Assembly (NCBI RefSeq): GCF_030816115.1 | Contig: NZ_JAUSXQ010000001.1 | Coordinates: forward strand, 2,914,001 to 2,978,000 | Reading direction: 5' to 3' | Source: Chryseobacterium sp. W4I1 | GTDB lineage: Bacteria; Bacteroidota; Bacteroidia; Flavobacteriales; Weeksellaceae | Length of the DNA: 64,000 nucleotides | Shown here: piece by piece, positions 1-64,000 of the stretch | Layout of the letters: each line of letters opens with the position of its first letter | Position numbering within the stretch: the stretch's first letter is position 1 | Notes under the pieces: generated by a model | What the model saw: only the letters and a program-made list of their open reading frames with translations | What the model was told of the DNA's origin: nothing | Database searches by the model: none | Program-made: the position numbers and the translations under genes

Positions 1-500
1 CCCATTATGAAAGTGTCCTGGTATGTAAGGTTCATCCTGAATATAATCTCAGTGAGAAAACCTGGTCTTCTGTAAAAGATTTTGATGATACATTCTGGAA
101 AAACAGGTATGAAAGCATCCGGAATTTTGAAAAACATCTTGCGCAGAACGGAACAACTGTTGTAAAAATATTTTTGAATGTTTCTAAGAACGAGCAGAAG
201 AAAAGGCTGCTGGACAGGATCAATGAACAGGAGAAAAACTGGAAATTCTCTGCGGCAGATCTTCCTGAAAGAGCATTATTCCCTCAATATATGGAGGCCT
301 ACGAAGCGGCTATCAATGAGACTTCAAAAGATCATGCCCCGTGGTATGTACTTCCTGCAGACAATAAATGGTTTGCAAGAGTAGCAGCTATACAGATCAT
401 CATCGACACTCTGGAAAGAATGAATCTTAAGTATCCTCAGCTGAACGAAAAGGATAAAGCAGAGCTTACTGAAGCTAAAAAAACACTTGAAAGTGAATAA
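1..500 (+). CDS. PPK2-family polyphosphate kinase, 3' part
   Basis: The frame is open from base 3 to the stop at 498-500, so about 165 C-terminal residues are present and the start lies outside the window. The peptide contains the PPK2 C-terminal pattern: a W-x-x-V-K-D-F-D-D-x-F-W-K stretch, then V-V-K-I-F-L-N-V-S-K-x-E-Q-K-K-R, a D-L-P-E-R-A segment, and A-P-W-Y-V-L-P-A-D-N-K-W-F-A-R. In the family these belong to the P-loop kinase fold that transfers phosphate between polyphosphate and nucleotides. Which nucleotide is used cannot be told from this fragment. A strong terminator follows at 568, so it is not co-transcribed with the array downstream. Confidence 0.88.
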   Translation, partial: HYESVLVCKVHPEYNLSEKTWSSVKDFDDTFWKNRYESIRNFEKHLAQNGTTVVKIFLNVSKNEQKKRLLDRINEQEKNWKFSAADLPERALFPQYMEAYEAAINETSKDHAPWYVLPADNKWFARVAAIQIIIDTLERMNLKYPQLNEKDKAELTEAKKTLESE

Positions 501-567
501 CATAGAAGTGTAATTTATTACTCATTAGACAATTAACGATAAATAAATTTAACTGAAATAACACTAA

Positions 568-606
568 AACGTGAATAATTTATTGTTCACGTTATTTTTT
601 TTTATA
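568..606 (+). terminator. Rho-independent terminator after the PPK2 gene
   Basis: An 8-bp stem AACGTGAA / TTCACGTT (568-575 with 586-593) is followed by a T-rich tract to about 606. It separates the kinase from the A/B array. Confidence 0.85.
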
Positions 607-653
607 CATTTATGAAAAATTAATTTTTTAACACCAATCATTAAACTTTAACC

Positions 654-1031
654 ATGAAAAAACATTTATTATTATCAGCAATCGCTGTAATAAGTCTCAT
701 TTCCTGTAATAATGAGGCAACAACTGTAAATACTTTAGAAAGCATGAAGACTCCGCAAATGGAGAATTTTAATAAAGCTTTTAAAAGTTTGGGTGATCCT
801 CAAAACAGACCTACTGAAGAGGAAAAGCAGAGAAACACCTCTGAGCTCAGCGACAGAAGAAAGGCTCTTCTGGTTCCTGCCTCTAAAGAACTTATCCTCT
901 CTACAGGAGTTACAGAAGCTGAACTTACGAGAAAAACGGGCGGAGATATGAGCCAGACAATTGTTTGGGCCACGCAGATCTATATGCAGAAAAGTGATGA
1001 GATCCGTAAGAACTTAAAATCAGAGAAATAG
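654..1031 (+). CDS. Array lipoprotein A1, unknown family
   Basis: 125 residues. A lysine start and hydrophobic core end in the lipobox LISC, with the lipidated Cys at position 18, so this is a predicted lipoprotein. The mature part (about 108 residues) is rich in charged residues and probably helical, with the family core PQMENF-KAFKSLGDPQNRP, TSELSDRRKALLVP and IVWATQIYMQKSDEIRKN. I do not recognise the family. A1 is the most divergent of the seven copies: N for D in MENFNKAF, EEKQRN for EERKRN, and EATTVNTLES near the N-terminus. It shares SQTIVW and RKNLKSEK only with A2. It lies 1 nt before B1, which suggests translational coupling. The residues after the Cys (NNE) are only weakly like a surface-export signal. 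Confidence 0.9.
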   Translation: MKKHLLLSAIAVISLISCNNEATTVNTLESMKTPQMENFNKAFKSLGDPQNRPTEEEKQRNTSELSDRRKALLVPASKELILSTGVTEAELTRKTGGDMSQTIVWATQIYMQKSDEIRKNLKSEK

Positions 1032-1032
1032 T

Positions 1033-1578
1033 ATGAAAAAGTTTTTACTGCTGCTCGGCATATGCGCTGTTTCTTCGGCGTATGCTCAGGGAGGAACGCT
1101 GATCATTCAGAATCTCACTACTAATTATGATTTCCACGGAAATATTTATGCTAATAATAATACCGGAGGTGGATGTTATCCGATAGTCACCTCCAAAGAT
1201 CCTGATCCTATCATAGTGCCGGCGGGAGCTACTGCAAAATATGAAAACTACAGGGATCAGTATTCTTCTTCGGGGTTTCCGGTTTCTAGCTGGAACGTTT
1301 ATTTGGGAGCAGGATCTCCTGTGTCACCAAGACCATGGAACCATGGCAGCCTTGTTCCGGGCGGGATTATTTCCAATAACACCAAGTGGTCGATGTCTAA
1401 ATTCCAAATGTATCACGCAGGCACTTCGGTCCCGGAGACCTATTTTAACGGAGATATAGGAGGTACAGCGGCACCCTGCAATACAGCTCCTGATGTTGTC
1501 ACAACGGCATGGGGAAGTGCGAAGTGGTTCACTATTACTTCCGGTACAGATGTATACACTTACCTAATCATTCAATAA
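1033..1578 (+). CDS. Array secreted protein B1, unknown family
   Basis: 181 residues with a Sec signal peptide ending in AYAQ (about residue 19). The mature part shows the B-family layout: an N-terminal strand with TLIIQN, a first Cys (C48) in GGGCYP, PAGAT, YENYRDQ, PWNHGSLVPGG, ISNNTKW, FQMYHAGT, a second Cys (C149) in APCN, and a C-terminal WFTITS followed by a strand ending YLIIQ. The two mature Cys are probably a disulfide. It is the only copy that does not end in an aromatic residue or YP. It starts 1 nt after A1. No known domain is recognised. Confidence 0.9.
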   Translation: MKKFLLLLGICAVSSAYAQGGTLIIQNLTTNYDFHGNIYANNNTGGGCYPIVTSKDPDPIIVPAGATAKYENYRDQYSSSGFPVSSWNVYLGAGSPVSPRPWNHGSLVPGGIISNNTKWSMSKFQMYHAGTSVPETYFNGDIGGTAAPCNTAPDVVTTAWGSAKWFTITSGTDVYTYLIIQ

Positions 1579-1598
1579 ACCATTCACCTTATATTATT

Positions 1599-2132
1599 AT
1601 GAAAAAGATATCCTTACTTTTATCTGCTTTGGCAGGAGTACTTTCTTTTGCACAGAGCTCTGCTTTATTTGTAGAAAACTACAGTATTTATAATGCTGTT
1701 GGAAGACTGCGTACGGGAATGCCGGGCGGCGCAGCAGGTCCTTATATGTTTGCAGCCCCCAACCCTCCGTTTGGAAGCTACACTGTTCCTGCGGGAAATT
1801 CCACTCAATACAACACATTTGATACGAGCGGGACAGTAGCTCTCCCTATAGTCAAGTGGTATGTTGGAGATGCCACAAATCCTGCCAACAATGGAACATT
1901 TGCCTATAACGACCCTTTTATCACGTCTGTGATGAATCCTTCCAATGAATGGGGCGGATTTCATTTCTGGCTTGTAGATCCTTCCACCAATAATACTGTT
2001 GATTCTTATGAATTGGGAGATCCTACCATCTATCCGGGATTCAGCCCTTCGCTTACGGGTAGTGTTTCCAGTGCAGACTGGTTCACTATAAGTACCCCTA
2101 CAGGAGCTATTACTTATATGCTGATCTTTTAA
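1599..2132 (+). CDS. Array secreted protein B2, Cys-less subtype
   Basis: 177 residues from the ATG at 1599, chosen because it begins a normal signal peptide (MKKISLLL to SFAQ); an upstream in-frame ATG at 1509 would overlap B1 by 70 nt. Together with B4 it forms a distinct subtype: no cysteine in the mature part, PYMFA and PNPPF in place of the CYP segment, VGDATNPANNGTFAYN in place of the WNH segment, and a conserved D-x-x-E-L/V-G-D-P before the C-terminal ADWFTISTPTG and YMLIF. It follows B1 directly without its own A gene and is followed by a terminator hairpin, so A1-B1-B2 can form one transcript. Confidence 0.88.
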   Translation: MKKISLLLSALAGVLSFAQSSALFVENYSIYNAVGRLRTGMPGGAAGPYMFAAPNPPFGSYTVPAGNSTQYNTFDTSGTVALPIVKWYVGDATNPANNGTFAYNDPFITSVMNPSNEWGGFHFWLVDPSTNNTVDSYELGDPTIYPGFSPSLTGSVSSADWFTISTPTGAITYMLIF

Positions 2133-2138
2133 GACATT

Positions 2139-2170
2139 GGCAGCTGTTTAAACGGCTGCCTATTTTATTG
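2139..2170 (+). terminator. Terminator hairpin inside the A/B array
   Basis: GGCAGC (2139-2144) pairs with GCTGCC (2155-2160), followed by TATTTTATTG. The B2-A2 gap is 133 nt, the longest in the array, so a new transcript may begin before A2. I see no clear TAnnTTTG box in the gap. Confidence 0.6.
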
Positions 2171-2265
2171 AATACCATTGACGGGAGGGCATTTTTGCTT
2201 TCCAAGAGCTTTCTATGCCTAATGTCAAACAATATTTTAATGTTTATTCTAAATATAATTTAATC

Positions 2266-2643
2266 ATGAAAAAACTTCTTTTATCGGCTGTGTTAGCCGT
2301 TTCAACGTTGGGATCGTGCAGCAACGAAAGCGCTGCAGTCAACGCTGTGGAAAGTATGAAAAGCCCGCAGATGGAAAATTTTGATAAGGCTTTTAAAAGT
2401 CTTGGCGATCCACAAAACAGACCTACCGAAGAGGAGAGAAAAAGAAACACCTCAGAACTGAGTGACAGAAGAAAAGCGCTTCTGGTTCCGGCTTCTAAAG
2501 AGCTGATCCTTTCCACAGGGGTTACAGAAGCTGAACTTACGAGAAAGACAGGGGGTGACATGAGCCAGACGATTGTCTGGGCTACGCAGATCTATATGCA
2601 GAAGAGTGACGAAATCCGTAAAAATTTAAAATCTGAGAAATAA
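2266..2643 (+). CDS. Array lipoprotein A2, unknown family
   Basis: 125 residues from the ATG at 2266; an ATG 51 nt upstream would add 17 non-signal-like residues. Lipobox LGSC, Cys 18, then SNESAAVNAVES. The mature core matches the other copies with no indel. SQTIVW and RKNLKSEK group it with A1, whereas A3-A7 carry SQIIVW and NIKS. It follows the internal terminator and lies 2 nt before B3, so it probably heads the second transcription unit. Confidence 0.9.
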   Translation: MKKLLLSAVLAVSTLGSCSNESAAVNAVESMKSPQMENFDKAFKSLGDPQNRPTEEERKRNTSELSDRRKALLVPASKELILSTGVTEAELTRKTGGDMSQTIVWATQIYMQKSDEIRKNLKSEK

Positions 2644-2645
2644 AT

Positions 2646-3149
2646 ATGAAAAAGCTTTTAACCATCATTGGATTCATATCGGCGGCATCGGTATATGCTC
2701 AGGGAGGTCCGCTTATCATTAACAATTATACTAGTTATGATTTTCACACTCGGGTAACTGCGGCTAATCTCTCGACCCCGGGCTGCTATTTTTATGTAGC
2801 ATTAGACAATCCTGAACTTGTTATTTCCGGTGTGAGTTCTGTTAATTATAACAGTTTCAATATTCCGGGCACTTACTGGAAAGTGGCTACATCACCTTCT
2901 CCTGCCACTCTAAGACCTGGAACCAGCCCAAGCCTTATGTTGGGAGGAGTGATTTCTAACAATACAAAATGGGTGATATCCCAATTCCAGTTTTATCAGT
3001 CGGGAACACTTTTATCAACGGGAGCTGTAGGAGATGCATCTTATACTTGTGATCCGGTTTCCAGTGTTATCAATACTCCACAAGCCATGGTAGAGTGGTT
3101 TACGATTACTTCCGCAGGTACTACCTCAACTTATCTCCAAATATATTAA
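2646..3149 (+). CDS. Array secreted protein B3, shortest and divergent
   Basis: 167 residues, the shortest B copy, with signal peptide to VYAQ. It keeps both Cys (C47 in PGCYF, C135 in YTCD), ISNNTKW, VEWFTITS and the YLQIY end. It lacks the PADSH-GNG and YRDQ segments and the WNH motif; the middle is replaced by SGVSSVNYNSFNIPGTYWKV. This intermediate pattern links the Cys-containing and Cys-less subtypes. It begins 2 nt after A2. Confidence 0.88.
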   Translation: MKKLLTIIGFISAASVYAQGGPLIINNYTSYDFHTRVTAANLSTPGCYFYVALDNPELVISGVSSVNYNSFNIPGTYWKVATSPSPATLRPGTSPSLMLGGVISNNTKWVISQFQFYQSGTLLSTGAVGDASYTCDPVSSVINTPQAMVEWFTITSAGTTSTYLQIY

Positions 3150-3177
3150 TCAATCCAAAAACAATATCCTATTCCTT

Positions 3178-3555
3178 ATGAAAAAACATTTTTTATTAGC
3201 TGTTATTGCTGTATTAAGTTTTACTTCCTGTAATAATGAAGGTTCTGCCGTAAATACTGTGGAAAGCATGAAGACTCCGCAGATGGAAAACTTTGATAAG
3301 GCTTTTAAGAGCCTTGGAGATCCTCAGAACAGACCTACTGAGGAGGAAAGAAAAAGAAATACTTCGGAACTGAGCGACAGAAGAAAAGCGCTTCTGGTTC
3401 CTTCTTCTAAAGAACTGATCCTGTCTACAGGCATTACAGAAGCTGAGCTGACAAGAAAAACCGGTGGTGATATGAGCCAAATTATTGTCTGGGCTACTCA
3501 GATCTACATGCAGAAAAGCGATGAGATTCGTAAAAATATTAAGTCTGAAAAATAA
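3178..3555 (+). CDS. Array lipoprotein A3, unknown family
   Basis: 125 residues. Lipobox FTSC (Cys 18), then NNEGSAVNTVES. Differences from the consensus are few: S for A in VPSSKEL and I for V in GITEAEL. It follows B3 by 28 nt. The gap to B4 is 26 nt, unusually long for an A-to-B junction, and B4 is a Cys-less B. Confidence 0.9.
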   Translation: MKKHFLLAVIAVLSFTSCNNEGSAVNTVESMKTPQMENFDKAFKSLGDPQNRPTEEERKRNTSELSDRRKALLVPSSKELILSTGITEAELTRKTGGDMSQIIVWATQIYMQKSDEIRKNIKSEK

Positions 3556-3581
3556 ATACTAACCATTAAACGAATGTATAT

Positions 3582-4127
3582 ATGAAAAAACTAAGCATTA
3601 TATTAGGTATTTCAGCAGGAATAGCTGTTTCTGCGCAATCTTCTACCCTGATGATCAATAATTATAGCAGTTATGATGCTGCAGGAAGATTTATGACGGT
3701 AGGCTCAGCAGGATCCGGATCATCGCAGCCGTACATGTATGCACTTCCTAACTCGCCTTATACGGTATACACTATTCCCGCAGGAGGTTACACCAAATAT
3801 GATAAGTTTGACAATACGGGTGGCTCAAATCCTATTCCTATTTCCGGCTGGTATTATATAGATCCTTTAAACAGTGCGAATACTGGAAATTACGCCTACA
3901 ATCATCCTACCATTACAGCAGTGACCGCTGTTGATGAGTGGATGGGCTTTGCCTTTTCACTTACTGATGTTACGGGATACACCTTTGATACGTTTGAGGT
4001 AGGAGATCCTGTACTTTCGGGAGGCTTTTTAAGCACAACACAGACAGGGCCTAATACAGGAAGTTCAGCAGACTGGTTCACGATTACAACACCGGGCGGG
4101 CAGATCACTTATTTCCAGATTTTTTAA
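3582..4127 (+). CDS. Array secreted protein B4, Cys-less subtype
   Basis: 181 residues with signal peptide to VSAQ. It has no cysteine and matches B2 in layout: STLMINNYSSYDAAGRF, QPYMYALPNSPY, YTIPAGG-TKYDKFD, NTGNYAYNHPTI, DEWMGFAFSL, F-EVGDP, SSADWFTITTPGG and the YFQIF end. Unlike B2 it has its own upstream A gene (A3). Ser/Gly/Thr and aromatic residues dominate and no long helix is evident, consistent with a beta-rich fold (inference). Confidence 0.88.
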   Translation: MKKLSIILGISAGIAVSAQSSTLMINNYSSYDAAGRFMTVGSAGSGSSQPYMYALPNSPYTVYTIPAGGYTKYDKFDNTGGSNPIPISGWYYIDPLNSANTGNYAYNHPTITAVTAVDEWMGFAFSLTDVTGYTFDTFEVGDPVLSGGFLSTTQTGPNTGSSADWFTITTPGGQITYFQIF

Positions 4128-4184
4128 TATCTCATGATAACCAAATTTATTATTCCAAAAACTGACTATTCAAAAAATCTAACT

Positions 4185-4562
4185 ATGAAAAAATACTTCT
4201 TATCAGCTCTAATAGCTGTTTTAACATTATCATCATGTAGCAATGAAGGGAGTGCCGTAAATACTGTAGAAAGTATGAAGTCTCCACAAATGGAGAATTT
4301 CGATAAAGCTTTTAAAAGCCTTGGAGATCCACAGAACAGACCTACCGAGGAGGAAAGAAAAAGAAATACTTCGGAACTGAGTGACAGAAGAAAGGCTCTT
4401 CTTGTTCCTGCCTCCAAAGAACTGATTCTTTCTTCAGGTGTTACCGAAGCTGAACTCACCAGAAAAACAGGTGGTGACATGAGCCAGATTATCGTTTGGG
4501 CTACCCAGATCTATATGCAGAAAAGTGATGAAATCCGTAAAAATATTAAATCTGAAAAATAA
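4185..4562 (+). CDS. Array lipoprotein A4, unknown family
   Basis: 125 residues from the ATG at 4185; an ATG at 4134 would add 17 residues ahead of a normal lipoprotein signal. Lipobox LSSC (Cys 18), then SNEGSAVNTVES. The mature part is at or close to the array consensus, with S for T in ILSSGVTEAEL, a change shared with A5. It begins 57 nt after B4 and ends 3 nt before B5. Confidence 0.9.
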   Translation: MKKYFLSALIAVLTLSSCSNEGSAVNTVESMKSPQMENFDKAFKSLGDPQNRPTEEERKRNTSELSDRRKALLVPASKELILSSGVTEAELTRKTGGDMSQIIVWATQIYMQKSDEIRKNIKSEK

Positions 4563-4565
4563 TCT

Positions 4566-5123
4566 ATGAAAAAACTACTGACTATATTAGGGATAACATT
4601 GGCTTCTATGGCTTATTCACAGGGAGGAACCCTCATTGTCAACAATTATTCTGCCTATGAATACCGCGGAGCTCTCATTGCCAATAATTTCTCTGGAGGA
4701 TGCTACCCTGTGATCGGAACCAATGATCCGGTTATTATCCCTCCGGACTCTCATATCGGTAATGGAAATGCATTGATCTATACCAACTACAGGGATCAGT
4801 TCGGTACATCTCTTTACCCTATGCTCAACTGGACGGTTTCTATTGCCGCAAACAGTTCGAATGTAAGACCCTGGAACCACGGCAGTCTAGTTCCGGGCGG
4901 CGTAATATCCAACAATACCAAATGGTCCGGCACCAAGTTTGAGATGTACGATCTGGCAACATCTTCTTACGTTACGGACTTCCATGCCAATATGACTGTT
5001 GCAGCAAACCCATGCAATGGAGTGATGGATTATTTTGTGACTCCAAGCGGAGCCAACAGTGCAGAAATGTTTGTCATCACTACCAGCACCGGGTTGGTAG
5101 AAACTTATCTACAGCTTTATTAG
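4566..5123 (+). CDS. Array secreted protein B5, unknown family
   Basis: 185 residues with signal peptide to AYSQ. A typical Cys-type B: TLIVNNYSAYEYRG, C46 in GGCYP, IIPPDSHIGNGNAL, YTNYRDQFGTSLYP, RPWNHGSLVPGGVIS, NNTKW, FEMYD, C150 in NPCNG, then DYFVTPSG-NSAEMFVITTS and the YLQLY end. The NSAEMF form of the C-terminal motif is shared with B6, B7 and B9, while B1, B3, B8 and B10 carry a W (EWF/KWF) there. Confidence 0.9.
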   Translation: MKKLLTILGITLASMAYSQGGTLIVNNYSAYEYRGALIANNFSGGCYPVIGTNDPVIIPPDSHIGNGNALIYTNYRDQFGTSLYPMLNWTVSIAANSSNVRPWNHGSLVPGGVISNNTKWSGTKFEMYDLATSSYVTDFHANMTVAANPCNGVMDYFVTPSGANSAEMFVITTSTGLVETYLQLY

Positions 5124-5162
5124 GAACAACCTATTATTGATTCACCAAAATAAAATTTAACT

Positions 5163-5540
5163 ATGAAAAAATATTTTTTATCGGCTGTACTGGCCATTTT
5201 AACCTTATCATCATGTAACAATGAGGGATCCGCAGTAAATACTGTAGAAAGTATGAAAACTCCACAGATGGAAAACTTCGACAAAGCTTTTAAAAGTTTA
5301 GGAGATCCACAGAACAGACCTACGGAAGAGGAAAGAAAAAGAAACACTTCAGAACTGAGTGACAGAAGAAAAGCACTACTGGTTCCGGCATCTAAGGAAC
5401 TTATCCTTTCTTCCGGCGTTACAGAAGTTGAGCTTATGAGAAAAACAGGTGGCGATATGAGCCAGATCATCGTTTGGGCCACGCAGATCTATATGCAGAA
5501 AAGTGATGAAATCAAAAAAAATATTAAATCAGACAAATAA
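5163..5540 (+). CDS. Array lipoprotein A5, unknown family
   Basis: 125 residues. Lipobox LSSC (Cys 18), then NNEGSAVNTVES. It has the most C-terminal changes: VTEVELMRK for VTEAELTRK, and EIKKNIKSDK for EIRKNIKSEK. Many codons differ synonymously from A1 across the invariant PTEEERKRNTSELSDRR block, so the protein identity is not simply recent DNA copying. It is 9 nt upstream of B6 and heads the A5-B6-B7-B8 run. Confidence 0.9.
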   Translation: MKKYFLSAVLAILTLSSCNNEGSAVNTVESMKTPQMENFDKAFKSLGDPQNRPTEEERKRNTSELSDRRKALLVPASKELILSSGVTEVELMRKTGGDMSQIIVWATQIYMQKSDEIKKNIKSDK

Positions 5541-5549
5541 TTAATTGAT

Positions 5550-6113
5550 ATGAAAAAATTACTGACAGTATTACTTTTAGCCGCTTTTTCCCTTGGATAT
5601 TCGCAGGGAGGAACTCTTATTCTGAATAATTATTCCCATTATGATTTTGTGGGGTATATTATTGCCAATAATCTGGCAGGAGGATGTTACCCTTGGATAA
5701 CTTCAGCAAACCCGGAAATGGTAAGGGTTCCTGCCGATTCCCATATGGGTAACGGGCAAGAACTGAGATATGACAACTATAGAGACCAGTATAATAATTC
5801 TTCATACCCGATGGCTTCATGGTTGATAACTCTATCCAATACCACTAATATCACAAGACCCTGGGATCATCCTGCTCTGATGCCGGGTGGAGTTTATTCT
5901 AATAATACGAGATGGGCAACCACAAAATTTGTAATGTATTATCCGGGAACAACCACTTTAGCTCCGGACAATTTCAATGGTGCCGTAACTATAGCAGCCA
6001 ATTCCTGCTATACTGCTCCTGACCACTTTACAACATCTACAGGAAGCAACAGTGCGGAAATATTTACGATAAGCAGCGGTGGCACTAATTATACTTATAT
6101 CCAACTTTTCTAA
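5550..6113 (+). CDS. Array secreted protein B6, unknown family
   Basis: 187 residues, the longest B, with signal peptide to GYSQ. TLILNNYSHYDFVG, C46 in GGCYPW, VPADSHMGNGQEL, YDNYRDQYNNSSYP, RPWDHPALMPGG, YSNNTRW, FVMYYPGT, C153 in NSCY, NSAEIFTISSGG and the YIQLF end. Its stop codon overlaps a possible ATG of B7 by one base (TAATG). Confidence 0.9.
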   Translation: MKKLLTVLLLAAFSLGYSQGGTLILNNYSHYDFVGYIIANNLAGGCYPWITSANPEMVRVPADSHMGNGQELRYDNYRDQYNNSSYPMASWLITLSNTTNITRPWDHPALMPGGVYSNNTRWATTKFVMYYPGTTTLAPDNFNGAVTIAANSCYTAPDHFTTSTGSNSAEIFTISSGGTNYTYIQLF

Positions 6114-6118
6114 TGAGT

Positions 6119-6658
6119 ATGAAAAAGATTTTAACCGTCTTAGGAATAACAGCAGCCTCTTTTGTTTATTCACAAGGGAGAATTATCGTAAACAACTATT
6201 CTAAATATGACTTCCATGGTTTTTTAATAACCACTAATTCTACCACGGGATGTTATCCACGTGCAGGAAACAGCGGAGCCATAGTAATTCCTGCCGAATG
6301 CCACATGGGTAATGGACTTGCACTTGTATATGAGGGCTACAGAGATCAGTTTATTTCTTCTCTTTATCCCACTACTAACTGGGAGGTGACGGTCAATCCT
6401 CTGACATCTTCCATAATGGCCTGGGATGATGTAAATCTTGCTCCCGTCAGTACGATCGCAACGACTACAAAATGGTATGCCACTAAATTTGACATGACAG
6501 AACCGGGAACCAATATATCGGTACAGGATTTCCATACGAATTTGAATATTGCCAATCCTTGCAGCCCTGGTATTATGGATTACTATGTTACTCCTTCTGG
6601 AAATAACAGCGCAGAAATGTTCACCATAGGAAGCATAACCTACCTACAGCTTTTCTAA
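6119..6658 (+). CDS. Array secreted protein B7, extra cysteine
   Basis: 179 residues from the ATG at 6119. An in-frame ATG at 6113 overlaps the B6 stop and would only add Met-Ser, so coupling to B6 is likely with either start. Signal peptide to VYSQ. It has three mature cysteines: the usual pair (C45 in TGCYP, C148 in NPCS) plus C61, because the family PADSH is PAECH here. The WNH motif is degenerate (AWDDVNLAPV) and the ISNNTKW motif reads IATTTKW. NSAEMFTIGS and YLQLF close the protein. It has no A gene of its own. Confidence 0.88.
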   Translation: MKKILTVLGITAASFVYSQGRIIVNNYSKYDFHGFLITTNSTTGCYPRAGNSGAIVIPAECHMGNGLALVYEGYRDQFISSLYPTTNWEVTVNPLTSSIMAWDDVNLAPVSTIATTTKWYATKFDMTEPGTNISVQDFHTNLNIANPCSPGIMDYYVTPSGNNSAEMFTIGSITYLQLF

Positions 6659-6686
6659 ATAGCAACCTTCAAATCAATAATAAAAT

Positions 6687-7244
6687 ATGAAGAAAACATT
6701 CGCACTTCTTAGCCTTTGCCTGATGTCTTATGCTTATGCGCAGCACAGTATTATGATTGTCAACAACTTTTCTACCACATTCGATTTTCAGGGAAATTTG
6801 AGTGCCCATAACTATTCAGGAAGCTGCTACCCGTATGTAACATCCAGCACTCCTACCATGATCACAGTGCCGGCAGATTCTCATACATCTAATGGCAAAG
6901 AGCTGGCTTATAAAAATTTTAAAGATCAATTTACAGGATCTTTATATCCTACGACTAACTGGACGGTACAGACGAGTCCTACATCATCCACAATCAGAGC
7001 ATGGAATCATCCAAGTATTGCACCGGGCGGTGTCATTTCTTATAATGTTAAATGGGCTTCTTCCCAGTTTCAGATGTATTATGCAGGGACCTCTATACCG
7101 GAACCTTCGTTCGGCGGACTGATCGGGGAATCTCCTGACCCATGTACGGGTGCTCCGGGATATATTTCAACGTCATATGGAGATGCAGAATGGTTTAATA
7201 TTACAACAGCCAACGTTACCTACTCTTATTTACAAGTTTATTAA
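6687..7244 (+). CDS. Array secreted protein B8, unknown family
   Basis: 185 residues with signal peptide to AYAQ (one Cys inside the signal). Mature C47 in GSCYPY and C153 in DPCTG. VPADSHTSNGKEL, YKNFKDQF (variant of YRDQ), SLYPTTNW, RAWNHPSIAPGGVIS, FQMYYAGT, AEWFNITT and the YLQVY end. It is the third consecutive B after A5 and lies 28 nt after B7. Confidence 0.9.
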   Translation: MKKTFALLSLCLMSYAYAQHSIMIVNNFSTTFDFQGNLSAHNYSGSCYPYVTSSTPTMITVPADSHTSNGKELAYKNFKDQFTGSLYPTTNWTVQTSPTSSTIRAWNHPSIAPGGVISYNVKWASSQFQMYYAGTSIPEPSFGGLIGESPDPCTGAPGYISTSYGDAEWFNITTANVTYSYLQVY

Positions 7245-7276
7245 TCACAGAAATCAAACCTAAATTTAAATTAATC

Positions 7277-7654
7277 ATGAAAAAATTTTTTATATCAGCT
7301 ATAGTAGCTGTTTTAACATTATCATCATGCAACAATGAAGGAAGTCCTGTAAATACCGTAGAAAGTATGAAGACTCCGCAGATGGAAAACTTCGACAAAG
7401 CCTTCAAAAGCCTGGGCGATCCACAAAACAGACCTACTGAGGAGGAAAGAAAAAGAAATACTTCGGAATTAAGTGACAGAAGAAAAGCGCTTCTGGTTCC
7501 GGCTTCTAAAGAGCTGATCCTTTCCACAGGCGTTACAGAAGCTGAACTTACGAGAAAGTCAGGCGATGATATGAGCCAAATTATTGTCTGGGCTACGCAG
7601 ATCTATATGCAGAAGAGTGACGAGATTAGAAAAAATATTAAATCTGAGAAATAA
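7277..7654 (+). CDS. Array lipoprotein A6, unknown family
   Basis: 125 residues. Lipobox LSSC (Cys 18), then NNEGSPVNTVES, with P for A. The mature part differs from the consensus mainly at RKSGDDMSQ for RKTGGDMSQ. It follows the B6-B7-B8 run by 32 nt and precedes B9 by 3 nt. Confidence 0.9.
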   Translation: MKKFFISAIVAVLTLSSCNNEGSPVNTVESMKTPQMENFDKAFKSLGDPQNRPTEEERKRNTSELSDRRKALLVPASKELILSTGVTEAELTRKSGDDMSQIIVWATQIYMQKSDEIRKNIKSEK

Positions 7655-7657
7655 ACT

Positions 7658-8209
7658 ATGAAAAAAATTATAACCTTATTAAGCTTTGCGGCATCAGTAG
7701 CTGCATACGCACAGGGAGCTCTTGTAATCAACAACTACACAACTTACGATTTCCGGGGTGATCTGATTGCTCACAATTTAATATCTCCCTGCTATCCAAG
7801 AGTTGCGAACAATACTCCGATTATAGTTCCAGCTGATTCTCATATAGGAAACGGGCTGCAGCTTCAGTATGAAAATTACAGAGTTCAGTTCATAAATTCC
7901 CTATATCCGATGGCCGAATGGAGCGTATCTACATCAGCAAACACTACTAATGTAAGATCATGGGATAATAATAGCCTACTTCCCGGAGGCGTAATTTCAA
8001 GCAATACCAAATGGGGTACGGCAAAATTTGGAATGGTGTACGCAGGAACAACCACTAATGTTCCAGGTTTCAGTGTGAATATCTCTATAGCTGGTAATCC
8101 TTGTTATACTTATCCAGACTATTTCACAACCTCCAGTGGTCTTAACAGTGCGGAAATGTTTACCATTACAAGTGGGAGTAATGTTACTGCATACCTCCAG
8201 ATTTATTAG
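7658..8209 (+). CDS. Array secreted protein B9, unknown family
   Basis: 183 residues with signal peptide to AYAQ. ALVINNYTTYDFRG, C45 in SPCYPR, IVPADSHIGNGLQL, YENYRVQF (V for D in the YRDQ motif), SLYPMAEW, RSWDNNSLLPGGVIS, SNTKW, FGMVYAGT, C149 in NPCY, DYFTTSSG-NSAEMFTITSG and the YLQIY end. It closely resembles B5 and B6. Confidence 0.9.
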   Translation: MKKIITLLSFAASVAAYAQGALVINNYTTYDFRGDLIAHNLISPCYPRVANNTPIIVPADSHIGNGLQLQYENYRVQFINSLYPMAEWSVSTSANTTNVRSWDNNSLLPGGVISSNTKWGTAKFGMVYAGTTTNVPGFSVNISIAGNPCYTYPDYFTTSSGLNSAEMFTITSGSNVTAYLQIY

Positions 8210-8239
8210 TCAAAATATCAAACCTAAATTTTAATTTCA

Positions 8240-8617
8240 ATGAAAAAACTCTTTATAACTGCAGTTTTTGCCGCTTTAACTTTAGCTTCATGTAATAACG
8301 AAGGAAGTGCCGTAAATACTGTTGAAAGCATGAAATCTCCACAAATGGAAAATTTTGATAAAGCTTTCAAGAGCTTAGGAGATCCACAAAACAGACCGAC
8401 TGAAGAGGAAAGAAAAAGAAATACTTCCGAACTGAGTGACCGGAGAAAAGCACTTCTGGTTCCGGCCTCTAAGGAACTGATTCTTTCCACAGGCATCACA
8501 GAAGCTGAGATTACAAGAAAGACGAACGGGGATATGAGCCAGATTATCGTTTGGGCAACGCAGATCTATATGCAGAAAAGCGACGAGATCCGTAAGAACA
8601 TCAAATCTGAAAAATAA
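8240..8617 (+). CDS. Array lipoprotein A7, unknown family
   Basis: 125 residues. Lipobox LASC (Cys 18), then NNEGSAVNTVES. Changes: GITEAEITRKTNGDMSQ for GVTEAELTRKTGGDMSQ. It is 30 nt after B9 and 3 nt before B10, and is the last A in the array. Confidence 0.9.
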   Translation: MKKLFITAVFAALTLASCNNEGSAVNTVESMKSPQMENFDKAFKSLGDPQNRPTEEERKRNTSELSDRRKALLVPASKELILSTGITEAEITRKTNGDMSQIIVWATQIYMQKSDEIRKNIKSEK

Positions 8618-8620
8618 ACT

Positions 8621-9172
8621 ATGAAAAAAATATTAACGTTAGCAGGTATCATTTCTGCATCAATGGTTTATTCACAAGGGATATTTATGCTGAATAATTA
8701 TTCTCCTCATGATTATCGTGGAAATCTTATGGCCATTAATCTTACCGGCTGCCTTCCTTCTGTCATGAATAATGACCCTGCCACAATGATCGTTCCAGCC
8801 AATTCACATATGGGAAATGGCCTTGCCTGGAAAATAGATAATTACAGGGATCAGTTCACTACTTCCCTATATCCTATTAACAACTGGATTGTAAGATTGA
8901 GTACATCTCCCGCCACTATCAGGGCATGGAATAATGGAAGTATGATTCCCGGCGGCGTCATTTCAATGAATACAAAATGGGTAACGTCAAAATTTGCCAT
9001 GTATTACGCAGGGACAGGCAACAAAGTAGTTGGATTTAATACTAATCTTGGAGATGCTACTCCTAATTCATGCGTCACCAGTGTTGATTACTTTTCCACG
9101 CCAGACGGATCCGCAGAATGGTTTACGATTACAGGAACTGAAACCATCACTTATTTACAAATATATCCATGA
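8621..9172 (+). CDS. Array secreted protein B10, unknown family
   Basis: 183 residues with signal peptide to VYSQ. IFMLNNYSPHDYRG, C44 in TGCLPS (L for Y in CYP), IVPANSHMGNGLAW, IDNYRDQFTTSLYP, RAWNNGSMIPGGVIS, MNTKW, FAMYYAGT, C151 in NSCV, AEWFTITG and a C-terminus YLQIYP that carries one extra Pro. Its stop codon overlaps the ATG of the short remnant ORF that follows (ATGA), the same kind of junction seen at true gene borders in the array. Confidence 0.9.
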   Translation: MKKILTLAGIISASMVYSQGIFMLNNYSPHDYRGNLMAINLTGCLPSVMNNDPATMIVPANSHMGNGLAWKIDNYRDQFTTSLYPINNWIVRLSTSPATIRAWNNGSMIPGGVISMNTKWVTSKFAMYYAGTGNKVVGFNTNLGDATPNSCVTSVDYFSTPDGSAEWFTITGTETITYLQIYP

Positions 9173-9231
9173 AAAAAACAGCAGCTTTATTATTGGGCCT
9201 AACAGTAACTTACTTTAATATTTACCCATAA
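9169..9231 (+). pseudogene. Probable remnant of an 11th B gene
   Basis: A 20-codon ORF overlaps the B10 stop. It reads MKKTAALLLGLTV, a B-type signal start, directly joined to TYFNIYP, which aligns with the last residues of B10 (TYLQIYP). This is what an in-frame deletion of the whole central part of a B gene would leave. The ORF is short, so chance resemblance cannot be excluded, but the position, start junction and both ends fit. Confidence 0.45.
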
Positions 9232-9315
9232 AAAGAATGTATCTAAAAATTCATAACCTGTGTTGAGGATTTCTTTTTGGGAAAAATTTCGGACCTACCA
9301 TCTGAAACCTAAAAA

Positions 9316-9350
9316 AGCCGTCTCTGCAAATTGCAGGACGGCTTTTTATA
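9316..9350. terminator. Bidirectional terminator between array and rnpB
   Basis: AGCCGTC (9316-9322) pairs with GACGGCT (9337-9343) and CTGCA with TGCAG inside, with an A-run before and a T-run after. It ends the array on the plus strand and can end rnpB on the minus strand. Confidence 0.85.
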
Positions 9351-9370
9351 AACAGTTTTGTAACTAAAAA

Positions 9371-9699
9371 TCACGAGAAAATCTGTAAGCCGGATTTTGT
9401 TCTTCCGAAGAAGTGCCTGTTATTTATCTGCGTTTTACATTGCTGCAAAACTTGAGCTGATTACCCCTCGGCTTTCGGGACGAGCCGCCCCTAATTTCCA
9501 TTGCTGAAAAGAACCGATATACTTATCATTGCACCGCAAAGAGTTTACCTGGTTTCACTACAGCCGAACTGTACCTGCTTTCTGTTGCACTTGTCCTACC
9601 CTCACGGGTGACGGATGTTATCCGCTTTGCTGCTCTATGGTGTCCGGACTTTCCTACCCCTGCCGAAACAGGAATCAACAAGCCGATTTTCTCGCGGTT
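9371..9699 (-). ncRNA. rnpB: RNase P RNA (M1 RNA)
   Basis: On the minus strand the sequence contains the conserved AGGAAAGTCCGGACACC block near the 5' end, a GAGGGTAGGACAAGTGC segment, the GTGAAACCAGGTAAACTC block, CGAGGGGTAATCAGC, and a 3' end with AAAATCCGGCTTACAG. The 5' CGAGAAAAT pairs with the 3' ATTTTCTCG to form P1, which sets the ends near 9699 and 9371. It is the catalytic RNA that matures tRNA 5' ends. Short ORFs overlapping it are not genes. Confidence 0.93.
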
Positions 9700-9700
9700 G

Positions 9701-9708
9701 CAAAGATA
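9701..9708 (-). promoter_or_regulatory. rnpB -7 box (TATCTTTG)
   Basis: TATCTTTG, matching the Bacteroidota TAnnTTTG element, sits immediately upstream of the RNA 5' end. No clear TTG -33 box is visible. Confidence 0.65.
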
Positions 9709-9971
9709 CAGATTATTTAAATGGAATAATGTGGCTATGATGATTAACAACAGGATTATTTTAAGTTTTGACTAAGTCTAATTTTCATCTGTCTTTTGTT
9801 AAGTAATCTGAAGCCACTTCTATTGAATAATGTACTATAAAAAGCCTCATTAATGAACTCCTCAGTTTGATATTCAATAAGACCAAACTTCAAAAGTCTC
9901 TTCAATAAATTATCTTACCATCATATCAACAAATTACCGCATTATTGTTATCTTCGTGCCATTATATATCT

Positions 9972-10463
9972 ATGACTTCCAGAGAAAAAGAATTCGCACA
10001 GCTTATCAAAGATAATCAGGGTCTGATTATTAAAGTTTCGCGACTCTACACCAATTCTCTTGAAGACGAAGAGGATTTGTTTCAGGAGATCGTATTGCAG
10101 CTTTGGAGGAGCTACGACTCTTTTAAAGGAAATTCTAAAATTTCTACATGGATGTACCGTGTAGCCCTTAATACAGCCATTACTCTTTTCAGAAAAAAAA
10201 GCAAGAGTCTTCCTACCAACGAGCTGGATATCAACCACAGGGATTTTGTGGAAGATGATGAGGACAAGCAGCAGCAGATCTCGCTTCTGTATACCGTGAT
10301 CAAAACACTCCCAAATGTAGAAAGAGCAATTGTAATGATGTATCTTGACGACCTGCCCTATAAGGATATTGCAGAAAACCTTGGAATCACCGAGGTCAAT
10401 GCCCGTGTGAAAATGAACAGATTAAAGAAAACCCTTAAAGAACAGATGGAAAAATATGCCTGA
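9972..10463 (+). CDS. ECF-type RNA polymerase sigma factor
   Basis: 163 residues from the ATG at 9972 (an ATG nine codons upstream is less likely). Sigma region 2 is visible as DEEDLFQEIVLQLWRSYDSFKG-S-STWMYRVALNTAI, and region 4 as LPNVERAIVMMYLDDLPYKDIAENLGITEVNARVKMNRLKKTLK. ECF factors direct polymerase to stress or envelope regulons. The next gene overlaps it by 8 nt and encodes a membrane protein, the arrangement usual for a sigma factor and its regulator. The target regulon is unknown. Confidence 0.92.
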   Translation: MTSREKEFAQLIKDNQGLIIKVSRLYTNSLEDEEDLFQEIVLQLWRSYDSFKGNSKISTWMYRVALNTAITLFRKKSKSLPTNELDINHRDFVEDDEDKQQQISLLYTVIKTLPNVERAIVMMYLDDLPYKDIAENLGITEVNARVKMNRLKKTLKEQMEKYA

Positions 10464-11130
10464 TTTTGATTTAGACAGCTTAAAAAAAACATGGCAGGAG
10501 CAGCCTGTTCAGCAGAAATACGACAGCACAGAAATTCTTCAGATGCTGAACAGAAAATCACGCAATTACGTGAAATATATTTTCTGGATCAGTGTAGCCG
10601 AATTTTTATTCTTTTCCGTTCTCGGATTGTTTTATTTCCTTCAGGGTGAAGAATCAGACAGTTTCCGCAAAATATTAGAAAAATTGGGCGCTCAGCAGTC
10701 GCCTGAAATACAGACCAATTTTGACTATGCTTATTTAGCCATAAAAGTTTTAAGCCTTTTGATCACTGCTTATTTTGTTCTGAAGTTTTATCAGAATTAC
10801 CGCAAGATTAAAATTGAGGAAAACCTTAAAGGCCTCATCATACGGATTATGAAATTCAAAAAGACCGTCAATGCCTTTATCCTGATCAGCATTTCCCTGC
10901 TCGTTGCTTTTATGTTTGTCTTTACTGCATTCATTTTTTATGTATTGAATTCCCAGAATGTACAGCCGGACAATTCCAACCTTATCATTGTCATTGTCGG
11001 AATCATTGTAAGTACTGTATTATGTGTGCTTCTGATTTGGTTCTATTACAGGCTTGTGTATGGAATTATTATCCGAAAACTAGACAGGAATTTAAAACAG
11101 CTTAAAGACATCGATTCTCAGGAAAATTAG
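10456..11130 (+). CDS. Four-TM membrane protein, probable sigma regulator
   Basis: 224 residues. A hydrophilic N-terminus of about 35 residues (DSLKKTWQEQP, typical of proteins encoded next to flavobacterial ECF factors) precedes four hydrophobic segments near residues 37-60, 88-108, 130-152 and 166-192. No zinc-binding HxxxCxxC anti-sigma motif is visible. It overlaps the sigma gene by 8 nt, so translation is probably coupled, and a role in controlling that sigma factor is inferred from context only. Confidence 0.75.
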   Translation: MPDFDLDSLKKTWQEQPVQQKYDSTEILQMLNRKSRNYVKYIFWISVAEFLFFSVLGLFYFLQGEESDSFRKILEKLGAQQSPEIQTNFDYAYLAIKVLSLLITAYFVLKFYQNYRKIKIEENLKGLIIRIMKFKKTVNAFILISISLLVAFMFVFTAFIFYVLNSQNVQPDNSNLIIVIVGIIVSTVLCVLLIWFYYRLVYGIIIRKLDRNLKQLKDIDSQEN

Positions 11131-11188
11131 CATAAACAGGCATCAGTTAAAGATTTTTCATTAATTTTATTGAACCAAATCTTAAACT

Positions 11189-12817
11189 ATGCCATTATCT
11201 TACGTCTATGGAGCATCTTCTATTCCATTGCTTGGACAAACTATCGGCGGAAATCTTAAAAAGACTGTTGAAAAATACCCCAATCAGGAAGCCTTAGTCT
11301 GTGTTCATCAGAATTACAGAGCAACGTATCAGGAATTTTATAATCAGACAACCGCTGTTGCAAAAGCATTAATTTTTTCAGGTGCCAAAGCTGGAGACAG
11401 AATCGGGATCTGGTCTTCCAACCGCTATGAATGGGTACTGCTGCAATATGCCACTGCCCGGATAGGAACTATTCTTGTTAATATCAATCCTGCTTACAGA
11501 ACCCATGAGCTTACTTATGTCCTTAACCAGTCTGAGATCCGCTTTATTTTTTCCTCATTGAATTTTAAAAGCAGCAATTATAAGGAAATGGTAGAATATG
11601 CAAAAGAAGTATGTCCTACCCTGGAGCATGAAATTTTCTTTGATGACAATTGGGAAGATTTTTTAAATAACGGACAGTATATTTCGGATGATACCCTGCA
11701 CAGCTTTGAAGAACACGTACAGTTTGATGATCCCGTAAACATCCAGTATACTTCCGGAACCACCGGGTTTCCAAAAGGCGTTACCCTTTCTCATCATAAT
11801 ATTTTAAACAATGGATACTTCATCGGTATACGCTTAAAATACTCGGAGCAAGACCGGGTCTGTATTCCCGTACCTTTTTATCACTGTTTTGGAATGGTAA
11901 TCGGGAATATCTGTTGCACAGCCCATGGAGCATGCATGGTAATTCCCAATGACAGTTTTGATCCTGAGATTACACTTAAAACGGTTTCTGATGAAAAATG
12001 TACTTCCCTATATGGAGTTCCAACCATGTTTATTGCTGAGCTGGCAGTAAAGGATTTTGAAACTTTTGATTTCTCCCATTTAAGAACGGGTGTGATGGCT
12101 GGTTCCGTCTGCCCGCCTGAGATTATGAAAAAGGTAGAAAATCTGATGAATATTAAAGAAATGAGCATTTGCTACGGAATGACGGAAACCTCTCCTGTTT
12201 CTACACAAACCCTGATCGGAACCTCCCTGGAAAAACAGGTAAGCACGGTAGGAACCGTCCAGGATCATCTTGAAATAAAGATTATTGATGAAAACGGAAA
12301 AGCAGTAGAAAGAGGTGAAACCGGTGAACTCTGTACAAGAGGCTATTCTGTAATGCTGAAATACTGGAATGATCCTGAAAATACAAAAAAAGTGCTGGAC
12401 GATGCCCGATGGATGCACACCGGTGATATGGCTGTAATGGATGAGGAAGGTTATATTACCATCTCCGGACGCATGAAAGATCTTATCATTCGTGGTGGTG
12501 AAAATATCTCACCCAAAGAGATCGAAGATTTTCTGTATACTTATCCCAATATCCTGGATGTTCAGATCATCGGAATTCCAAGTGAAAAATTCGGTGAAGA
12601 AGTGATGGCATGGGTAAAAGTAAGAAAAGGCTCTGTTATAACAGAAACAGAACTTTTAGACTACTGCAAAGGGAAAATTGCCCATTATAAGGTCCCAAAA
12701 TACTGGAAGTTTGTGGATGAATTCCCAATGACCATTTCCGGCAAAATAAGAAAAGTGGAAATGCGTGAAATCTCTGTAAAAGAACTGGAACTGGAGCACC
12801 TGAAGCAACGTTCCTGA
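11189..12817 (+). CDS. AMP-binding acyl-CoA synthetase
   Basis: 542 residues, full length for the ANL superfamily. The P-loop-like motif YTSGTTGFPKG is at 187-197, YGMTETSP at 329-336, HTGD at 410-413, the hinge region GRMKDLIIRGGENI at 427-440, and the C-terminal catalytic lysine in ISGKIRK at 519. These enzymes activate a carboxylic acid to acyl-AMP and then acyl-CoA. Overall similarity looks closest to the medium/long-chain ACSF2/FadD-like group, so a fatty acid substrate is likely but not proven. It is monocistronic: a terminator follows and rpoN converges on it. Confidence 0.9.
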   Translation: MPLSYVYGASSIPLLGQTIGGNLKKTVEKYPNQEALVCVHQNYRATYQEFYNQTTAVAKALIFSGAKAGDRIGIWSSNRYEWVLLQYATARIGTILVNINPAYRTHELTYVLNQSEIRFIFSSLNFKSSNYKEMVEYAKEVCPTLEHEIFFDDNWEDFLNNGQYISDDTLHSFEEHVQFDDPVNIQYTSGTTGFPKGVTLSHHNILNNGYFIGIRLKYSEQDRVCIPVPFYHCFGMVIGNICCTAHGACMVIPNDSFDPEITLKTVSDEKCTSLYGVPTMFIAELAVKDFETFDFSHLRTGVMAGSVCPPEIMKKVENLMNIKEMSICYGMTETSPVSTQTLIGTSLEKQVSTVGTVQDHLEIKIIDENGKAVERGETGELCTRGYSVMLKYWNDPENTKKVLDDARWMHTGDMAVMDEEGYITISGRMKDLIIRGGENISPKEIEDFLYTYPNILDVQIIGIPSEKFGEEVMAWVKVRKGSVITETELLDYCKGKIAHYKVPKYWKFVDEFPMTISGKIRKVEMREISVKELELEHLKQRS

Positions 12818-12885
12818 ATAGCTTTTACAAGTTATTTTGAATAATACTCTAACAGAAAATTTTAATTATAGACTCTTAAAATAAG

Positions 12886-12914
12886 AAAAGCCCGGAAATA
12901 CCGGGCTTTTACTT
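12886..12914. terminator. Bidirectional terminator, acyl-CoA synthetase / rpoN
   Basis: AAAAGCCCGG (12886-12895) pairs with CCGGGCTTTT (12901-12910) around a 5-nt loop, between two convergent genes. Confidence 0.88.
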
Positions 12915-12927
12915 TTATATATAACTT

Positions 12928-14391
12928 TTAAAGTTCTTTTCTTAATCTTGCTACCGGGATATTGAGCTGTTCACGGTATTTGGCAATCGTTCTTCTGGCA
13001 ATATTATAGCCTTGCTCTTTCAGGATTACTACCAGAGCATCGTCTGTAAGTGGCTTTCTTTTGTTCTCCTTTCCGATCACTTCCTGAAGATGTGTTTTGA
13101 TCTCTTTGGTAGAGACTTCCTCACCATCATCATTCGTTAAACTGTCTGAGAAAAGATCCTTCAGATAAACAATACCGTTCGGGGTATCAGCATATTTACT
13201 TTTTACAACCCTTGAAATGGTGGAAATATCAAATCCTGTAATATCTGCTATATCTTTAAGAATCATTGGTTTCAGAGATTTTTCGTCCCCTGTGATAAAG
13301 TAATCCTTCTGGAATTTAACGATAGCCGTAATGGTTTGCAGAAGGGTATTCTGACGCTGATTAATCGCATCTATATACCATTTTGCAGCATCTAATTTCT
13401 GCTTAATGAATAATGCAGCCTGCTTATGATCAGAAGATTTCTTATCGTGGGAATATGTAGTCAAAATATCCTTATACTCCTCAGAAACTCTTAAAGTCGG
13501 CGCATTCTTGCTGTTTAGCATTGGAATTACAATCCCGTCTTTTACCTGGATCACAAAATCCGGGATAATTTCCTGATTGATTGTGATAGTCTGCGTATCA
13601 AAGTTTCCTCCTACTTTTGGTGAAAGTTTTGAGATCTCATCTAAAGCGTCCTTAAGATCATCTTCTTCAATATCATATTTCTGAATAATCTTGTTGTAGT
13701 GCTTATTGGTAAGAGCATCAAACTGATTTCTTAAAATACTTGCAGCCAGTGAAACCGCTTTATCAGAGCTTACTTTTTTCTCGATCTGAAGCAGCAGACA
13801 TTCCTGCAGACCTCTTGCACCCACTCCGGGCGGATCAAGCTTCTGGATATAGTTTTCTAAGATATCATCCACTTTTTCTTTAGTGGTATAGATTCCATGC
13901 GAGAAGGCAAGATCATCTACAATAGATTTTATCTCTCTTCTAAGGTATCCGTCCGTATCTAAGTTTCCAATAATATATTCTGCGATTTTCAGATCTTCAG
14001 GGTTGATATTGATCAGGTGAATCTGCTCAAGTAGATAGTCATATAAAGACTGCCCTTCCGTCAGAAGACTTTCATTATCAAATTCTTCATCATCCGGAGA
14101 ATAGTTGCTGGATGCAGTTTTATAAGTAGGCTCGTCGTCATAGATATACTCATTGACGTCGAAATCCGTTTCAATACTATCTGTTCCCTCATCCTGATAA
14201 GCATCTTCGAGAGAAGAAAAGTCATCTTCTTTAGAATCTTCCTTTACAATTTCTAAAGCAGGATTTTCCTCAAGCTCTCTTTCCAGCTCCTCTTCAAATT
14301 CCAATGTATGAAGCTGGATAAGCTTCATCAACTGGATCTGCTGGGGGGCCAGCTTCTGTCCTAACTTAAGTTGTAAGTGTTGTTTAAGCAT
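12928..14391 (-). CDS. rpoN: RNA polymerase sigma-54 factor RpoN
   Basis: 487 residues. The N-terminus carries the Gln/Leu-rich activator-interacting region (LGQKLAPQQIQLMKLIQL and ELERELEENPALE), followed by an acidic linker (about residues 55-110), the core-binding domain, and a C-terminal DNA-binding domain ending in the RpoN box ARRTIAKYRE (about 465-474). It recognises -24/-12 promoters and needs AAA+ activators, none of which is in this window. Length and domains are complete. The 160-nt region upstream is shared with the asnS terminator. Confidence 0.97.
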   Translation of the reverse strand: MLKQHLQLKLGQKLAPQQIQLMKLIQLHTLEFEEELERELEENPALEIVKEDSKEDDFSSLEDAYQDEGTDSIETDFDVNEYIYDDEPTYKTASSNYSPDDEEFDNESLLTEGQSLYDYLLEQIHLININPEDLKIAEYIIGNLDTDGYLRREIKSIVDDLAFSHGIYTTKEKVDDILENYIQKLDPPGVGARGLQECLLLQIEKKVSSDKAVSLAASILRNQFDALTNKHYNKIIQKYDIEEDDLKDALDEISKLSPKVGGNFDTQTITINQEIIPDFVIQVKDGIVIPMLNSKNAPTLRVSEEYKDILTTYSHDKKSSDHKQAALFIKQKLDAAKWYIDAINQRQNTLLQTITAIVKFQKDYFITGDEKSLKPMILKDIADITGFDISTISRVVKSKYADTPNGIVYLKDLFSDSLTNDDGEEVSTKEIKTHLQEVIGKENKRKPLTDDALVVILKEQGYNIARRTIAKYREQLNIPVARLRKEL

Positions 14392-14510
14392 ATTAGTCCT
14401 TTGTGTTTTAACATAACATATTCTACGAATTTAATAAATTTATTCGATAAAAAACACATTTAGCATGATTTTTGCATTATACTTCCTAACATAATAAACT
14501 ATTAGAAAAT

Positions 14511-14546
14511 AAAAAAAGCCTTAATTCTCACATTAAGGCTTTTTTA
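14511..14546 (-). terminator. Terminator after asnS
   Basis: AAGCCTTAA and TTAAGGCTT form a 9-bp stem with an 8-nt loop. On the minus strand it is followed by a T-run, a few bases after the asnS stop. Confidence 0.88.
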
Positions 14547-14551
14547 TTGGT

Positions 14552-16000
14552 CTAGAATTCAGCACTTTTCGGTGTTCTAGGGAAAGGAATCACATCTCTG
14601 ATATTCGTCATTCCTGTTACGAAAAGAATCAGTCTTTCCAACCCTAATCCGAAGCCTGCATGCGGCACAGAACCGAATTTCCGGGTATCCAAGTACCACC
14701 AAAGTTCGTGCTCATCTACATGCATTTCTGCCATTTTCTGTTTTAGTACATCTAATCTCGCTTCTCTTTCCGATCCTCCGATGATCTCCCCGATTCCCGG
14801 GAAAAGAACGTCCATTGCGGCAACGGTCTTGTTGTCATCATTCAGTTTCATATAGAAGGCTTTGATCTCTTTCGGATAATCGAACAATACTACCGGGCTT
14901 TCAAAATGCTTTTCAACCAGATATCTTTCGTGTTCAGACTGAAGATCCGTTCCCCAGTTTTCAACCGGATACTGGAATTTTCCTTTTTTATTTTCTTTAG
15001 AGTTCATTAGGATCTCGATGGCTTCTGTATAGCTTACACGTTTGAAGCGCTTAGCAATAACATTCTGAAGTTTTTCGATAAGCCCTTCTTTTGCTCTTTC
15101 TTTTTCCGGTTTTGTTTTTTGCTCTTCCTCAAAACGTTTGTCAAGGAATTCAAGATCATCTTTACAGTTGTCCAGAACATACTGGATCACATATTTTAAG
15201 AAATCTTCCGCAAGGTCAATATTATCTTCAAGATTATTGAATGCCACTTCCGGTTCTATCATCCAGAACTCAGCAAGGTGTCTTGTAGTGTTGGAGTTTT
15301 CTGCACGGAAAGTAGGTCCGAAGGTATAAATTCGCCCCAATCCCATTGCTGCAGTTTCTCCTTCAAGCTGTCCGGAAACCGTTAGGTTGGTCTTTTTACC
15401 GAAAAAATCCTGTGCAAAATCTATTTCGCCGTTTTCCGTTCTTGGCATATTGTTCAGGTCAAAGTTTGTAACTCCGAACATTTCTCCTGCTCCTTCCGCA
15501 TCTGCACCTGTAATTACCGGTGTATTGATATAGAAAAACTGGTTTTGGTTAAAAAATGAATGCACCGCAAAACTTACTGCGTGACGCACTCTGAAAACAG
15601 CCCCGAATAAATTCGTTCTGAATCTTAAGTGGGCCTGATCTCTTAACACTTCAAGCGAATGTTTTTTAGGCTGAAGAATCGTTTTATCCCTGTCTTCCGT
15701 AAAGTTATCTCCTAAGATGATGATCTTTTTCGCTACAATTTCCACATTCTGTCCGGCTCCCTGGCTTTCTACCACTTCACCGATCACCTTTAGAGAGGCG
15801 GCCGTACTGATCTTACTGATGATCTCCTCGTCAAAATTTTCAAAATCAACAACAATTTGCAAATTATTGATCGTAGAACCATCATTAAGCGCTATAAAGC
15901 GATTTGCACGGAATGTTCTTACCCAACCGTAAACCGTAATGTCATGATGTAATACTTTCTTGTAATCCTGTAGGATTTCCTTAATGGTCTGCTTTTTCAT
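14552..16000 (-). CDS. asnS: Asparaginyl-tRNA synthetase
   Basis: 482 residues. An N-terminal OB-fold anticodon-binding domain ([18 protein letters not shown]) is followed by a class II catalytic core with motif 2 ([23 protein letters not shown]) and motif 3 near the C-terminus ([16 protein letters not shown]). The M-I-E-P-E form and the overall length match AsnRS rather than AspRS. It charges tRNA-Asn with asparagine. It is flanked by a terminator, and a good -7 box lies about 40 nt upstream, so it is probably a single-gene transcript. Confidence 0.97.
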
Positions 16001-16037
16001 TTGTTGATTATAAATTTTCGTATAAAATTAACGTCTG

Positions 16038-16045
16038 CAAAGTTA
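16038..16045 (-). promoter_or_regulatory. asnS -7 box (TAACTTTG)
   Basis: TAACTTTG on the minus strand matches TAnnTTTG. A TTG lies upstream, but at a shorter distance than usual. Confidence 0.6.
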
Positions 16046-16185
16046 CAAAAAAACAGCGCAACTTAATGATTACGCTGTCTTTTAAAAAAATCATTTATCA
16101 ATAAATTCAATCTAAAACTATGCTCTAAATATTATTTAAGCTCAGTTCGGGTAGTTGCAGATTACTTCATGTTACTAATCTTAAT

Positions 16186-16218
16186 ATCCTTGTGAAGTTT
16201 TTAAACCTTGACAAGGAT
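16186..16218. repeat. Intergenic hairpin element (CCTTGT/ACAAGG)
   Basis: ATCCTTGT (16186-16193) pairs with ACAAGGAT (16211-16218), with further pairing inside (AAG/CTT). It has no T-run on either strand. It lies in the 259-nt gap between asnS and the phosphatidyltransferase gene; apart from this hairpin and the asnS promoter I see nothing else there. Confidence 0.5.
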
Positions 16219-16259
16219 TCATCTCAACTTCACTTTCTAAATTCCTTTTCTTCGTTTCT

Positions 16260-16859
16260 CTAATTAAAAAACACTGTTTTCTTCCGTTGTTTTCCGCATC
16301 GGATTTTCCAGGCATGATAGGAACTCGGTACATCATACTGCCATTTCGGAAGAATTAAAATAATCAGGATCACATCGATATGTGAAATAAATCCCAATCC
16401 TACTGTCAGATAAAAAGCCCATCCGGTCTGCTGAAATCCAATTAAATAAGTAAAAGCAACGAGTAAACTCAATCCCCACATTTTCGATAAAAAAGCGTGA
16501 GTACAGGTTTCTTTACCGAATTTCCAGATACTGACGATGTAGCAGAGTGCTTCCATAACGAAGATTATAAGGATTCCTAGCCATTCATTTTTAATTAAGT
16601 CAGGATTCAGGAAATAAGATGCGAATCCTAGTGAAAGCCAGAATATCAAATCGGTCTGGCTGTCTAATCTTCTTAATTTTTCTGACGAAACACCAACCTT
16701 CCGGGCAATAATTCCATCGAAAATATCTGTTAAAAGTCCAAAATACATCAACATTAAAATCAAAACACTTGCTTCTACTCCTTTAAAATAAGCTAACGAC
16801 AGAATAACCGGAGCAAGGAGAAATCTGGTTGCTATAAGCAGGTAGGGTATCTTTTTCAT
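16260..16859 (-). CDS. CDP-alcohol phosphatidyltransferase family protein
   Basis: 199 residues with about five hydrophobic segments. The family motif D-x2-D-G-x2-A-R-x8-G-x3-D-x3-D is present at residues 45-70 as DIFDG-IIAR-(8)-L-RRL-D-SQT-D, with leucine in place of the usual motif glycine (position 62). All four Asp and the Arg are kept, so metal and CDP binding should be possible. Such enzymes transfer a phosphatidyl group onto an alcohol such as glycerol phosphate, serine or inositol; the acceptor cannot be predicted. Its start overlaps the stop of the upstream secreted-protein gene by 4 nt. Confidence 0.85.
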   Translation of the reverse strand: MKKIPYLLIATRFLLAPVILSLAYFKGVEASVLILMLMYFGLLTDIFDGIIARKVGVSSEKLRRLDSQTDLIFWLSLGFASYFLNPDLIKNEWLGILIIFVMEALCYIVSIWKFGKETCTHAFLSKMWGLSLLVAFTYLIGFQQTGWAFYLTVGLGFISHIDVILIILILPKWQYDVPSSYHAWKIRCGKQRKKTVFFN

Positions 16860-17497
16860 AACTTTTTATTTTTAAAATTCCAATTGATCAAAGGCATTTT
16901 TCTTTTTTCATTTTCATTCCAGAAACCAATTTGTATTCCCCTGGAATCTTTGCAAACATTGATTAAAGCCACCTGAACACCTCTGCATTTCTGACTTACA
17001 TTCGCAATCGTGGAAATAGCCACGCCCTGTGTTGTATGATGAAAATTGTATAGCGGTGATACTGCAAGTCCATTGGTCACTGAAGGCGCACCAATATTAC
17101 TGGATAGACTTAATTCGAGTCCGTTGGTGACAGTAGGTTCCATATTGATAATGGAAAGCTGCATTCCGTTAATCTCATTCATTTTATCCGGCAGATGATC
17201 TGAACCAATGTCATTAATTCCCCAATTATCAATGGTAGTAATATTGACCAGAAACAATACAGGAAAGAAAATTCCCAACCCATTAAATCCTAGCCCAATC
17301 CCATTGATTTTCTTAGGTTGTATTTCCTGATCAATTTCATCATAATATTTAATCAGCATTCCATTAACGTTTTTAGTTTCTTTTGAAGGCGAAAAGCCAA
17401 TAAGTCTGGGCTTATCCGATCTGATATATAAACTATCCTGAGCACTGACCATACTTCCTGCAAAGAGGGAAAACATGATCATAAAATTTATTTTCAT
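16856..17497 (-). CDS. Secreted protein with GxQxGxxN-type repeats
   Basis: 213 residues with a signal peptide ending MVSAQ. The mature part contains short repeats of the kind NGIGLGFNGLG, NGMQLSIINM, TNGLELSLSSN, TNGLAVSPLYN, TQGVAISTIAN, CRGVQVALINV and SRGIQIGFWN, each about 20-25 residues apart. This resembles the LA_2272-type surface repeat family and suggests a stacked beta structure outside the cytoplasm. Function is unknown. It is translationally coupled (ATGA overlap) to the phosphatidyltransferase, so a membrane or surface role is plausible. Confidence 0.75.
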   Translation of the reverse strand: MKINFMIMFSLFAGSMVSAQDSLYIRSDKPRLIGFSPSKETKNVNGMLIKYYDEIDQEIQPKKINGIGLGFNGLGIFFPVLFLVNITTIDNWGINDIGSDHLPDKMNEINGMQLSIINMEPTVTNGLELSLSSNIGAPSVTNGLAVSPLYNFHHTTQGVAISTIANVSQKCRGVQVALINVCKDSRGIQIGFWNENEKRKMPLINWNFKNKKL

Positions 17498-17603
17498 AAC
17501 TCATTGTTTTAAAATTATACTTCAAAAGTATCTGTGAAAAACATGAATCTGAATGTGAAAAAAAATTAAAATAAAGAAGTACATTTGTGAAAATCACAAA
17601 ACC

Positions 17604-18531
17604 ATGTATCAGGAACTTTTATTAAAGGAAATTCGTAGGAAAATTGGTGATAAATCTCTGAATGATGAGATTGCCAATATTCTCAATATAAGCTACGATG
17701 CAGCGCACAGAAGAACCTCTCTGAAGGCAAAATTCAGTTTTGAAGAGGCTTTGAAACTGGCGAAATATTATCAGATCTCCCTTAATCAGTTCATTACTTC
17801 AGACCGTCAGCTTGTAGTTCAGAAAACCTCAGCCGTGGACAAAACGGAAGATTTGCAGTCTTTTTTTCAGAATAATCTCAGTATTTTTGAAAGCCTGCCG
17901 CTTTCTGATGAAATGACGATTTATTATTCAGCGAAGGATATTCCGTTTTTTTATACACTTTCCGATACATTACTTTCCCGTTTTTAAAATTTATGTCTGG
18001 ATGAATTTGCTTAATGCAAAACAGGTTTTCATCCCCTTTCTGGAATTTTCGCCACCTTATTTTGAATCCAATACCCAGGAACTGAAAAAAAAATATGAAG
18101 CTCAAAATGTGGTAGAATTATGGAATAACAGGACCATTTCCAGTATTTTACAACAGATTTTGTTTTATTACGAAACCGGGCTTTTACAAAAAAATGAAGC
18201 TGAAATTATTCTTAAAGAACTGAGAGAACTTATAAAATATGTTGAAGAAAAGACAGAAAGTAACCCAAAATTTCAATTGTATGAAAATGAACTGATGCAT
18301 CTTTCCAATGATATCTTTTTTCATCATCCGCAACAGTCGCTTTTTGCTATACCTACGAATATGTTTGGTTATATATTAGTTAATGATCCAAAAACCTGCA
18401 AGGAAACTTATAATTATTTTGAGCATCAGATCAAAAATTCAAAATCACTGAATACTTCCGGAAACCGGGACAGAAAAATATTTTTTAATAAAATGTTTGA
18501 ACAGATTGAACATTTAAAACAAAAACTATAA
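17604..18531 (+). pseudogene. HTH regulator split by a +1 frameshift
   Basis: Two ORFs in different frames, 17604-17987 and 18001-18531, read as one protein of about 300 residues. The first has an HTH-like N-terminus (residues about 15-60: NDEIANILNISYDAAHRRTS, then FEEALKLAKYYQISLNQFI). It stops at 17985-17987, just inside the run of five T at 17981-17985. Removing one T there continues as RFKIYVWMNLLNAKQ into the second ORF, which is helical and probably the sensor part. The coding pattern is intact on both sides, so this is either a recent mutation, a slippage site, or a sequencing error. The next gene, an AraC regulator, starts 2 nt after it. Confidence 0.75.
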
Positions 18532-18532
18532 C

Positions 18533-19336
18533 ATGAAAAGCCTCTATAATGGTGAATTTTTTGGGAGAACCAATGAAACAGTTCGTTTCGATGGGCTGAC
18601 CATTACGGATACAGAATACACACATCCGTATGTAGACTGGCATTACCATGAAAATGCTTATTTTACTTTTCTGCTGCAGGGAAATATGACGGAAGGAAAC
18701 AAAAAGGAAACCTATGATTGCCAAGCAGGAGCACTGCTTTATCATCATTGGGAAGATGCTCATTATAACATTAAACCTGATATTTTTACGAGAGGATTTC
18801 ATCTTGAGGTCACTGAAAACTGGTTTGAAAAATTCCAGATCTCCAAAGACAGTATTGAAGGAAGTTTTAATTTGAAAAACCCTGCTCTAAAATTGTTGAT
18901 GTATAAGATTTTTAAAGAAGCGAAATTGAATGATATTTCTTTTGAACTGTCTGTTCATGAGCTTTTACTTAATATTTTCAGTGAGTTATCAGGTAAGGTT
19001 CAAAATTCTGATAAAAAACCAGGTTGGGTAAAAAAAATTGATGAAATACTCCATGAACATTTCACGGAAAAGTTGAGTCTGGCAGATCTTTCTAAAACGA
19101 TTGATATTCATCCGGTTCATTTAAGCCGTGATTTCCAGAAACATTTTCAGTGTAATCTGGGAGATTATATCAGAAAACTGAAGATCAATAAATCTTTAAC
19201 TCTTATCAATTCCCATCGGTCTTTGGCCGAAGTAGCGCTGGAATGTGGTTTTGCAGATCAAAGTCATTTCATCAGGTCGTTCAGAGAAAATATGGGAATC
19301 ACTCCTTTGCAGTATAAAAATCTTCTGAAGAAATAA
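18533..19336 (+). CDS. AraC-family transcriptional regulator
   Basis: 267 residues. The N-terminal half is cupin-like (WHYHENAYFTFLLQGN, then GALLYHHWEDAHYN). The C-terminal double HTH is complete: LSLADLSKTIDIHPVHLSRDFQKHFQCNLGDYIRKLKINKSLTLI and SLAEVALECGFADQSHFIRSFRENMGITPLQYK. It directly follows the frameshifted HTH gene and precedes a serine hydrolase, which it may control. The effector is unknown. Confidence 0.92.
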   Translation: MKSLYNGEFFGRTNETVRFDGLTITDTEYTHPYVDWHYHENAYFTFLLQGNMTEGNKKETYDCQAGALLYHHWEDAHYNIKPDIFTRGFHLEVTENWFEKFQISKDSIEGSFNLKNPALKLLMYKIFKEAKLNDISFELSVHELLLNIFSELSGKVQNSDKKPGWVKKIDEILHEHFTEKLSLADLSKTIDIHPVHLSRDFQKHFQCNLGDYIRKLKINKSLTLINSHRSLAEVALECGFADQSHFIRSFRENMGITPLQYKNLLKK

Positions 19337-19402
19337 GAATGTTAATTTCATTCTATTTTTTCTAGTAACTACTTTCTATTTTTGTTCATATAAAATATTA
19401 AA

Positions 19403-21046
19403 ATGAAATCTATTCTATTATTTATCATACTCTTGGTTTCAGGAATTTCTTTTGGACAGGATAAAAATATTACTGAGCCAGAAGTCATCACAAATCCTGT
19501 TCACAAAAAATATGCTAACCAAATTATTTTCCTGGATAAAACTGTTTCTCCGGACCAAATAAAAGAATCGGATTTTCTAAAGCATCTGGTATTTCAGGAG
19601 GATAAGGATCTTGACATCCGTATTTTCATGAATAATTCCCTGATTAATTATTTACACCAGATCGATCCGTCATTGTCTGCTGAAGAATTACTTAAAAAAG
19701 GAAATTATCAATTCAATTTCTTTGTTGACGAAAAATTAATTTATACTGAAAATTTAAATACAGGAGCTGGAAAACCCGAAGATAAAAAGAGCAAAACAAC
19801 TTTTAGAATTCCATTATTAAGTTCAAAAAACGAAGATTCCTGGGGAAAATATATGTGGATGAGATTTTACCTGGGCAATGGCGGAATTGATGCATTAGGT
19901 GAAGGCAATCATCTTTTAAAGATTGAAATTAAACCTTATCTGCAAACGACATCTTTACAGGTTGGACAGACGATTGCAGCAGGTGAAATTCATTTGACAG
20001 TTCCTCACAAAAATATTTCAGAAGAGCAAATTGCTATTCAAAAAACAGCACCCAACAGTGGATGGAAAGTTTCTGATGAAAAATTGAATGAGGAAAAGAT
20101 CAGGCTTTTAAATAGAAAAATCGCAGAGAACAGATTCAGAGATATTACAAGCATTGTAGTGATCAAAAATAACAAGCTTCTTCTGGAAGAATATTTCAGC
20201 CAGTCAGGAAGAGATTCCCTGCAGGATACCCGTTCTGTTGGAAAATCTTTTGCTTCGGCTTTGATGGGCATTGCCATTAAAGATGGATATTTTAAGGGCG
20301 AAAATCAGATGCTGAAAGAATTTTATGACCTGAAACAATTTAAAAATTACTCGTCCAGTAAAGATAGTATGACGATTAAAAGCCTGCTGACCATGAGTTC
20401 CGGTTTTGACGGAAATGACGCGGATGAAGAATCTCCCGGAAACGAAGAGAATATGTATCCTACTGAGAATTGGGTGAAATTTGTACTGGATTTACCTGCT
20501 ACAGAAAACAAACCCGGTGAAAAATGGAGCTATTTCACTGCAGGGGTAGTGTTGACAGGAGATATCTTGGATAAAAAGGTTCCTAATGGCCTGGAAAACT
20601 ATGCCGAAAAAAAGCTGTTTCAACCTCTTGGAATTACGAACTACAAATGGCAGTTTACCCCGCAACAAAAGCCCTCTCTGGCCGGCGGACTTCGTATGAG
20701 AACGTTGGATTTTGCAAAATTCGGGCAGCTTTACAAAAATAACGGAACATGGAATGGTCAATCTATTATTGATAAAAATTGGGTAAAGAAATCTTTCACG
20801 AATTATTTCACGGATAATACAGATTTTGAAGGATATGGATATCTGTTCTGGAGAAAAATTTATAAAGTTGGAAACCGCAATTTTGAAGCTTATCAGTCCA
20901 GCGGAAATGGAGGAAATAAAATCATAATATTCACAGAAATTCGGGTTGTGATCGTAATTACAGCAAAAGCCTACAACAAACCTTACGCTCATCCACAGGC
21001 AGATAAGATAGTACAGGAATATCTTTTACCTGCTATTGATGAATAG
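19403..21046 (+). CDS. Secreted serine hydrolase, class C beta-lactamase fold
   Basis: 547 residues with a signal peptide to SFGQ. An N-terminal domain of about 200 residues is unassigned. The hydrolase domain carries the SxxK motif (S278-V-G-K281) with nucleophile Ser and general base Lys; the usual YxN is Y377-F-T, so the Asn is replaced. The YFTAG form is common in penicillin-binding-like serine hydrolases. Substrate could be a peptide, ester or beta-lactam; resistance should not be inferred. It is on the same strand as the upstream AraC gene with a 66-nt gap. Confidence 0.85.
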   Translation: MKSILLFIILLVSGISFGQDKNITEPEVITNPVHKKYANQIIFLDKTVSPDQIKESDFLKHLVFQEDKDLDIRIFMNNSLINYLHQIDPSLSAEELLKKGNYQFNFFVDEKLIYTENLNTGAGKPEDKKSKTTFRIPLLSSKNEDSWGKYMWMRFYLGNGGIDALGEGNHLLKIEIKPYLQTTSLQVGQTIAAGEIHLTVPHKNISEEQIAIQKTAPNSGWKVSDEKLNEEKIRLLNRKIAENRFRDITSIVVIKNNKLLLEEYFSQSGRDSLQDTRSVGKSFASALMGIAIKDGYFKGENQMLKEFYDLKQFKNYSSSKDSMTIKSLLTMSSGFDGNDADEESPGNEENMYPTENWVKFVLDLPATENKPGEKWSYFTAGVVLTGDILDKKVPNGLENYAEKKLFQPLGITNYKWQFTPQQKPSLAGGLRMRTLDFAKFGQLYKNNGTWNGQSIIDKNWVKKSFTNYFTDNTDFEGYGYLFWRKIYKVGNRNFEAYQSSGNGGNKIIIFTEIRVVIVITAKAYNKPYAHPQADKIVQEYLLPAIDE

Positions 21047-21126
21047 TGGTATCAGTATAGAATAATAAAGATATTGATTATTGAAATGTACTAAGACAAA
21101 TCATCAGCTGATTTGCTTTTAGCAAA

Positions 21127-21669
21127 TTACTCGTCTTTTTTAGAGGAAACTAAAAAAACGTCGATAAGTCCTTCAGGAAGCTGCATTTTGATGAATCTTT
21201 CATCTCTGTTCACTTCAAGGATCCAGTCTTTGATGATAGGAATCACCACTTCTTTTCCGTCCAGATTGGTTACGAAATAGTTTTGGGCAGTCTGGTCGTT
21301 GACAGATCTTATGACCCCACATTCATTACCATTTTCATCAAGGATATCGAAGCCAATGATCTCATGGTAGTAGAATTGTTTCCCGGAAAGTTTGGGAAGT
21401 GAGGCAAGCGGTAAGTAGACACTTTTCCCTAAAGACTGGTCTACCAATGCCTCGGAAGAATTTTTAAAGGCCAGGTTAAGCGCATCATTTTTACTCCATG
21501 ATGTTTTTTCAATAAAAAAAGGAACCAATAATCCGTTGATTTCAACGAATATTGATTCCAATTTATTGTAAAGCTCGGGTTGATCGGTATCCAGTTTAAG
21601 GATAACGTTTCCCGCAAGGCCATGTCTGCGTGTGATTTTTCCTAATAAATAGCAATCTTCTTTACGCAT
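21127..21669 (-). CDS. rimM: Ribosome maturation factor RimM
   Basis: 180 residues. The N-terminal barrel starts with YLLGKITRRHGLAGNVILKLDTDQPELY, and the PRC-barrel half contains FYYHEIIGFDILDENG and VVIPIIKDWILEVN. RimM helps mature the 30S subunit 3' domain. It lies 9 nt downstream of rpsP, the conserved ribosomal pairing, and shares its promoter. Confidence 0.95.
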   Translation of the reverse strand: MRKEDCYLLGKITRRHGLAGNVILKLDTDQPELYNKLESIFVEINGLLVPFFIEKTSWSKNDALNLAFKNSSEALVDQSLGKSVYLPLASLPKLSGKQFYYHEIIGFDILDENGNECGVIRSVNDQTAQNYFVTNLDGKEVVIPIIKDWILEVNRDERFIKMQLPEGLIDVFLVSSKKDE

Positions 21670-21678
21670 ACAGGTTTA

Positions 21679-22242
21679 TTAAGCTTCAGTGTTTTCTTCA
21701 GTTTCAGCAGCAGGAGCTTCTCCTTCTGTAGCTTCTACAACTTCTTCAGCAGGTGCGTTAGCAGCTTCTTCAGCAGCTTTAGCATCAGCTTCTACTTGTG
21801 CAGCAGCAGCGATTCTAGCATCGTTTACTTTAACTTCAGCTTCTAAAGCAGCTTTCTTAGCGTCAGCCTGAGCTTTAGATAAACCTTCTACTTTACCTTG
21901 TACTTTTTGTTCTTTAGATTCTAACCAAGCAGCGAATCTTTTTTCAGCTTCAGCTTCATCAAAAGCTCCTTTAGCAACTCCACCTTGTAAGTGTTTTTTG
22001 TAAAGTACTCCTTTGTAAGAAAGAATAGCTCTTGCAGTATCAGTCGGTTGAGCTCCGTTGTTTAACCACTTTACAGCAGAATCAACGTTCAAATCGATAG
22101 TCGCAGGGTTAGTAATTGGGTTGTAAGTACCTAGCTTTTCGATGAATCTACCATCTCTTCTAGCTCTAGCATCTGCAACCACGATGTGGAAAAAAGGCTT
22201 ACCTTTTTTACCGTGTCTTTGTAATCTGATTTTTACTGACAT
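21679..22242 (-). CDS. rpsP: 30S ribosomal protein bS16, extended tail
   Basis: 187 residues. The first 80 or so are the bS16 core ([40 protein letters not shown] and [18 protein letters not shown]). The rest is an Ala/Glu/Lys-rich tail ([23 protein letters not shown] and similar), so the protein is about twice the length of the E. coli one. Long tails are known in Bacteroidota bS16. The plus-strand ORF inside the tail is a compositional shadow. Confidence 0.96.
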
Positions 22243-22291
22243 AATGTTGTGAATTTTATGGGAACTCGTCCCAGTTAAATATTTAAGAGTG

Positions 22292-22299
22292 CAAAGATA
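22292..22299 (-). promoter_or_regulatory. rpsP-rimM -7 box (TATCTTTG)
   Basis: TATCTTTG on the minus strand, about 50 nt before the rpsP start. The leader contains a small GGGA/TCCC hairpin (near 22259-22272) that could influence expression. Confidence 0.65.
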
Positions 22300-22375
22300 A
22301 TACTTTTTCTGATATGTTAATATGCTGATGTGATAATTTGTTGATTTTTCTGTTCCGCATGATCATAGCAACCGA

Positions 22376-22891
22376 TTATTCTGCTACATTACCCATATAG
22401 AAAAGTCCCAGACATTTTTGGTTTTCCTCAATAGTCAGCGAATCTTTCAGGTGATTAACAATTGCCGGAGAACTCCAGTAGCAACCTACTTCATTGGCGG
22501 TACACGTAAGGTACATATTCTGTACAGCCATTGAAACAGCAGCAATTTCCTCCCATTCCGGAACCATACCGCTGAAATTGACTACAATGGAAATGACAGC
22601 ATCTGATTTATTGATCTTAAAACCAATATCCTGATACTTTTTTTCTAAAAAGGTCTGTTCCGGTTGGGTAGCTTTATAGATAGCCTGCATTTCTGAAGCT
22701 AAGGCTGCTTTTTCTTCCCCTTTGAAAATTTTGAAACGCCAAGGTTTTGTACGCTTGTGATTCGGGGCCAGCGTCGCTGAGTGTAAAATTTCTTCAATGA
22801 CCTCCTGAGGTATTTCGGTTTCAGAATAATCTTTTGGGAAAATACTTCGTCTTTGTTCTATTATATCTTTTAGAATTTCTGCTTTGTTCAT
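22376..22891 (-). CDS. Nitroreductase-family protein
   Basis: 171 residues, short for the family. N-terminal IIEQRRSIFPKDY and ILHSATLAPNHKRTKPWRFKI match the FMN-binding start of nitroreductases, and VSMAVQNMYLTCTANEVGCYWSSP matches the central dimer helix. Such enzymes reduce nitro compounds or quinones with NAD(P)H. The -7 box ends only 6 nt before the ATG, so the message may be almost leaderless. Confidence 0.9.
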   Translation of the reverse strand: MNKAEILKDIIEQRRSIFPKDYSETEIPQEVIEEILHSATLAPNHKRTKPWRFKIFKGEEKAALASEMQAIYKATQPEQTFLEKKYQDIGFKINKSDAVISIVVNFSGMVPEWEEIAAVSMAVQNMYLTCTANEVGCYWSSPAIVNHLKDSLTIEENQKCLGLFYMGNVAE

Positions 22892-22896
22892 AGGTA

Positions 22897-22904
22897 CAAA
22901 ATTA
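22897..22904 (-). promoter_or_regulatory. Nitroreductase -7 box (TAATTTTG)
   Basis: TAATTTTG on the minus strand; transcription would start at or within a few bases of the ATG at 22891. Confidence 0.5.
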
Positions 22905-23049
22905 CGAAAAACTGACCTTTGAAAATTGTGAATTAACAGTTAATTATCAATTAAAAATCTTGTTTTTATTATTAAATCAAAATATCATTTAAAACCCAGT
23001 TTCACACCATCAATACATGATACATTTCTACATTATACTTTATACAATA

Positions 23050-23499
23050 CTAAAGCACTTCTACAATCTCCTGATGAATATTGTTTAAGGTAAAAGCATC
23101 ACCGCCTTTCATTCCCATCATTTTTTTCGCCATCGGACTTTCAGGAGAAATAGCATAAAACCGGTCACCTTCAAAAAAGAATTCTCCCAGAGAAACAGAA
23201 ATATAGAAACGGGCTTTGTTGGTGATCACCAGTGAACCCAGCTGTATTTTTTCCGTGGATGTATTCAGAACTTTTGACATATTTCTTTTGAGATCATTAA
23301 GAGCTCCCAGCTGGCGTTGCATCTGGTAGATTTCTTCCTGCATCTCCTCTCTCATACTGTCATATTTTGGAGTCTTTTTTATATCACGACTGGCTTCCAG
23401 AGTAAATTCGATAAAATTTTTAAGCTTTTCTATTTTTTCAGAGATAAGTGTTTTGACATAATCTCTTATATCGCTTTTTACAAATATGATCTTCTCCAT
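23050..23499 (-). CDS. GreA/GreB-like elongation factor relative
   Basis: 149 residues. The N-terminal half is a coiled coil (EKIEKLKNFIEFTLEASRDIKK to EEIYQMQRQLGALNDLKRNM) and the C-terminal half resembles the Gre globular domain: IQLGSLVITNKARFYISVSLGEF, then ISPESPMAKKMMGMKGGDAFTLN. Gre factors bind the polymerase secondary channel and stimulate transcript cleavage. The acidic pair normally at the coiled-coil tip is not obvious, so activity is uncertain. Confidence 0.6.
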   Translation of the reverse strand: MEKIIFVKSDIRDYVKTLISEKIEKLKNFIEFTLEASRDIKKTPKYDSMREEMQEEIYQMQRQLGALNDLKRNMSKVLNTSTEKIQLGSLVITNKARFYISVSLGEFFFEGDRFYAISPESPMAKKMMGMKGGDAFTLNNIHQEIVEVL

Positions 23500-23704
23500 A
23501 AAATCTAATCTTTACATAAAGATAATAATTTTTTAAAATAATATTGATATTTTCATATTTCATAAAACATACCAATATTGCAAAAATAACCTGCACGATA
23601 AAAGAAAATAACTTCTTTGTGGAAACCGGGAATAATGGGAGGGAACTTCAGATCACTTACAGCAAATTCATTTATTTATCAACATTGATTCCTAAGAAAG
23701 ATAC

Positions 23705-23741
23705 TATAAAAAAGCCTTGTGTTTTTACAAGGCTTATATTT
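23705..23741 (-). terminator. Terminator after the SRPBCC gene
   Basis: AAGCCTTGT (23712-23720) and ACAAGGCTT (23727-23735) form a 9-bp stem, followed on the minus strand by TTTTTTAT. Confidence 0.85.
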
Positions 23742-23742
23742 T

Positions 23743-24273
23743 TTACTGTTCAGAAAGCTTTTTAAGATCTCCCAGTCCCTGATCAAACATTTTTTTCATA
23801 TTCATGTCCATCATAGGTTTCATAATTTTCATCATCGTATTCAGCTCATTATCTATCGACCAGGTCACTTTTGTTCCGCTTCCTTCAGAAGTCAAAATAA
23901 AGTTCGCAACAGCATCCCCTTCAAAAGGTTTGATAAAATGGAGCTTGGTGACTAATTTCTCATTCGGTACAATTTCCGTAATAGACTGTTCGCCCTCTCC
24001 TACTTTATCATTGCCTTTCCAGTGATAAGAATCTCCTATTTTGTCGCCGTTCCCGGAATAAGTGATCACAATACCTTTATCAGCCTTGGAAAAAGGATCC
24101 CAGACATTATATTCTTTCAAAGAGCCAACATGCTGCCATACTTTTTCTTTTGGAGCATTGATTACTACTGATTTTTCAAAGTGATAGTTTTTACTGAAGG
24201 CCAGCATTGCAACAACTGCGTACAATACAGCTAAAAGAATGATTACGCCAAGAATTTTTAAGAGTGTTTTCAT
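23743..24273 (-). CDS. Membrane-anchored SRPBCC (START-like) protein
   Basis: 176 residues from the ATG at 24273; the upstream ATG at 24315 adds residues before a clean membrane anchor (LLKILGVIILLAVLYAVVAMLAF). The rest is a START/Bet v1-like domain: SVVINAPKEKVWQHVGSLKEYNVWDPFSK, then VTKLHFIKPFEGDAVANFIL and TWSIDNELNTMMKIM. Proteins of this fold bind hydrophobic ligands; the ligand here is unknown. It is a single gene with its own terminator. Confidence 0.88.
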   Translation of the reverse strand: MKTLLKILGVIILLAVLYAVVAMLAFSKNYHFEKSVVINAPKEKVWQHVGSLKEYNVWDPFSKADKGIVITYSGNGDKIGDSYHWKGNDKVGEGEQSITEIVPNEKLVTKLHFIKPFEGDAVANFILTSEGSGTKVTWSIDNELNTMMKIMKPMMDMNMKKMFDQGLGDLKKLSEQ

Positions 24274-24454
24274 AGTTTTTATATTTTGAGTTAATTTTTT
24301 AATATTCTTAACCACAAAGTATTTAAGTCCCTAAAAATTCACTTAAGATGAAAATCTGATTTTCAGAGCTAACAGATTGTGGCTTATTGTTTTCAAAATT
24401 AGTCATTCCAACTACCTGAGCTCTTTTCATATGACAAGATTAATAAAGATAAAG

Positions 24455-24492
24455 TATTTTTGTCACATCTTGGCGTCCGGGCATTATTTTTG
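24455..24492 (+). promoter_or_regulatory. Promoter of the M3 peptidase gene
   Basis: Two TATTTTTG boxes, at 24455-24462 and 24485-24492. The TTG ending at 24462 lies 22 nt before the second box, which fits a -33/-7 pair. Confidence 0.5.
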
Positions 24493-24551
24493 CCGCTTTC
24501 AGCTTTGATTCTCCAATGAATCATTAAATTTACTTATCTAAAAATCGAAAT

Positions 24552-26609
24552 ATGAATATTTTAACAGAGAGATTTAATACCCCATATCATGCAGCTCCGT
24601 TTACTAGTATCAAAAATGAAGATTTTCTTCCCGCATTCAAAGAACTGATCAAAAGTTCTGAAGCTGAAATTGATGCTATTGTAAATAATTCTGATGCGCC
24701 CACTTTCGCAAATGTGATTGAAGCATTAGCTTTTTCCGGAGAACAGCTGGATGTGGTTTCCAATATCTTTTTCAATTTGAATTCTGCGGAAACCAGTGAT
24801 GAAATCCAGCAGATTGCCCAGGAAGTTTCCCCGATTCTTACTGAGTATTCTTCAAAAATCTCTCAAAACGAAGCTTTATTCAATAAAATCAAAAAAGTAT
24901 ACGACGAAAAAGATCAATATGATCTTAATGAAGAGCAGGAAATGCTGTTGGAAGAAACCTACAAGGGCTTTGTGAGAAGCGGTGCCCTTCTGAATGATGC
25001 GGACAAAGAAAAACTACAGAAGATTGACATGGAACTTTCTTTAAAATCTCTGCAGTTCGGGCAGAATGTTTTAGCCTCTACAAATGCTTATTTTAAACAT
25101 ATCACAAATAAGGAAGACCTTGCCGGAATTCCTGATGCTATCCTTGATCAGTATGCAGAGGAAGCGAAGGAGAGGAAGCTGGAAGGCTGGGTAGTTACAT
25201 TACAGTATCCAAGCTATATCCCTTTCATGACGTATGCTGAAAACCGTGAACTGAGAAAGGAAATTGCTTTGGCAAGCGGCAAAAAATCTTTTGACGGGGG
25301 AGAATTTGACAATCAGGAACTGATTAAAGAGCTTCTTAATTTAAAACAACAAAAAGCAGAACTCTTAGGCTATCGAAACTATGCAGACTATGTTCTGGAG
25401 GAAAGAATGGCAAAATCCCCGGTAAAAGTTCTTGATTTTTTAAATGAACTTTTAACAAAGGCTAAACCTTATGCAGATCAAGAGATCGAAGAATTAAGAT
25501 CATTAGCCAGGACAGACGGAATAGAGGAATTGCAGAGCTATGATCATGCTTTCTACGCTGAAAAACTCCGCAAACAGAAATATGATTTTAATGATGAAGA
25601 ATTGAAGCCATATTTCCCATTGGATCAGGTGCAGGATGCTGTTTTCGGGCTTGCAGGAAAGCTTTTCGGACTTCATTTTAAGGAAAGAAATGATATCCCG
25701 AAATACCATGAGGATGTGAAAGTATATGAAGTTTGGGAGACCGGAAGCGGGAAAAATGAAGATGGAAAAGAGCAGTCAGAAGGGAATTTCAAAGCTTTGC
25801 TTTATGCAGATTATTTTCCAAGAAAAGGAAAAAGAGCAGGGGCATGGATGACCAGCTATAAAAGCCAGTATAAAAAAGACGGTGAAAATTCCCGTCCGCA
25901 TATTTCTATTGTCTGTAATTTCAGTAAGCCTACAAAAGATACTCCTAGCCTACTGACATTCCAGGAAGTGACGACCTTATTCCATGAATTCGGTCATGCG
26001 CTTCACGGAATGATGGCCGATACGCAATACCCAAACCTTTCAGGAACGTCTGTAAAGTGGGACTTCGTAGAGCTTCCATCACAGTTTCTGGAGAATTTCT
26101 GCTATGAACCTGAGTTCCTGAAAACATTTGCCAAACATTATAAAACCGGCGAAGTGCTTCCTGATGAAAAGATCGAAAAGATTGAGCAGTCTAAAAACTT
26201 TATGGAAGGTTACCAGACGATGAGACAGCTTGGTTTCGGACTTCTGGATATGAATTACCACACAAAAGTTGCAGAACTGGCGAATGAAAGCGTGAAGGAG
26301 TTTGAGGATAAGTATACAAAGGCAACAACGCTTTATCCTATTAATCCTGAAACAGCGATGAGTCCAAGCTTTTCCCATATTTTCCAGGGAGGATATTCTG
26401 CAGGCTACTATTCTTACAAATGGGCGGAAGTTCTGGATGCAGATGCTTTCCAGTATTTTAAAGAAACAGGGATCTTCAATCCTGAAACGGCTGCAAAATA
26501 CAAGATTCTTCTTTCTTCAGGGGGAACAAAAGATCCGATGGAGCTGTATAAAAGCTTCAGAGGGAGGGAGCCGAAAGTGGAAAGTTTACTAAAAAGAGCA
26601 TTTGGATAA
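24552..26609 (+). CDS. M3-family zinc peptidase (Dcp/oligopeptidase A type)
   Basis: 685 residues without a signal peptide. The zinc site is H478-E-F-G-H482 (TTLFHEFGHALHGMMAD), with the third ligand probably in the following FVELPSQFLENF. The C-terminal substrate-binding part (FSHIFQGGYSAGYYSYKWAEVLDADAF) is typical of the family. It cleaves short peptides or dipeptides from their C-termini, probably in the cytoplasm. Length and motifs are complete. Confidence 0.94.
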   Translation: MNILTERFNTPYHAAPFTSIKNEDFLPAFKELIKSSEAEIDAIVNNSDAPTFANVIEALAFSGEQLDVVSNIFFNLNSAETSDEIQQIAQEVSPILTEYSSKISQNEALFNKIKKVYDEKDQYDLNEEQEMLLEETYKGFVRSGALLNDADKEKLQKIDMELSLKSLQFGQNVLASTNAYFKHITNKEDLAGIPDAILDQYAEEAKERKLEGWVVTLQYPSYIPFMTYAENRELRKEIALASGKKSFDGGEFDNQELIKELLNLKQQKAELLGYRNYADYVLEERMAKSPVKVLDFLNELLTKAKPYADQEIEELRSLARTDGIEELQSYDHAFYAEKLRKQKYDFNDEELKPYFPLDQVQDAVFGLAGKLFGLHFKERNDIPKYHEDVKVYEVWETGSGKNEDGKEQSEGNFKALLYADYFPRKGKRAGAWMTSYKSQYKKDGENSRPHISIVCNFSKPTKDTPSLLTFQEVTTLFHEFGHALHGMMADTQYPNLSGTSVKWDFVELPSQFLENFCYEPEFLKTFAKHYKTGEVLPDEKIEKIEQSKNFMEGYQTMRQLGFGLLDMNYHTKVAELANESVKEFEDKYTKATTLYPINPETAMSPSFSHIFQGGYSAGYYSYKWAEVLDADAFQYFKETGIFNPETAAKYKILLSSGGTKDPMELYKSFRGREPKVESLLKRAFG

Positions 26610-26657
26610 TTATCTGAAGATTTCACAGAAAAAACTTATAATAAAAATTATTAAAAG

Positions 26658-26682
26658 AGCTGCTGATTTGCAGCTTTTTTTA
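26658..26682 (+). terminator. Terminator after the M3 peptidase gene
   Basis: AGCTGC (26658-26663) pairs with GCAGCT (26670-26675), then a T-run. Confidence 0.8.
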
Positions 26683-26721
26683 ATATAAGCAAATAGGTGT
26701 AGATTGGATTTGTTTAATGTG

Positions 26722-26729
26722 TAAATTTG
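26722..26729 (+). promoter_or_regulatory. -7 box (TAAATTTG) before a secreted-protein gene
   Basis: TAAATTTG about 77 nt before the ATG at 26806. Confidence 0.5.
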
Positions 26730-26805
26730 GCAGGTAAGTGATATTTGGCATTCCACCTTCAAAGTCAAAGCTTATTATTTAATAATGATATATAGAAACA
26801 AAAAA

Positions 26806-27435
26806 ATGAAGAAATCACTTTTATATATTCTATTGATTTTGTTTTCAGCACCTGGTATTTTATATTCACAAAATATCAATACTAAAGACAATTTTAATGT
26901 TCTCATAAGAGATGAGGAAGGAGACTTAAACCGTGACGGAAAGATGGATAAGGTGATGGTATATATGGATACCGTTAACACTACGAGACCTTTAAAATTA
27001 CAGATTTTCCTCTCCAAGCCTAATGGAAAACTGGATTTAGCTGTTTCTTCAACGAAAATAATTGAGTCCATGTATCCCCTTGAAAAAAATGGAAAGTACA
27101 ACGGATTCCAAATTCCGGATTTTTTTATTGAAAACGGGATTTTAACAATGCGGAGTGAAATTAAAGGAGGAAATATTACTTTCGATTTTAAATATCGCAA
27201 TGGCAATTTTGAATTAATTAATGTAAAAAAGTTGACTAATAATTCGACCAAAGGATATGTTAACGAATATACAGTATTTACAGAAACTAATTTTAACCTA
27301 ATTACAGGGCTTAGAACGGAAACTGATGATAACTTAGGTTCAAAGAAAATATTAAATAAAAGAAAAAAAACTGTACTGATCAGACCATTGCCTAAAATAC
27401 AGGATTTCAAATTTTCGGATATGTATTTATATTAA
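26806..27435 (+). CDS. Secreted protein of unknown function
   Basis: 209 residues from the ATG at 26806, chosen because a signal peptide (MKKSLLYILLILFS to YSQ) starts there; the ATG at 26785 would add seven residues. An EGDLNRDGKMDKVMVYMD segment near residue 40 looks like a calcium-binding DxNxDG loop of the FG-GAP/VCBS type. The rest is beta-rich with many Asn and Lys and ends in MYLY. It is encoded just before an LRR protein with a similar secretion signal. The long antisense ORF over it is a shadow. Confidence 0.7.
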   Translation: MKKSLLYILLILFSAPGILYSQNINTKDNFNVLIRDEEGDLNRDGKMDKVMVYMDTVNTTRPLKLQIFLSKPNGKLDLAVSSTKIIESMYPLEKNGKYNGFQIPDFFIENGILTMRSEIKGGNITFDFKYRNGNFELINVKKLTNNSTKGYVNEYTVFTETNFNLITGLRTETDDNLGSKKILNKRKKTVLIRPLPKIQDFKFSDMYLY

Positions 27436-27508
27436 AGAGCAACGTATTGACTGCTTACCAAATTTAAAACAATAGATTATAAAACAGGAATAACCATATA
27501 ACAGCATT

Positions 27509-28543
27509 ATGAAAAAACATCTTTTCTTTTTAACTTTCTTTCTTATCACAGCCCCTTTTTATGCACAAAAAAAAGGCAAGAGCAAAAATCCACCTCCTCC
27601 CCCTAAAGAGCAAATCATTCCGCCATCTATAAGTGAGGAGTCCGGAGCATCCGGCGATAATAATATGTCAGTGGTAATGCCTGCAAGTGATTTAACCAGA
27701 ATTAATGCAACAAAAACGAATGGGCAAAAAATCAGGATCAACCAAATAAATGAGTTGGAAAATCTTGATTTTTCCCAAGTGAAAGAGCTGTCAATTAGTA
27801 CAATGATGTCTGATCAATCTCTTGACAACAGAATCTTACAAAAAATACTCAATGAGGCCAATCAGCTGGAAGCTTTAGAAGTTGCTAATTTCAAAATAGA
27901 AAAGTTCCCTGAAATTAAAGCCCAGAACCATCACCTGAAAAAAATAGCACTGGATAAAAATGATTTGAGAACTATTCCCGAAAGTATTTCAAATTTAACT
28001 GCATTGGAAAATTTCAGTTCTGGTAATCCTTTACGCGAACTCCCAGCTTCTTTTTCCCAACTTAAAAACATCAAAGAATTAAGTTTGAATTACACAGAGT
28101 TTTCAGAATTTCCAAAAGTTATTTTCAGCTTAAACAAATTATCTTTTTTATATATTTCAGGAAATTATAAAGGGAATATAAAAATAAAGGAGCTCCCGGA
28201 TATGTTCCATGAATTACCTGAACTTAAAGAGCTGGGAGTTACCAATGCTTCTCTTTCTAAATTGCCGAAGTCTTTTTTGGGACTCAAAAAATTAAAGAAG
28301 GTTAATTTCTCAAACAATCAGTTCACCGAATTTCCAGAAGTTCTGGCTGCCAATCCAAAACTGGAATTTGTACCTTTTACCAATAACCCTCTTGAATGGA
28401 GTGTCTTTTTAGCTTCCATTAAAAAAATAAAGTGGAGAGGCTTATTTTTCTTAAACGAAACAGGTTTTACTAAAAAACAGTACGAAGAAATTCAAAAGAT
28501 TCTTGCCAAAATAGATGTTTATTATGATGGGATGAATGATTAA
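27509..28543 (+). CDS. Secreted leucine-rich repeat protein
   Basis: 344 residues with a signal peptide to FYAQ and a Lys/Pro linker (KGKSKNPPPPPKEQ). From about residue 95 to 310 it has LRR units such as LKKIALDKNDLRTIPESISNLT, NIKELSLNYTEFSEFPKVIFSL and LKKVNFSNNQFTEFPEVLAANP. LRRs make a curved surface for protein binding, so an adhesion or recognition role outside the cell is plausible. The partner is unknown. Confidence 0.85.
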   Translation: MKKHLFFLTFFLITAPFYAQKKGKSKNPPPPPKEQIIPPSISEESGASGDNNMSVVMPASDLTRINATKTNGQKIRINQINELENLDFSQVKELSISTMMSDQSLDNRILQKILNEANQLEALEVANFKIEKFPEIKAQNHHLKKIALDKNDLRTIPESISNLTALENFSSGNPLRELPASFSQLKNIKELSLNYTEFSEFPKVIFSLNKLSFLYISGNYKGNIKIKELPDMFHELPELKELGVTNASLSKLPKSFLGLKKLKKVNFSNNQFTEFPEVLAANPKLEFVPFTNNPLEWSVFLASIKKIKWRGLFFLNETGFTKKQYEEIQKILAKIDVYYDGMND

Positions 28544-28562
28544 AAGGAATATCACAAAAAAA

Positions 28563-28940
28563 CTACGCCATAGGACAAACTGTAATTTCTTTTCCTTCAG
28601 CATAGGTTTTTCCCCAATCACACAGGCTTTCCAGAATCGGAATTAAGCTTAAACCTTTATTGGTTAAGACATATTTAACGCCGGCAGGAACGGTGTCGGG
28701 AATTTCTTTTTTGACAATCACGGCATGAGTTTCCAATTCTTTAAGCTGCCGGCCTAAGACCTGTTCGGAAATATTCGGTAATTCCTTTTTCAGGAGGTGA
28801 AAACGGTTGTTTCCCTGTGAAATAGAATATACAATTTGTGACTTCCAACGTCCGCTAATCATAGCAACCGCTGAATTGAGCTCACAAACCTGAAATAAAA
28901 ACTGTTCGTTCACTGCATTGGTGGAATTTTCTTTGCGCAT
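28563..28940 (-). CDS. HxlR-family transcriptional regulator (1)
   Basis: 125 residues. CELNSAVAMISGRWKSQIVYSISQGNNRFHLLKKELPNISEQVLGRQLKELE is the HxlR winged-helix signature, with the family Cys near the N-terminus. HxlR proteins often sense electrophiles or oxidants. It is divergent from the esterase gene at 29025, which is its likely target. Confidence 0.92.
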   Translation of the reverse strand: MRKENSTNAVNEQFLFQVCELNSAVAMISGRWKSQIVYSISQGNNRFHLLKKELPNISEQVLGRQLKELETHAVIVKKEIPDTVPAGVKYVLTNKGLSLIPILESLCDWGKTYAEGKEITVCPMA

Positions 28941-29024
28941 AGATATCGTTTTAACGGCTCACAATTTTGTTCGTTATTGTATACGATCAGTTGGTTGCCG
29001 AATTTTGTAATAAAAATACGAAAT

Positions 29025-29849
29025 ATGAACAAAGCCATACTGATAATGATCGGATTATTAACAGCAATTTTATCGAAAGCACAGGAAAAATGGATTATAA
29101 AGTCAGACTATTTAGTATCATCAGACCCGGTTTTAGTCTTTAAACCAAAAGCATACAGCAAATCAGAAAAATATCCTCTGGTGTATCTTTTACATGGTTA
29201 CAGTGAGAATTATAAGCAATGGTCGCAAACTACAGACTTACAAAAGTTAGCTGATCAATATGGTTTTATCATTGTCACACCAGACGGTTTTACTTCCTAT
29301 TATATTAACAGTCCGGTAAATAAAAAGTCGCAGTATGAGGATTTTTTCTTCAAGGAATTGGTTCCGAAAGTACATCGATCGTTTAATATTGACGATAAAA
29401 ATATTTTCATCAGCGGATTGAGTATGGGTGGTTACGGAGCCTTGCGGTATTTTATTTCACACCCTGATTATTTTAATACAGCAGGTTCCACAAGTGGAGC
29501 GTTAGAGCTTGATTATCCAAATTTTCAGAAAGTCAGTCAGCATTTTTGGCAGACCAACAGACTGATCGATGATCTGACAACAAATATTGGTGATCCCAAA
29601 ATGGTAAATTGGAATCAATACAGTATATCAACCCTTTTGACACAGCATCCGGATTTTAAGAAAGCATTTATTTTTGATTGTGGTACGGAAGATATTTTAT
29701 ACTCAAATTCCCTAAAATTAAAACATCAGACCGAAAGCCTGAAAATCCCGGTTACTTTTATCAGCCAGCCTGGAGATCATAATACAGAATACTGGAACAG
29801 GTCTATTGATCATCATTTTGTATATTTCAAACAACATTTGAAAGAATAA
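29025..29849 (+). CDS. Secreted esterase, alpha/beta hydrolase fold
   Basis: 274 residues from the ATG at 29025, which begins the signal peptide MNKAILIMIG to LSKAQ; the upstream ATG gives a poor N-terminus. Motifs: YLLHGYSENYKQW (oxyanion region) and GLSMGGYGALRY with nucleophile S133. Late acidic (CGTEDILYSNS) and His (QPGDHNTEYW) regions fit the remaining triad. It belongs to the esterase D / tributyrin esterase-like group. It is divergent from HxlR (1). Confidence 0.88.
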   Translation: MNKAILIMIGLLTAILSKAQEKWIIKSDYLVSSDPVLVFKPKAYSKSEKYPLVYLLHGYSENYKQWSQTTDLQKLADQYGFIIVTPDGFTSYYINSPVNKKSQYEDFFFKELVPKVHRSFNIDDKNIFISGLSMGGYGALRYFISHPDYFNTAGSTSGALELDYPNFQKVSQHFWQTNRLIDDLTTNIGDPKMVNWNQYSISTLLTQHPDFKKAFIFDCGTEDILYSNSLKLKHQTESLKIPVTFISQPGDHNTEYWNRSIDHHFVYFKQHLKE

Positions 29850-29893
29850 AAAAACTACTGAAAATTATCTGAAATAATAGAAAAAAGTAAAAC

Positions 29894-30283
29894 TTAATTT
29901 GACTCTTTTTCAAGTCCATTAATAAATTCTCCATTTTCGGTAACCACCTGATTACCCCATTCCGTGATCGCTTCTAAAACAGGAACAAAAGTTTTTCCAA
30001 GGGCAGTTAAGCTGTAAACCACTTTAATCGGTGGTTTTTCACCATGCACTTTTCTTGATACTAAACCGTCTTTTTCTAGTTGCTTCAGCTGTAAACTCAG
30101 CGTCATTTCGGTAACTGATGTGAGTTCTTTACGAAGTTCGTTATATCTTTTAGACCCGTCTTTCAGGTGATAAAGAATAACCGCTTTCCATTTTCCGCCT
30201 ACCAGATCCATTGTAAGGCTTACGGTACAGGGATATGTTTTGCCCTTTAATTTGACATGATCGCCAATACATTCTGTTTTCAT
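29894..30283 (-). CDS. HxlR-family transcriptional regulator (2)
   Basis: 129 residues. YPCTVSLTMDLVGGKWKAVILYHLKDGSKRYNELRKELTSVTEMTLSLQLKQLEKDGLVSRKV is a complete HxlR domain. It is divergent from a quinone-reductase gene; the shared region holds a -7 box for each strand and an inverted TAGTACA repeat. It is convergent with the esterase gene. Confidence 0.93.
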   Translation of the reverse strand: MKTECIGDHVKLKGKTYPCTVSLTMDLVGGKWKAVILYHLKDGSKRYNELRKELTSVTEMTLSLQLKQLEKDGLVSRKVHGEKPPIKVVYSLTALGKTFVPVLEAITEWGNQVVTENGEFINGLEKESN

Positions 30284-30321
30284 TTCAGTTTTATTTAGCC
30301 TATCTGTTTAGATAGTTATTG

Positions 30322-30371
30322 CAAATGTAGTGTACTAAAAATAATTTTGTAACTCAATTAATTATAGTACA
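30322..30371. promoter_or_regulatory. Divergent HxlR / reductase promoters and operator
   Basis: TACATTTG on the minus strand (30322-30329) serves HxlR (2), and TAATTTTG on the plus strand (30342-30349) serves the reductase. TGTACTA (30331-30337) and TAGTACA (30365-30371) form an inverted repeat around the plus-strand promoter, a likely HxlR operator. A further repeat CTATCT/AGATAG lies at 30300-30315. Confidence 0.6.
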
Positions 30372-30383
30372 AAATTCGAAATT

Positions 30384-31049
30384 ATGAAAATACTGATCAT
30401 CCTTGCTCATCCTGAAGAAAAAAGTTTCAATGCAGCTATGTTCAACACTGCAATCAAAAGTCTGGAAGAAGCAGGTCACGAAGTGAAAACTACCGATTTA
30501 TACAAAAAAAATTATCAGCCGGTAAGCGGAAAAGAAAATTTTTCCCAACTCAATAATCCCAATTATTTTAAACAGCAGGATGAGGAGTTATTTGCCGTAC
30601 AGCAATTTACATTAATGCCGGATATTGTATCGGAACAGGAGAAAGTTGAATGGTGTGACATCCTAATCTGGCAATTCCCTTTATATTGGTTCTCGGCTCC
30701 TGCTATTCTGAAAGGTTGGGCGGATAAAGTTTTTACTATGGGCAAATTCTATGATAACGGAAAAATTTTCAGCAATGGTTTTTCTGTTGGAAAACAAGCA
30801 ATGCTTTCTGTGACAACCGGCGGTCCTGAAAAAAATTATACTGATGACAAATATGGTGATATAGATTCCATTTTATTTCCAATACATCGTGGCATTTTTG
30901 AATTTCTCGGCTTTTCAGTTTTGCAGCCGGAAATTGTTTATTCTGTGGAAAGGCTCACTGACGAAGAAAGAAAAACTCATTTAGATAATTGGTCAAAAAG
31001 ACTGATCAATATTGAGACAGAGATCACAAAAATCAAGATGATCAATTAA
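30384..31049 (+). CDS. Flavodoxin-fold NAD(P)H dehydrogenase (quinone)
   Basis: 221 residues. ILAHPEEKSFNAAM at the N-terminus, WCDILIWQFPLYWFSAPAILKGWADKVFTMG in the middle and MLSVTTGGPEKNY match the NQO/MdaB/KefF group. These FMN or FAD enzymes reduce quinones by two electrons and protect against electrophiles. Divergence from an HxlR regulator fits an inducible detoxification pair. Confidence 0.92.
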   Translation: MKILIILAHPEEKSFNAAMFNTAIKSLEEAGHEVKTTDLYKKNYQPVSGKENFSQLNNPNYFKQQDEELFAVQQFTLMPDIVSEQEKVEWCDILIWQFPLYWFSAPAILKGWADKVFTMGKFYDNGKIFSNGFSVGKQAMLSVTTGGPEKNYTDDKYGDIDSILFPIHRGIFEFLGFSVLQPEIVYSVERLTDEERKTHLDNWSKRLINIETEITKIKMIN

Positions 31050-31088
31050 CCAATGAAAGTATAAATTTTGAAATTTTCACAGCAATTA

Positions 31089-31481
31089 TTACTCTAATTC
31101 AATAAAATAACGGTCCGCTCCATTATGTGATAGTGGAGCAACGGCCAATAGTTTTACACTTTCCAATTGACTATTTGAAATTTCGTGCACGGTATATGCC
31201 TGAATTGAAAATGTGTCTCCGGCTTTTACAATTTCCTTTTTTATCTTTTCAATTTTTCCGTTGTGGAAATTACCGATCCTAATGACCGCTTCTCCGGAAA
31301 TAATATAATAAAATTCAATTCCTTCCTTATGATAATGTGCTGGTAAAGTCTGGTCTTCTTCGAGCTCTATGATGAATAATGCCATATCTTCGCCGCCTGT
31401 CAGTAAAGCTACTTTCTGCATCATCACTTCATCTTTTGAGATATTCTCTAAAGATTCAAACGCATTTACAATTTTTATCAT
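31089..31481 (-). CDS. Cupin-domain protein
   Basis: 130 residues from the ATG at 31481, 1 nt after the stop of the tautomerase gene; a start at 31520 would overlap that gene. A single cupin is visible: LPAHYHKEGIEFYYIISGEAVIRIG (motif 1) and KAGDTFSIQAYTVHEISN (motif 2). Metal-binding His and Glu are present. The function is likely enzymatic or ligand-binding, but the substrate is unknown. It forms a two-gene operon with the tautomerase. Confidence 0.85.
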   Translation of the reverse strand: MIKIVNAFESLENISKDEVMMQKVALLTGGEDMALFIIELEEDQTLPAHYHKEGIEFYYIISGEAVIRIGNFHNGKIEKIKKEIVKAGDTFSIQAYTVHEISNSQLESVKLLAVAPLSHNGADRYFIELE

Positions 31482-31482
31482 T

Positions 31483-31872
31483 TTAAATATGATTAAAGGT
31501 TTGCAGTTCACCGTTTCCAAAAGACCAGTTTTCTTTGACGTTCTCAGTTAATACAACAATGATTTCCTGGGGATTTATTTGTGTTGATTTTTCAATATTT
31601 AAAGCAATACTTTTATACAAATTCTTTTTTTGCTCAACGCTTCTGCCTATCGATGCAGTGATGTGAACAAAAAGTATGGCTTCTGTATGCTTCACTCCCA
31701 GATAGGTTTCAGGATAACGGAGCTGTCCAGGTTTAACGCTTTCAATGATATGAAAATAATCATCTTCAGGAACATTAAATTCCTTTATTAAAGCTTGATG
31801 AATTGATTTTGAAATGAGATCCTGAGTCTCTTGATTATATTTTTCGGATAATGTAATTCTTACTAATGGCAT
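31483..31872 (-). CDS. Tautomerase family protein (4-oxalocrotonate type)
   Basis: 129 residues. The catalytic N-terminal proline follows the start Met (MPLVRITLSEKYNQETQDLISKSIHQALI), as in the family. PETYLGVKHTEAILFVHITASIGRSVEQKKNLYKSI is the typical second half. It isomerises keto-enol substrates such as muconates; the substrate is unknown. Operon with the cupin gene. Confidence 0.88.
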   Translation of the reverse strand: MPLVRITLSEKYNQETQDLISKSIHQALIKEFNVPEDDYFHIIESVKPGQLRYPETYLGVKHTEAILFVHITASIGRSVEQKKNLYKSIALNIEKSTQINPQEIIVVLTENVKENWSFGNGELQTFNHI

Positions 31873-31919
31873 TGCAGTATATTTTAAAGGTTCACTGCAA
31901 AATTCTGTAAAAACATTGA

Positions 31920-32462
31920 TTATTTATCTTGATGTAGGTCAAGACTTTTTAATCTCGATAGAGTTTCCGGACGGATTTTAAGGAATGAGGCGATAAGATA
32001 CTGTGGAAAATCCTGTTCAATATTACTCCGTTGAGAAAGCAGTTCCAGATATCGCTCTCTGGCTTTCAGTTTGATAAGAGAAGTTTCTTTAAAACACTTA
32101 TTGATAAACAGATGGTCTGAAATTTCCTTAAAAACAAAAGCCCATTCCTGCTGTTGCAAAAGTTCATCATATTTCACTTTGTCAATAACATAAAGTACAG
32201 CATCTGAATACACTTTAATGGAACCTGGAGACGGAATACCTGTTAAAAAACTTCTGTACGAAGTAATAACGGAGTTTTTGCCATACAGTTCACTCACAAT
32301 GAAATTACAATCTGCATCTTCAAAATAGCCATATAAAGTACCGCTTTCTACAATTCCGATACAATCGCAGACTTCGCTTTCTTTTATGAAAAAGTCGTTC
32401 TTTTTTAGTTCGGTTTTTTGACCAGTCTGTATTATTTTATTGATCAGTTCATTTGTTAGCAT
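31920..32462 (-). CDS. Crp/Fnr-family regulator (1)
   Basis: 180 residues. The N-terminal part is a cyclic-nucleotide-binding-like barrel (VCDCIGIVESGTLYGYFEDADCNFIVSELYGKNSVITSYRSFLTG). The C-terminal HTH is short (FPQYLIASFLKIRPETLSRLKSL), as is usual for flavobacterial members. It is upstream of the tautomerase-cupin pair on the same strand, which it may control. Confidence 0.85.
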   Translation of the reverse strand: MLTNELINKIIQTGQKTELKKNDFFIKESEVCDCIGIVESGTLYGYFEDADCNFIVSELYGKNSVITSYRSFLTGIPSPGSIKVYSDAVLYVIDKVKYDELLQQQEWAFVFKEISDHLFINKCFKETSLIKLKARERYLELLSQRSNIEQDFPQYLIASFLKIRPETLSRLKSLDLHQDK

Positions 32463-32628
32463 GTGACAAATTTAAAGAAGTTGGATCAGAAAAAGATATA
32501 ACAATCAATTTTACACAATGTTTTTATTTTAACAGCTACAACTCTATAAAACCTTAACGAATATAATTTTTTCGGATATAAGTGAGGTACTTTTTTCAGA
32601 ATATCAGTTCAATAACAAAAAAATATGA

Positions 32629-32636
32629 TAATTTTG
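32629..32636 (+). promoter_or_regulatory. -7 box (TAATTTTG) for the YqaE-like gene
   Basis: TAATTTTG places the transcript start near 32643, after the GTG at 32582 and before the ATG at 32663, so it supports the shorter protein. Confidence 0.5.
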
Positions 32637-32662
32637 GATTAATATTTTCAAAACTAAGCATC

Positions 32663-32863
32663 ATGTTACTTGCCATTTTACTTCCTTTTCTATCCTTTAT
32701 ACTCCGTGGAAAAATTATTACGGGTATTATCTGTCTGATACTACAAATTACTGTGATCGGTTGGCTTCCAGCAGCAATTTGGGCTGTTCTGTCTCTGAAT
32801 AATGCAAGGGCCGAACGACGCAATGAAAAACTGATCCGTACCATTAAAGAAAACCGGTACTAG
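32663..32863 (+). CDS. YqaE/Pmp3-family small membrane protein
   Basis: 66 residues from the ATG at 32663; a longer frame from a GTG at 32582 gives 93. LLAILLPFLSFILRGKIITGIICLILQITVIGWLPAAIWAVLSL is the two-segment Pmp3/YqaE pattern, followed by a basic tail (NNARAERRNEKLIRTIKENRY). Such proteins are linked to membrane potential and salt or cold stress. It is isolated between divergent and unrelated genes. Confidence 0.82.
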   Translation: MLLAILLPFLSFILRGKIITGIICLILQITVIGWLPAAIWAVLSLNNARAERRNEKLIRTIKENRY

Positions 32864-32978
32864 AAAATTTAAAGGCTGTTTAAAGTTCCTATTTAAAATT
32901 CCATAAACATATAATTTATTTAATTAAATGTTTTTCCATTATCATTATATTGTATAACATAGTAATGAAAATAAATCA

Positions 32979-32986
32979 TATCTTTG
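32979..32986 (+). promoter_or_regulatory. -7 box (TATCTTTG) for the second serine hydrolase
   Basis: TATCTTTG lies 21 nt before the ATG at 33008, which rules against an ATG at 32984. Confidence 0.65.
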
Positions 32987-33007
32987 CATAACAAACAACA
33001 CCATTTT

Positions 33008-34084
33008 ATGCAATCAAAAAATATTTTCTTATGTCTGTTTTTTATTATATTTTCATTCAAAACAGCTGTTGCCCAAACGTATGAAAAGAAAATAGACAGT
33101 CTTATTTTCACCGGATTTGGCAACAAAAATGAACCAGGCGGAACTTTTCTGATCGCCAAAAAAGGAAAAATCCTATACCGGAAAGCTTTTGGAAAGGCCA
33201 ACCTGGAACTGGATATCAATATGACTCCTGAAAATGTTTTCCAGATCGGTTCTATGACTAAGCAGTTCACGGCTGTAGCTGTTTTAATGCTGGAACAACA
33301 GGGAAAATTAAGGGTCAATGATCCGGTTTCTAAATATATCAAAGACTATCCTTCGGGAGATAAAATCACAATCCATCATCTGCTGACGCATACTTCCGGC
33401 ATTAAGGATTTTACGAAGATGAAAGCTTTATCAACTATCGCACAGAAGGAAATGAAACCTGAAATGATGGTCGATTTTTTCAAAAATGAACCTGTGGACT
33501 TTGCTCCCGGAGAAAAATTTGAGTACAATAATTCGGGATATGTAGTGTTGGGATATATTATTGAGCTGGTTTCCGGACAGACCTACGAGGATTTCATCAA
33601 AAAAAATATTTTCGAAAAAGCAGGAATGGCTCATTCTTATTATGCTAGCGATCGCCAGCTTATTCCTAAGAGAGCTTATGGGTATCACCAGAAAGAGTAT
33701 GGATTTGTGAACAAAACCGTAATCAGCTTCAGTGTCCCTTTTTCATCAGGTTCCCTGATGTCTACGGTGGATGATATGTTGAAATGGCAGCAGGCTCTGA
33801 ACCAAAATATACTGCTTAATGAAGTTGAAACTAAAAAAGCTTTTCAGAAATATAAATTGAATAGCGGTGAAGAATTCACCTACGGCTATGGCTGGCATCT
33901 GAAAGAGATTGATGGAATTCCGGACAGGGAACATGGCGGTAGTATTTTCGGGTTTAAAAGTATGGGTGTTTATATTCCTTCAGAAGATATTTATGTAATT
34001 GGATTGAGCAGCTGCGATTGCCACTCTCCAACAGAGATTGTAAGAAATATGGCAAAGATGACTTTACAAACGGTTAAAAAATAA
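33008..34084 (+). CDS. Secreted serine hydrolase, beta-lactamase fold
   Basis: 358 residues from the ATG at 33008, with a signal peptide to AVAQ. S82-M-T-K85 is the SxxK motif and Y173-N-N the YxN motif, both standard. The HGGSIFGF segment near residue 305 corresponds to the KTG-like element of class C/esterase members (HxG). These are penicillin-binding-protein-like esterases or peptidases; the substrate is not predictable. It is about half the size of the serine hydrolase at 19403 and not a close copy. Confidence 0.92.
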   Translation: MQSKNIFLCLFFIIFSFKTAVAQTYEKKIDSLIFTGFGNKNEPGGTFLIAKKGKILYRKAFGKANLELDINMTPENVFQIGSMTKQFTAVAVLMLEQQGKLRVNDPVSKYIKDYPSGDKITIHHLLTHTSGIKDFTKMKALSTIAQKEMKPEMMVDFFKNEPVDFAPGEKFEYNNSGYVVLGYIIELVSGQTYEDFIKKNIFEKAGMAHSYYASDRQLIPKRAYGYHQKEYGFVNKTVISFSVPFSSGSLMSTVDDMLKWQQALNQNILLNEVETKKAFQKYKLNSGEEFTYGYGWHLKEIDGIPDREHGGSIFGFKSMGVYIPSEDIYVIGLSSCDCHSPTEIVRNMAKMTLQTVKK

Positions 34085-34178
34085 TCACTTGAATAATTAC
34101 TGAATTATATAGATCTGATAAACAATAAATTTGTCCATCGAAGGATGAAATAATATCTTTATGATCCAATCCATAGAT

Positions 34179-35282
34179 ATGAAAAGCATTTCACTGATCG
34201 TATTATTTTTAGTAAGTAACTCTGCATTTTCCCAGGAACAATTCAAACTTGAACTGACTGCACCTGTATTTGAAAATGATTCAATACTATTAGCACCGCC
34301 ACCCACTACCAAAAATATCATCTCACTTTATGATCTCCAACTCAATACAGGCAAAAATGTAAAATCTATCGGAAACTCAAAAGGTGCCCTCTTAAAGATT
34401 CAGTCCCAGAATACAATTAACGGAACTGTTCCCTGCCCTTTACCTGTGATGATCATGGGTCCAAAAGAGGACAGGAAAGGTTTCAACCAATCTAAATTAT
34501 TTTTTATTGAGAATGATTTAAAAATTCATGTTATTGATAAAGAATTAAATTTTACACGATCACCGGATTCGAGGGTTAATAACGATTATAAAAAGCTGAA
34601 AGAATATCTTCAGAAAGTGGACGAAAAGCTTAAACCGTTTGAAAAAAATGATCCGGCAGATATTGAAAATAGAGACAAACTGCTAAAAGCCTATATCAGG
34701 AAAAATCCGGGATCTTTTCCTGCGTTCTGGGAAATTATAGATAATTTTTCAAAATATGGCTTTCACAAAGGGTACCTGGGAGATCTTCCATTATTTTCCA
34801 AAAAGGTAAAAGCATCATCCTGTTTTAAGGATTTTGAAAGAATATTATCTCTTGAAAACTCAACGAATGCGGGAGGAAACTTCCCTGAAATAGATTTTGG
34901 GACCGATGGCAAGATCACAAAATCCGGCTTTGAAGGTTATAAAATTACCCTGATCGACTATTGGTCTACCAGCTGTAAACCTTGTATCCAGGAACTGCCC
35001 GAGCTTGTGAAATTATATGAAAAGTATAAAGGCAGAGGTGTAAATTTCATAAGTGTTGCCGACGACAGGACTCAGCAAAGGATTGATCTGGCCAATAAAA
35101 TATTCAAAGAGAACAATGTTAGCTGGAAAAGTTATTTCGACCTTAATAAAGAATTTACCAAAAAGCTTAACGCCGGAGGATATCCTCTTTTTATAATTGT
35201 AGACAGGGACGGAAAAATTCTTTCAAAAGAACTTGGTGGACAGGAAACACTGGAAAGTACTCTGGAACAGTATTTAAAGTAA
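34179..35282 (+). CDS. TlpA-like thioredoxin-domain protein, secreted
   Basis: 367 residues from the ATG at 34179, where the signal peptide MKSISLIVLF to AFSQ begins. The first 230 residues are helical and unassigned. The C-terminal thioredoxin fold has LIDYWSTSCKPCIQELPELVKL with the CxxC pair at 266-269, and GYPLFIIVDRDGKIL with the cis-Pro. It is an envelope thiol-disulfide oxidoreductase of the TlpA/ResA type. TATCTTTA at about 34153 is a likely -7 box. Confidence 0.9.
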   Translation: MKSISLIVLFLVSNSAFSQEQFKLELTAPVFENDSILLAPPPTTKNIISLYDLQLNTGKNVKSIGNSKGALLKIQSQNTINGTVPCPLPVMIMGPKEDRKGFNQSKLFFIENDLKIHVIDKELNFTRSPDSRVNNDYKKLKEYLQKVDEKLKPFEKNDPADIENRDKLLKAYIRKNPGSFPAFWEIIDNFSKYGFHKGYLGDLPLFSKKVKASSCFKDFERILSLENSTNAGGNFPEIDFGTDGKITKSGFEGYKITLIDYWSTSCKPCIQELPELVKLYEKYKGRGVNFISVADDRTQQRIDLANKIFKENNVSWKSYFDLNKEFTKKLNAGGYPLFIIVDRDGKILSKELGGQETLESTLEQYLK

Positions 35283-35290
35283 CCGCTATA

Positions 35291-36700
35291 TCAATATTCA
35301 GACTTTTTAACAGGTAATATATGATCCGGAACTTTTAAAATTGAAAACAGAACAATAAGCAGACAAATTATATCAGCGGTTAAAGCAACTGAAAAAGCCT
35401 GGTGGTAATCCTTTGCCGACGGTTTTGTTCCAAGAAAGAAATAAAAAACGCTTCCTACTACAATAATTCCCACTATTGCCGCTGCCTGCTGAAAAGTATT
35501 ATAAACTCCGGAAGCATTTCCGGCAAGCGTTTCCGAAAGTCCGGACAAGGCAATGTTAGCCAATGAAGGAATGATAGAACCAACCCCGATGCCATGGAAA
35601 AACAGCAACAGACAGAGCAGAAAAAAAGGAGTTTCCGCATTAAATAAAAAGATCTGCAGGATGAGAATCATGATGATGAACCCAAGACCGGTAATCAAAA
35701 ACTTTTTTCCAAACCGTAAAATAATTTTTGAGGAAAACATAGACGCAATAATAAACCCAAGACCCTGAAAAACAATTATTTCTCCTGAATTCATAGGCCC
35801 GATATCCAATCCGTTCTGAAAAAACAGTGAAAGAATATAAAAGTAAGAATCCAGCATGATAAAGAAAAAGGAAACGGCGAGAATTCCGAGATTGAAATTT
35901 TTGTAGCTGAACAATTTAAAATCGATCAGATAAGGTTTTTGATGTTCTAATCTTCTCTTTTGATCTTTAAAAAAATAGATTAAAATAATTACTGAAACCA
36001 GGATAAGTAAAAGACTTTTAATTTGAATTCCCTTATGTTCAGACATAGTAAGCGCATAGGTAAAACAGAAGAGACCGGCAGCAAGCACCAAAACACCAAT
36101 GAAATCAAAAGTATTTTTTCCACCCGGAATTTTAGAATGAGTTAAAATCTTTAAACTGAAAAAAACAGCGAGAATACATACCGGAATATTAATCAAAAAT
36201 ATCAGTCGCCAGGATTCATCCATTATGGTCACTGATGAAAAATACCCACCTAAAAACTGTCCTAAAATAGTCCCGGCTCCAATAGTAATACCGTACCAGC
36301 TCATCGCTTTTATTCTTTCTTGATGTCCGGTAAACAGAATCTGAATTATCGAAAGTACCTGTGGAGACATCATTGCAGCACTGATTCCCTGGATAAACCT
36401 GGAAACCACAAGCAAAGCCGCACTGGATGAAAGGCCACAAGCAGCAGAGCTCAGCATGAAAAATACCAGTCCAAAGATAAAAATCCTTTTCCTCCCGTAC
36501 ATATCCCCCAGCCTTCCGCCTGTAATCAGAAATGAAGCAAAGCCGATAAGGTAAGAAGCAATCATCATTTGCATTTCTCCGTTGGACGCATGAAGGTCCC
36601 GCTGAATAGAAGGAATGGAGACGTTGATGATAAAGATATCCATGATCGTAAGGAGCTGACCGGATAATATCACTAATAATTTCAAGTATTTAGAGTTCAT
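35291..36700 (-). CDS. MFS drug transporter, DHA2 (EmrB/QacA) type
   Basis: 469 residues from the ATG at 36700, beginning MNSKYLKLLVILSGQLLTIMDIFIINVSIPSIQRDLHAS. The QacA/EmrB features are visible: the LGDMYGRKR loop after TM2, and about 14 hydrophobic segments. A TetR regulator is encoded directly upstream on the same strand with a palindrome between them, so this is probably a ligand-induced exporter. Substrate unknown. Confidence 0.92.
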   Translation of the reverse strand: MNSKYLKLLVILSGQLLTIMDIFIINVSIPSIQRDLHASNGEMQMMIASYLIGFASFLITGGRLGDMYGRKRIFIFGLVFFMLSSAACGLSSSAALLVVSRFIQGISAAMMSPQVLSIIQILFTGHQERIKAMSWYGITIGAGTILGQFLGGYFSSVTIMDESWRLIFLINIPVCILAVFFSLKILTHSKIPGGKNTFDFIGVLVLAAGLFCFTYALTMSEHKGIQIKSLLLILVSVIILIYFFKDQKRRLEHQKPYLIDFKLFSYKNFNLGILAVSFFFIMLDSYFYILSLFFQNGLDIGPMNSGEIIVFQGLGFIIASMFSSKIILRFGKKFLITGLGFIIMILILQIFLFNAETPFFLLCLLLFFHGIGVGSIIPSLANIALSGLSETLAGNASGVYNTFQQAAAIVGIIVVGSVFYFFLGTKPSAKDYHQAFSVALTADIICLLIVLFSILKVPDHILPVKKSEY

Positions 36701-36706
36701 TTTTAT

Positions 36707-36720
36707 ATAGATATATCTAT
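36707..36720. promoter_or_regulatory. TetR-type operator (perfect palindrome)
   Basis: A 14-bp perfect palindrome (ATAGAT centre ATCTAT) lies between the TetR gene and the transporter gene. Its half-site is the same as in the operator at 37332. Confidence 0.6.
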
Positions 36721-36740
36721 TTTTTATTATATAAAAAAAA

Positions 36741-37304
36741 TTAAGGCAGCTGAACCTCAATCATTTTTTTGATCTGATCAAAAGCATCTGTGCTTTTATT
36801 GATTGTGGAAGTAACTACAGCTCCTTCTATCAAAAGGAAAATATTTTCGGTTGAAAGGTTTGCATCAACGTTTTTGATTTTTTCTGCATAATCATTCACG
36901 AGCTTTCTAATTATTTCCTTCTGTTTCAATTTGTGCTGTTTTACAAAATCAGAAACTACAGGACTGCTGTCTCCTATTTCCGAAACAATTTTGATGAAAT
37001 GACAGCCTGCAAATTTTGCGGATTTCTGCAGATATTTGCGGTAATCGATCAGAGAAAGTATCTTTTCTCTGGGATCTGAAATTTTGGAAATGTGTTCTTC
37101 AAAACCTTTAAACCATTCAATCTCTTCTTTAATAAGATAGGCCTGAAGCAAATCATTTTTGGATGAAAAGTGATTGTAAAGTGATCCGATAGCAATGTCT
37201 GCTTCAGCAATGATCTGATTGATCCCGGTAGAATTAAACCCCTGTCTGTAAAACAGATCTGAAGCCACTCTGATAATCCGTTCCTGTACTTTCTCTTTTT
37301 TCAT
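36741..37304 (-). CDS. TetR/AcrR-family repressor (1)
   Basis: 187 residues. N-terminal HTH: QERIIRVASDLFYRQGFNSTGINQIIAEADIAIGSLYNHFSSKNDLLQAYL. The remainder is the ligand-binding helical domain. It sits upstream of the DHA2 exporter and probably represses both genes through the two ATAGAT palindromes. Confidence 0.93.
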   Translation of the reverse strand: MKKEKVQERIIRVASDLFYRQGFNSTGINQIIAEADIAIGSLYNHFSSKNDLLQAYLIKEEIEWFKGFEEHISKISDPREKILSLIDYRKYLQKSAKFAGCHFIKIVSEIGDSSPVVSDFVKQHKLKQKEIIRKLVNDYAEKIKNVDANLSTENIFLLIEGAVVTSTINKSTDAFDQIKKMIEVQLP

Positions 37305-37331
37305 CTGAAAATTTTTACAAATCTACATAAA

Positions 37332-37353
37332 AAATAGATAAGTCTATCTATTT
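37332..37353. promoter_or_regulatory. TetR-type operator upstream of its own gene
   Basis: A 9-bp inverted repeat AAATAGATA / TATCTATTT separated by AGTC. It shares the ATAGAT half-site with the palindrome before the exporter gene. Confidence 0.65.
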
Positions 37354-37567
37354 AAACAAATAAATAAGATGGCAAAAAATTCTAAAATAAGTATGATCTA
37401 AAAATTAACAAAAACGATAGATTTATACTATAAAACCCTGAAGAATATTAAAAAAAAGGCATTATACCTAATAAAACTTTAAAGTTAAATAATAATTCAC
37501 TCCATAACATTTTTTAGGTTGGAGTCAGAACATATTTTGTATCTTTAGTTACCATTTGGAAAAGATC

Positions 37568-38206
37568 ATGTGGTACAAAGCAATGGCAGAAGAACTTTAT
37601 TTCCTGAAAACCAATCCCAATATTGCAAAGATCAATCTGTACAATAAGCTCTGTCGTGAAGAGGAAAATGTAAAAAAATTCCTTGAGAATGATGTGAATG
37701 TGAGTCTTGAGATTATTAAAAATAAAGTAAAAGATTCTGTGGAAAACCTTTCCAAAGAGGAGCTTTCATGTATTTTCAACTGGTTCACCAATGCCTACCC
37801 TTCCGACACTGAAGAGATCAAAACCCAGCTTTTCGTCCATGGCATTGATCTTTTTTACAAAATTCCGAAAGCAGAAAGTGTAAAAAATTTTCAGGAGCTT
37901 CTTAAAGATTATGAAAATTATTCCAAACAGAATCTGGATTTTATAACGGATGCCCAAAACTTCAACCAGTTCCTTGTTTACGGTTTATTTTTCACAGACA
38001 TTGCTTTAAAAGAAAAAGGAAACTGTACCATTCTTTCCCATTATTTAAAAACAGATTATCCATCTCTGTATGCTTTTGCAGAAGAACAGTTCCGCTCGAA
38101 AAATTATGACCAGAATAATGATATGGAGCTGCAGCATTATTTCGGAGAGCTCTATGACCTGACAAAATTTTATAAAGGATCGATCATCAAGCTTCATACT
38201 ACATAA
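37568..38206 (+). CDS. Hypothetical cytoplasmic protein
   Basis: 212 residues from the ATG at 37568 (a TTG 12 nt earlier is possible). No signal peptide or membrane segment; mostly helical and acidic (for example EEENVKKFLENDVNVSLEIIKNKVKDSVENLSKEELSCIFNWF). I recognise no domain. A TATCTTTA box at about 37539 is a candidate promoter. It is convergent with the epimerase gene. Confidence 0.75.
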   Translation: MWYKAMAEELYFLKTNPNIAKINLYNKLCREEENVKKFLENDVNVSLEIIKNKVKDSVENLSKEELSCIFNWFTNAYPSDTEEIKTQLFVHGIDLFYKIPKAESVKNFQELLKDYENYSKQNLDFITDAQNFNQFLVYGLFFTDIALKEKGNCTILSHYLKTDYPSLYAFAEEQFRSKNYDQNNDMELQHYFGELYDLTKFYKGSIIKLHTT

Positions 38207-38219
38207 AAAAGAGGCTTTT

Positions 38220-39236
38220 TCAAGCCCCCAGAAGATTTTTATTTTTCATAAGATAATCCATTGCTTCTTTTACCGCGGCCTTTGGATCTTTAGGATTAAA
38301 TCCTAATTCATTTTTAGCTTTGGAAATATCAAAGTTCTGCTGCAATCCGGAAAACATGGCAATATCCTTCCTTGTCAATAATGGAGGCTTCCCGCTTAAT
38401 TTGGCTGTCAGTTCCATTAATCCGGCAATCGTGTATAGCAAAGGTTTAGGAACAGCATTAGGGACTTTCAGATTGAGTTCGGGATATAGCTGGCTTGCTA
38501 AAATTGTTGTATCCGTGATTGTCATGCATTTTTCATTAGCCAGAATATAGCGTTCCCCGGACCGTCCTTTTTGGGCTGCCAGATAGCATCCTTTTGCAAC
38601 GTCTTTTACATCGATCCAATTCAATGTAATTTTTGTATCTACAGGAATTTCTTTGTTCAGGATCAGCTTCAGGATATTGTATGAGACATTCAATGGAAAA
38701 AATGCCTCACTTCCGATCATGGCAGAAGGCATAACGGCAATCAGCTCAACACCATGTTTCCGAGCCAATTCAAAAGCCAGCCTTTCGCCGTCATTTTTAG
38801 AATTGTAATACATATCTCTCCGGTCCGGATTATATCCTCCATCTTCGCTGGCAGGGAGCTTTGTATAATTTAAAGCGGCGATGGAACTTACATAAACAAT
38901 CTTCTTTACTCCTGCTTCGGCCGCAGCTTCTATGGTATTGCGTGTTCCGTTGATATTGACCTCGTAGATTTCTTTTTTGGGATCTTTTGCCCATAGTTTA
39001 AAAGAAGCTCCTACAGCATAAAAAGTTTCCACGCCCTGTAGTGCTTTTACAAAGGAAGTTTTGTCTGTGATATCCGCCTGCACTATTTCACAGTTAAGTC
39101 CTTCAAAAGGTTTTGTATTGTTTTTATTTCTTACAGCCGCCCGTACAGGAATACCTTCATTCAATAAAAGTCGTACCAGATTATTTCCCAAATGTCCGTT
39201 TGCCCCTGAAACCAGACTCAGATTATTGTTTGTCAT
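38220..39236 (-). CDS. NAD(P)-dependent epimerase / dihydroflavonol reductase-like
   Basis: 338 residues from the ATG at 39236; the upstream ATG adds 12 residues before the Rossmann strand. SGANGHLGNNLVRLL is the GxxGxxG nucleotide-binding loop, and YYNSKNDGERLA carries the YxxxK catalytic pair of extended SDR enzymes. SSIAALNY supplies the Ser. Substrate unknown. A Crp/Fnr regulator gene follows upstream on the same strand. Confidence 0.9.
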   Translation of the reverse strand: MTNNNLSLVSGANGHLGNNLVRLLLNEGIPVRAAVRNKNNTKPFEGLNCEIVQADITDKTSFVKALQGVETFYAVGASFKLWAKDPKKEIYEVNINGTRNTIEAAAEAGVKKIVYVSSIAALNYTKLPASEDGGYNPDRRDMYYNSKNDGERLAFELARKHGVELIAVMPSAMIGSEAFFPLNVSYNILKLILNKEIPVDTKITLNWIDVKDVAKGCYLAAQKGRSGERYILANEKCMTITDTTILASQLYPELNLKVPNAVPKPLLYTIAGLMELTAKLSGKPPLLTRKDIAMFSGLQQNFDISKAKNELGFNPKDPKAAVKEAMDYLMKNKNLLGA

Positions 39237-39295
39237 TGCATTGATTTTAATGCTGTAAAGTTCATCTTCCAAGCATTAAAACCACTTGACTTTTG

Positions 39296-39871
39296 TTAGT
39301 TAATAATCTTTTTCCGAATCCTGCTGAGACTTTCCGGTTTCATCCCCAAAAATGAAGCGATATATTGAATAGGGACATTCTGAATGATCTCCGGATAATT
39401 TTCTATAAGTTTGAGATAGCGCTGCTCTGCATTGAGTACAGACAGTTCTTTGGAACGGTTTTCATTATAAGCAATAGACTGCTGAAATACTGCAATACTA
39501 AAATCTTTCATTCCCTGGCTTTTAATCACCAGTTGATCAAGATGTTCTTTGGTAATCCTTAAAAGGCTACAGTCTGTAATGCATTCTACACAATCTTCTG
39601 AACGGGTTTGATTGATAAAATGAGTATAAGAAGTAAAAAAACCGGGTGGGCAGTTGATATGCGTTGTTACTTCATTACCGTTCTCATCCATATAAAACAG
39701 CCTGAGGTACCCTGAAACAATATAATAAAGATATTGAGGAACCTGTCCAGCCTCTTCCAATATTGTATTTTTTGAATAACTGACAGGCTCAAAGTACTTT
39801 TTAACCGTTTCAATTTCATCGGAATTAAAATTAAATTCTGAACTTATATACTGTAAAAGCTTGTCGTGCAT
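39296..39871 (-). CDS. Crp/Fnr-family regulator (2)
   Basis: 191 residues. The barrel carries the pattern EEAGQVPQYLYYIVSGYLRLFYMDENGNEVTTHINCPPGFF. The C-terminal HTH is short (IQYIASFLGMKPESLSRIRKKI). It lies upstream of the epimerase gene, which may be its target. Confidence 0.9.
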   Translation of the reverse strand: MHDKLLQYISSEFNFNSDEIETVKKYFEPVSYSKNTILEEAGQVPQYLYYIVSGYLRLFYMDENGNEVTTHINCPPGFFTSYTHFINQTRSEDCVECITDCSLLRITKEHLDQLVIKSQGMKDFSIAVFQQSIAYNENRSKELSVLNAEQRYLKLIENYPEIIQNVPIQYIASFLGMKPESLSRIRKKIIN

Positions 39872-39975
39872 GAAGAAAACATTTTCGGGTACTTTACAAA
39901 AATAGCCAAAAGATTAAACTTTATTTTATAATTTAGGATAAACTAATTATTGAATATTTCACGCTCAGAAATATA

Positions 39976-40347
39976 CTAAATTCGATTACTTTTGAAAAAA
40001 TCCCATAAAATGATTTTCAAAAAATAATATAATATTCCTCCGGCAAAATAAGCTGCAATATCCAGAATATCTCCTGTAAATCTTTCCGAAAATATAGGAC
40101 AGATCACTTCAAACAAGATTGACAAATACATTATGGAGGATAAAATAAATTTGAGATCAGGTTTCCAGTAATAACCAAGAACATCATTCATTATATATTC
40201 TATCAGATAAGTATACATCGGAACAGTGATAAAATCTGTAAAATAGTTGCTGAAAACAGGAATAATAATTCCTTTCTTTCTTAGGAAAATAATAATTGTC
40301 CAAACTACCAAACCCAGAAAAAACCAATATGAAATTTTCGTTTTCAT
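39976..40347 (-). CDS. VanZ-like small membrane protein
   Basis: 123 residues from the ATG at 40347. Four hydrophobic segments; the last region (FTGDILDIAAYFAGGILYYFLK) matches the DxxAYFxGG motif of VanZ-like proteins and of flavobacterial proteins annotated as magnesium-citrate transporters. The ATG overlaps the stop of a 44-codon ORF (TAATG), so the two are probably one operon. The longer ORF to 40512 in this frame has no plausible N-terminus. Function unknown. Confidence 0.75.
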   Translation of the reverse strand: MKTKISYWFFLGLVVWTIIIFLRKKGIIIPVFSNYFTDFITVPMYTYLIEYIMNDVLGYYWKPDLKFILSSIMYLSILFEVICPIFSERFTGDILDIAAYFAGGILYYFLKIILWDFFKSNRI

Positions 40348-40481
40348 TACATGTGAAGTATCGCCATAATCAGCCCAATAATAATTTGCAGGACTTTTAC
40401 TAAAGTTTCCTGTACTTCTTTTCCCTTCCGGGAAGCCTTGTTTCTGGCGGTTTCGTAATTGAATATTTTCTTTCCTTCCAT
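40347..40481 (-). CDS. Small ORF, 44-residue membrane peptide
   Basis: Translation gives a basic amphipathic N-terminus (MEGKKIFNYETARNKASRKGK) followed by a hydrophobic stretch (VQETLVKVLQIIIGLIMAILHM). The stop overlaps the next gene's ATG by one base, a coupled arrangement. It lies just inside the divergent promoter region of the TetR (2) gene. No family is recognised. It could be a short membrane protein controlled by that TetR. Confidence 0.6.
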   Translation of the reverse strand: MEGKKIFNYETARNKASRKGKEVQETLVKVLQIIIGLIMAILHM

Positions 40482-40509
40482 CCTGATAGATTTTCGGTTG
40501 CAAATATAA

Positions 40510-40537
40510 CAAAATTAGAACAATTGTTCTAATTTTG
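40510..40537. promoter_or_regulatory. 28-bp perfect palindrome between divergent genes
   Basis: The palindrome is centred on CAATTG, with arms CAAAATTAGAA and its complement. It contains TAATTTTG on each strand, so the -7 elements of both directions can lie inside it. Its plus-strand TTTTG also stands 20 nt before a second box, TATATTTG (40558-40565). It is a probable operator of TetR (2). Confidence 0.75.
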
Positions 40538-40569
40538 AAATATGATTTAAAGTCTCTTATATTTGGACT

Positions 40570-41196
40570 ATGAAAACGAAGGATAAAATTTTATCAAAAG
40601 CAATGGAGCTGTTCAATAAAAACGGCTACAACAATATCACAACAAGGCACATTGCAGCTGATCTGAACATTAGTCCTGGAAACCTGCATTACCATTTCAA
40701 ACATTCAGAAGATATTATCAAGATTCTTTTTTCTGAACTGGTCCTTAAAATGGATGATCTTCTGAACAACCTGCAGAAAATAGAGAATAAAACACTGGAA
40801 GACCTGTATCATTTTACTTTCTCCACCTATGAAGTTTTTTATTCCTTTCGATTTCTCTTCATGAATTTCTTTGATATTTTGAAACATATTCCGGCAATAG
40901 AAGCCCAGTATGAATCCATTAATATCAGCAGAAAGGATGAATTTCAAATGATTTTCAAAGGCTTCCAGAAAAATAATATCTTCAGAAGCAATATTCCTGA
41001 TTTTATACTGAAAAGCCTGACCACACAGATATTCATTATTGCAGACAACTGGATCATTCATAACAGCCTTGCTTTCAAAATGAACGGAGATGAAGCCATA
41101 AAACATTATGCTTTAATACAGATGAATCTGTTTTATCCATTACTTACTGAAGAACAGCAGAAACTCTATGAATTAAAATATATAAGCGAGCTATGA
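40570..41196 (+). CDS. TetR/AcrR-family regulator (2)
   Basis: 208 residues. HTH: KDKILSKAMELFNKNGYNNITTRHIAADLNISPGNLHYHFKHSEDIIKILF. It is followed by GNAT with a 4-nt ATGA overlap and is divergent from the small-ORF/VanZ-like pair. The 28-bp palindrome in between is its likely binding site. Confidence 0.93.
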   Translation: MKTKDKILSKAMELFNKNGYNNITTRHIAADLNISPGNLHYHFKHSEDIIKILFSELVLKMDDLLNNLQKIENKTLEDLYHFTFSTYEVFYSFRFLFMNFFDILKHIPAIEAQYESINISRKDEFQMIFKGFQKNNIFRSNIPDFILKSLTTQIFIIADNWIIHNSLAFKMNGDEAIKHYALIQMNLFYPLLTEEQQKLYELKYISEL

Positions 41197-41657
41197 TCAT
41201 CAGAAAAGGAAATACCGGTGACCTGCCTGAAATGCGCAGGCTTTTCACAGAAACCATTACTTCTGTCTGTAAAAACGATTATGACAGAAACCAAATTGAT
41301 GCCTGGAAATCGGGATCTGAAAATAACGAAAGATGGCTCGAGGTAATCGAAAACCAGATGGTTATCATCTCAAAATTCAATGGAGAAATGACCGGATTCT
41401 GTACTCTTGATAAAGGAAGTTATATTGATCTGCTTTTCGTTCACAAAGATTTTCAGCAGCAGGGAATCGCCCGTAGACTGTATATGTTTATTGAGCAGGA
41501 AGCCAGGGTGCGCAATGAAAAAAAACTCACTGCTGATGTAAGCAAAACAGCCAGACCTTTCTTTGAAAAAATGGGTTTCAGAATAATCACAGAACAGAAG
41601 GTGAATGTAAAAGGCATTGATCTCGCCAACTATAAAATGGAGAAAGAGCTGACTTAA
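41193..41657 (+). CDS. GNAT acetyltransferase
   Basis: 154 residues. IDLLFVHKDFQQQGIARRLYMFIEQEAR is the acetyl-CoA-binding motif A, and TARPFFEKMGFRIITEQKV the C-terminal motif B. The acceptor is unknown. It overlaps the TetR (2) stop and precedes an AraC gene by 10 nt, so the three may be one operon. Confidence 0.92.
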   Translation: MIIRKGNTGDLPEMRRLFTETITSVCKNDYDRNQIDAWKSGSENNERWLEVIENQMVIISKFNGEMTGFCTLDKGSYIDLLFVHKDFQQQGIARRLYMFIEQEARVRNEKKLTADVSKTARPFFEKMGFRIITEQKVNVKGIDLANYKMEKELT

Positions 41658-41667
41658 GGATTAGATA

Positions 41668-42489
41668 ATGCAGGAATTACAGCCGGAATATCATCAGTTT
41701 AAAATTTCAATTCCCGAAGAATTTGAGACGGTATTCACGCATTTCTATTACGCAGAAAATCGCTCGTCCCACTCGGTCACCAAAACCCTGCTTCCCTCCT
41801 ACCAGACAATTCTATTATTCTGTTTTGGAGAAAACGCTTTTATGATCACTCAGGAAAAAAATATTGTTGAAGTAAACAAATGTATCGTTCTGGGTCCCAT
41901 ACGTCAGACCTTTGATTATACACTGCCTGCAGGAAGCTCTATTTTAGTGGCTAATTTTAAAGACGATGCTTTTTACCGTTTCTTTGGAAAAGCTATGGTT
42001 TCCAACCAAGGTACACATCCTGATAAGCTTTTACAGGACAATTGTTTTACAGAACTCTGGCATCATATCTCAGCTTTGTCTTCAGCGGAAGAAAAGACAT
42101 CTTATATCCTTGAATTCTGCAGACCCTATCTTCGGGATCAGGATAAAATAAGCAAGCTTTTGAGTGCTTTTGAAAGCAGCAATATGAATCCTGTCAAAGC
42201 CATCGCAGAACAAACCAGTCAGAGCGAAAGAAACATCCAGCTGAAACAGAAGGAACAGTTCGGATATTCTTCTAAAGAAATTGCCAGATACAGCCGTTTT
42301 CTTAAAGCAATTACCCTCATTGAAAAAGAACAGGAAAGTGGCAGAAAGATCGAATGGTTCAATATTATTGATGAGTGCGGATACTATGACCAGAGCCAAC
42401 TTATTCATGACTTTAAGCATTTCATCAATATTACGCCTTCCAAATATGTAAAATTCCAGAAAGATATCTGCCGTTCAGGAACAGAATAA
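41668..42489 (+). CDS. AraC-family transcriptional regulator
   Basis: 273 residues. The N-terminal half is a ligand-binding-like domain; the C-terminal half has two HTH segments (NPVKAIAEQTSQSERNIQLKQKEQFGYSSKEIARYSRFLKAI and IIDECGYYDQSQLIHDFKHFINITPSKYVKFQ). It is encoded after GNAT, with its own target probably the reductase at 42566. Confidence 0.9.
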   Translation: MQELQPEYHQFKISIPEEFETVFTHFYYAENRSSHSVTKTLLPSYQTILLFCFGENAFMITQEKNIVEVNKCIVLGPIRQTFDYTLPAGSSILVANFKDDAFYRFFGKAMVSNQGTHPDKLLQDNCFTELWHHISALSSAEEKTSYILEFCRPYLRDQDKISKLLSAFESSNMNPVKAIAEQTSQSERNIQLKQKEQFGYSSKEIARYSRFLKAITLIEKEQESGRKIEWFNIIDECGYYDQSQLIHDFKHFINITPSKYVKFQKDICRSGTE

Positions 42490-42531
42490 TTCCATTTCGT
42501 TTTCTTACAATTTCCACCCATTTAACTCCTC

Positions 42532-42539
42532 TACATTTG
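42532..42539 (+). promoter_or_regulatory. -7 box (TACATTTG) of the second reductase
   Basis: TACATTTG about 27 nt before the ATG at 42566. Confidence 0.6.
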
Positions 42540-42565
42540 TCTTATTAATTTAAAAAATAAAAACG

Positions 42566-43156
42566 ATGAGACATTTAATCATTTACGCACATCCCAATGA
42601 AAATAGCTTGAATAACAACCTACTTCAAACCGTTATTGAAAGCCTGGAAAAAGACCACCATGAAATAGAAGTAAGAGACCTGAATAAAATAGGATTTAAT
42701 CCTGTTCTCTCATTGGAAGATATGCAGGGACAGTTGGCAGGCCAACTTTCAGAAGATGTAAAAACGGAACAGGATTATATTTCCCGGGCGGAACAGATCA
42801 CCTTTATTTATCCTATCTGGTGGACAGGTATGCCTGCTATTATGAAAGGATATATTGACAGAGTCTTTAGTTATGGTTTTGCTTACCGCTACGATCAGGG
42901 CGTACAGAAAGGGCTTTTAAAGGGCAAAAAGGCAGTCATTATCAATACCCACGGAAAATCTCACGAAGAATATGAGCGTATGGGAATGGACAAAGCGCTT
43001 ACCCTAACCTCGGACAACGGCATTTTTCTGTATAGTGGGTTTGAAATTGTTCAGCATTTCTTTTTTGACAAAGCTGATAAAGCATCTGCTGAAGAAATGG
43101 ATATTTGGAAAGAACAGATCAGAAATACGTATTCACAGCCGGTTTTTAACCTTTAA
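42566..43156 (+). CDS. Flavodoxin-fold NAD(P)H oxidoreductase (2)
   Basis: 196 residues. IIYAHPNENSLNNNLLQTV and ITFIYPIWWTGMPAIMKGYIDRVFSYGFAY are the flavin-binding signatures of the MdaB/YwrO type. AVIINTHGKSHEEYERMGM replaces the TTGG loop of the first reductase. It is a distinct paralogue of the gene at 30384. Quinone or nitro reduction is likely. Confidence 0.92.
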   Translation: MRHLIIYAHPNENSLNNNLLQTVIESLEKDHHEIEVRDLNKIGFNPVLSLEDMQGQLAGQLSEDVKTEQDYISRAEQITFIYPIWWTGMPAIMKGYIDRVFSYGFAYRYDQGVQKGLLKGKKAVIINTHGKSHEEYERMGMDKALTLTSDNGIFLYSGFEIVQHFFFDKADKASAEEMDIWKEQIRNTYSQPVFNL

Positions 43157-43668
43157 AATTTCTACGGATTACTTTTCTCGCTCTTCAGCCTCGGAAGCTT
43201 GAGCGTTAAAAAAATTAAAATTTGATTCTTTAAAAAATCCTCACTGTCTGAGTGCGGGTAGCATATCGAACTGAAACTGCTACAGCAAATCTGCACGGGT
43301 TTTGGGGGATTTTAGGATCAATTTTTAATTTTTAGTGAAAGATTCCAGCCTTGAATTTTTGGTTAATTTTGTTGACTACGTCGAATCTTTGATTTCAAGA
43401 CAAAAGAATTTATGAAATAATAAATCATTAAATACACATTATTTATAACGATTTTTTATTTTGCTTATGAAGGATTTATGGCATGGAATTAGCTTCAAGA
43501 GCGGTAAGTAAAATTGTTTTGAAACCTTTATTTTAAACCATTAGGACTGATAAACTGTTAAGAACAGTAAGTTTTTTTATAAACCTTAACTGATATGGAA
43601 CTTTACAGCGGGTCTTAATGGTTTAGATATTGGATTATCATCAAAAAGCTTTTATATTTACATTATTA
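43157..43668. other. 512-nt gap with a GC-richer stretch
   Basis: No gene is visible. A palindromic repeat lies at 43178-43205. A stretch at about 43240-43320 has higher GC than its surroundings and no supported ORF; it could be a remnant of a larger element. The end of the gap contains the tyrS leader promoter: TTG at 43630-43632, then 20 nt, then TATATTTA at 43653-43660. Confidence 0.5.
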
Positions 43669-43764
43669 ATGAAACATTTAAACAGCATATTGCGTCTTCC
43701 TTTTTTCAGTGAGTATTACTCCCCGACGAACCGTTCGGGAAGACTTTCTATATCTGTACTATAA
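43669..43764 (+). CDS. Putative tyrS leader peptide (attenuator)
   Basis: A 31-codon ORF beginning next to the predicted transcription start. It reads LRLPFFSEYYSP in its centre, with Tyr codons 16-17 (43714-43719) and two Phe codons just before. A segment around the early codons (GTCTTCC near 43693) can pair with GGAAGAC near 43739-43745, and a terminator follows before tyrS. This is the layout of a transcription-attenuation leader in which ribosome stalling at Tyr codons would change RNA folding. There are only two Tyr codons, so sensitivity to charged tRNA-Tyr is inferred. Confidence 0.55.
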   Translation: MKHLNSILRLPFFSEYYSPTNRSGRLSISVL

Positions 43765-43789
43765 TAAGAATAATCTAATTTATATATAG

Positions 43790-43819
43790 AGCCCGGACAG
43801 CATTGTCCGGGCTTTTTTG
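43790..43819 (+). terminator. Attenuator-type terminator before tyrS
   Basis: AGCCCGGACA (43790-43799) and TGTCCGGGCT (43804-43813) form a 10-bp stem with a 4-nt loop, then a T-run. It lies 20 nt before the tyrS ATG and after the leader ORF, so read-through would be needed for tyrS expression. CCCCGAC at about 43721-43728 could form a competing pair with the GTCCGGG arm, with one bulge. Confidence 0.85.
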
Positions 43820-43838
43820 TTTTAAAAACCTAATTATT

Positions 43839-45038
43839 ATGATCAATACATTACAAGAAAATGCAGCCATCATCCTGCCGAAAAATGGTCTGGAACAAAA
43901 AATTAAACAGGCTGAACAGGAAAACAGAAAATTAATTATCAAACTGGGATTTGATCCTACGGCTCCGGATTTACATCTGGGTCACGCTGTCGTGCTCAAA
44001 AAACTGAAACAGTTTCAGGAACTGGGACACCAAATTGTGATTGTAGTTGGAAGTTTTACGGCCAGAATTGGTGATCCAACAGGAAAAAACAAGGCGAGAA
44101 AACCGTTAAGTGTTGAAGATGTGAATCACAATGCACAGACCTACATCAATCAGCTTTCGAAGATTATTGATGTGGAAAAAACCAAAATTGTTTTTAATTC
44201 TGACTGGCTGGATGCATTGAGTTTTTCAAAGGTCATTCAGCTGATGTCAAAGGTAACGGTAGCCCAACTGATGCACAGAAAGGATTTCAATAAAAGATTT
44301 ACAGAAAACACACCGATTGCGATGCATGAGCTTGTGTACCCTATCCTTCAGGGTTTCGATTCTGTTAAGATTGAATGTGATATTGAGATGGGCGGAACGG
44401 ATCAGCTTTTCAACTGCACCATGGGAAGGCAGCTTCAGGAGGCTCATCAGATGTCAGCACAGGTGGTGATGTGTATGCCTCTGCTCAAAGGTCTTGACGG
44501 CAAAGAAAAAATGAGCAAATCCCTGAATAATATTATCGGACTGACGGATGAACCTAATGATATGTTTGGAAATACCATGTCGATCCCCGACAGTCTTATC
44601 GATGAATTTATTGATCTTGCTTCTGATTTTTCTGCTGAGGAAAAGGCCGGTTTACAATTAAAACTACAAAACGGGGAAAACCCAATGAACATTAAAAAGC
44701 TTATCGCTAAAAATATCATTACCCAATATCATGATCATGCAGCGGCAGAGCTTGCAGAAGAATTTTTCAGCAGCCAGTTTCAGAGCAAAAATTCCGAAGA
44801 GAAAGTCTATGAACCTATTTCTTTAGTTTCACTTCAACATAAAGAAAGCCTGATCACACTGGTGGAACTCTGCAGCGCACTTAAAAGTGACCTCAGCAAA
44901 TCGGCGGTCCGAAGAATGATCGAAAGCGGAGGCATTCAGATTAATCATATCAAAATAACGGATCCTGATAAAAAAATTGAATTATTACCAGAAACAAAGG
45001 TAAAAATCGGGAAAAGAGATTTTTTTGAACTCGTTTAA
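43839..45038 (+). CDS. tyrS: Tyrosyl-tRNA synthetase
   Basis: 399 residues from the ATG at 43839, after the terminator; an ATG-like start at 43803 would lie in the hairpin. HLGH (46-49) is the HIGH motif and KMSKS (224-228) the second signature. GGTDQLFNCTMGRQLQ carries the tyrosine-binding region, and the C-terminus (about 325-395) is an S4 domain (KSAVRRMIESGGIQIN). It charges tRNA-Tyr. Confidence 0.97.
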   Translation: MINTLQENAAIILPKNGLEQKIKQAEQENRKLIIKLGFDPTAPDLHLGHAVVLKKLKQFQELGHQIVIVVGSFTARIGDPTGKNKARKPLSVEDVNHNAQTYINQLSKIIDVEKTKIVFNSDWLDALSFSKVIQLMSKVTVAQLMHRKDFNKRFTENTPIAMHELVYPILQGFDSVKIECDIEMGGTDQLFNCTMGRQLQEAHQMSAQVVMCMPLLKGLDGKEKMSKSLNNIIGLTDEPNDMFGNTMSIPDSLIDEFIDLASDFSAEEKAGLQLKLQNGENPMNIKKLIAKNIITQYHDHAAAELAEEFFSSQFQSKNSEEKVYEPISLVSLQHKESLITLVELCSALKSDLSKSAVRRMIESGGIQINHIKITDPDKKIELLPETKVKIGKRDFFELV

Positions 45039-45092
45039 ATCTTAAGACTCGTGAGGTAATTTTCAATATATTCGTTTCATTAAATAAAAGTG

Positions 45093-45614
45093 ATGAGCTA
45101 TATCATGGTCGATATTGAATCGGACGGCCCGATTCCCGGAGATTTTTCGATGATCTGTTTTGGGGCAGTCCTTGTGAATGAGGAACTGAATACCAATTTC
45201 TATGGAAAACTGAAACCTATTTCGGAGAAATTCAATCCGGATGCTTTGGCTGTTTCAGGCTTCAGCAGAGAAGAAACGATGCAATTTGATGATCCAAAAA
45301 ATGTCATGCTGGCTTTTGAGGAATGGATTGAGAAAAATTCTAAAGGAAGACCTATTTTCATCAGTGACAATAATGGCTTCGACTGGATGTTCATCTGCTG
45401 GTACTTTCATCATTTTATCGGAAAAAATCCTTTCGGTTATTCATCAAGAAGACTGTCTGATCTATATTGCGGGCTGGAAAAAGATACTTTCGCGCAATGG
45501 AAACATCTCCGTAAAACAGAACACACACATCATCCTGTAGACGACGCCAGAGGAAATGCAGAAGTTTTGCTGTATATGAAAAAAGAAATGGGTCTGAAAA
45601 TAGGTTTGAAATAA
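45093..45614 (+). CDS. 3'-5' exonuclease, DEDD fold
   Basis: 173 residues from the ATG at 45093 (a GTG lies immediately upstream). D7-I-E9 (MVDIESDGP), an FDWMFICWYFHHF segment and HHPVDDARGNAEVLL supply the acidic and His residues of exonuclease motifs. It resembles the small RNase T-like group of 3'-5' exoribonucleases. The substrate is unknown. It is 55 nt after tyrS, with no terminator seen between. Confidence 0.85.
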   Translation: MSYIMVDIESDGPIPGDFSMICFGAVLVNEELNTNFYGKLKPISEKFNPDALAVSGFSREETMQFDDPKNVMLAFEEWIEKNSKGRPIFISDNNGFDWMFICWYFHHFIGKNPFGYSSRRLSDLYCGLEKDTFAQWKHLRKTEHTHHPVDDARGNAEVLLYMKKEMGLKIGLK

Positions 45615-45655
45615 TTTACAGATACAGTTACGTGGGAAGAAATACTGAAATTTAT

Positions 45656-46414
45656 ATGTTCGATAAGGAGAAGGCGTCTGTTCGTCTTTATGAGGATCTG
45701 CAGCACAAAAAATTCCACACCAGAACATTTAAAACCTTTTTGGAAGACAGAAAAAAAGAAATTGGCACCTATGATATTACCCTTGAAAAAGTACTGGAAA
45801 AGGTCAAAAGTGACATCAACACTATCACGGCTGATGAACTGTTTAAAATCAATCTTTTTCTCAGTGAAGAGGTATATTCAGAATCTACAATAAGCGATTA
45901 TTCCGCAATGAAAAAACATCTTGGGGATTTGTATGACTGGTATGGAATTATTCTGCTTTATGAACTTCCTACCTCAACAGTTTGCACAAGCTATATGTTT
46001 CAATATGGAAACTACACGCATTATTTTCCCATCTACGAACTGGAGAATGATAAATTAGGAAATAGTGAAGGCGGCATTAATATGGATTCAACAGATTTTT
46101 TAAAATTTAATGATTATATGATTCTGTTGGTGAAAATGATTCTTGATAAAAAGATGGACGGGTATGAATATGAATTTACAAAAAAAGAAGAGGACATCAT
46201 CCGGCAGATAACTGCAGATCATCAAAACAATCTGATCCTGTTTAAAGAAATTGAAAGGGAATGTGATTTTATAAAGGAGTCTTCTGCTGATGGAAAAGGC
46301 CCTTATGCACAGACCATCTACTATGCCTATTCGTTTTTTAAACAGTCCATCGAAATGAAACTGAGAATTAATGTAGAAAAAAATCCAAGAATCGTTATCT
46401 TAGATTCCTATTAA
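45656..46414 (+). CDS. Hypothetical cytoplasmic protein
   Basis: 252 residues from the ATG at 45656; a GTG at 45632 would add eight. No signal peptide. N-terminal region MFDKEKASVRLYEDLQHKKFHTRTFKTFLEDRKKE; central YMFQYGNYTHYFPIYELENDKLG; C-terminal helices rich in charged residues. No recognised domain. It lies 42 nt after the exonuclease gene and may share its transcript. Confidence 0.75.
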   Translation: MFDKEKASVRLYEDLQHKKFHTRTFKTFLEDRKKEIGTYDITLEKVLEKVKSDINTITADELFKINLFLSEEVYSESTISDYSAMKKHLGDLYDWYGIILLYELPTSTVCTSYMFQYGNYTHYFPIYELENDKLGNSEGGINMDSTDFLKFNDYMILLVKMILDKKMDGYEYEFTKKEEDIIRQITADHQNNLILFKEIERECDFIKESSADGKGPYAQTIYYAYSFFKQSIEMKLRINVEKNPRIVILDSY

Positions 46415-46466
46415 TTCCAGACGGTTACCAACAATCCGGTTCAAAATCGGATCTCAACAACAACTT

Positions 46467-46928
46467 ATGAATACTATCATCACCTACAGAAAAGCTTCGG
46501 AAAATGATATGGATTATCTTCTTGATCTAAGAACGAAAACCATGAATCCGCATTATGCAGATTCCAATCTTCCAACAGATAAGGAAACAACTTTACAGAG
46601 AATTCTTTACCAGTTCGACAAAGCGCATATCATCTTATTAAACAATGAACCTGTAGGATTACTGAAGATTGATAAAGTCGAGAACAAAACAGAGGTTATG
46701 CAGCTTCAGATCGATCCCAGCCAACAGGGAAAAGGTCTTGGAAAAATGATTTTAACTGATATTCTTGAGGAAGCTTCCAAGGATAAAAAAACAGTAACAT
46801 TAAGTGTCTTGAAAACCAACAAAGCTCAAAATTTATATGCAAGTTTAGGCTTTAAAATTGTGGGTGAAGATGAACATTCTTTTTTTATGGAGTTTCAAGG
46901 TGGCTTCGAGAACTTCAGTCAACTTTAA
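46467..46928 (+). CDS. GNAT acetyltransferase, repeat-encoded C-terminus
   Basis: 153 residues. VMQLQIDPSQQGKGLGKMILTDILEEA is the acetyl-CoA-binding motif A, and NKAQNLYASLGFKIVGEDEHSFFMEF the end of the domain. The last residues (QGGFENFSQL) are encoded by a palindromic repeat unit at 46899-46924, so the natural C-terminus was probably close to FFMEF. The acceptor is unknown. Confidence 0.9.
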   Translation: MNTIITYRKASENDMDYLLDLRTKTMNPHYADSNLPTDKETTLQRILYQFDKAHIILLNNEPVGLLKIDKVENKTEVMQLQIDPSQQGKGLGKMILTDILEEASKDKKTVTLSVLKTNKAQNLYASLGFKIVGEDEHSFFMEFQGGFENFSQL

Positions 46929-47006
46929 AGGATACTTACTTCATTGCAGCAGCCTATCATTAATGACAAACATTTCTGAGGGCTGAGGCTCGAAGCCCCA
47001 CCCACC
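46899..47006. repeat. Pair of inverted GGCTTCGAG-type repeats
   Basis: A forward unit at 46899-46924 (GGTGGCTTCGAGAACTTCAG) and an inverted unit at 46978-47006 (its complement reads GGTGGGTGGGGCTTCGAGCC) flank about 50 nt. Similar units are at 55232-55254 (GTGGCTTCGGGAGCCTCAAC) and, inverted and degenerate, at 43178-43205. This is the arrangement of REP/REPIN-type elements. The second unit may also act as the end of the Ter cluster transcript. Confidence 0.6.
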
Positions 47007-47014
47007 TAATTATT

Positions 47015-48529
47015 TTATGACTGATTCGCCAAAGTAACAAAACTCAGTCTTCCTCCTTCTTCTGAAGACAAAAGTATTTTTTTGCCATCCGTCAGCTCCA
47101 CCATAGAGCCAGGTTGAATTTCTTTCTGTTCGGTAACGTCTTTCATCGAGGTCAGGCTTTGGTTTACAAATACCCATTTTTCATTATGAAAAGTGAAATA
47201 TCCGACAGGCATTTTATCCTGCATCGTAAGATTTTCATTTCTGATGACCTTTCTTGACACATGCCATTTGAATAGATATTGGTTGTTATAAACCATCAGT
47301 CGGTGATTTTCAGGTTTCCAGACCTCATCATCAAATTTAAAGTACAGATCCAGAACAGGAAGGGTTCCTTTGTGCGGAGTTCCACAGAATGGACATTTCG
47401 GATGGCTGGTATTGTCAAAGACATACCATTTTTCAGTACATTCCGGATTATAACAAGGCTGTATAAGATCTGCGGTCTTCAGCAGAGCGGTTTCCCACTC
47501 ATTAGCCATAGGCCGTCTGATCGGATCATGAAGACCGTCTATAAATGCTTTTTTAAACAGTTCGGATAGATAAGGACCCGCAGCTGTAAAAGGAATTTTT
47601 TGAGGATCGCCCCAGAAAGCATCCCATTTTCTTAAGTGATCGGCTTTTACCTGATTGGAAGGATCTTGAGGATGTTCTATAAACAATGCTTTTTCACCCA
47701 TAGAAATCACCTCATCTTTTTCAGCATCCAGATCCCAGATCTTTCCGCCTCGCAACGGATGTCTTCTGAACAGGTACATATAGATCAATACTGCCAGTGC
47801 ATGAAGATCTGTCTTCTGGTTCGGCAAATGCCTACCGGGATCCTGCATGCTCAGATGCTTGGTTTTTAAAACTTCCGGAGCAATAAAATCTGCAGTTCCG
47901 ATGACTTCCGGCGGGAAGAGTTTTGGAACCACCAATCCGTCTATATCAATAATACAGGCAGATTTCGTCACCGGATCTATCAGAATATTGTTGTAGGAAA
48001 GGTCGGAGTGCGCCAGTCCCATCTGGTGAAGCTTTTTCACACCCCTGCTGATATTGATGGTAATCTGGAAATAACTGAGCCAGTCCCCCAATTCTGAGTG
48101 ATCCAATCTTAGCGGATACTGCTTATTTCTAAACATGGGAGCCGTGAACCATTTTCCTACTTTATCCTGCCCCTGAATATTATCTGATCCAATATATCCT
48201 TTGGCAAAGAAGAACTTTTTATGGTAAACAGGAACCACAATTCCTGTCAGTTTATTTTTTTCTACAATATCATAAGGCCATCTGAATATTTCGTTCAGAA
48301 AGTAATCTGATGAATTTCCATTTTTTATATTCCCTAGATAAGTGGAGACAATTCTCATGATACGCTCTTTCTGTCCGGCATCCAAAGGAGTTCGGTAAAA
48401 AGCCACCACATATTCCCTGTCCGGCGAAAAATAGACATCTTTCACTCCGCCCCGGATCGGACTTTCATCTACGTATTCATAAGATTTTGCAGTGTCCAAA
48501 ATGGAAACAACTTTAACAGTTTTTTTCAT
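47015..48529 (-). CDS. Protein kinase with Zn-ribbon, TerY-P type
   Basis: 504 residues. The kinase domain has GGVKDVYF (27-34) as glycine-loop, HSDLSYNN (174-181) as catalytic loop (HRD to HSD), and IIDIDG (193-198) in place of DFG. The usual VAxK lysine is not clear: that region reads VVAFYRTP. A Cys4 Zn-ribbon follows (C359, C364, C379, C382), and the C-terminal 100 residues (YFTFHNEKWVFVNQ to VELTDGKKILLSS) resemble an FHA domain. Kinases of this kind accompany PP2C and vWA proteins in TerY-P triads. It is the last gene of the Ter cluster. Confidence 0.87.
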   Translation of the reverse strand: MKKTVKVVSILDTAKSYEYVDESPIRGGVKDVYFSPDREYVVAFYRTPLDAGQKERIMRIVSTYLGNIKNGNSSDYFLNEIFRWPYDIVEKNKLTGIVVPVYHKKFFFAKGYIGSDNIQGQDKVGKWFTAPMFRNKQYPLRLDHSELGDWLSYFQITINISRGVKKLHQMGLAHSDLSYNNILIDPVTKSACIIDIDGLVVPKLFPPEVIGTADFIAPEVLKTKHLSMQDPGRHLPNQKTDLHALAVLIYMYLFRRHPLRGGKIWDLDAEKDEVISMGEKALFIEHPQDPSNQVKADHLRKWDAFWGDPQKIPFTAAGPYLSELFKKAFIDGLHDPIRRPMANEWETALLKTADLIQPCYNPECTEKWYVFDNTSHPKCPFCGTPHKGTLPVLDLYFKFDDEVWKPENHRLMVYNNQYLFKWHVSRKVIRNENLTMQDKMPVGYFTFHNEKWVFVNQSLTSMKDVTEQKEIQPGSMVELTDGKKILLSSEEGGRLSFVTLANQS

Positions 48530-48531
48530 GT

Positions 48532-49755
48532 TTAATAGATTATGGCTAGTGTTCTGTCGTCATGATTTCCTCTGCTCCAGAAATCGGTCCAGGTAAGAAG
48601 CTGTTGATCAATATGGCTGTCGTTGATAAAATCTACTTTCAATCGGTCATCATTATTTCCAGCCAGATCATTAAAAAATGTTTTCCAACTGTCGATATTT
48701 TCAAGCTTACTTTCCGTCATGAATTTTGGATCGTAAATCCCATCTGTCATCAGTACGAGGTAGGAAAAATCATTGACGCAGGTCATTCCGAATCGTGAAG
48801 CAGGATCATCACTAAAGATTTCTTTCATGGTGATAAAACGGGTTCCGCCACCAAATTCTCCCACATCCATCTGATTCAGAAGTTTTACTTCAGAAAAATC
48901 CTGACTGATCAGGTTGATCGGGCAGTCTCCTACTCCAAAGGTAAGAATGACATAACCGAAATCAAACTTTTTTATTAATGCAAAAATCAGTGTCGTGTGA
49001 AAATCTTTTATCGAAAACGAATGCTCTGTTGCCGCTTGATCCAAAGTATGATATACATACAGCACTCCTTCATACAAAAGTCTTATGATATTTTCCCTGG
49101 CTTCAGATTGCTTTGATAACTCAGAAGTATTGTAAACCGTTTCAATATTCTTTTCGATTCCTTTTAAAATTTCTTCAGAGCTGAAAAATCGGTTCACTGA
49201 AATAGTTGCCAGTCTGGATCCTTCTCTTGCCATAATCGCAGACCCGGCACCGTCTGCCACTGAAACGATGCTCCAGCCTCCGGAAAGTTCATCTACTGCA
49301 AAATCATCATCCCTGAATTTTCCTTCATGAGCATGTGAACGTCCTCTTTTAGAGACAACGGTAATTTTTTTGCCTGAGAATTTTCCTTTGTAAGATGCTT
49401 CATCGGGTTTATAATAATCATTGTTGATATCGGATGGAATATTTTTCCAGAGATCTTTCGGATCAGCATTAACAAGCAAGTGTACTTTTTTGATTTCCGT
49501 ACTGTTTTCATCATGGATGTGAAAGAATTCAATGTCAAGATCATGAATGCTGTTTGCGTGAGGAATCCCTGATAATTTATTGTTTTCAAATGTAAGACCT
49601 GTTTCCTGAAGGTTGCCGATGCTTTTAATCTTTATGTTCGGAAAATCATCCATCTCAAAAATGAATTCGTAAAACTGTTTTGAAATGGCATTTTTAAGCA
49701 CCAGATGGACTTCTTTAAACTCTTCTTTTTCCCTGTAAATAACAGTTTTTTCCAT
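48532..49755 (-). CDS. PP2C-family phosphatase, TerY-P type
   Basis: 407 residues. An N-terminal Ig-like region of about 130 residues (GLTFENNKLSGIP is typical) precedes the PP2C domain: KRGRSHAHEGKFRDDDF, SVADGAGSAIMAREGSRLA (metal-binding DG), GVGDCPI and LVLMTDGIYDPKF. It dephosphorylates Ser/Thr proteins and would oppose the kinase encoded 2 nt downstream. Second-to-last gene of the cluster. Confidence 0.9.
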   Translation of the reverse strand: MEKTVIYREKEEFKEVHLVLKNAISKQFYEFIFEMDDFPNIKIKSIGNLQETGLTFENNKLSGIPHANSIHDLDIEFFHIHDENSTEIKKVHLLVNADPKDLWKNIPSDINNDYYKPDEASYKGKFSGKKITVVSKRGRSHAHEGKFRDDDFAVDELSGGWSIVSVADGAGSAIMAREGSRLATISVNRFFSSEEILKGIEKNIETVYNTSELSKQSEARENIIRLLYEGVLYVYHTLDQAATEHSFSIKDFHTTLIFALIKKFDFGYVILTFGVGDCPINLISQDFSEVKLLNQMDVGEFGGGTRFITMKEIFSDDPASRFGMTCVNDFSYLVLMTDGIYDPKFMTESKLENIDSWKTFFNDLAGNNDDRLKVDFINDSHIDQQLLTWTDFWSRGNHDDRTLAIIY

Positions 49756-49793
49756 TGTTTTGTGTTTGGTCTTAGAAACAGGACTTCATTCTG

Positions 49794-50837
49794 CTATCCC
49801 AGAGTCCGGTTAATATCAAATCCTTCACTTGAAAATCCGTAATAATCTGAAGTTCCGCACCATGGGCATTTGTTATAACCTTCTCCCTTCAGACAGTGAA
49901 TTCCACCACATGAACAGCTCGCCAGAGCAACAGGATTGGCACAGTGAGGACAGGACGTACCTCCTTGAAGTTCTTCAATCGATATTGTAAGATGAGTTTT
50001 CCGGGAGGATGAAAGTCTCAGATATGATTTTTCATCAATTTTATAGGCTCCATCCAGTCTGTAATACCTTGTCGACATTCCCGGTATGCTTGATTCGGCG
50101 AATGTTTTTTTAAACTTCATTAAATACAGCTTTTCTGTTTCAGAACATTTACCGTTCAGAACAACAAAATTATTGTCTGGAAATTTCTGTTCCAGCGTGG
50201 GATCTACTTTTTCCAGAATAATGGAATCGATTTTTGAAAGATTAATTCCTTCTTTATTGGCTTCGGTAACACTCTGGCTGGTTGTTTTAATGGAATCTGT
50301 CACCCATTTGAAGAATTCTTTATAGGAATTTTCATCTGAGTTATTGAACAGTAAAACATTGTCTGATAAAGTACCCAACAGCTTATAATTGGTATTTTCG
50401 CCAATAGATATGGCAATTGTATTGGATTTTCCGTGGTATTTATTGTTCCATCTTTCAATAGCTTTTGTAGCATCATCGGTAGGAACACCGTCGGTAAAAA
50501 GAAAAACGATAGGTTTCCAGTCGCCTTTTCTGTCGTAAGTTGTTTTTACAATATCCCGGTCTATGCAATCCATTACTTTAATAAGACCCTGAGACAGGGA
50601 TGTCCCGCTTCCAATAGGAATTTTCGGAGGATAAAAACTGATGATATCCTGAAGCGGGGTAATAACCTCAGCTTCTCCTGCAAAACCTACAATGGAGATA
50701 TAGACCGTTTCCAGTGAATACGGATCTTTCTTCAAATCTCTGATGATATTGGCGATACCTTCCTGTACCTGCTCAATGGGCTCTCCAACCATAGATTCGG
50801 AGACATCAACTAAAAAATAAATGGGAAGTCTTCTCAT
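49794..50837 (-). CDS. vWA protein with C-terminal Zn-ribbon (TerY-like)
   Basis: 347 residues from the ATG at 50837; a start 18 nt upstream is unneeded. MIDAS metal site: DVSES (11-15), GTSLSQG and FTDGVPTDD. The C-terminus has a Cys-rich domain (SCPHCANPVALASCSCGGIHCLKGEG, then KCPWCG), the TerY-C type. In TerY-P systems the vWA protein is the hub that links kinase and phosphatase. Confidence 0.92.
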   Translation of the reverse strand: MRRLPIYFLVDVSESMVGEPIEQVQEGIANIIRDLKKDPYSLETVYISIVGFAGEAEVITPLQDIISFYPPKIPIGSGTSLSQGLIKVMDCIDRDIVKTTYDRKGDWKPIVFLFTDGVPTDDATKAIERWNNKYHGKSNTIAISIGENTNYKLLGTLSDNVLLFNNSDENSYKEFFKWVTDSIKTTSQSVTEANKEGINLSKIDSIILEKVDPTLEQKFPDNNFVVLNGKCSETEKLYLMKFKKTFAESSIPGMSTRYYRLDGAYKIDEKSYLRLSSSRKTHLTISIEELQGGTSCPHCANPVALASCSCGGIHCLKGEGYNKCPWCGTSDYYGFSSEGFDINRTLG

Positions 50838-50860
50838 GATGTATAGTAAAGACAAATGAT

Positions 50861-51499
50861 TTAAATAATAATATTAAGCTCGGAAGGTGGCGGTGGCAGC
50901 GGTGTGCTTTCCCCAGTTCCTTGTGACTTTCCGCCCATCGTGATGGATGAACTTACCCATTTGAAAAATGAGGAAAGCGTGATTGCATCAGTAGTATCCA
51001 GCTTTACTACATGGTCTGTAAGCTCTTTCAGGAACTGTTCATCTGCTTTCGGACCTGCGGCACAGCCAACAATAGCCCCGAATTCCAGATTTCTGATTAC
51101 AGGGATCATCTGTCTGTATTTCTGAATATCAGATGGTTTTCCGTCCGTAAATATAAACAGCAGTGGCCGCCAGTCTTCTTTTTCATCCGAAGATCCTTTG
51201 ACCAGTTCTTTTTTCACCAGTTCTGAAACCATTTCCAAAGCCGCCCCGGTATGGGTAGGACCACTGTCCGGACAGGTGATTTCCATAGGATAAAAACTGG
51301 CAAGATCGGTCAGAGGAATAATATTTTTAACCTCGCGGTCAAAAGTGATCACACTCAGATGGAGACTGTCCATCGCCTGTGGATCTGCCCGGAGCATGCT
51401 TATCAGCCCGTTAAATCCATTATTGAGTGCCTGGATAGGTTCTCCGTTCATAGAACCCGAGGTATCCAGTAAAAAGTATGCTAATAATCTCCTGCTCAT
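50861..51499 (-). CDS. vWA protein, TerY
   Basis: 212 residues. DTSGS (12-16) begins the MIDAS, with GPTHTGAALEM and FTDGKPSD. No Zn-ribbon; the end is a short Pro-rich tail (TPLPPPPSELNIII). It is a paralogue of the neighbouring vWA gene, 23 nt upstream of it. Together with the PP2C and kinase it makes the TerY-P module. Confidence 0.93.
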   Translation of the reverse strand: MSRRLLAYFLLDTSGSMNGEPIQALNNGFNGLISMLRADPQAMDSLHLSVITFDREVKNIIPLTDLASFYPMEITCPDSGPTHTGAALEMVSELVKKELVKGSSDEKEDWRPLLFIFTDGKPSDIQKYRQMIPVIRNLEFGAIVGCAAGPKADEQFLKELTDHVVKLDTTDAITLSSFFKWVSSSITMGGKSQGTGESTPLPPPPSELNIII

Positions 51500-51520
51500 G
51501 GTAAGATGATTGTATTTCTG

Positions 51521-51562
51521 AAGCCGGCAGGAAAGTTGAAAACTTTCGCTGCCGGCTTTTCA
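51521..51562 (-). terminator. Strong hairpin between terD and terY
   Basis: AAGCCGGCAG pairs with CTGCCGGCTT and GAAAGTT with AACTTTC inside. On the minus strand it stands between the terD stop (51581) and the terY start (51499). No promoter box is visible in the 20 nt after it, so it is more likely an attenuator within a single operon than a full end. Confidence 0.8.
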
Positions 51563-51580
51563 TTTGATAAAAATTCAGAT

Positions 51581-52252
51581 TTAATTGCTGTATGAATATT
51601 GCTTCAGAATTTCGATAAAGTTATCGGTCTGATGTGGATCGCCGATAGCGCGGAATTTCCAGTCGCCGTTGTGACGATAGGCTTCAGCAAAAACCATCGC
51701 ACATTTTCCGTTCATACTGGCATCTCCAGACAGGCTGTATTTTGTAATCTCTTTTCCTTTGGCATCTACTGCCCTGATAAAAGCATTTTCTATCATTCCG
51801 AAGTGCTGGTTATTCTGTTTTCCCTGATAAATGGTCACCAGGAATAATATTTTCTGATAGCGCTCGTCCAACTGATCAAGTTTAACGATGATCTGCTCAT
51901 CATCCCCATCTCCGGCACCGGTTCTATTGTCTCCCGTAAGCCATATATTTCCACTCGGATGCTGCATAGAATTAAAGAAAACCACATCGCCCTGATACAG
52001 TGCGATCTGCCTTCCTTCATTCGTCTGTACCGTTTTTCCCAGGTTGGCCACTTTACCGTTTCCATCCAAAAGAAATGCAACAGCATCGAGATCGTATTCT
52101 GCTTCTTTACTGAACAGCTTTCCAAAGAAACCACCTTGTTTTCTTACATCCCATCCTAAACCTATCGTCACTTGTGAAAGATCATAAACACTTTCTCCGC
52201 GGTCATTCTTCCTTAAATCAATGGTCTGACCTTTCTGTAAATTAATTGCCAT
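51581..52252 (-). CDS. TerD-family protein, longer form
   Basis: 223 residues. MAINLQKGQTIDL and VTIGLGWDVRK are TerD signatures. A 15-residue insertion (GGFFGKLFSKEAEYDL) lengthens it relative to the next gene. The Ca-binding acidic loop is GDNRTGAGDGDDEQ, and VTIYQGKQNNQHFGMIENAFIRAVD is the typical second half. TerD proteins bind calcium and function in tellurite and membrane stress responses. Confidence 0.94.
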   Translation of the reverse strand: MAINLQKGQTIDLRKNDRGESVYDLSQVTIGLGWDVRKQGGFFGKLFSKEAEYDLDAVAFLLDGNGKVANLGKTVQTNEGRQIALYQGDVVFFNSMQHPSGNIWLTGDNRTGAGDGDDEQIIVKLDQLDERYQKILFLVTIYQGKQNNQHFGMIENAFIRAVDAKGKEITKYSLSGDASMNGKCAMVFAEAYRHNGDWKFRAIGDPHQTDNFIEILKQYSYSN

Positions 52253-52282
52253 AGTTATAGTTTTGTGTATTTGATAAAATAA

Positions 52283-52858
52283 TTATTTAATGATCTGTCC
52301 TTTATAGTATTTCTCAAGGAAGAAGGCCAGGTCTGCTCTGTAACCGATTCCTGAAGCTTCAAATTTCCAGCTTCCGTTCCTTTTGTAAAGTCTTCCGAAT
52401 TCTACCCCGGTTTCAATAGAGAAATCTTCATCCAGCTCATATTTTGCGATCTCCTGGTTGGTACTGTTATCTACAATTCTGATATATGAATTTCGCACCT
52501 GCCCGAAGTTCTGCTTTCTTCTTTCAAAATCTTCAATAGTGACTACGAAAAGAATTTCTTCTGCTTTAGGATCTACTTTTTCAAGATCTACAATAATTGC
52601 TTCATCATCGTCTCCGTCGCTGTTTTTGCCGCTTGGATCATCTCCGGTGTGTGTGAGTGCGCCATCGGGAGACTGAAGGTTATTATAAAAAACAAAACAT
52701 TCCTCATTTATTAATTTTCTGTCGAAATCAATCATGATGGCAGAAGCGTCCAGATCGAAGTCAAAGCCTGTCCCTTCATTAGGGTCCCAGCCCAATCCTA
52801 TCGTCATTTTAGTTAATCCTATATCGATCTTTTGTCCTTTCTGTAAATTAATTGCCAT
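52283..52858 (-). CDS. terD: TerD-family protein
   Basis: 191 residues, standard TerD length. MAINLQKGQKIDIGLTKMTIGLGWDPNEG, YDLDASAIMID-type core (FDFDLDASAIMIDFD), the acidic loop TGDDPSGKNSDGDDDEA, and FGQVRNSYIRIVDNSTNQEIAKYELDED. It is the first gene of the cluster, and a TAAATTTG box lies 57 nt upstream. Confidence 0.95.
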   Translation of the reverse strand: MAINLQKGQKIDIGLTKMTIGLGWDPNEGTGFDFDLDASAIMIDFDRKLINEECFVFYNNLQSPDGALTHTGDDPSGKNSDGDDDEAIIVDLEKVDPKAEEILFVVTIEDFERRKQNFGQVRNSYIRIVDNSTNQEIAKYELDEDFSIETGVEFGRLYKRNGSWKFEASGIGYRADLAFFLEKYYKGQIIK

Positions 52859-52914
52859 AGTGCTTAGATTATTAATTATTTTTTGTTTAAGATAAATGTG
52901 ATTTGTGAGCTGAC

Positions 52915-52922
52915 CAAATTTA
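52915..52922 (-). promoter_or_regulatory. Ter cluster -7 box (TAAATTTG)
   Basis: TAAATTTG on the minus strand, upstream of the first terD gene. No obvious -33 TTG. The rest of the 52859-53040 gap shows nothing else. Confidence 0.5.
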
Positions 52923-53039
52923 TTGATAAAAAAATGAATAGCATACGGTAATCCTCAATTTTAATAAGGCTTTAACATAATACAAAAACGGGCAAAATGA
53001 ATCTTATGGATTTTAGAAACGATAAGGTTCCGAGTATTC

Positions 53040-53072
53040 AAAATAAAAAAGTCCAATTAAAAAATTGGACTT
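53040..53072 (-). terminator. Terminator after the UPF0104 gene
   Basis: AAGTCCAATT (53049-53058) pairs with AATTGGACTT (53063-53072); on the minus strand a T-run follows. Confidence 0.85.
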
Positions 53073-53096
53073 GTATCGATTAAAAGCTATTGTTGA

Positions 53097-54125
53097 TTAA
53101 TTATTAAATTCCTTATGAGAAACTGTTTTTTCTCTTGCCTTAGCCAGCATAGGAATTGAAATAAGTCCCATCACCAGCATAATAGTGATTTGCAGCGGAA
53201 GTGAAATAAATGAATACGTCAAGCCCATTTCTCCACCAAGCTCAGCACTTTTCCCCATTGAGATAAAAAGGGCCATAAAGCCGAACTTCATCGCCAGATT
53301 AAAAGCACCGATTCCACCACTGGCAGGAATGATCATTCCCAAGGTACCGACAACAATGATAAAAAAGCCGTCAGCAATAGTAAAATTTGAGGTTTCAGGA
53401 AGCGCAAAACAGACAAGATAAGCTGCAAAGTAATAGCATATCCATATTCCTAAGGTATAAAAGATAAATTTTCCTTTTTCTTTTAATTTGAATATGGTTG
53501 TCAAGCCCTGAAAAATTCCGTCAATAAAATTAACAATCTTTCCTAAAAAAGGGACATCAGCAAGTCTCTTTTTGAATACAAAAAACAGAACAGTTCCTGC
53601 TGCCAATATCAGAAGACCAAACAGAATCTTATTAGGATTAATATTAACGCCTGAGTTTTGATAAAAGGCAAGAATTGCTTCGTATTTAAAAATCAACGTA
53701 AGCCCCAGGAATCCCAGCATACATATAAGGTCTACTACTCTTTCCAGAATAATTGTTCCAAAGGATTTATCGACCGGAACTTTTTCCACTCCATACAAAG
53801 CGGTAGCTCTTGCCACTTCACCACTTCTCGGAATCGTCAGGTTCATCAGGTATCCGAAAGATATGGACCAGAGTGAATTGGAATTTGAAATTTTATGCCC
53901 CATGGGTTCCAGCATAAGATTCCAGCGTATGGCCCTAAACCAGTAAGCCAGAATACCAAAAACAGAAGCAAAAAGCACCCAGAGATAATTGGCCTTTGCC
54001 AAAGATGCCTTGATCACCTTAAAATCTAGTCCTTTTAAAGCTAGCCATAAAAAAAAGCCTGCAAAAGCAAGCGATATTACTATTGTCAGTATTGATTTTA
54101 AAGGATTCTTTGATTTTTTATCCAT
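53097..54125 (-). CDS. UPF0104 / LPG-synthase-TM family membrane protein
   Basis: 342 residues with about eight hydrophobic segments. YLWVLFASVFGILAYWFRAIRWNLML and NLTIPRSGEVARATALYGVEKVPVDKSFGTIILERVVDL are family signatures of the lysylphosphatidylglycerol synthase TM domain (flippase-like). It lacks the catalytic aminoacyl-transfer half, so a transport or flippase role is more likely. It follows panD by 3 nt and is co-transcribed with it. Confidence 0.88.
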   Translation of the reverse strand: MDKKSKNPLKSILTIVISLAFAGFFLWLALKGLDFKVIKASLAKANYLWVLFASVFGILAYWFRAIRWNLMLEPMGHKISNSNSLWSISFGYLMNLTIPRSGEVARATALYGVEKVPVDKSFGTIILERVVDLICMLGFLGLTLIFKYEAILAFYQNSGVNINPNKILFGLLILAAGTVLFFVFKKRLADVPFLGKIVNFIDGIFQGLTTIFKLKEKGKFIFYTLGIWICYYFAAYLVCFALPETSNFTIADGFFIIVVGTLGMIIPASGGIGAFNLAMKFGFMALFISMGKSAELGGEMGLTYSFISLPLQITIMLVMGLISIPMLAKAREKTVSHKEFNN

Positions 54126-54128
54126 GGA

Positions 54129-54479
54129 TCAGGTCAGAAGGTTTGTTTTTTCATCAGGGAAAACAATCTTCGGCTGGAAAACTTTTGCTTCTTCAGGAGT
54201 CATCTGTGCATAAGCAATAATGATAATGATATCATCTCTCTGTACTTTTCTTGCTGCAGGACCGTTCAGGCATACTTCCCCGGATTTCCTCTTCCCTTTG
54301 ATAACGTAGGTATCAAAACGCTCTCCATTGTTCACATTGACGATATACACTCTCTCTCCCACTACCAGACCGGCAGCTTCTATAAGATCTTCGTCGATCG
54401 TTATACTCCCAATATAATTAAGGTCAGAGGCCGTAACCCGCACCCTATGGATCTTAGACTTGAAAACTTCTATTAACAT
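54129..54479 (-). CDS. panD: Aspartate 1-decarboxylase
   Basis: 116 residues. The self-cleavage site Gly24-Ser25 is in [10 protein letters not shown], giving the pyruvoyl cofactor. VRVTASDL and [17 protein letters not shown] complete the family. It makes beta-alanine for pantothenate and CoA. It is encoded just before UPF0104. Confidence 0.97.
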
Positions 54480-54877
54480 GCTGCAAATTTATTAATAAAA
54501 ATTAATAAAACAGGCTTTTGAAATCAATTTAAAACATCCACAAACTCAGCTATTTATTTTTATACAATACAAGCTTTCAAGCCATTATTTAGAAAATCAG
54601 CAAACATATTATTAAAAACATCAATAGTTTTCACGAAATTCAGAATTTAATAAACACAGGAAATAATATTAATTTTTTGCTAAAGTCAATACACATAAGC
54701 ATTTGGCATGATTTTAGTAAGCCGTAACGTAGATTTTATGTAAAAAGTCAAATTATCATATTTTAACTGTTTTAGCTAAAAAGAGAAAAAATTATATAAT
54801 TTTTTATAAAATAATTGCACAATTAGAAAATAGTATTATATTTGCTATAATTACGAACTAACTTAATATTAAAAATT
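54480..54877. promoter_or_regulatory. AT-rich gap with the HU gene promoter
   Basis: A nearly ideal promoter: TTG at 54815-54817, 19 nt, TATATTTG at 54837-54844, then the HU start at 54878. The rest of the 398-nt gap is very AT-rich with no supported gene. Confidence 0.7.
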
Positions 54878-55168
54878 ATGAACAAGTCTGAATTAATCGA
54901 CGCAATCGCAAAAGATGCAGGAATCACTAAAGTTGCAGCTAAAGCTGCTTTAGAGTCATTCATCGGTAATGTAACAACTACTTTAAAGAAAAAAGACGGA
55001 AAAGTTTCTTTAGTAGGTTTCGGCACTTTCTCAGTAGCTGAGAGAGCAGCTAGACAAGGTATCAACCCTGCTACTAAAAAGCCAATCAAAATTGCTGCTA
55101 AAAAAGTTGCTAAATTTAAAGCAGGAGCTGATTTATCAAATGCAGTTTCTGGAGTTAAGAAAAAATAA
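54878..55168 (+). CDS. HU-type DNA-binding protein
   Basis: 96 residues. MNKSELIDAIAKDAGITKVAAKAALESFIGNVTTTLKKKDGKVSLVGFGTFSVAERAARQGINPATKKPIKIAAKK is the full HU/IHF family pattern, with the DNA-intercalating arm (RQGINPATKKPI). It bends and compacts DNA as a nucleoid protein. Single gene with its own promoter and terminator. Confidence 0.96.
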   Translation: MNKSELIDAIAKDAGITKVAAKAALESFIGNVTTTLKKKDGKVSLVGFGTFSVAERAARQGINPATKKPIKIAAKKVAKFKAGADLSNAVSGVKKK

Positions 55169-55188
55169 TCATTCAGATTAAAAAATTC

Positions 55189-55221
55189 AAAGGCTGTTTC
55201 TCAGGAAGTGGCCTTTTTTTT
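55189..55221 (+). terminator. Terminator after the HU gene
   Basis: AAAGGC (55189-55194) pairs with GCCTTT (55211-55216), then a T-run. Confidence 0.75.
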
Positions 55222-55535
55222 GTGATTTTAAGTGGCTTCGGGAGCCTCAACCTTACAAGAATTATACAATCAGTAAAATGCTAAAATCATTTCATATTTA
55301 CTTATTACCTATTCTTAAGTTTTGGCTAAAGCCATTATTAAATGCTATAAATTGAAAGCGGGCTAAAGCCCGCTCCTATTGAATTTTAAATGATATCTTT
55401 TATACTATAAAATTAGGTTAGTCTAATGCATCTTTGAATTAAAAAGGTCGTGATCTTCTAATATTCCTAATTACAACTCCGATTTTCCAGCATCCATCTT
55501 CTAACCTTTAAATTCTAATTTCTAGCTTCTAAATA
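55222..55535. repeat. Intergenic repeat cluster (GGCTAAAGCC type)
   Basis: A GGCTTCGGGAGCC unit at 55232-55254, then two short palindromes sharing the core GGCTAAAGCC: TGGCTAAAGCCA at 55323-55334 and GCGGGCTAAAGCCCGC at 55358-55373. No gene is visible. These look like dispersed intergenic elements of flavobacterial genomes. Confidence 0.6.
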
Positions 55536-56177
55536 CTATGGTGCCAGTCGGGAAATCTTCCAGTCCAGGTCTTCCAGCTGATAAATAATTCTGTCGTGGA
55601 GACGGTTGGGTCTTCCCTGCCAGAACTCAATTTCGTAAGGTTTTGCGATATATCCACCCCAATTGGCGGGTCTTGGCACTTCGCTGTTTTCGTATTGTTT
55701 TTCCAGTTCTTTTAGTTTTTTTTCAAGGAACTCTTTATTTGGAATAACCTGGCTTTGCGGTGAAACAGCAGCTCCGAGCTGGCTTCCTTTAGGCCTTGAA
55801 TGAAAATATCCATCACTTAGGTTTTCAGCTATTTTTTCAAGTTCAGCTTTAATAATGATTTGTCTTTCCAGATTGGGCCAAAAAAAATGAAGGCAGGCTT
55901 TATGGGTGCTTTCTATTGCTTTTCCCTTTCTGCTGTCATAGTTGGTATAGAAAATAAATCCTTCGTGTGTATAAGCCTTAAGAAGCACCATTCTGGTTCT
56001 GGGACAACCGTCTTCTTCTACTGTAGAAACCGCCATGGCATTGGCTTCAGAGACCTCAGAACTCTCACTGGCGTCCAAAAACCAGTCCCTGAACTGTTCG
56101 ATGGGATTCTGTTTTATCTCACTTTCAATAAGTTGGGATTTCTCATACACTTTTCTCTTGTCGTGCAGGTTTTCCAT
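55536..56177 (-). CDS. pdxH: Pyridoxamine 5'-phosphate oxidase
   Basis: 213 residues. MAVSTVEEDGCPRTRMVLLKAY, FIFYTNYDSRKGKAIESTHKACLHFFWP, SRPKGSQLGAAVSPQSQVI and the C-terminal EFWQGRPNRLHDRIIYQ and WKISRLAP are complete family signatures. It oxidises PNP or PMP to pyridoxal phosphate using FMN. It is divergent from yqgE. Confidence 0.97.
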   Translation of the reverse strand: MENLHDKRKVYEKSQLIESEIKQNPIEQFRDWFLDASESSEVSEANAMAVSTVEEDGCPRTRMVLLKAYTHEGFIFYTNYDSRKGKAIESTHKACLHFFWPNLERQIIIKAELEKIAENLSDGYFHSRPKGSQLGAAVSPQSQVIPNKEFLEKKLKELEKQYENSEVPRPANWGGYIAKPYEIEFWQGRPNRLHDRIIYQLEDLDWKISRLAP

Positions 56178-56201
56178 AAAATATTTTTATTAAATTTGAG
56201 T

Positions 56202-56750
56202 ATGAATTACTCATACAAAGGTAAAATATTAATTTCCACACCCGATATTTCCGGCGATATTTTTTCGAGATCGGTAGTACTGATCATTGAGCATAATGAA
56301 AGCGGTGCATTTGGTTTGATATTGAATAAAAAGAACGGCCAGATGAGTAGTAAGTTCAAAAACTTTTTTGACTTCAAAATAGAGGTGTATGATGGTGGTC
56401 CTGTGGAAAATGATAAGGTCTTCTTTATCGTAAAAGAAAAAAAGGTAACAGAGGTATTTTCTGAGATCAACAAAGATTTTTATCTGACGGAAGATATCGA
56501 AAGTATCATTAGTGCTGTGCTTAATAAGGAACTGGATATTAACGATGTGAAAATCTTCTCAGGCTATTCGGGATGGTCTGCGGAGCAGCTGGATGATGAA
56601 GTACATAGAAAGCTATGGACGGTAGTAGATGTCTATAATCTAGACTATACTCTTCCCAATGACCAAACGCTCTGGAAATCTATTATGCAGAATCTTGGAG
56701 GGGAGTATCTCCTTTGGGCCAACTCTCCTGAGGACATTTCTCTTAACTAA
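56202..56750 (+). CDS. YqgE/AlgH (UPF0301) family protein
   Basis: 182 residues from the ATG at 56202; an upstream in-frame ORF overlaps pdxH and is a shadow. YKGKILISTPDISGDIFSRSVVLIIEHNESGAFGLILNK is the family signature, with VYDGGPVENDKVFFI and KIFSGYSGWSAEQLDDE in the middle. It is a conserved cytoplasmic protein linked to gene regulation in some bacteria; the function here is unknown. Confidence 0.93.
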   Translation: MNYSYKGKILISTPDISGDIFSRSVVLIIEHNESGAFGLILNKKNGQMSSKFKNFFDFKIEVYDGGPVENDKVFFIVKEKKVTEVFSEINKDFYLTEDIESIISAVLNKELDINDVKIFSGYSGWSAEQLDDEVHRKLWTVVDVYNLDYTLPNDQTLWKSIMQNLGGEYLLWANSPEDISLN

Positions 56751-56857
56751 CTGAATTCCCATCTGATACACTTTGAAAACATTAACAAACTTTTAAGATT
56801 ATGTTAACCAATTTTAAAGAAAGATTTTCCGTTATTTGACAAACCAAAATCACTGAA

Positions 56858-57439
56858 ATGAAAGGACTCAAATTACTCGCTTTATCAGCTTTTTCTGCGT
56901 CATTCTTATCTTTTACCCCTATTCATAAAAAATACATCGTTGTAGATGCCGGACACGGCGGAAATGATATGGGAACGGTTTATGGAAAATTCTCAGAAAA
57001 GGAGATCACTGTCAATATTGCTAAAGAGATCCAGAAACTGAATGAAAATCAGGATAAGTATGAAGTGATTCTAACCCGGGATTCTGATTCCTATCCTACT
57101 CTTCAGGAGAGAACAGCTATGATTAATAAGCTGAATCCGGAGATGGTTATTTCTCTTCATATGAATATGGGTCCTGAGAAAGAAACCTCAAAGCAGGGAA
57201 CTGAAGTATATATTCAGAATACAGAAAATTCAAAAAAGCTTGCTGAAAAAATTTCTAAAAAATTTGATGTCCATAAAATTGAGGAACGTAATCTGCATAT
57301 GCTAAGGGAAACAAAAGCTCCTGCAGTATTGGTAGAACTTGGCTTTATGAATAATACAAAAGACAGGGATTATGTCACCAGTGAACAGGGACAGAAAGAG
57401 ATCGCACAAAAATTCACAGAGATTATCCGTGAATACTAA
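56858..57439 (+). CDS. N-acetylmuramoyl-L-alanine amidase, Amidase_3
   Basis: 193 residues with a signal peptide. VVDAGHGGNDMGTVYGKFSEKEI holds the first Zn His and Glu, SLHMNMG the second His, and VLVELGFMNN the catalytic Glu. It cleaves the peptide from the sugar of peptidoglycan and probably acts in cell separation. Full length for a single-domain amidase. Confidence 0.94.
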   Translation: MKGLKLLALSAFSASFLSFTPIHKKYIVVDAGHGGNDMGTVYGKFSEKEITVNIAKEIQKLNENQDKYEVILTRDSDSYPTLQERTAMINKLNPEMVISLHMNMGPEKETSKQGTEVYIQNTENSKKLAEKISKKFDVHKIEERNLHMLRETKAPAVLVELGFMNNTKDRDYVTSEQGQKEIAQKFTEIIREY

Positions 57440-57471
57440 ATAAAGAAACAATTTCTGATTTATTCAGAATA

Positions 57472-57514
57472 AAACCCGGTAAAGGACTTGGGTACTTTGT
57501 TGTTTACCGGGTTT
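57472..57514. terminator. Bidirectional terminator, amidase / aminotransferase
   Basis: AAACCCGGTAAA (57472-57483) pairs with TTTACCGGGTTT (57503-57514), between convergent genes. Confidence 0.75.
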
Positions 57515-57521
57515 GTCAATT

Positions 57522-58331
57522 TTAAAAACTATTTTTCCAGCTTTCGACCATTTCTATAAAACGGGAGCTTTCAAAAGTTTTATTTCTTATTTTACCTACA
57601 GAAAATATGCCTTTTTCATCGGAGATCATTAAAATCTCTTCAGCTTTCTGAGATTCAAAGGCTATAATTTCATGTTCCTGAATATCTGCCAGATTATTTT
57701 TATGTAAAAAAGTGACAAAATTTTCCATTAAAGGAGAGATGTATGCACCTTCTGTCTGTTTGGCTACTTTGATTACATTTCCTTCGAGAAACAACAGGTT
57801 TCCGGAAGTGGTACGGGCAATTCTTTTATTAGGATTGAGCAGGATCACATCATCCAGATCATTTTCTTCAGCATAGATCCCTCCGTAGATATTTTCCGGA
57901 CTATGAACCCTGATATTGCTTAATAAATTATTATTGACATTGATTTCCTTGGTGAGATCCATTTCCAAAAGTCTCTGATGAACAGCAAGTACATCATCCA
58001 ATTCCGTCACTTCATAAAAATAGGATACTGAGGATTTTGAAACCGTTACAGCATCATTATTTCTAAAAACCTGGAAGTTGATGATCCCATTTTTTATTCC
58101 TTTACCATCGATAACCTCTTTTTGAAAAAGGTTCTGAAAAAACTCCAGGGTATAAGTGAGCGGAATATTCATTCTCATTTTTCTCATAGAAGCCATCAGG
58201 AAGAAATAACATTCTTCATCCATGATCAATCCTCCGTTTCTGATGAAGAATGAAACTTTAACTGCGTCACCCAAAAGAAACGCTCTATTCTTTACATTTA
58301 ACCCGTCTGATGTAAAATATTGATTTTCCAA
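57522..58331 (-). CDS. Aminotransferase class IV protein
   Basis: 269 residues. NNNLLSNIRVHSPENIYGGIYAEENDLDDVILLNPNKRIARTTSGNLLFLEGNVI corresponds to the family region that follows the PLP lysine in 4-amino-4-deoxychorismate lyase and branched-chain or D-amino acid aminotransferases. The PLP Lys is not obvious from the sequence, since the usual motif is degenerate, so the enzyme activity is uncertain. Its substrate is unknown. Confidence 0.7.
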   Translation of the reverse strand: MENQYFTSDGLNVKNRAFLLGDAVKVSFFIRNGGLIMDEECYFFLMASMRKMRMNIPLTYTLEFFQNLFQKEVIDGKGIKNGIINFQVFRNNDAVTVSKSSVSYFYEVTELDDVLAVHQRLLEMDLTKEINVNNNLLSNIRVHSPENIYGGIYAEENDLDDVILLNPNKRIARTTSGNLLFLEGNVIKVAKQTEGAYISPLMENFVTFLHKNNLADIQEHEIIAFESQKAEEILMISDEKGIFSVGKIRNKTFESSRFIEMVESWKNSF

Positions 58332-58408
58332 TTTTTGATGTGATTTATTTATAAAAAAATAATGAACGATAAATCGTTCATCAGTTTTACCATTTAATTT
58401 TGTTCAGC

Positions 58409-58795
58409 CTATGCTGCACCTAATTTTATTCTAAGGTTTTCTATAAGGTTTTCCCAATATAATGCATTTTCTTCTTCATCGCCTTCCTCACAGAAATCTG
58501 TAATGTTCAGAGCCAAATCTTCAGTAATATCGTCTATAGTGATTGTCATTTCAAAGAAATTTTTAGTCCCTTCATCTTCTTCCCATCTAAAACGTACGAA
58601 ACCTTCAGGCTTGTATCTTATCAAAGTCGCCTTTTCGGCAGGACCTCCGCCCCAGCTAAAAAAGAAATCATCACCTTTCTCTGTCACATCATCCGCAAAC
58701 CATTCAGACAGTCCCTCCGCCGTTGCCAGATATTCGTATAAAATCTCTGATAAACAATGCATTGGAAATTCGTAATGGACTTTATGTTTCGCCAT
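58409..58795 (-). CDS. START-like domain protein
   Basis: 128 residues from the ATG at 58795, as the first 21 codons of the longer ORF are not protein-like. HYEFPMHCLSEILYEYLATAEGLSEWFADDVTEKGDDFFFSWGGGPAEKATLIRYKPEGFVRFRWEEDEG is a conserved small SRPBCC-fold family of flavobacteria. Acidic C-terminus. Function unknown. A gap of 77 nt separates it from the aminotransferase start. Confidence 0.9.
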   Translation of the reverse strand: MAKHKVHYEFPMHCLSEILYEYLATAEGLSEWFADDVTEKGDDFFFSWGGGPAEKATLIRYKPEGFVRFRWEEDEGTKNFFEMTITIDDITEDLALNITDFCEEGDEEENALYWENLIENLRIKLGAA

Positions 58796-58950
58796 ATAAT
58801 CTTTGTTTTTATCGTCCCGCAATATATAAATTAATTTTTTTATTACACAAAAAAGCAATTACTTTTTTAAAGAATCTTCATGATATTTATCACGGGTTTA
58901 ATATCTATATTGAATATTTTTCGGACCGCAAAAAGCACCATGCAACGCAT

Positions 58951-58982
58951 AAAAAAATCTCTCCCTTTGGGAAAGATTTTAT
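58951..58982 (-). terminator. Terminator after the class III aminotransferase
   Basis: AAATCTCTCCC (58955-58965) pairs with GGGAAAGATTT (58969-58979), and the minus strand has a T-run after it. Confidence 0.8.
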
Positions 58983-58984
58983 GG

Positions 58985-60166
58985 TTAATTATCATTCAAA
59001 ACATCTAAAATGATCTGGCATCCCAGTCGGATTTCCTCAAGTGAGATGGTAAGCGGCGGCGAGATCCTCATATATTCGTTTCTATAAAGCTGCCAGAACA
59101 CAATAAGACCCTTTTCCATGCATTTTTTTGCTACATTAAGGGTATAATCGGGTGTACCAAGATTCACGGCCAGCATGAGCCCTTTTCCGTTGATGTTTTT
59201 AATTTTAGGGTGTACAAGAAGTTCTCTGAACAGTTTTTCTTTTTCAATAGTCTCATCCATCAGACCGCTTTCTAAAACTTCTTTCAGAGTAGCATGGCTG
59301 GCTGCTGCGATTAACGGATTTCCTCCAAATGTTGTAATATGGCCCAGCTTTGGGGAATGTGAGAGTGTTTCCATAATTTTCCTTGAACTCATAAAAGCAC
59401 CTACCGGCACTCCTCCCCCCATTCCTTTCCCCATCACAAGGATGTCCGGAACAATTCCAAAATGTTCAAACGAGAATAATTTACCGGTTCTGCCAAAGCC
59501 GGGTTGGATTTCATCAAGAATCAGAAGGGCTCCTACTTCTTCACACCTTTTTTTAAGTTTGATTAAATAATCACCTTCCGGCACTAAAAACCCTGCTGCT
59601 CCCTGAATGGTTTCCAGAATCACACAAGCTGTCTTTTCTGTAATTTGATCCAGATCATTTTCATTGTTGAATTCAATAAAACTGATCATAGGTAATAACG
59701 GTCGAAATTCTCTTTTATGGCTTTCGTTACCGGATACACTTAATGCACCGTGTGTGTTGCCGTGGTATGAATTTTTAAAAGAAACAATTTCTTCTCTTCC
59801 GGTATAACGTTTGGCCAGTTTCAGACTTCCGTCAATAGCTTCTGCTCCACTATTCACCAGATAGGTAATTTCCAAAGGATCCGGAGTAGCCTCGGCCAAT
59901 AGCTTACACAATGCAATCGGTTTTTCCTGTGCATATTCTCCGTATACCATTACATGAAGGTATTTGTCTGCCTGTTCTTTGATGGCCTGCACCACTTTAG
60001 GATGTGAATGCCCTAATGTATTGGCAGAAACACCTGCTACGAAATCCAGATATTTTTTTCCGTCTGTTCCGTAAATATAGCTTCCTTCTGCTTTTTCAAC
60101 TTCAAAACCTGCTGCGAATTTTGTGGTTTGTGCCTGATATATAAAAAAGTCTTTATGCATTTCCAT
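58985..60166 (-). CDS. Class III aminotransferase
   Basis: 393 residues from the ATG at 60166 (or 60160). YLDFVAGVSANTLGHSHPKV, VNSGAEAIDGSLKLAKRYTGR, LLILDEIQPGFGRTG and VMGKGMGGGVPVGAFM, where the Lys is the PLP Lys, are the family signatures. It belongs to the acetylornithine/ornithine aminotransferase-like group; the substrate is undetermined. A TAGCTTTG box at 60185-60192 on the minus strand is its likely promoter. Confidence 0.93.
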   Translation of the reverse strand: MEMHKDFFIYQAQTTKFAAGFEVEKAEGSYIYGTDGKKYLDFVAGVSANTLGHSHPKVVQAIKEQADKYLHVMVYGEYAQEKPIALCKLLAEATPDPLEITYLVNSGAEAIDGSLKLAKRYTGREEIVSFKNSYHGNTHGALSVSGNESHKREFRPLLPMISFIEFNNENDLDQITEKTACVILETIQGAAGFLVPEGDYLIKLKKRCEEVGALLILDEIQPGFGRTGKLFSFEHFGIVPDILVMGKGMGGGVPVGAFMSSRKIMETLSHSPKLGHITTFGGNPLIAAASHATLKEVLESGLMDETIEKEKLFRELLVHPKIKNINGKGLMLAVNLGTPDYTLNVAKKCMEKGLIVFWQLYRNEYMRISPPLTISLEEIRLGCQIILDVLNDN

Positions 60167-60184
60167 TGATGAGAAAATTTTCAG

Positions 60185-60192
60185 CAAAGCTA
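60185..60192 (-). promoter_or_regulatory. -7 box (TAGCTTTG) for the class III aminotransferase
   Basis: TAGCTTTG on the minus strand, about 19 nt upstream of the ATG at 60166. Confidence 0.6.
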
Positions 60193-60231
60193 AAAAAGAT
60201 TCATCACATGCAGAAATTATCAATGAGGAAT

Positions 60232-60262
60232 AAAAAATTACCCTTAGAAATCCAAGGGTAAT
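60232..60262 (-). terminator. Terminator after the secreted-protein operon
   Basis: ATTACCCTT (60237-60245) pairs with AAGGGTAAT (60254-60262); a T-run follows on the minus strand. Confidence 0.8.
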
Positions 60263-60283
60263 ATTTATTAAAGAGGGTTATTA

Positions 60284-61060
60284 TTATAGTACTTTCTCGA
60301 CTGTTACATAACTGTTATTGGTTACTGTATAGGAAGTGGTACCTCCAACTTCAGAAACAGCTTCCAAAGTAATGTACTGTCCCTGTATTGCATAAACGGA
60401 GAAATCCAGATTGATCTTTCTATTGGTTCCATCAAAGTTCACTGTATTTTCAAGCAGCTGAAATCTTTGGGTATCATTGACATAGATCCCTGCTCCTAAT
60501 CTGCTGCTAAATGAGCCTGCGGGACCAGTAAAGGTGATATTTAAATTAATCCTGTATAAACCTGTCTGACGAATATACAATCTGTTAAGATTTGCACCGC
60601 TCGTTGGAACATTCGTTTTAAGTTTTAATGGATCGGCCAAAAAATTAGGCTTATCAATCAAAGAATTGATTGGAAGCAGTATGTTTCCTGATGTAGTGGA
60701 AACTGAGTTGAGCTGAAATCTGGAAATATTATCGGACTCCACTTCAAAAGCTTTACTCCATACAAGTCCGTTGAAAACCATAGCCTGTCCTGTGCTTTTA
60801 ACAAAGAGAAGCATTCCTTTCAACTCTTCTATAACCGTTGCCGGAGCACTTGCTCCTGTAAAAGGCAGTAATGCTTCCGTATCAACAGCCGGAAGACCAA
60901 ATCCTTTTACTCCGGCAGCCTCATTTGTATTGGTAATGTATAACATAACCTGATCATTGCCGCTTGCATTGGAATCGGGATTGGGAATATTAGTAAAATT
61001 AACTTGTGCGCTGTATATATTGGCTATCAATATCAAACAGCAGAAGATATATTTTTTCAT
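60284..61060 (-). CDS. Secreted protein, third of a tandem set
   Basis: 258 residues with a signal peptide to IYSAQ. The first part contains GMLLFVKSTGQAMVFNGLVWSKAF, the IxFNxxTxxxxxYNGxxW-like head shared with flavobacterial surface proteins. The second part (about residues 110-258) is a beta-rich domain with GLYRINLNITFTG and YITLEAVSEVGG, possibly a C1q-like jelly roll. It is 2 nt after the gene at 61063. Role unknown. Confidence 0.75.
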   Translation of the reverse strand: MKKYIFCCLILIANIYSAQVNFTNIPNPDSNASGNDQVMLYITNTNEAAGVKGFGLPAVDTEALLPFTGASAPATVIEELKGMLLFVKSTGQAMVFNGLVWSKAFEVESDNISRFQLNSVSTTSGNILLPINSLIDKPNFLADPLKLKTNVPTSGANLNRLYIRQTGLYRINLNITFTGPAGSFSSRLGAGIYVNDTQRFQLLENTVNFDGTNRKINLDFSVYAIQGQYITLEAVSEVGGTTSYTVTNNSYVTVEKVL

Positions 61061-61062
61061 GA

Positions 61063-61890
61063 TTAGTAAGCTTTAATTAAACGTGCTGCAAGATATGAAC
61101 TGGCCGAATTTGTATCTGTTCCGTAAGCTGCCAGAGCGCCACCAGAAATGGCAGTGGAACTGATTGCTGGAACCACTCTAAGCTCAGTTCCTGCCGGAAG
61201 AGAAATAGTTTGTGCAAAACTTGATGTTTTATTGCCCTGTGTATCTATAATAAAAACAATGGAATAATTTGTTTTTGACACCACTGTTTCCCAATCTGGA
61301 GATGATGGATATTTAACCTGTAGTGTAAGTTTAAATTCAGTAACCCCGGCTACCGCTCCAAAACTACCGCCTGTAAAAACAAGCGCAACACCCACGTCAT
61401 ACACTCCTGATACTTTTATCGTTACATTGGTTGCATTTTTAAGAGTCAGATTATCAACAAGGACCTGGCTTTTATTGTCAGGGGCCAGATAAGTAGGCGA
61501 ACCTCCTGCGAAGCAAAATCCTATTCCAAATGAAATACATGGAATGGATATTCCTGAAGATATTCCAAGTCTTGATGTTTTTAGCTGGTATATCCCTTGA
61601 ATCTGTCTTGCCGGATTCCAAGCATAGCCATCATATTTGTAATACTGTTCATCATTCTTGTTGTAAATTAGGCTTCCCACAAGATTGGCATAGTCATCAA
61701 ACACATCAGGTGCCGAAGCGTTATATCTTGGAAAGGAAGTATAGATATTTGCATAGGGAAGTATAACTCCTTTTACACCGTCCTGAATTTTCAATATATT
61801 CTGATTACTGGGTGTACTGCTGCCGATAGTAACCTGTGCCATTAATGCATAATGAAAAATGAGCACCATAAGTAGTATAGTCTTTTTCAT
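61063..61890 (-). CDS. Secreted protein, second of a tandem set
   Basis: 275 residues with a signal peptide to LMAQ. VTIGSSTPSNQNILKIQDGVKGVILPY, then GSLIYNKNDEQYYKYDGYAWNP, is the head region. The C-terminal part has alternating beta segments (VSGVYDVGVALVFTGGSF, EFKLTLQVKYPSS, GTELRVVPAIS). It is 1 nt after the gene at 61892, so the three form one operon. Function unknown. Confidence 0.78.
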   Translation of the reverse strand: MKKTILLMVLIFHYALMAQVTIGSSTPSNQNILKIQDGVKGVILPYANIYTSFPRYNASAPDVFDDYANLVGSLIYNKNDEQYYKYDGYAWNPARQIQGIYQLKTSRLGISSGISIPCISFGIGFCFAGGSPTYLAPDNKSQVLVDNLTLKNATNVTIKVSGVYDVGVALVFTGGSFGAVAGVTEFKLTLQVKYPSSPDWETVVSKTNYSIVFIIDTQGNKTSSFAQTISLPAGTELRVVPAISSTAISGGALAAYGTDTNSASSYLAARLIKAY

Positions 61891-61891
61891 G

Positions 61892-62797
61892 TTATTGCAT
61901 ATTTATTTTTTCAACAATAATTTCTGAAACAGCATTTCCCGTTTTTGACATTGCAAAAAACATGTTATTTCCTCCCAATGCTCCTGTACAGACTCCTGTA
62001 CCAATATCCTGAGTTCCACCCATGGTGAGCCTTAGTTTATCTCCTGCATTAAAGACGCCCACATAGGTAAATGCCAGAGACTGTCCCACATCTATAGATC
62101 CGGGAAGAAGAGTCGTAACGGACAAAGCTCCTGCTGTGGAACTGCTTGTAGTGTCATTAATAGGTCTCCAGGTAGCATCCAGTGCCGTACTCAGCTCTAG
62201 ATCAAGTTTCGATTTGAGGTTAATGATCACCCCTATACAAAGCGGTGTACTAATGTCCAGCGCCCCACTTTTGAATGAAACCTTATATAATCCTTTTGTA
62301 TTGATATTGATCACATTACTAGTAGCTGCAGCTAATGAAACGTCTGTCGTAATTTCATTAAAACTTGGTGTAGCAGTTGTAAAATTAACACTGGCTGCTG
62401 TACAGGTTCTAACAGTGAGAGCACAGGCCAGTCCGCAGGTTCCGCAGCTGGTAGTAACCGTTCCGGATCGTATGAAACGAGCCATTTTATTGTTTTTCAT
62501 GGTCGTTACAATAGGATCTGATATTTTCCAGGTTGTACCGTCGTTCTGTACTATACTTCCGGTTTCTCTATTGAAAATGATTGAGCCTTGGGTTCCGGTT
62601 CCTGTGGTACCAACTGCAGAAGTGGGAAGTATTGAAGCAGTATTGGATCTGGGCATACGTGCTGCATTGTTGTCCTGTTTTACATGCAGAAGTGTTCTTG
62701 TATCAGGTTGGAAGCCGGGAATTTTAGCAATCCCAACCTGGGCATTGACCCTTATAAAGCAAAGTATAAAGGCCAAGAGGAAATAATAGATTTTCAT
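61892..62797 (-). CDS. Secreted protein, first of a tandem set
   Basis: 301 residues with a signal peptide to VNAQ. VGIAKIPGFQPDTRTLLHVKQDN and GSIIFNRETGSIVQNDGTTWKIS match the head of the other two. Four Cys cluster in TTSCGTCGLACALTVRTC. The last half is beta-rich (GLYKVSFKSGALDIS, LAFTYVGVFNAGDKLRLTMGG). It is the first gene of the operon. The 212-nt region upstream (62798-63009) is AT-rich without a clear promoter box. Confidence 0.78.
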   Translation of the reverse strand: MKIYYFLLAFILCFIRVNAQVGIAKIPGFQPDTRTLLHVKQDNNAARMPRSNTASILPTSAVGTTGTGTQGSIIFNRETGSIVQNDGTTWKISDPIVTTMKNNKMARFIRSGTVTTSCGTCGLACALTVRTCTAASVNFTTATPSFNEITTDVSLAAATSNVININTKGLYKVSFKSGALDISTPLCIGVIINLKSKLDLELSTALDATWRPINDTTSSSTAGALSVTTLLPGSIDVGQSLAFTYVGVFNAGDKLRLTMGGTQDIGTGVCTGALGGNNMFFAMSKTGNAVSEIIVEKINMQ

Positions 62798-63009
62798 TTT
62801 TGTTTTTTTTTATCATTCTTGGTGTATTAAATTTATGAAATATTATGATTTAAATGATATCAATCCTCAAAAAGTAGTGTTAAATAAAAAGAAAAAAAGA
62901 AAAAGCTAGATTTATAAAGGAATTCAAAGACTAAGCAACTAATTTAAAATTGAAAAAAAGAAACTATTTTACATCATATTGGAGCATTTTTCTACTTTAT
63001 AAAAAAAAT

Positions 63010-63042
63010 AAATCACCATTTCTTATTAAAAAATGGTGATTT
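63010..63042 (-). terminator. Terminator after the OstA-like gene
   Basis: AAATCACCATTT (63010-63021) pairs with AAATGGTGATTT (63031-63042), followed on the minus strand by a T-rich tract. Confidence 0.8.
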
Positions 63043-63067
63043 ATTGTTCCACTGAAAAAATATTCAT

Positions 63068-64000
63068 CTATTTTCTTACCCTTTTGGGTTTTTTGGCTTC
63101 TTCTTTGGCTTTCTCTTTGTCTATAGCTTGTTGCGCCTGATCAAACAGCTCATTATCAGAAGAATATTTTATTTCTTCGTAATTAGGGCTATCTACAAGA
63201 ATATCCTGCCATTTTCTGATCCGGTCTTTCGTATTCCAGTTGAAATCCGGAAATTTTCTTTTATCCGGTTCAATTTTACTCATAGGATAGGTATCTGAAT
63301 TTGCTCCTATACTACATGAAATAATCTGTAATGCTCTTTCTTCAAACAAAGCGCCTATAATACCACAGGTAGAAAGGGTGATCCCTATTCTCTGAGGCTT
63401 CTTGGTTTCCTGATCAACATCATCAACATAGGCTATCGATTGAGCATTTCCAACAACCCGGGCTTCTTTAATGTCGTTCTTCTCATAATAAACGGTCATG
63501 AACTTTCCTTTCACCTGGTTAAATTCATCTTTCAGATTTAAAGAATCTACTTTGCTGATGGCAAATGCATTTCCTATTACTTTAAGTGAATCAATGTTTT
63601 CATTTTTTGTATTGAAATAGGCCTCCACTTTGTCACCAGTCACCTGTTTTTCACCACTCCAAAGAATGGGACTGGTGTACATATGCATTATTCCGTCTGT
63701 TTCATTGAAGGCAATTGAATCTGCCCTTCCCTGTGCGTTTGATTTGAAAATACGTGCTTTTTTAAAGGCTCTTAAAAAGCTTTTCTTCAGGGTGATATCT
63801 GCTGAGTCAGGTCTTTGGTAAGAGAGAATCTTTTCTGCTGCAAAGTAAATGGAATCTTTCTCCATGATTTTCACGGCATAGGGCCCTTTGGTCATCATTG
63901 CAGAATCTTTCTTCTGGAAAACCTCACCGTAACCTCCTTTTATGTATCTTCTTTCGATGGGATCATCCAAGGTAACATTCCCTGTCGCTTTACCAAAACC
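63068..64000 (-). CDS. OstA/LptA-like protein, 3' part
   Basis: The frame is open to the window edge (the first visible residues are GFGKATGNVTLDDP), so the start is outside. About 310 residues are present. Repeated segments of the type G-x-V-x-x-x-D-P-I-x-R-R-Y, A-D-S-I-A-F-N-E-T-D-G-I-M-H-M and G-D-K-V-E-A-Y-F-N-T-K match the OstA/LptA beta-jelly-roll used in LPS transport. The C-terminal 90 residues are less conserved and end with a basic tail (KAKEEAKKPKRVRK). It probably acts in the periplasm. Confidence 0.82.
   Translation of the reverse strand, partial: GFGKATGNVTLDDPIERRYIKGGYGEVFQKKDSAMMTKGPYAVKIMEKDSIYFAAEKILSYQRPDSADITLKKSFLRAFKKARIFKSNAQGRADSIAFNETDGIMHMYTSPILWSGEKQVTGDKVEAYFNTKNENIDSLKVIGNAFAISKVDSLNLKDEFNQVKGKFMTVYYEKNDIKEARVVGNAQSIAYVDDVDQETKKPQRIGITLSTCGIIGALFEERALQIISCSIGANSDTYPMSKIEPDKRKFPDFNWNTKDRIRKWQDILVDSPNYEEIKYSSDNELFDQAQQAIDKEKAKEEAKKPKRVRK

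What the first reader, a model, noticed from the sequence alone, without database searches (positions are those of the whole stretch)
654..9172. Tandem array of an invariant lipoprotein (A) and diversified secreted proteins (B)
Seen in sequence: 17 genes on one strand, seven A (each 125 residues, no indel, lipobox Cys at 18) and ten B (167-187 residues, signal peptide YAQ/YSQ/FAQ/SAQ). Each A is followed by at least one B, and two runs have extra B genes (B1-B2 and B6-B7-B8). The invariant mature A core and variable B look like a constant-partner/variable-effector design. I recognise neither family. Candidates: surface display or adhesion, an effector with a shared tether or immunity partner, or a fibre system. 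None is proven.
Basis: partly seen in the sequence, partly recalled or inferred. Interest (0 to 1): 0.9.

Follow-up and report, generated by a model that had tools for sequence, protein, structure and literature searches.

The report
Constant lipoprotein paired with diverse secreted proteins
A bacterium of the genus Chryseobacterium carries a row of seven nearly identical small lipoprotein genes, each placed directly in front of one or more of ten different secreted-protein genes; both protein families are unnamed, the pairing is kept in many species of the genus, and what the pair does is still unknown.

The parts
540..653 (+). Conserved upstream region of A1, probable promoter/leader of the array
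   Evidence: Alignment of the 170 nt before A1 in 15 arrays shows long shared blocks; GTGAATAAT is kept in 13 of 15. Promoter role inferred; the sigma-70 scan found no more promoter-like sites than shuffles (30 against 26.2).
654..1031 (+). A1, lipoprotein, 125 aa
1033..1578 (+). B1, secreted protein, 181 aa
   Evidence: partner in 11 of 14 other arrays
1599..2132 (+). B2, secreted protein, 177 aa, no Cys in mature part
   Evidence: 10 of 14
2139..2160 (+). Terminator-like hairpin between B2 and A2
   Evidence: 12 such sites in the region, shuffles 7.5 sd 2.7; in the 11 of 15 arrays given to the alignment 2 of 8 pairs have a compensatory change; not seen in L051 and L052
2183..2203 (+). Second hairpin region before A2 (weak in this window)
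   Evidence: 1 of 8 pairs with a compensatory change
2266..2643 (+). A2, lipoprotein, 125 aa
2646..3149 (+). B3, secreted protein, 167 aa
   Evidence: 9 of 14
3178..3555 (+). A3, lipoprotein, 125 aa
3582..4127 (+). B4, secreted protein, 181 aa, no Cys in mature part
   Evidence: 10 of 14
4185..4562 (+). A4, lipoprotein, 125 aa
4566..5123 (+). B5, secreted protein, 185 aa (structure model made of this one)
   Evidence: 4 of 14
5163..5540 (+). A5, lipoprotein, 125 aa (structure model made of this one)
5550..6113 (+). B6, secreted protein, 187 aa
   Evidence: 12 of 14
6119..6658 (+). B7, secreted protein, 179 aa
   Evidence: 8 of 14
6687..7244 (+). B8, secreted protein, 185 aa
   Evidence: 7 of 14
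7277..7654 (+). A6, lipoprotein, 125 aa
7658..8209 (+). B9, secreted protein, 183 aa
   Evidence: 6 of 14
8240..8617 (+). A7, lipoprotein, 125 aa
8621..9172 (+). B10, secreted protein, 183 aa
   Evidence: 8 of 14
9323..9337 (+). Terminator-like hairpin after B10, before the RNase P RNA gene (- strand)
   Evidence: consensus match only

Best explanation
The array is a set of A-B units. SHOWN by sequence: A lies just before B, A is one protein repeated, B are ten old, separately conserved types of one family, and A-B order is kept nearly wherever A was found. INFERRED: the units are co-expressed; A is a small all-helical lipoprotein anchored in the envelope facing the periplasm; B is an exported beta-sandwich, usually with one possible disulfide, with a signal peptide and without a type IX tail. 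A is the dedicated partner of B: it binds a face that all B of the same locus share, holds each newly exported B at the membrane in a safe, soluble or export-ready state, and releases it. A is made beside each B or B group to keep supply matched, which would explain why every A copy is separately held by selection. B types differ in what they bind outside, possibly membrane lipids or glycans.
For: A-B order in 150 of 153 A genes, median gap 5 nt. A and B distances agree between loci (Mantel r 0.73 over 61 pairs, 0 of 300 shuffles) while within 14 arrays A hardly differs (mean distance 0.08-0.16) although B does (0.49-0.64): one A surface must fit all B of its locus. Each mature A is under strong constraint: 21 window pairs dN 0.028-0.066 at dS 0.81-3.18; median omega 0.032 for within-genome A pairs against 0.115 for B orthologs and 0.27 for the A signal peptide; window copies differ at synonymous codons (0.59-0.61 identical) as much as A from different genomes (0.58), so selection and not recent copying keeps them alike. 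No export signal in 175 of 176 A (against PMC5080379 passages). Models: A helical, pLDDT 86.4, pTM 0.73; B beta-sandwich, pLDDT 89.3, pTM 0.83. Structural neighbours of B are mostly membrane- or glycan-binding domains (several family assignments recalled).
Confidence: 0.38

Rival explanations
1. Self-protection: B are membrane-active (aegerolysin- or actinoporin-like) proteins used against other cells, and A is a common periplasmic guard that blocks the membrane-binding face of every B.
For: Structural neighbours of B are dominated by cytolysin and aegerolysin domains; A is probably periplasm-facing; A precedes B so the guard would be made first.
Against: All Z at 6.2 or below; no PF06355 match; no profile link, though that test was weak; a common guard would need one gene, not seven; B orthologs show constraint rather than an arms race.
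Confidence: 0.2
2. Structural: A and B assemble together into a surface layer, fibre or envelope matrix, with A as the repeated base unit and B as exchangeable outer units.
For: Repeated constant unit with diversified partners; in six related loci the module sits beside a large type IX-secreted propeller-like protein.
Against: A has no export signal; no fimbrial family match above cut-off; the propeller-like protein is not found in this genome.
Confidence: 0.15
3. B are periplasmic or vesicle-borne ligand carriers and A relays their state, for example to the neighbouring sigma-factor operon.
For: An ECF sigma factor and a membrane protein lie downstream in the syntenic locus.
Against: Genes in the sigma-factor position also follow the single-pair loci; among the neighbours printed for other A-B loci none was recognised as a sigma factor (by eye); here it lies beyond a terminator-like hairpin and the RNase P RNA gene.
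Confidence: 0.08
4. No functional partnership: A is merely the conserved 5' part of a duplicating cassette, useful as a recombination handle, and B is carried along.
For: In several genomes A copies are closer to each other than to A elsewhere (49 of 88 A against 10 of 134 B have their nearest relative in the same genome), as copying between repeats would give.
Against: In the window none of 7 A behaves so, yet the protein is fixed although synonymous sites have diverged; pairing persists in single-pair loci without arrays.
Confidence: 0.1

Closest known systems
Aegerolysins (PF06355; OlyA/PlyA, RahU) and actinoporins
SitBAI cassettes of myxobacteria
   Same: An accessory envelope protein gene directly before a diversified exported protein gene, in several copies (PMC5562445, passages).
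   Different: There the lipoprotein is the toxin with a nuclease end and an immunity gene follows; here the lipoprotein is the upstream constant protein, with no toxin domain recognised and no third gene recurring inside the arrays.
Effector-immunity pairs (general knowledge, recalled)
   Same: Small gene beside a diversified exported protein gene.
   Different: Immunity proteins as a rule change with their toxin; A stays nearly the same within arrays.
Membrane-anchored dedicated chaperones such as lipase-specific foldases (recalled, no call)
   Same: Membrane-bound periplasmic helper encoded next to its exported client.
   Different: No sequence link was looked for; here one helper type would serve ten client types in one array.

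Membership tests
Aegerolysin (PF06355) | Match to the family profile | tested here: not met
   No PF06355 among Pfam matches of 6 of the 10 window B at E<=1 or of 33 diverse B at E<=0.1; PF06355 is in 3 of 173 genus genomes and not in this one
Aegerolysin (PF06355) | Aegerolysin beta-sandwich fold | tested here: inconclusive
Aegerolysin (PF06355) | Binding to specific membrane lipids | not testable with these tools
   needs purified protein
Actinoporin / cholesterol-dependent cytolysin C-terminal domain | Fold match | tested here: inconclusive
Surface-exposed Bacteroidota lipoprotein | Lipoprotein export signal: at least two acidic residues at +2 to +6 | tested here: not met
   present in 1 of 176 distinct A; a few Cys positions may be misplaced by the script; signal as given in PMC5080379 passages
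Bacterial lipoprotein | Signal peptide with lipobox Cys | tested here: met
   Cys 18 in 7 of 7; Ser-Cys nearly invariant in 99 aligned A; LPAM_1 matches A5 only below its cut-off, 16.6 of 20 bits
Type IX secretion cargo (for B) | C-terminal Por_Secre_tail/TIGR04183 domain | tested here: not met
   not among the Pfam or NCBIfam matches of 33 diverse B at E<=0.1
Effector-immunity pair | Immunity gene diversifies with its effector | tested here: not met
   within 14 arrays mean A distance 0.08-0.16 against B 0.49-0.64; correlations -0.45 to 0.55, 9 of 14 positive; between loci r 0.73
Effector-immunity pair | Recognisable toxin domain in B | tested here: inconclusive
   none in Pfam or NCBIfam (33 B) or PADLOC (2 B); unknown toxins cannot be excluded
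Mfa1-type fimbria (for A) | Match above family cut-off | tested here: not met
   5 of 25 A matched at E<=0.1 (best 8.5e-5); the one seen in detail scores 19 bits against 130, residues 1-75
SitBAI cassette | Downstream immunity gene and nuclease-ended lipoprotein | tested here: not met
   in 15 arrays no third gene family recurs between the A and B genes; no nuclease domain in 25 A

The most novel reading that the evidence does not exclude
One invariant, lipid-anchored periplasmic protein acts as the common escort and safety catch for a whole family of secreted membrane-binding beta-sandwich proteins (a one-lock-many-keys system), with a copy placed before each client or client group so that every client is made together with its catch; the ten clients target different lipids or glycans.
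Probability: 0.2. Interest if true: 0.78.

Novelty: categorically new. Interest (0 to 1): 0.62.

Why it matters
Two unnamed protein families form a two-gene unit, repeated up to 8 A per array and 11 A per genome in the genomes seen, that keeps one partner fixed while the other splits into conserved types. That is unusual: redundant copies normally drift or are lost, and very long-lasting concerted evolution is described as rare in prokaryotes (PMC6053082, abstract). If A is a universal partner of many B, it gives a clean natural experiment on how one protein surface serves many clients, and points to a large unstudied set of secreted Chryseobacterium proteins. 'Categorically new' means here that no known family or system could be assigned by the tests run; it is a verdict by exclusion and the mechanism is unproven.

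Tried and rejected

Dropped before counts: only 9 of 15 arrays were put in the trees, B frames of 150 aa or less, pairs with dS outside 0.1-2 (107 of 540 B pairs, 14 of 225 within-genome A pairs) and 37 of 225 signal-peptide pairs, 4 of 15 arrays were not given, A of 100 aa or less, and within-array values only for arrays with at least four pairs (L052 left out). Of the 66 stretches, the window was given, 61 were fetched because the A profile hit there and four (L153-L156) because B hit there; 'downstream' allowed an overlap of up to 150 nt. Several of the eight 'lone B' are probably false signal-peptide matches. Listings were cut by the tool.
Full report
WHAT IS THERE. Between a PPK2-type polyphosphate kinase gene (frame ending at 500) and an RNase P RNA gene on the other strand (9370-9694), followed by an ECF sigma factor gene, stand 17 intact genes on the + strand: seven A and ten B. 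A is 125 residues each time, with a lipobox Cys at 18. B has a signal peptide ending in YAQ, YSQ, FAQ or SAQ and 167-187 residues; eight of ten have at least two Cys in the mature part, B2 and B4 none. The gap from A to the next B is 1-9 nt in six of seven cases and 26 nt in the other, so A and B are probably translated together.

NO KNOWN FAMILY. Pfam, NCBIfam, PADLOC and PDB sequence searches give nothing above cut-off for A or B; the weak A matches whose positions are shown begin at residue 1. In the large protein collection A had 301 hits at E 0.001 (best 120 listed) and B 74, and divergent A 79; the organism names shown are all Chryseobacterium and the product names 'hypothetical protein', 'lipoprotein' or 'uncharacterized', apart from a few automatic labels. 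A genome scan with a close alignment gave 30 loci, all titled Chryseobacterium. The A profile hits 36 of 147 genomes, own genome included, all in this genus and none in the other 35 genera. The B profile hits 102 of 296 genomes of the family, many weakly; outside the genus four genomes of four genera have E below 1e-9.

A-B IS ONE UNIT. In 66 stretches examined, 153 A genes were found in 63; 150 have a B within 400 nt downstream on the same strand (overlap allowed), median gap 5 nt, 106 of 150 between -5 and 15 nt. This holds for A only about 30% identical to the window's, and for the very divergent pair elsewhere in this genome. The three exceptions are the last A of two arrays (L051, L052) and one A in L064, where the order is B-A-A-B.

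HOW THE ARRAY GREW. At the same place, after the 289-residue polyphosphate kinase gene, some genomes have a single A-B pair (L055-L059, L065) and others up to 8 A and 12 B; growth from one pair is the simplest reading, loss the alternative. In L049 the sigma-factor genes were not seen within the stretch. Up to 11 A were found per genome. All 15 arrays begin A-B-B-A. The sequence before A1 is strongly conserved, and the gap after B2 holds a terminator-like hairpin and a second hairpin in most of the 11 arrays aligned, with compensatory changes at 3 of 16 pairs (covariation term 0, so support is modest); L051 and L052, not in that alignment, do not show the first hairpin. The block A1-B1-B2 may thus be dosed separately.

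A IS FIXED, B IS DIVERSIFIED BUT STABLE. A tree of 84 B from 9 arrays groups them mainly by type across genomes (L049 and L051 partly by genome), while many of 57 A group by genome, except A1. Nearest DNA relative in the same genome: 49 of 88 A, 10 of 134 B, 8 of those 10 in L049, a metagenome-derived array. The window is an exception on the A side, 0 of 7. There the 21 A pairs have mature dN 0.028-0.066 at dS 0.81-3.18, and identical codons among synonymous positions are 0.59-0.61, like A from different genomes (0.58). So in this genome the A copies are old and held alike by selection; in some other genomes copying between A genes adds to it. Median omega: 0.032 for within-genome A pairs (211 of 225 usable), 0.115 for B orthologs (433 of 540), 0.27 for the A signal peptide (188 of 225). 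Each window B has a reciprocal best partner above 60% identity in 4 to 12 of 14 other arrays, at mean 66-85% identity, against 40-55% to its closest paralog in the window.

ONE A FOR MANY B. Over 61 A-B pairs outside the main arrays, A and B distances correlate at r 0.73 (0 of 300 shuffles as high). Within 14 arrays r runs from -0.45 to 0.55, positive in 9, with mean A distance 0.08-0.16 and B distance 0.49-0.64. Shared descent can produce the between-locus correlation, so it is not proof of contact; the sameness of A within arrays argues against a specific antidote for each B, though with 4-8 pairs per array weak tracking cannot be excluded.

WHERE THEY GO. Published surface-export signals of Bacteroidota lipoproteins need at least two acidic residues just after the Cys (PMC5080379, passages read). 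Of 176 distinct A, 1 has two, 163 more have a single one, mostly Glu at +4. The Chryseobacterium signal was not measured in what I read, so periplasm-facing is a prediction. B has no recognisable type IX tail.

A POSSIBLE THIRD PARTNER. In L153-L156 (four other genera), L070 and L080, a protein of about 600 residues with repeated WGTYxGG-like motifs (by eye) lies beside the module, whole in L153, L154, L070 and L080 and split in L155 and L156; a type IX tail is recognised above cut-off in L153, L155 and L080 and below it in L154 and L156, and one copy has a partial SBBP-propeller match. It is not found here. In those four genera A is partial in two loci and not found in two, and B is incomplete or split in two, so the modules there look decayed.

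MECHANISM AND VERDICT. The anatomy fits a dedicated partner: encoded just before B, anchored by lipid, probably on the side where B emerges, fixed because its surface must fit all B. I rate this 0.38. A common guard against membrane-active B (0.2) differs mainly in why A binds B, and the two can be told apart by deletion. Everything beyond gene order, conservation and the two models is inference. Novelty is by exclusion.

Noticed in passing
9370-9694, - strand: Bacterial class A RNase P RNA gene directly after the array (202 bits).
   Followed up: no
L099 4965-5877 (G000, about 1.031 Mb): A second, very divergent A-B pair in the same genome (A E 3e-7, B E 2e-4).
   Followed up: partly
L153, L154, L155, L156, L070, L080: A propeller-like protein of about 600 aa with a type IX tail in most copies, beside A-B modules in four other genera and two Chryseobacterium loci.
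   Followed up: partly
L157 4095-4967 (G169): Remnants of the propeller-like protein (209-aa frame) and of B (a piece of about 53 codons) without A, near the same ribosomal-protein genes as in L155, suggesting decay of the module.
   Followed up: no
2133-2265: Two hairpins between B2 and A2, conserved in most of 11 arrays aligned, possible attenuator.
   Followed up: partly
L051 9646-10029, L052 8528-9025: Array ends in an A without a following B.
   Followed up: no
L079 4092-14361 (G085): A second kind of array at another locus: five A, near-identical to each other but only about 36% identical to the window's, among nine diverse B.
   Followed up: partly
L171, L172, L173: True aegerolysin (PF06355) genes in 3 of 173 Chryseobacterium genomes, without signal peptide by eye.
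   Followed up: no
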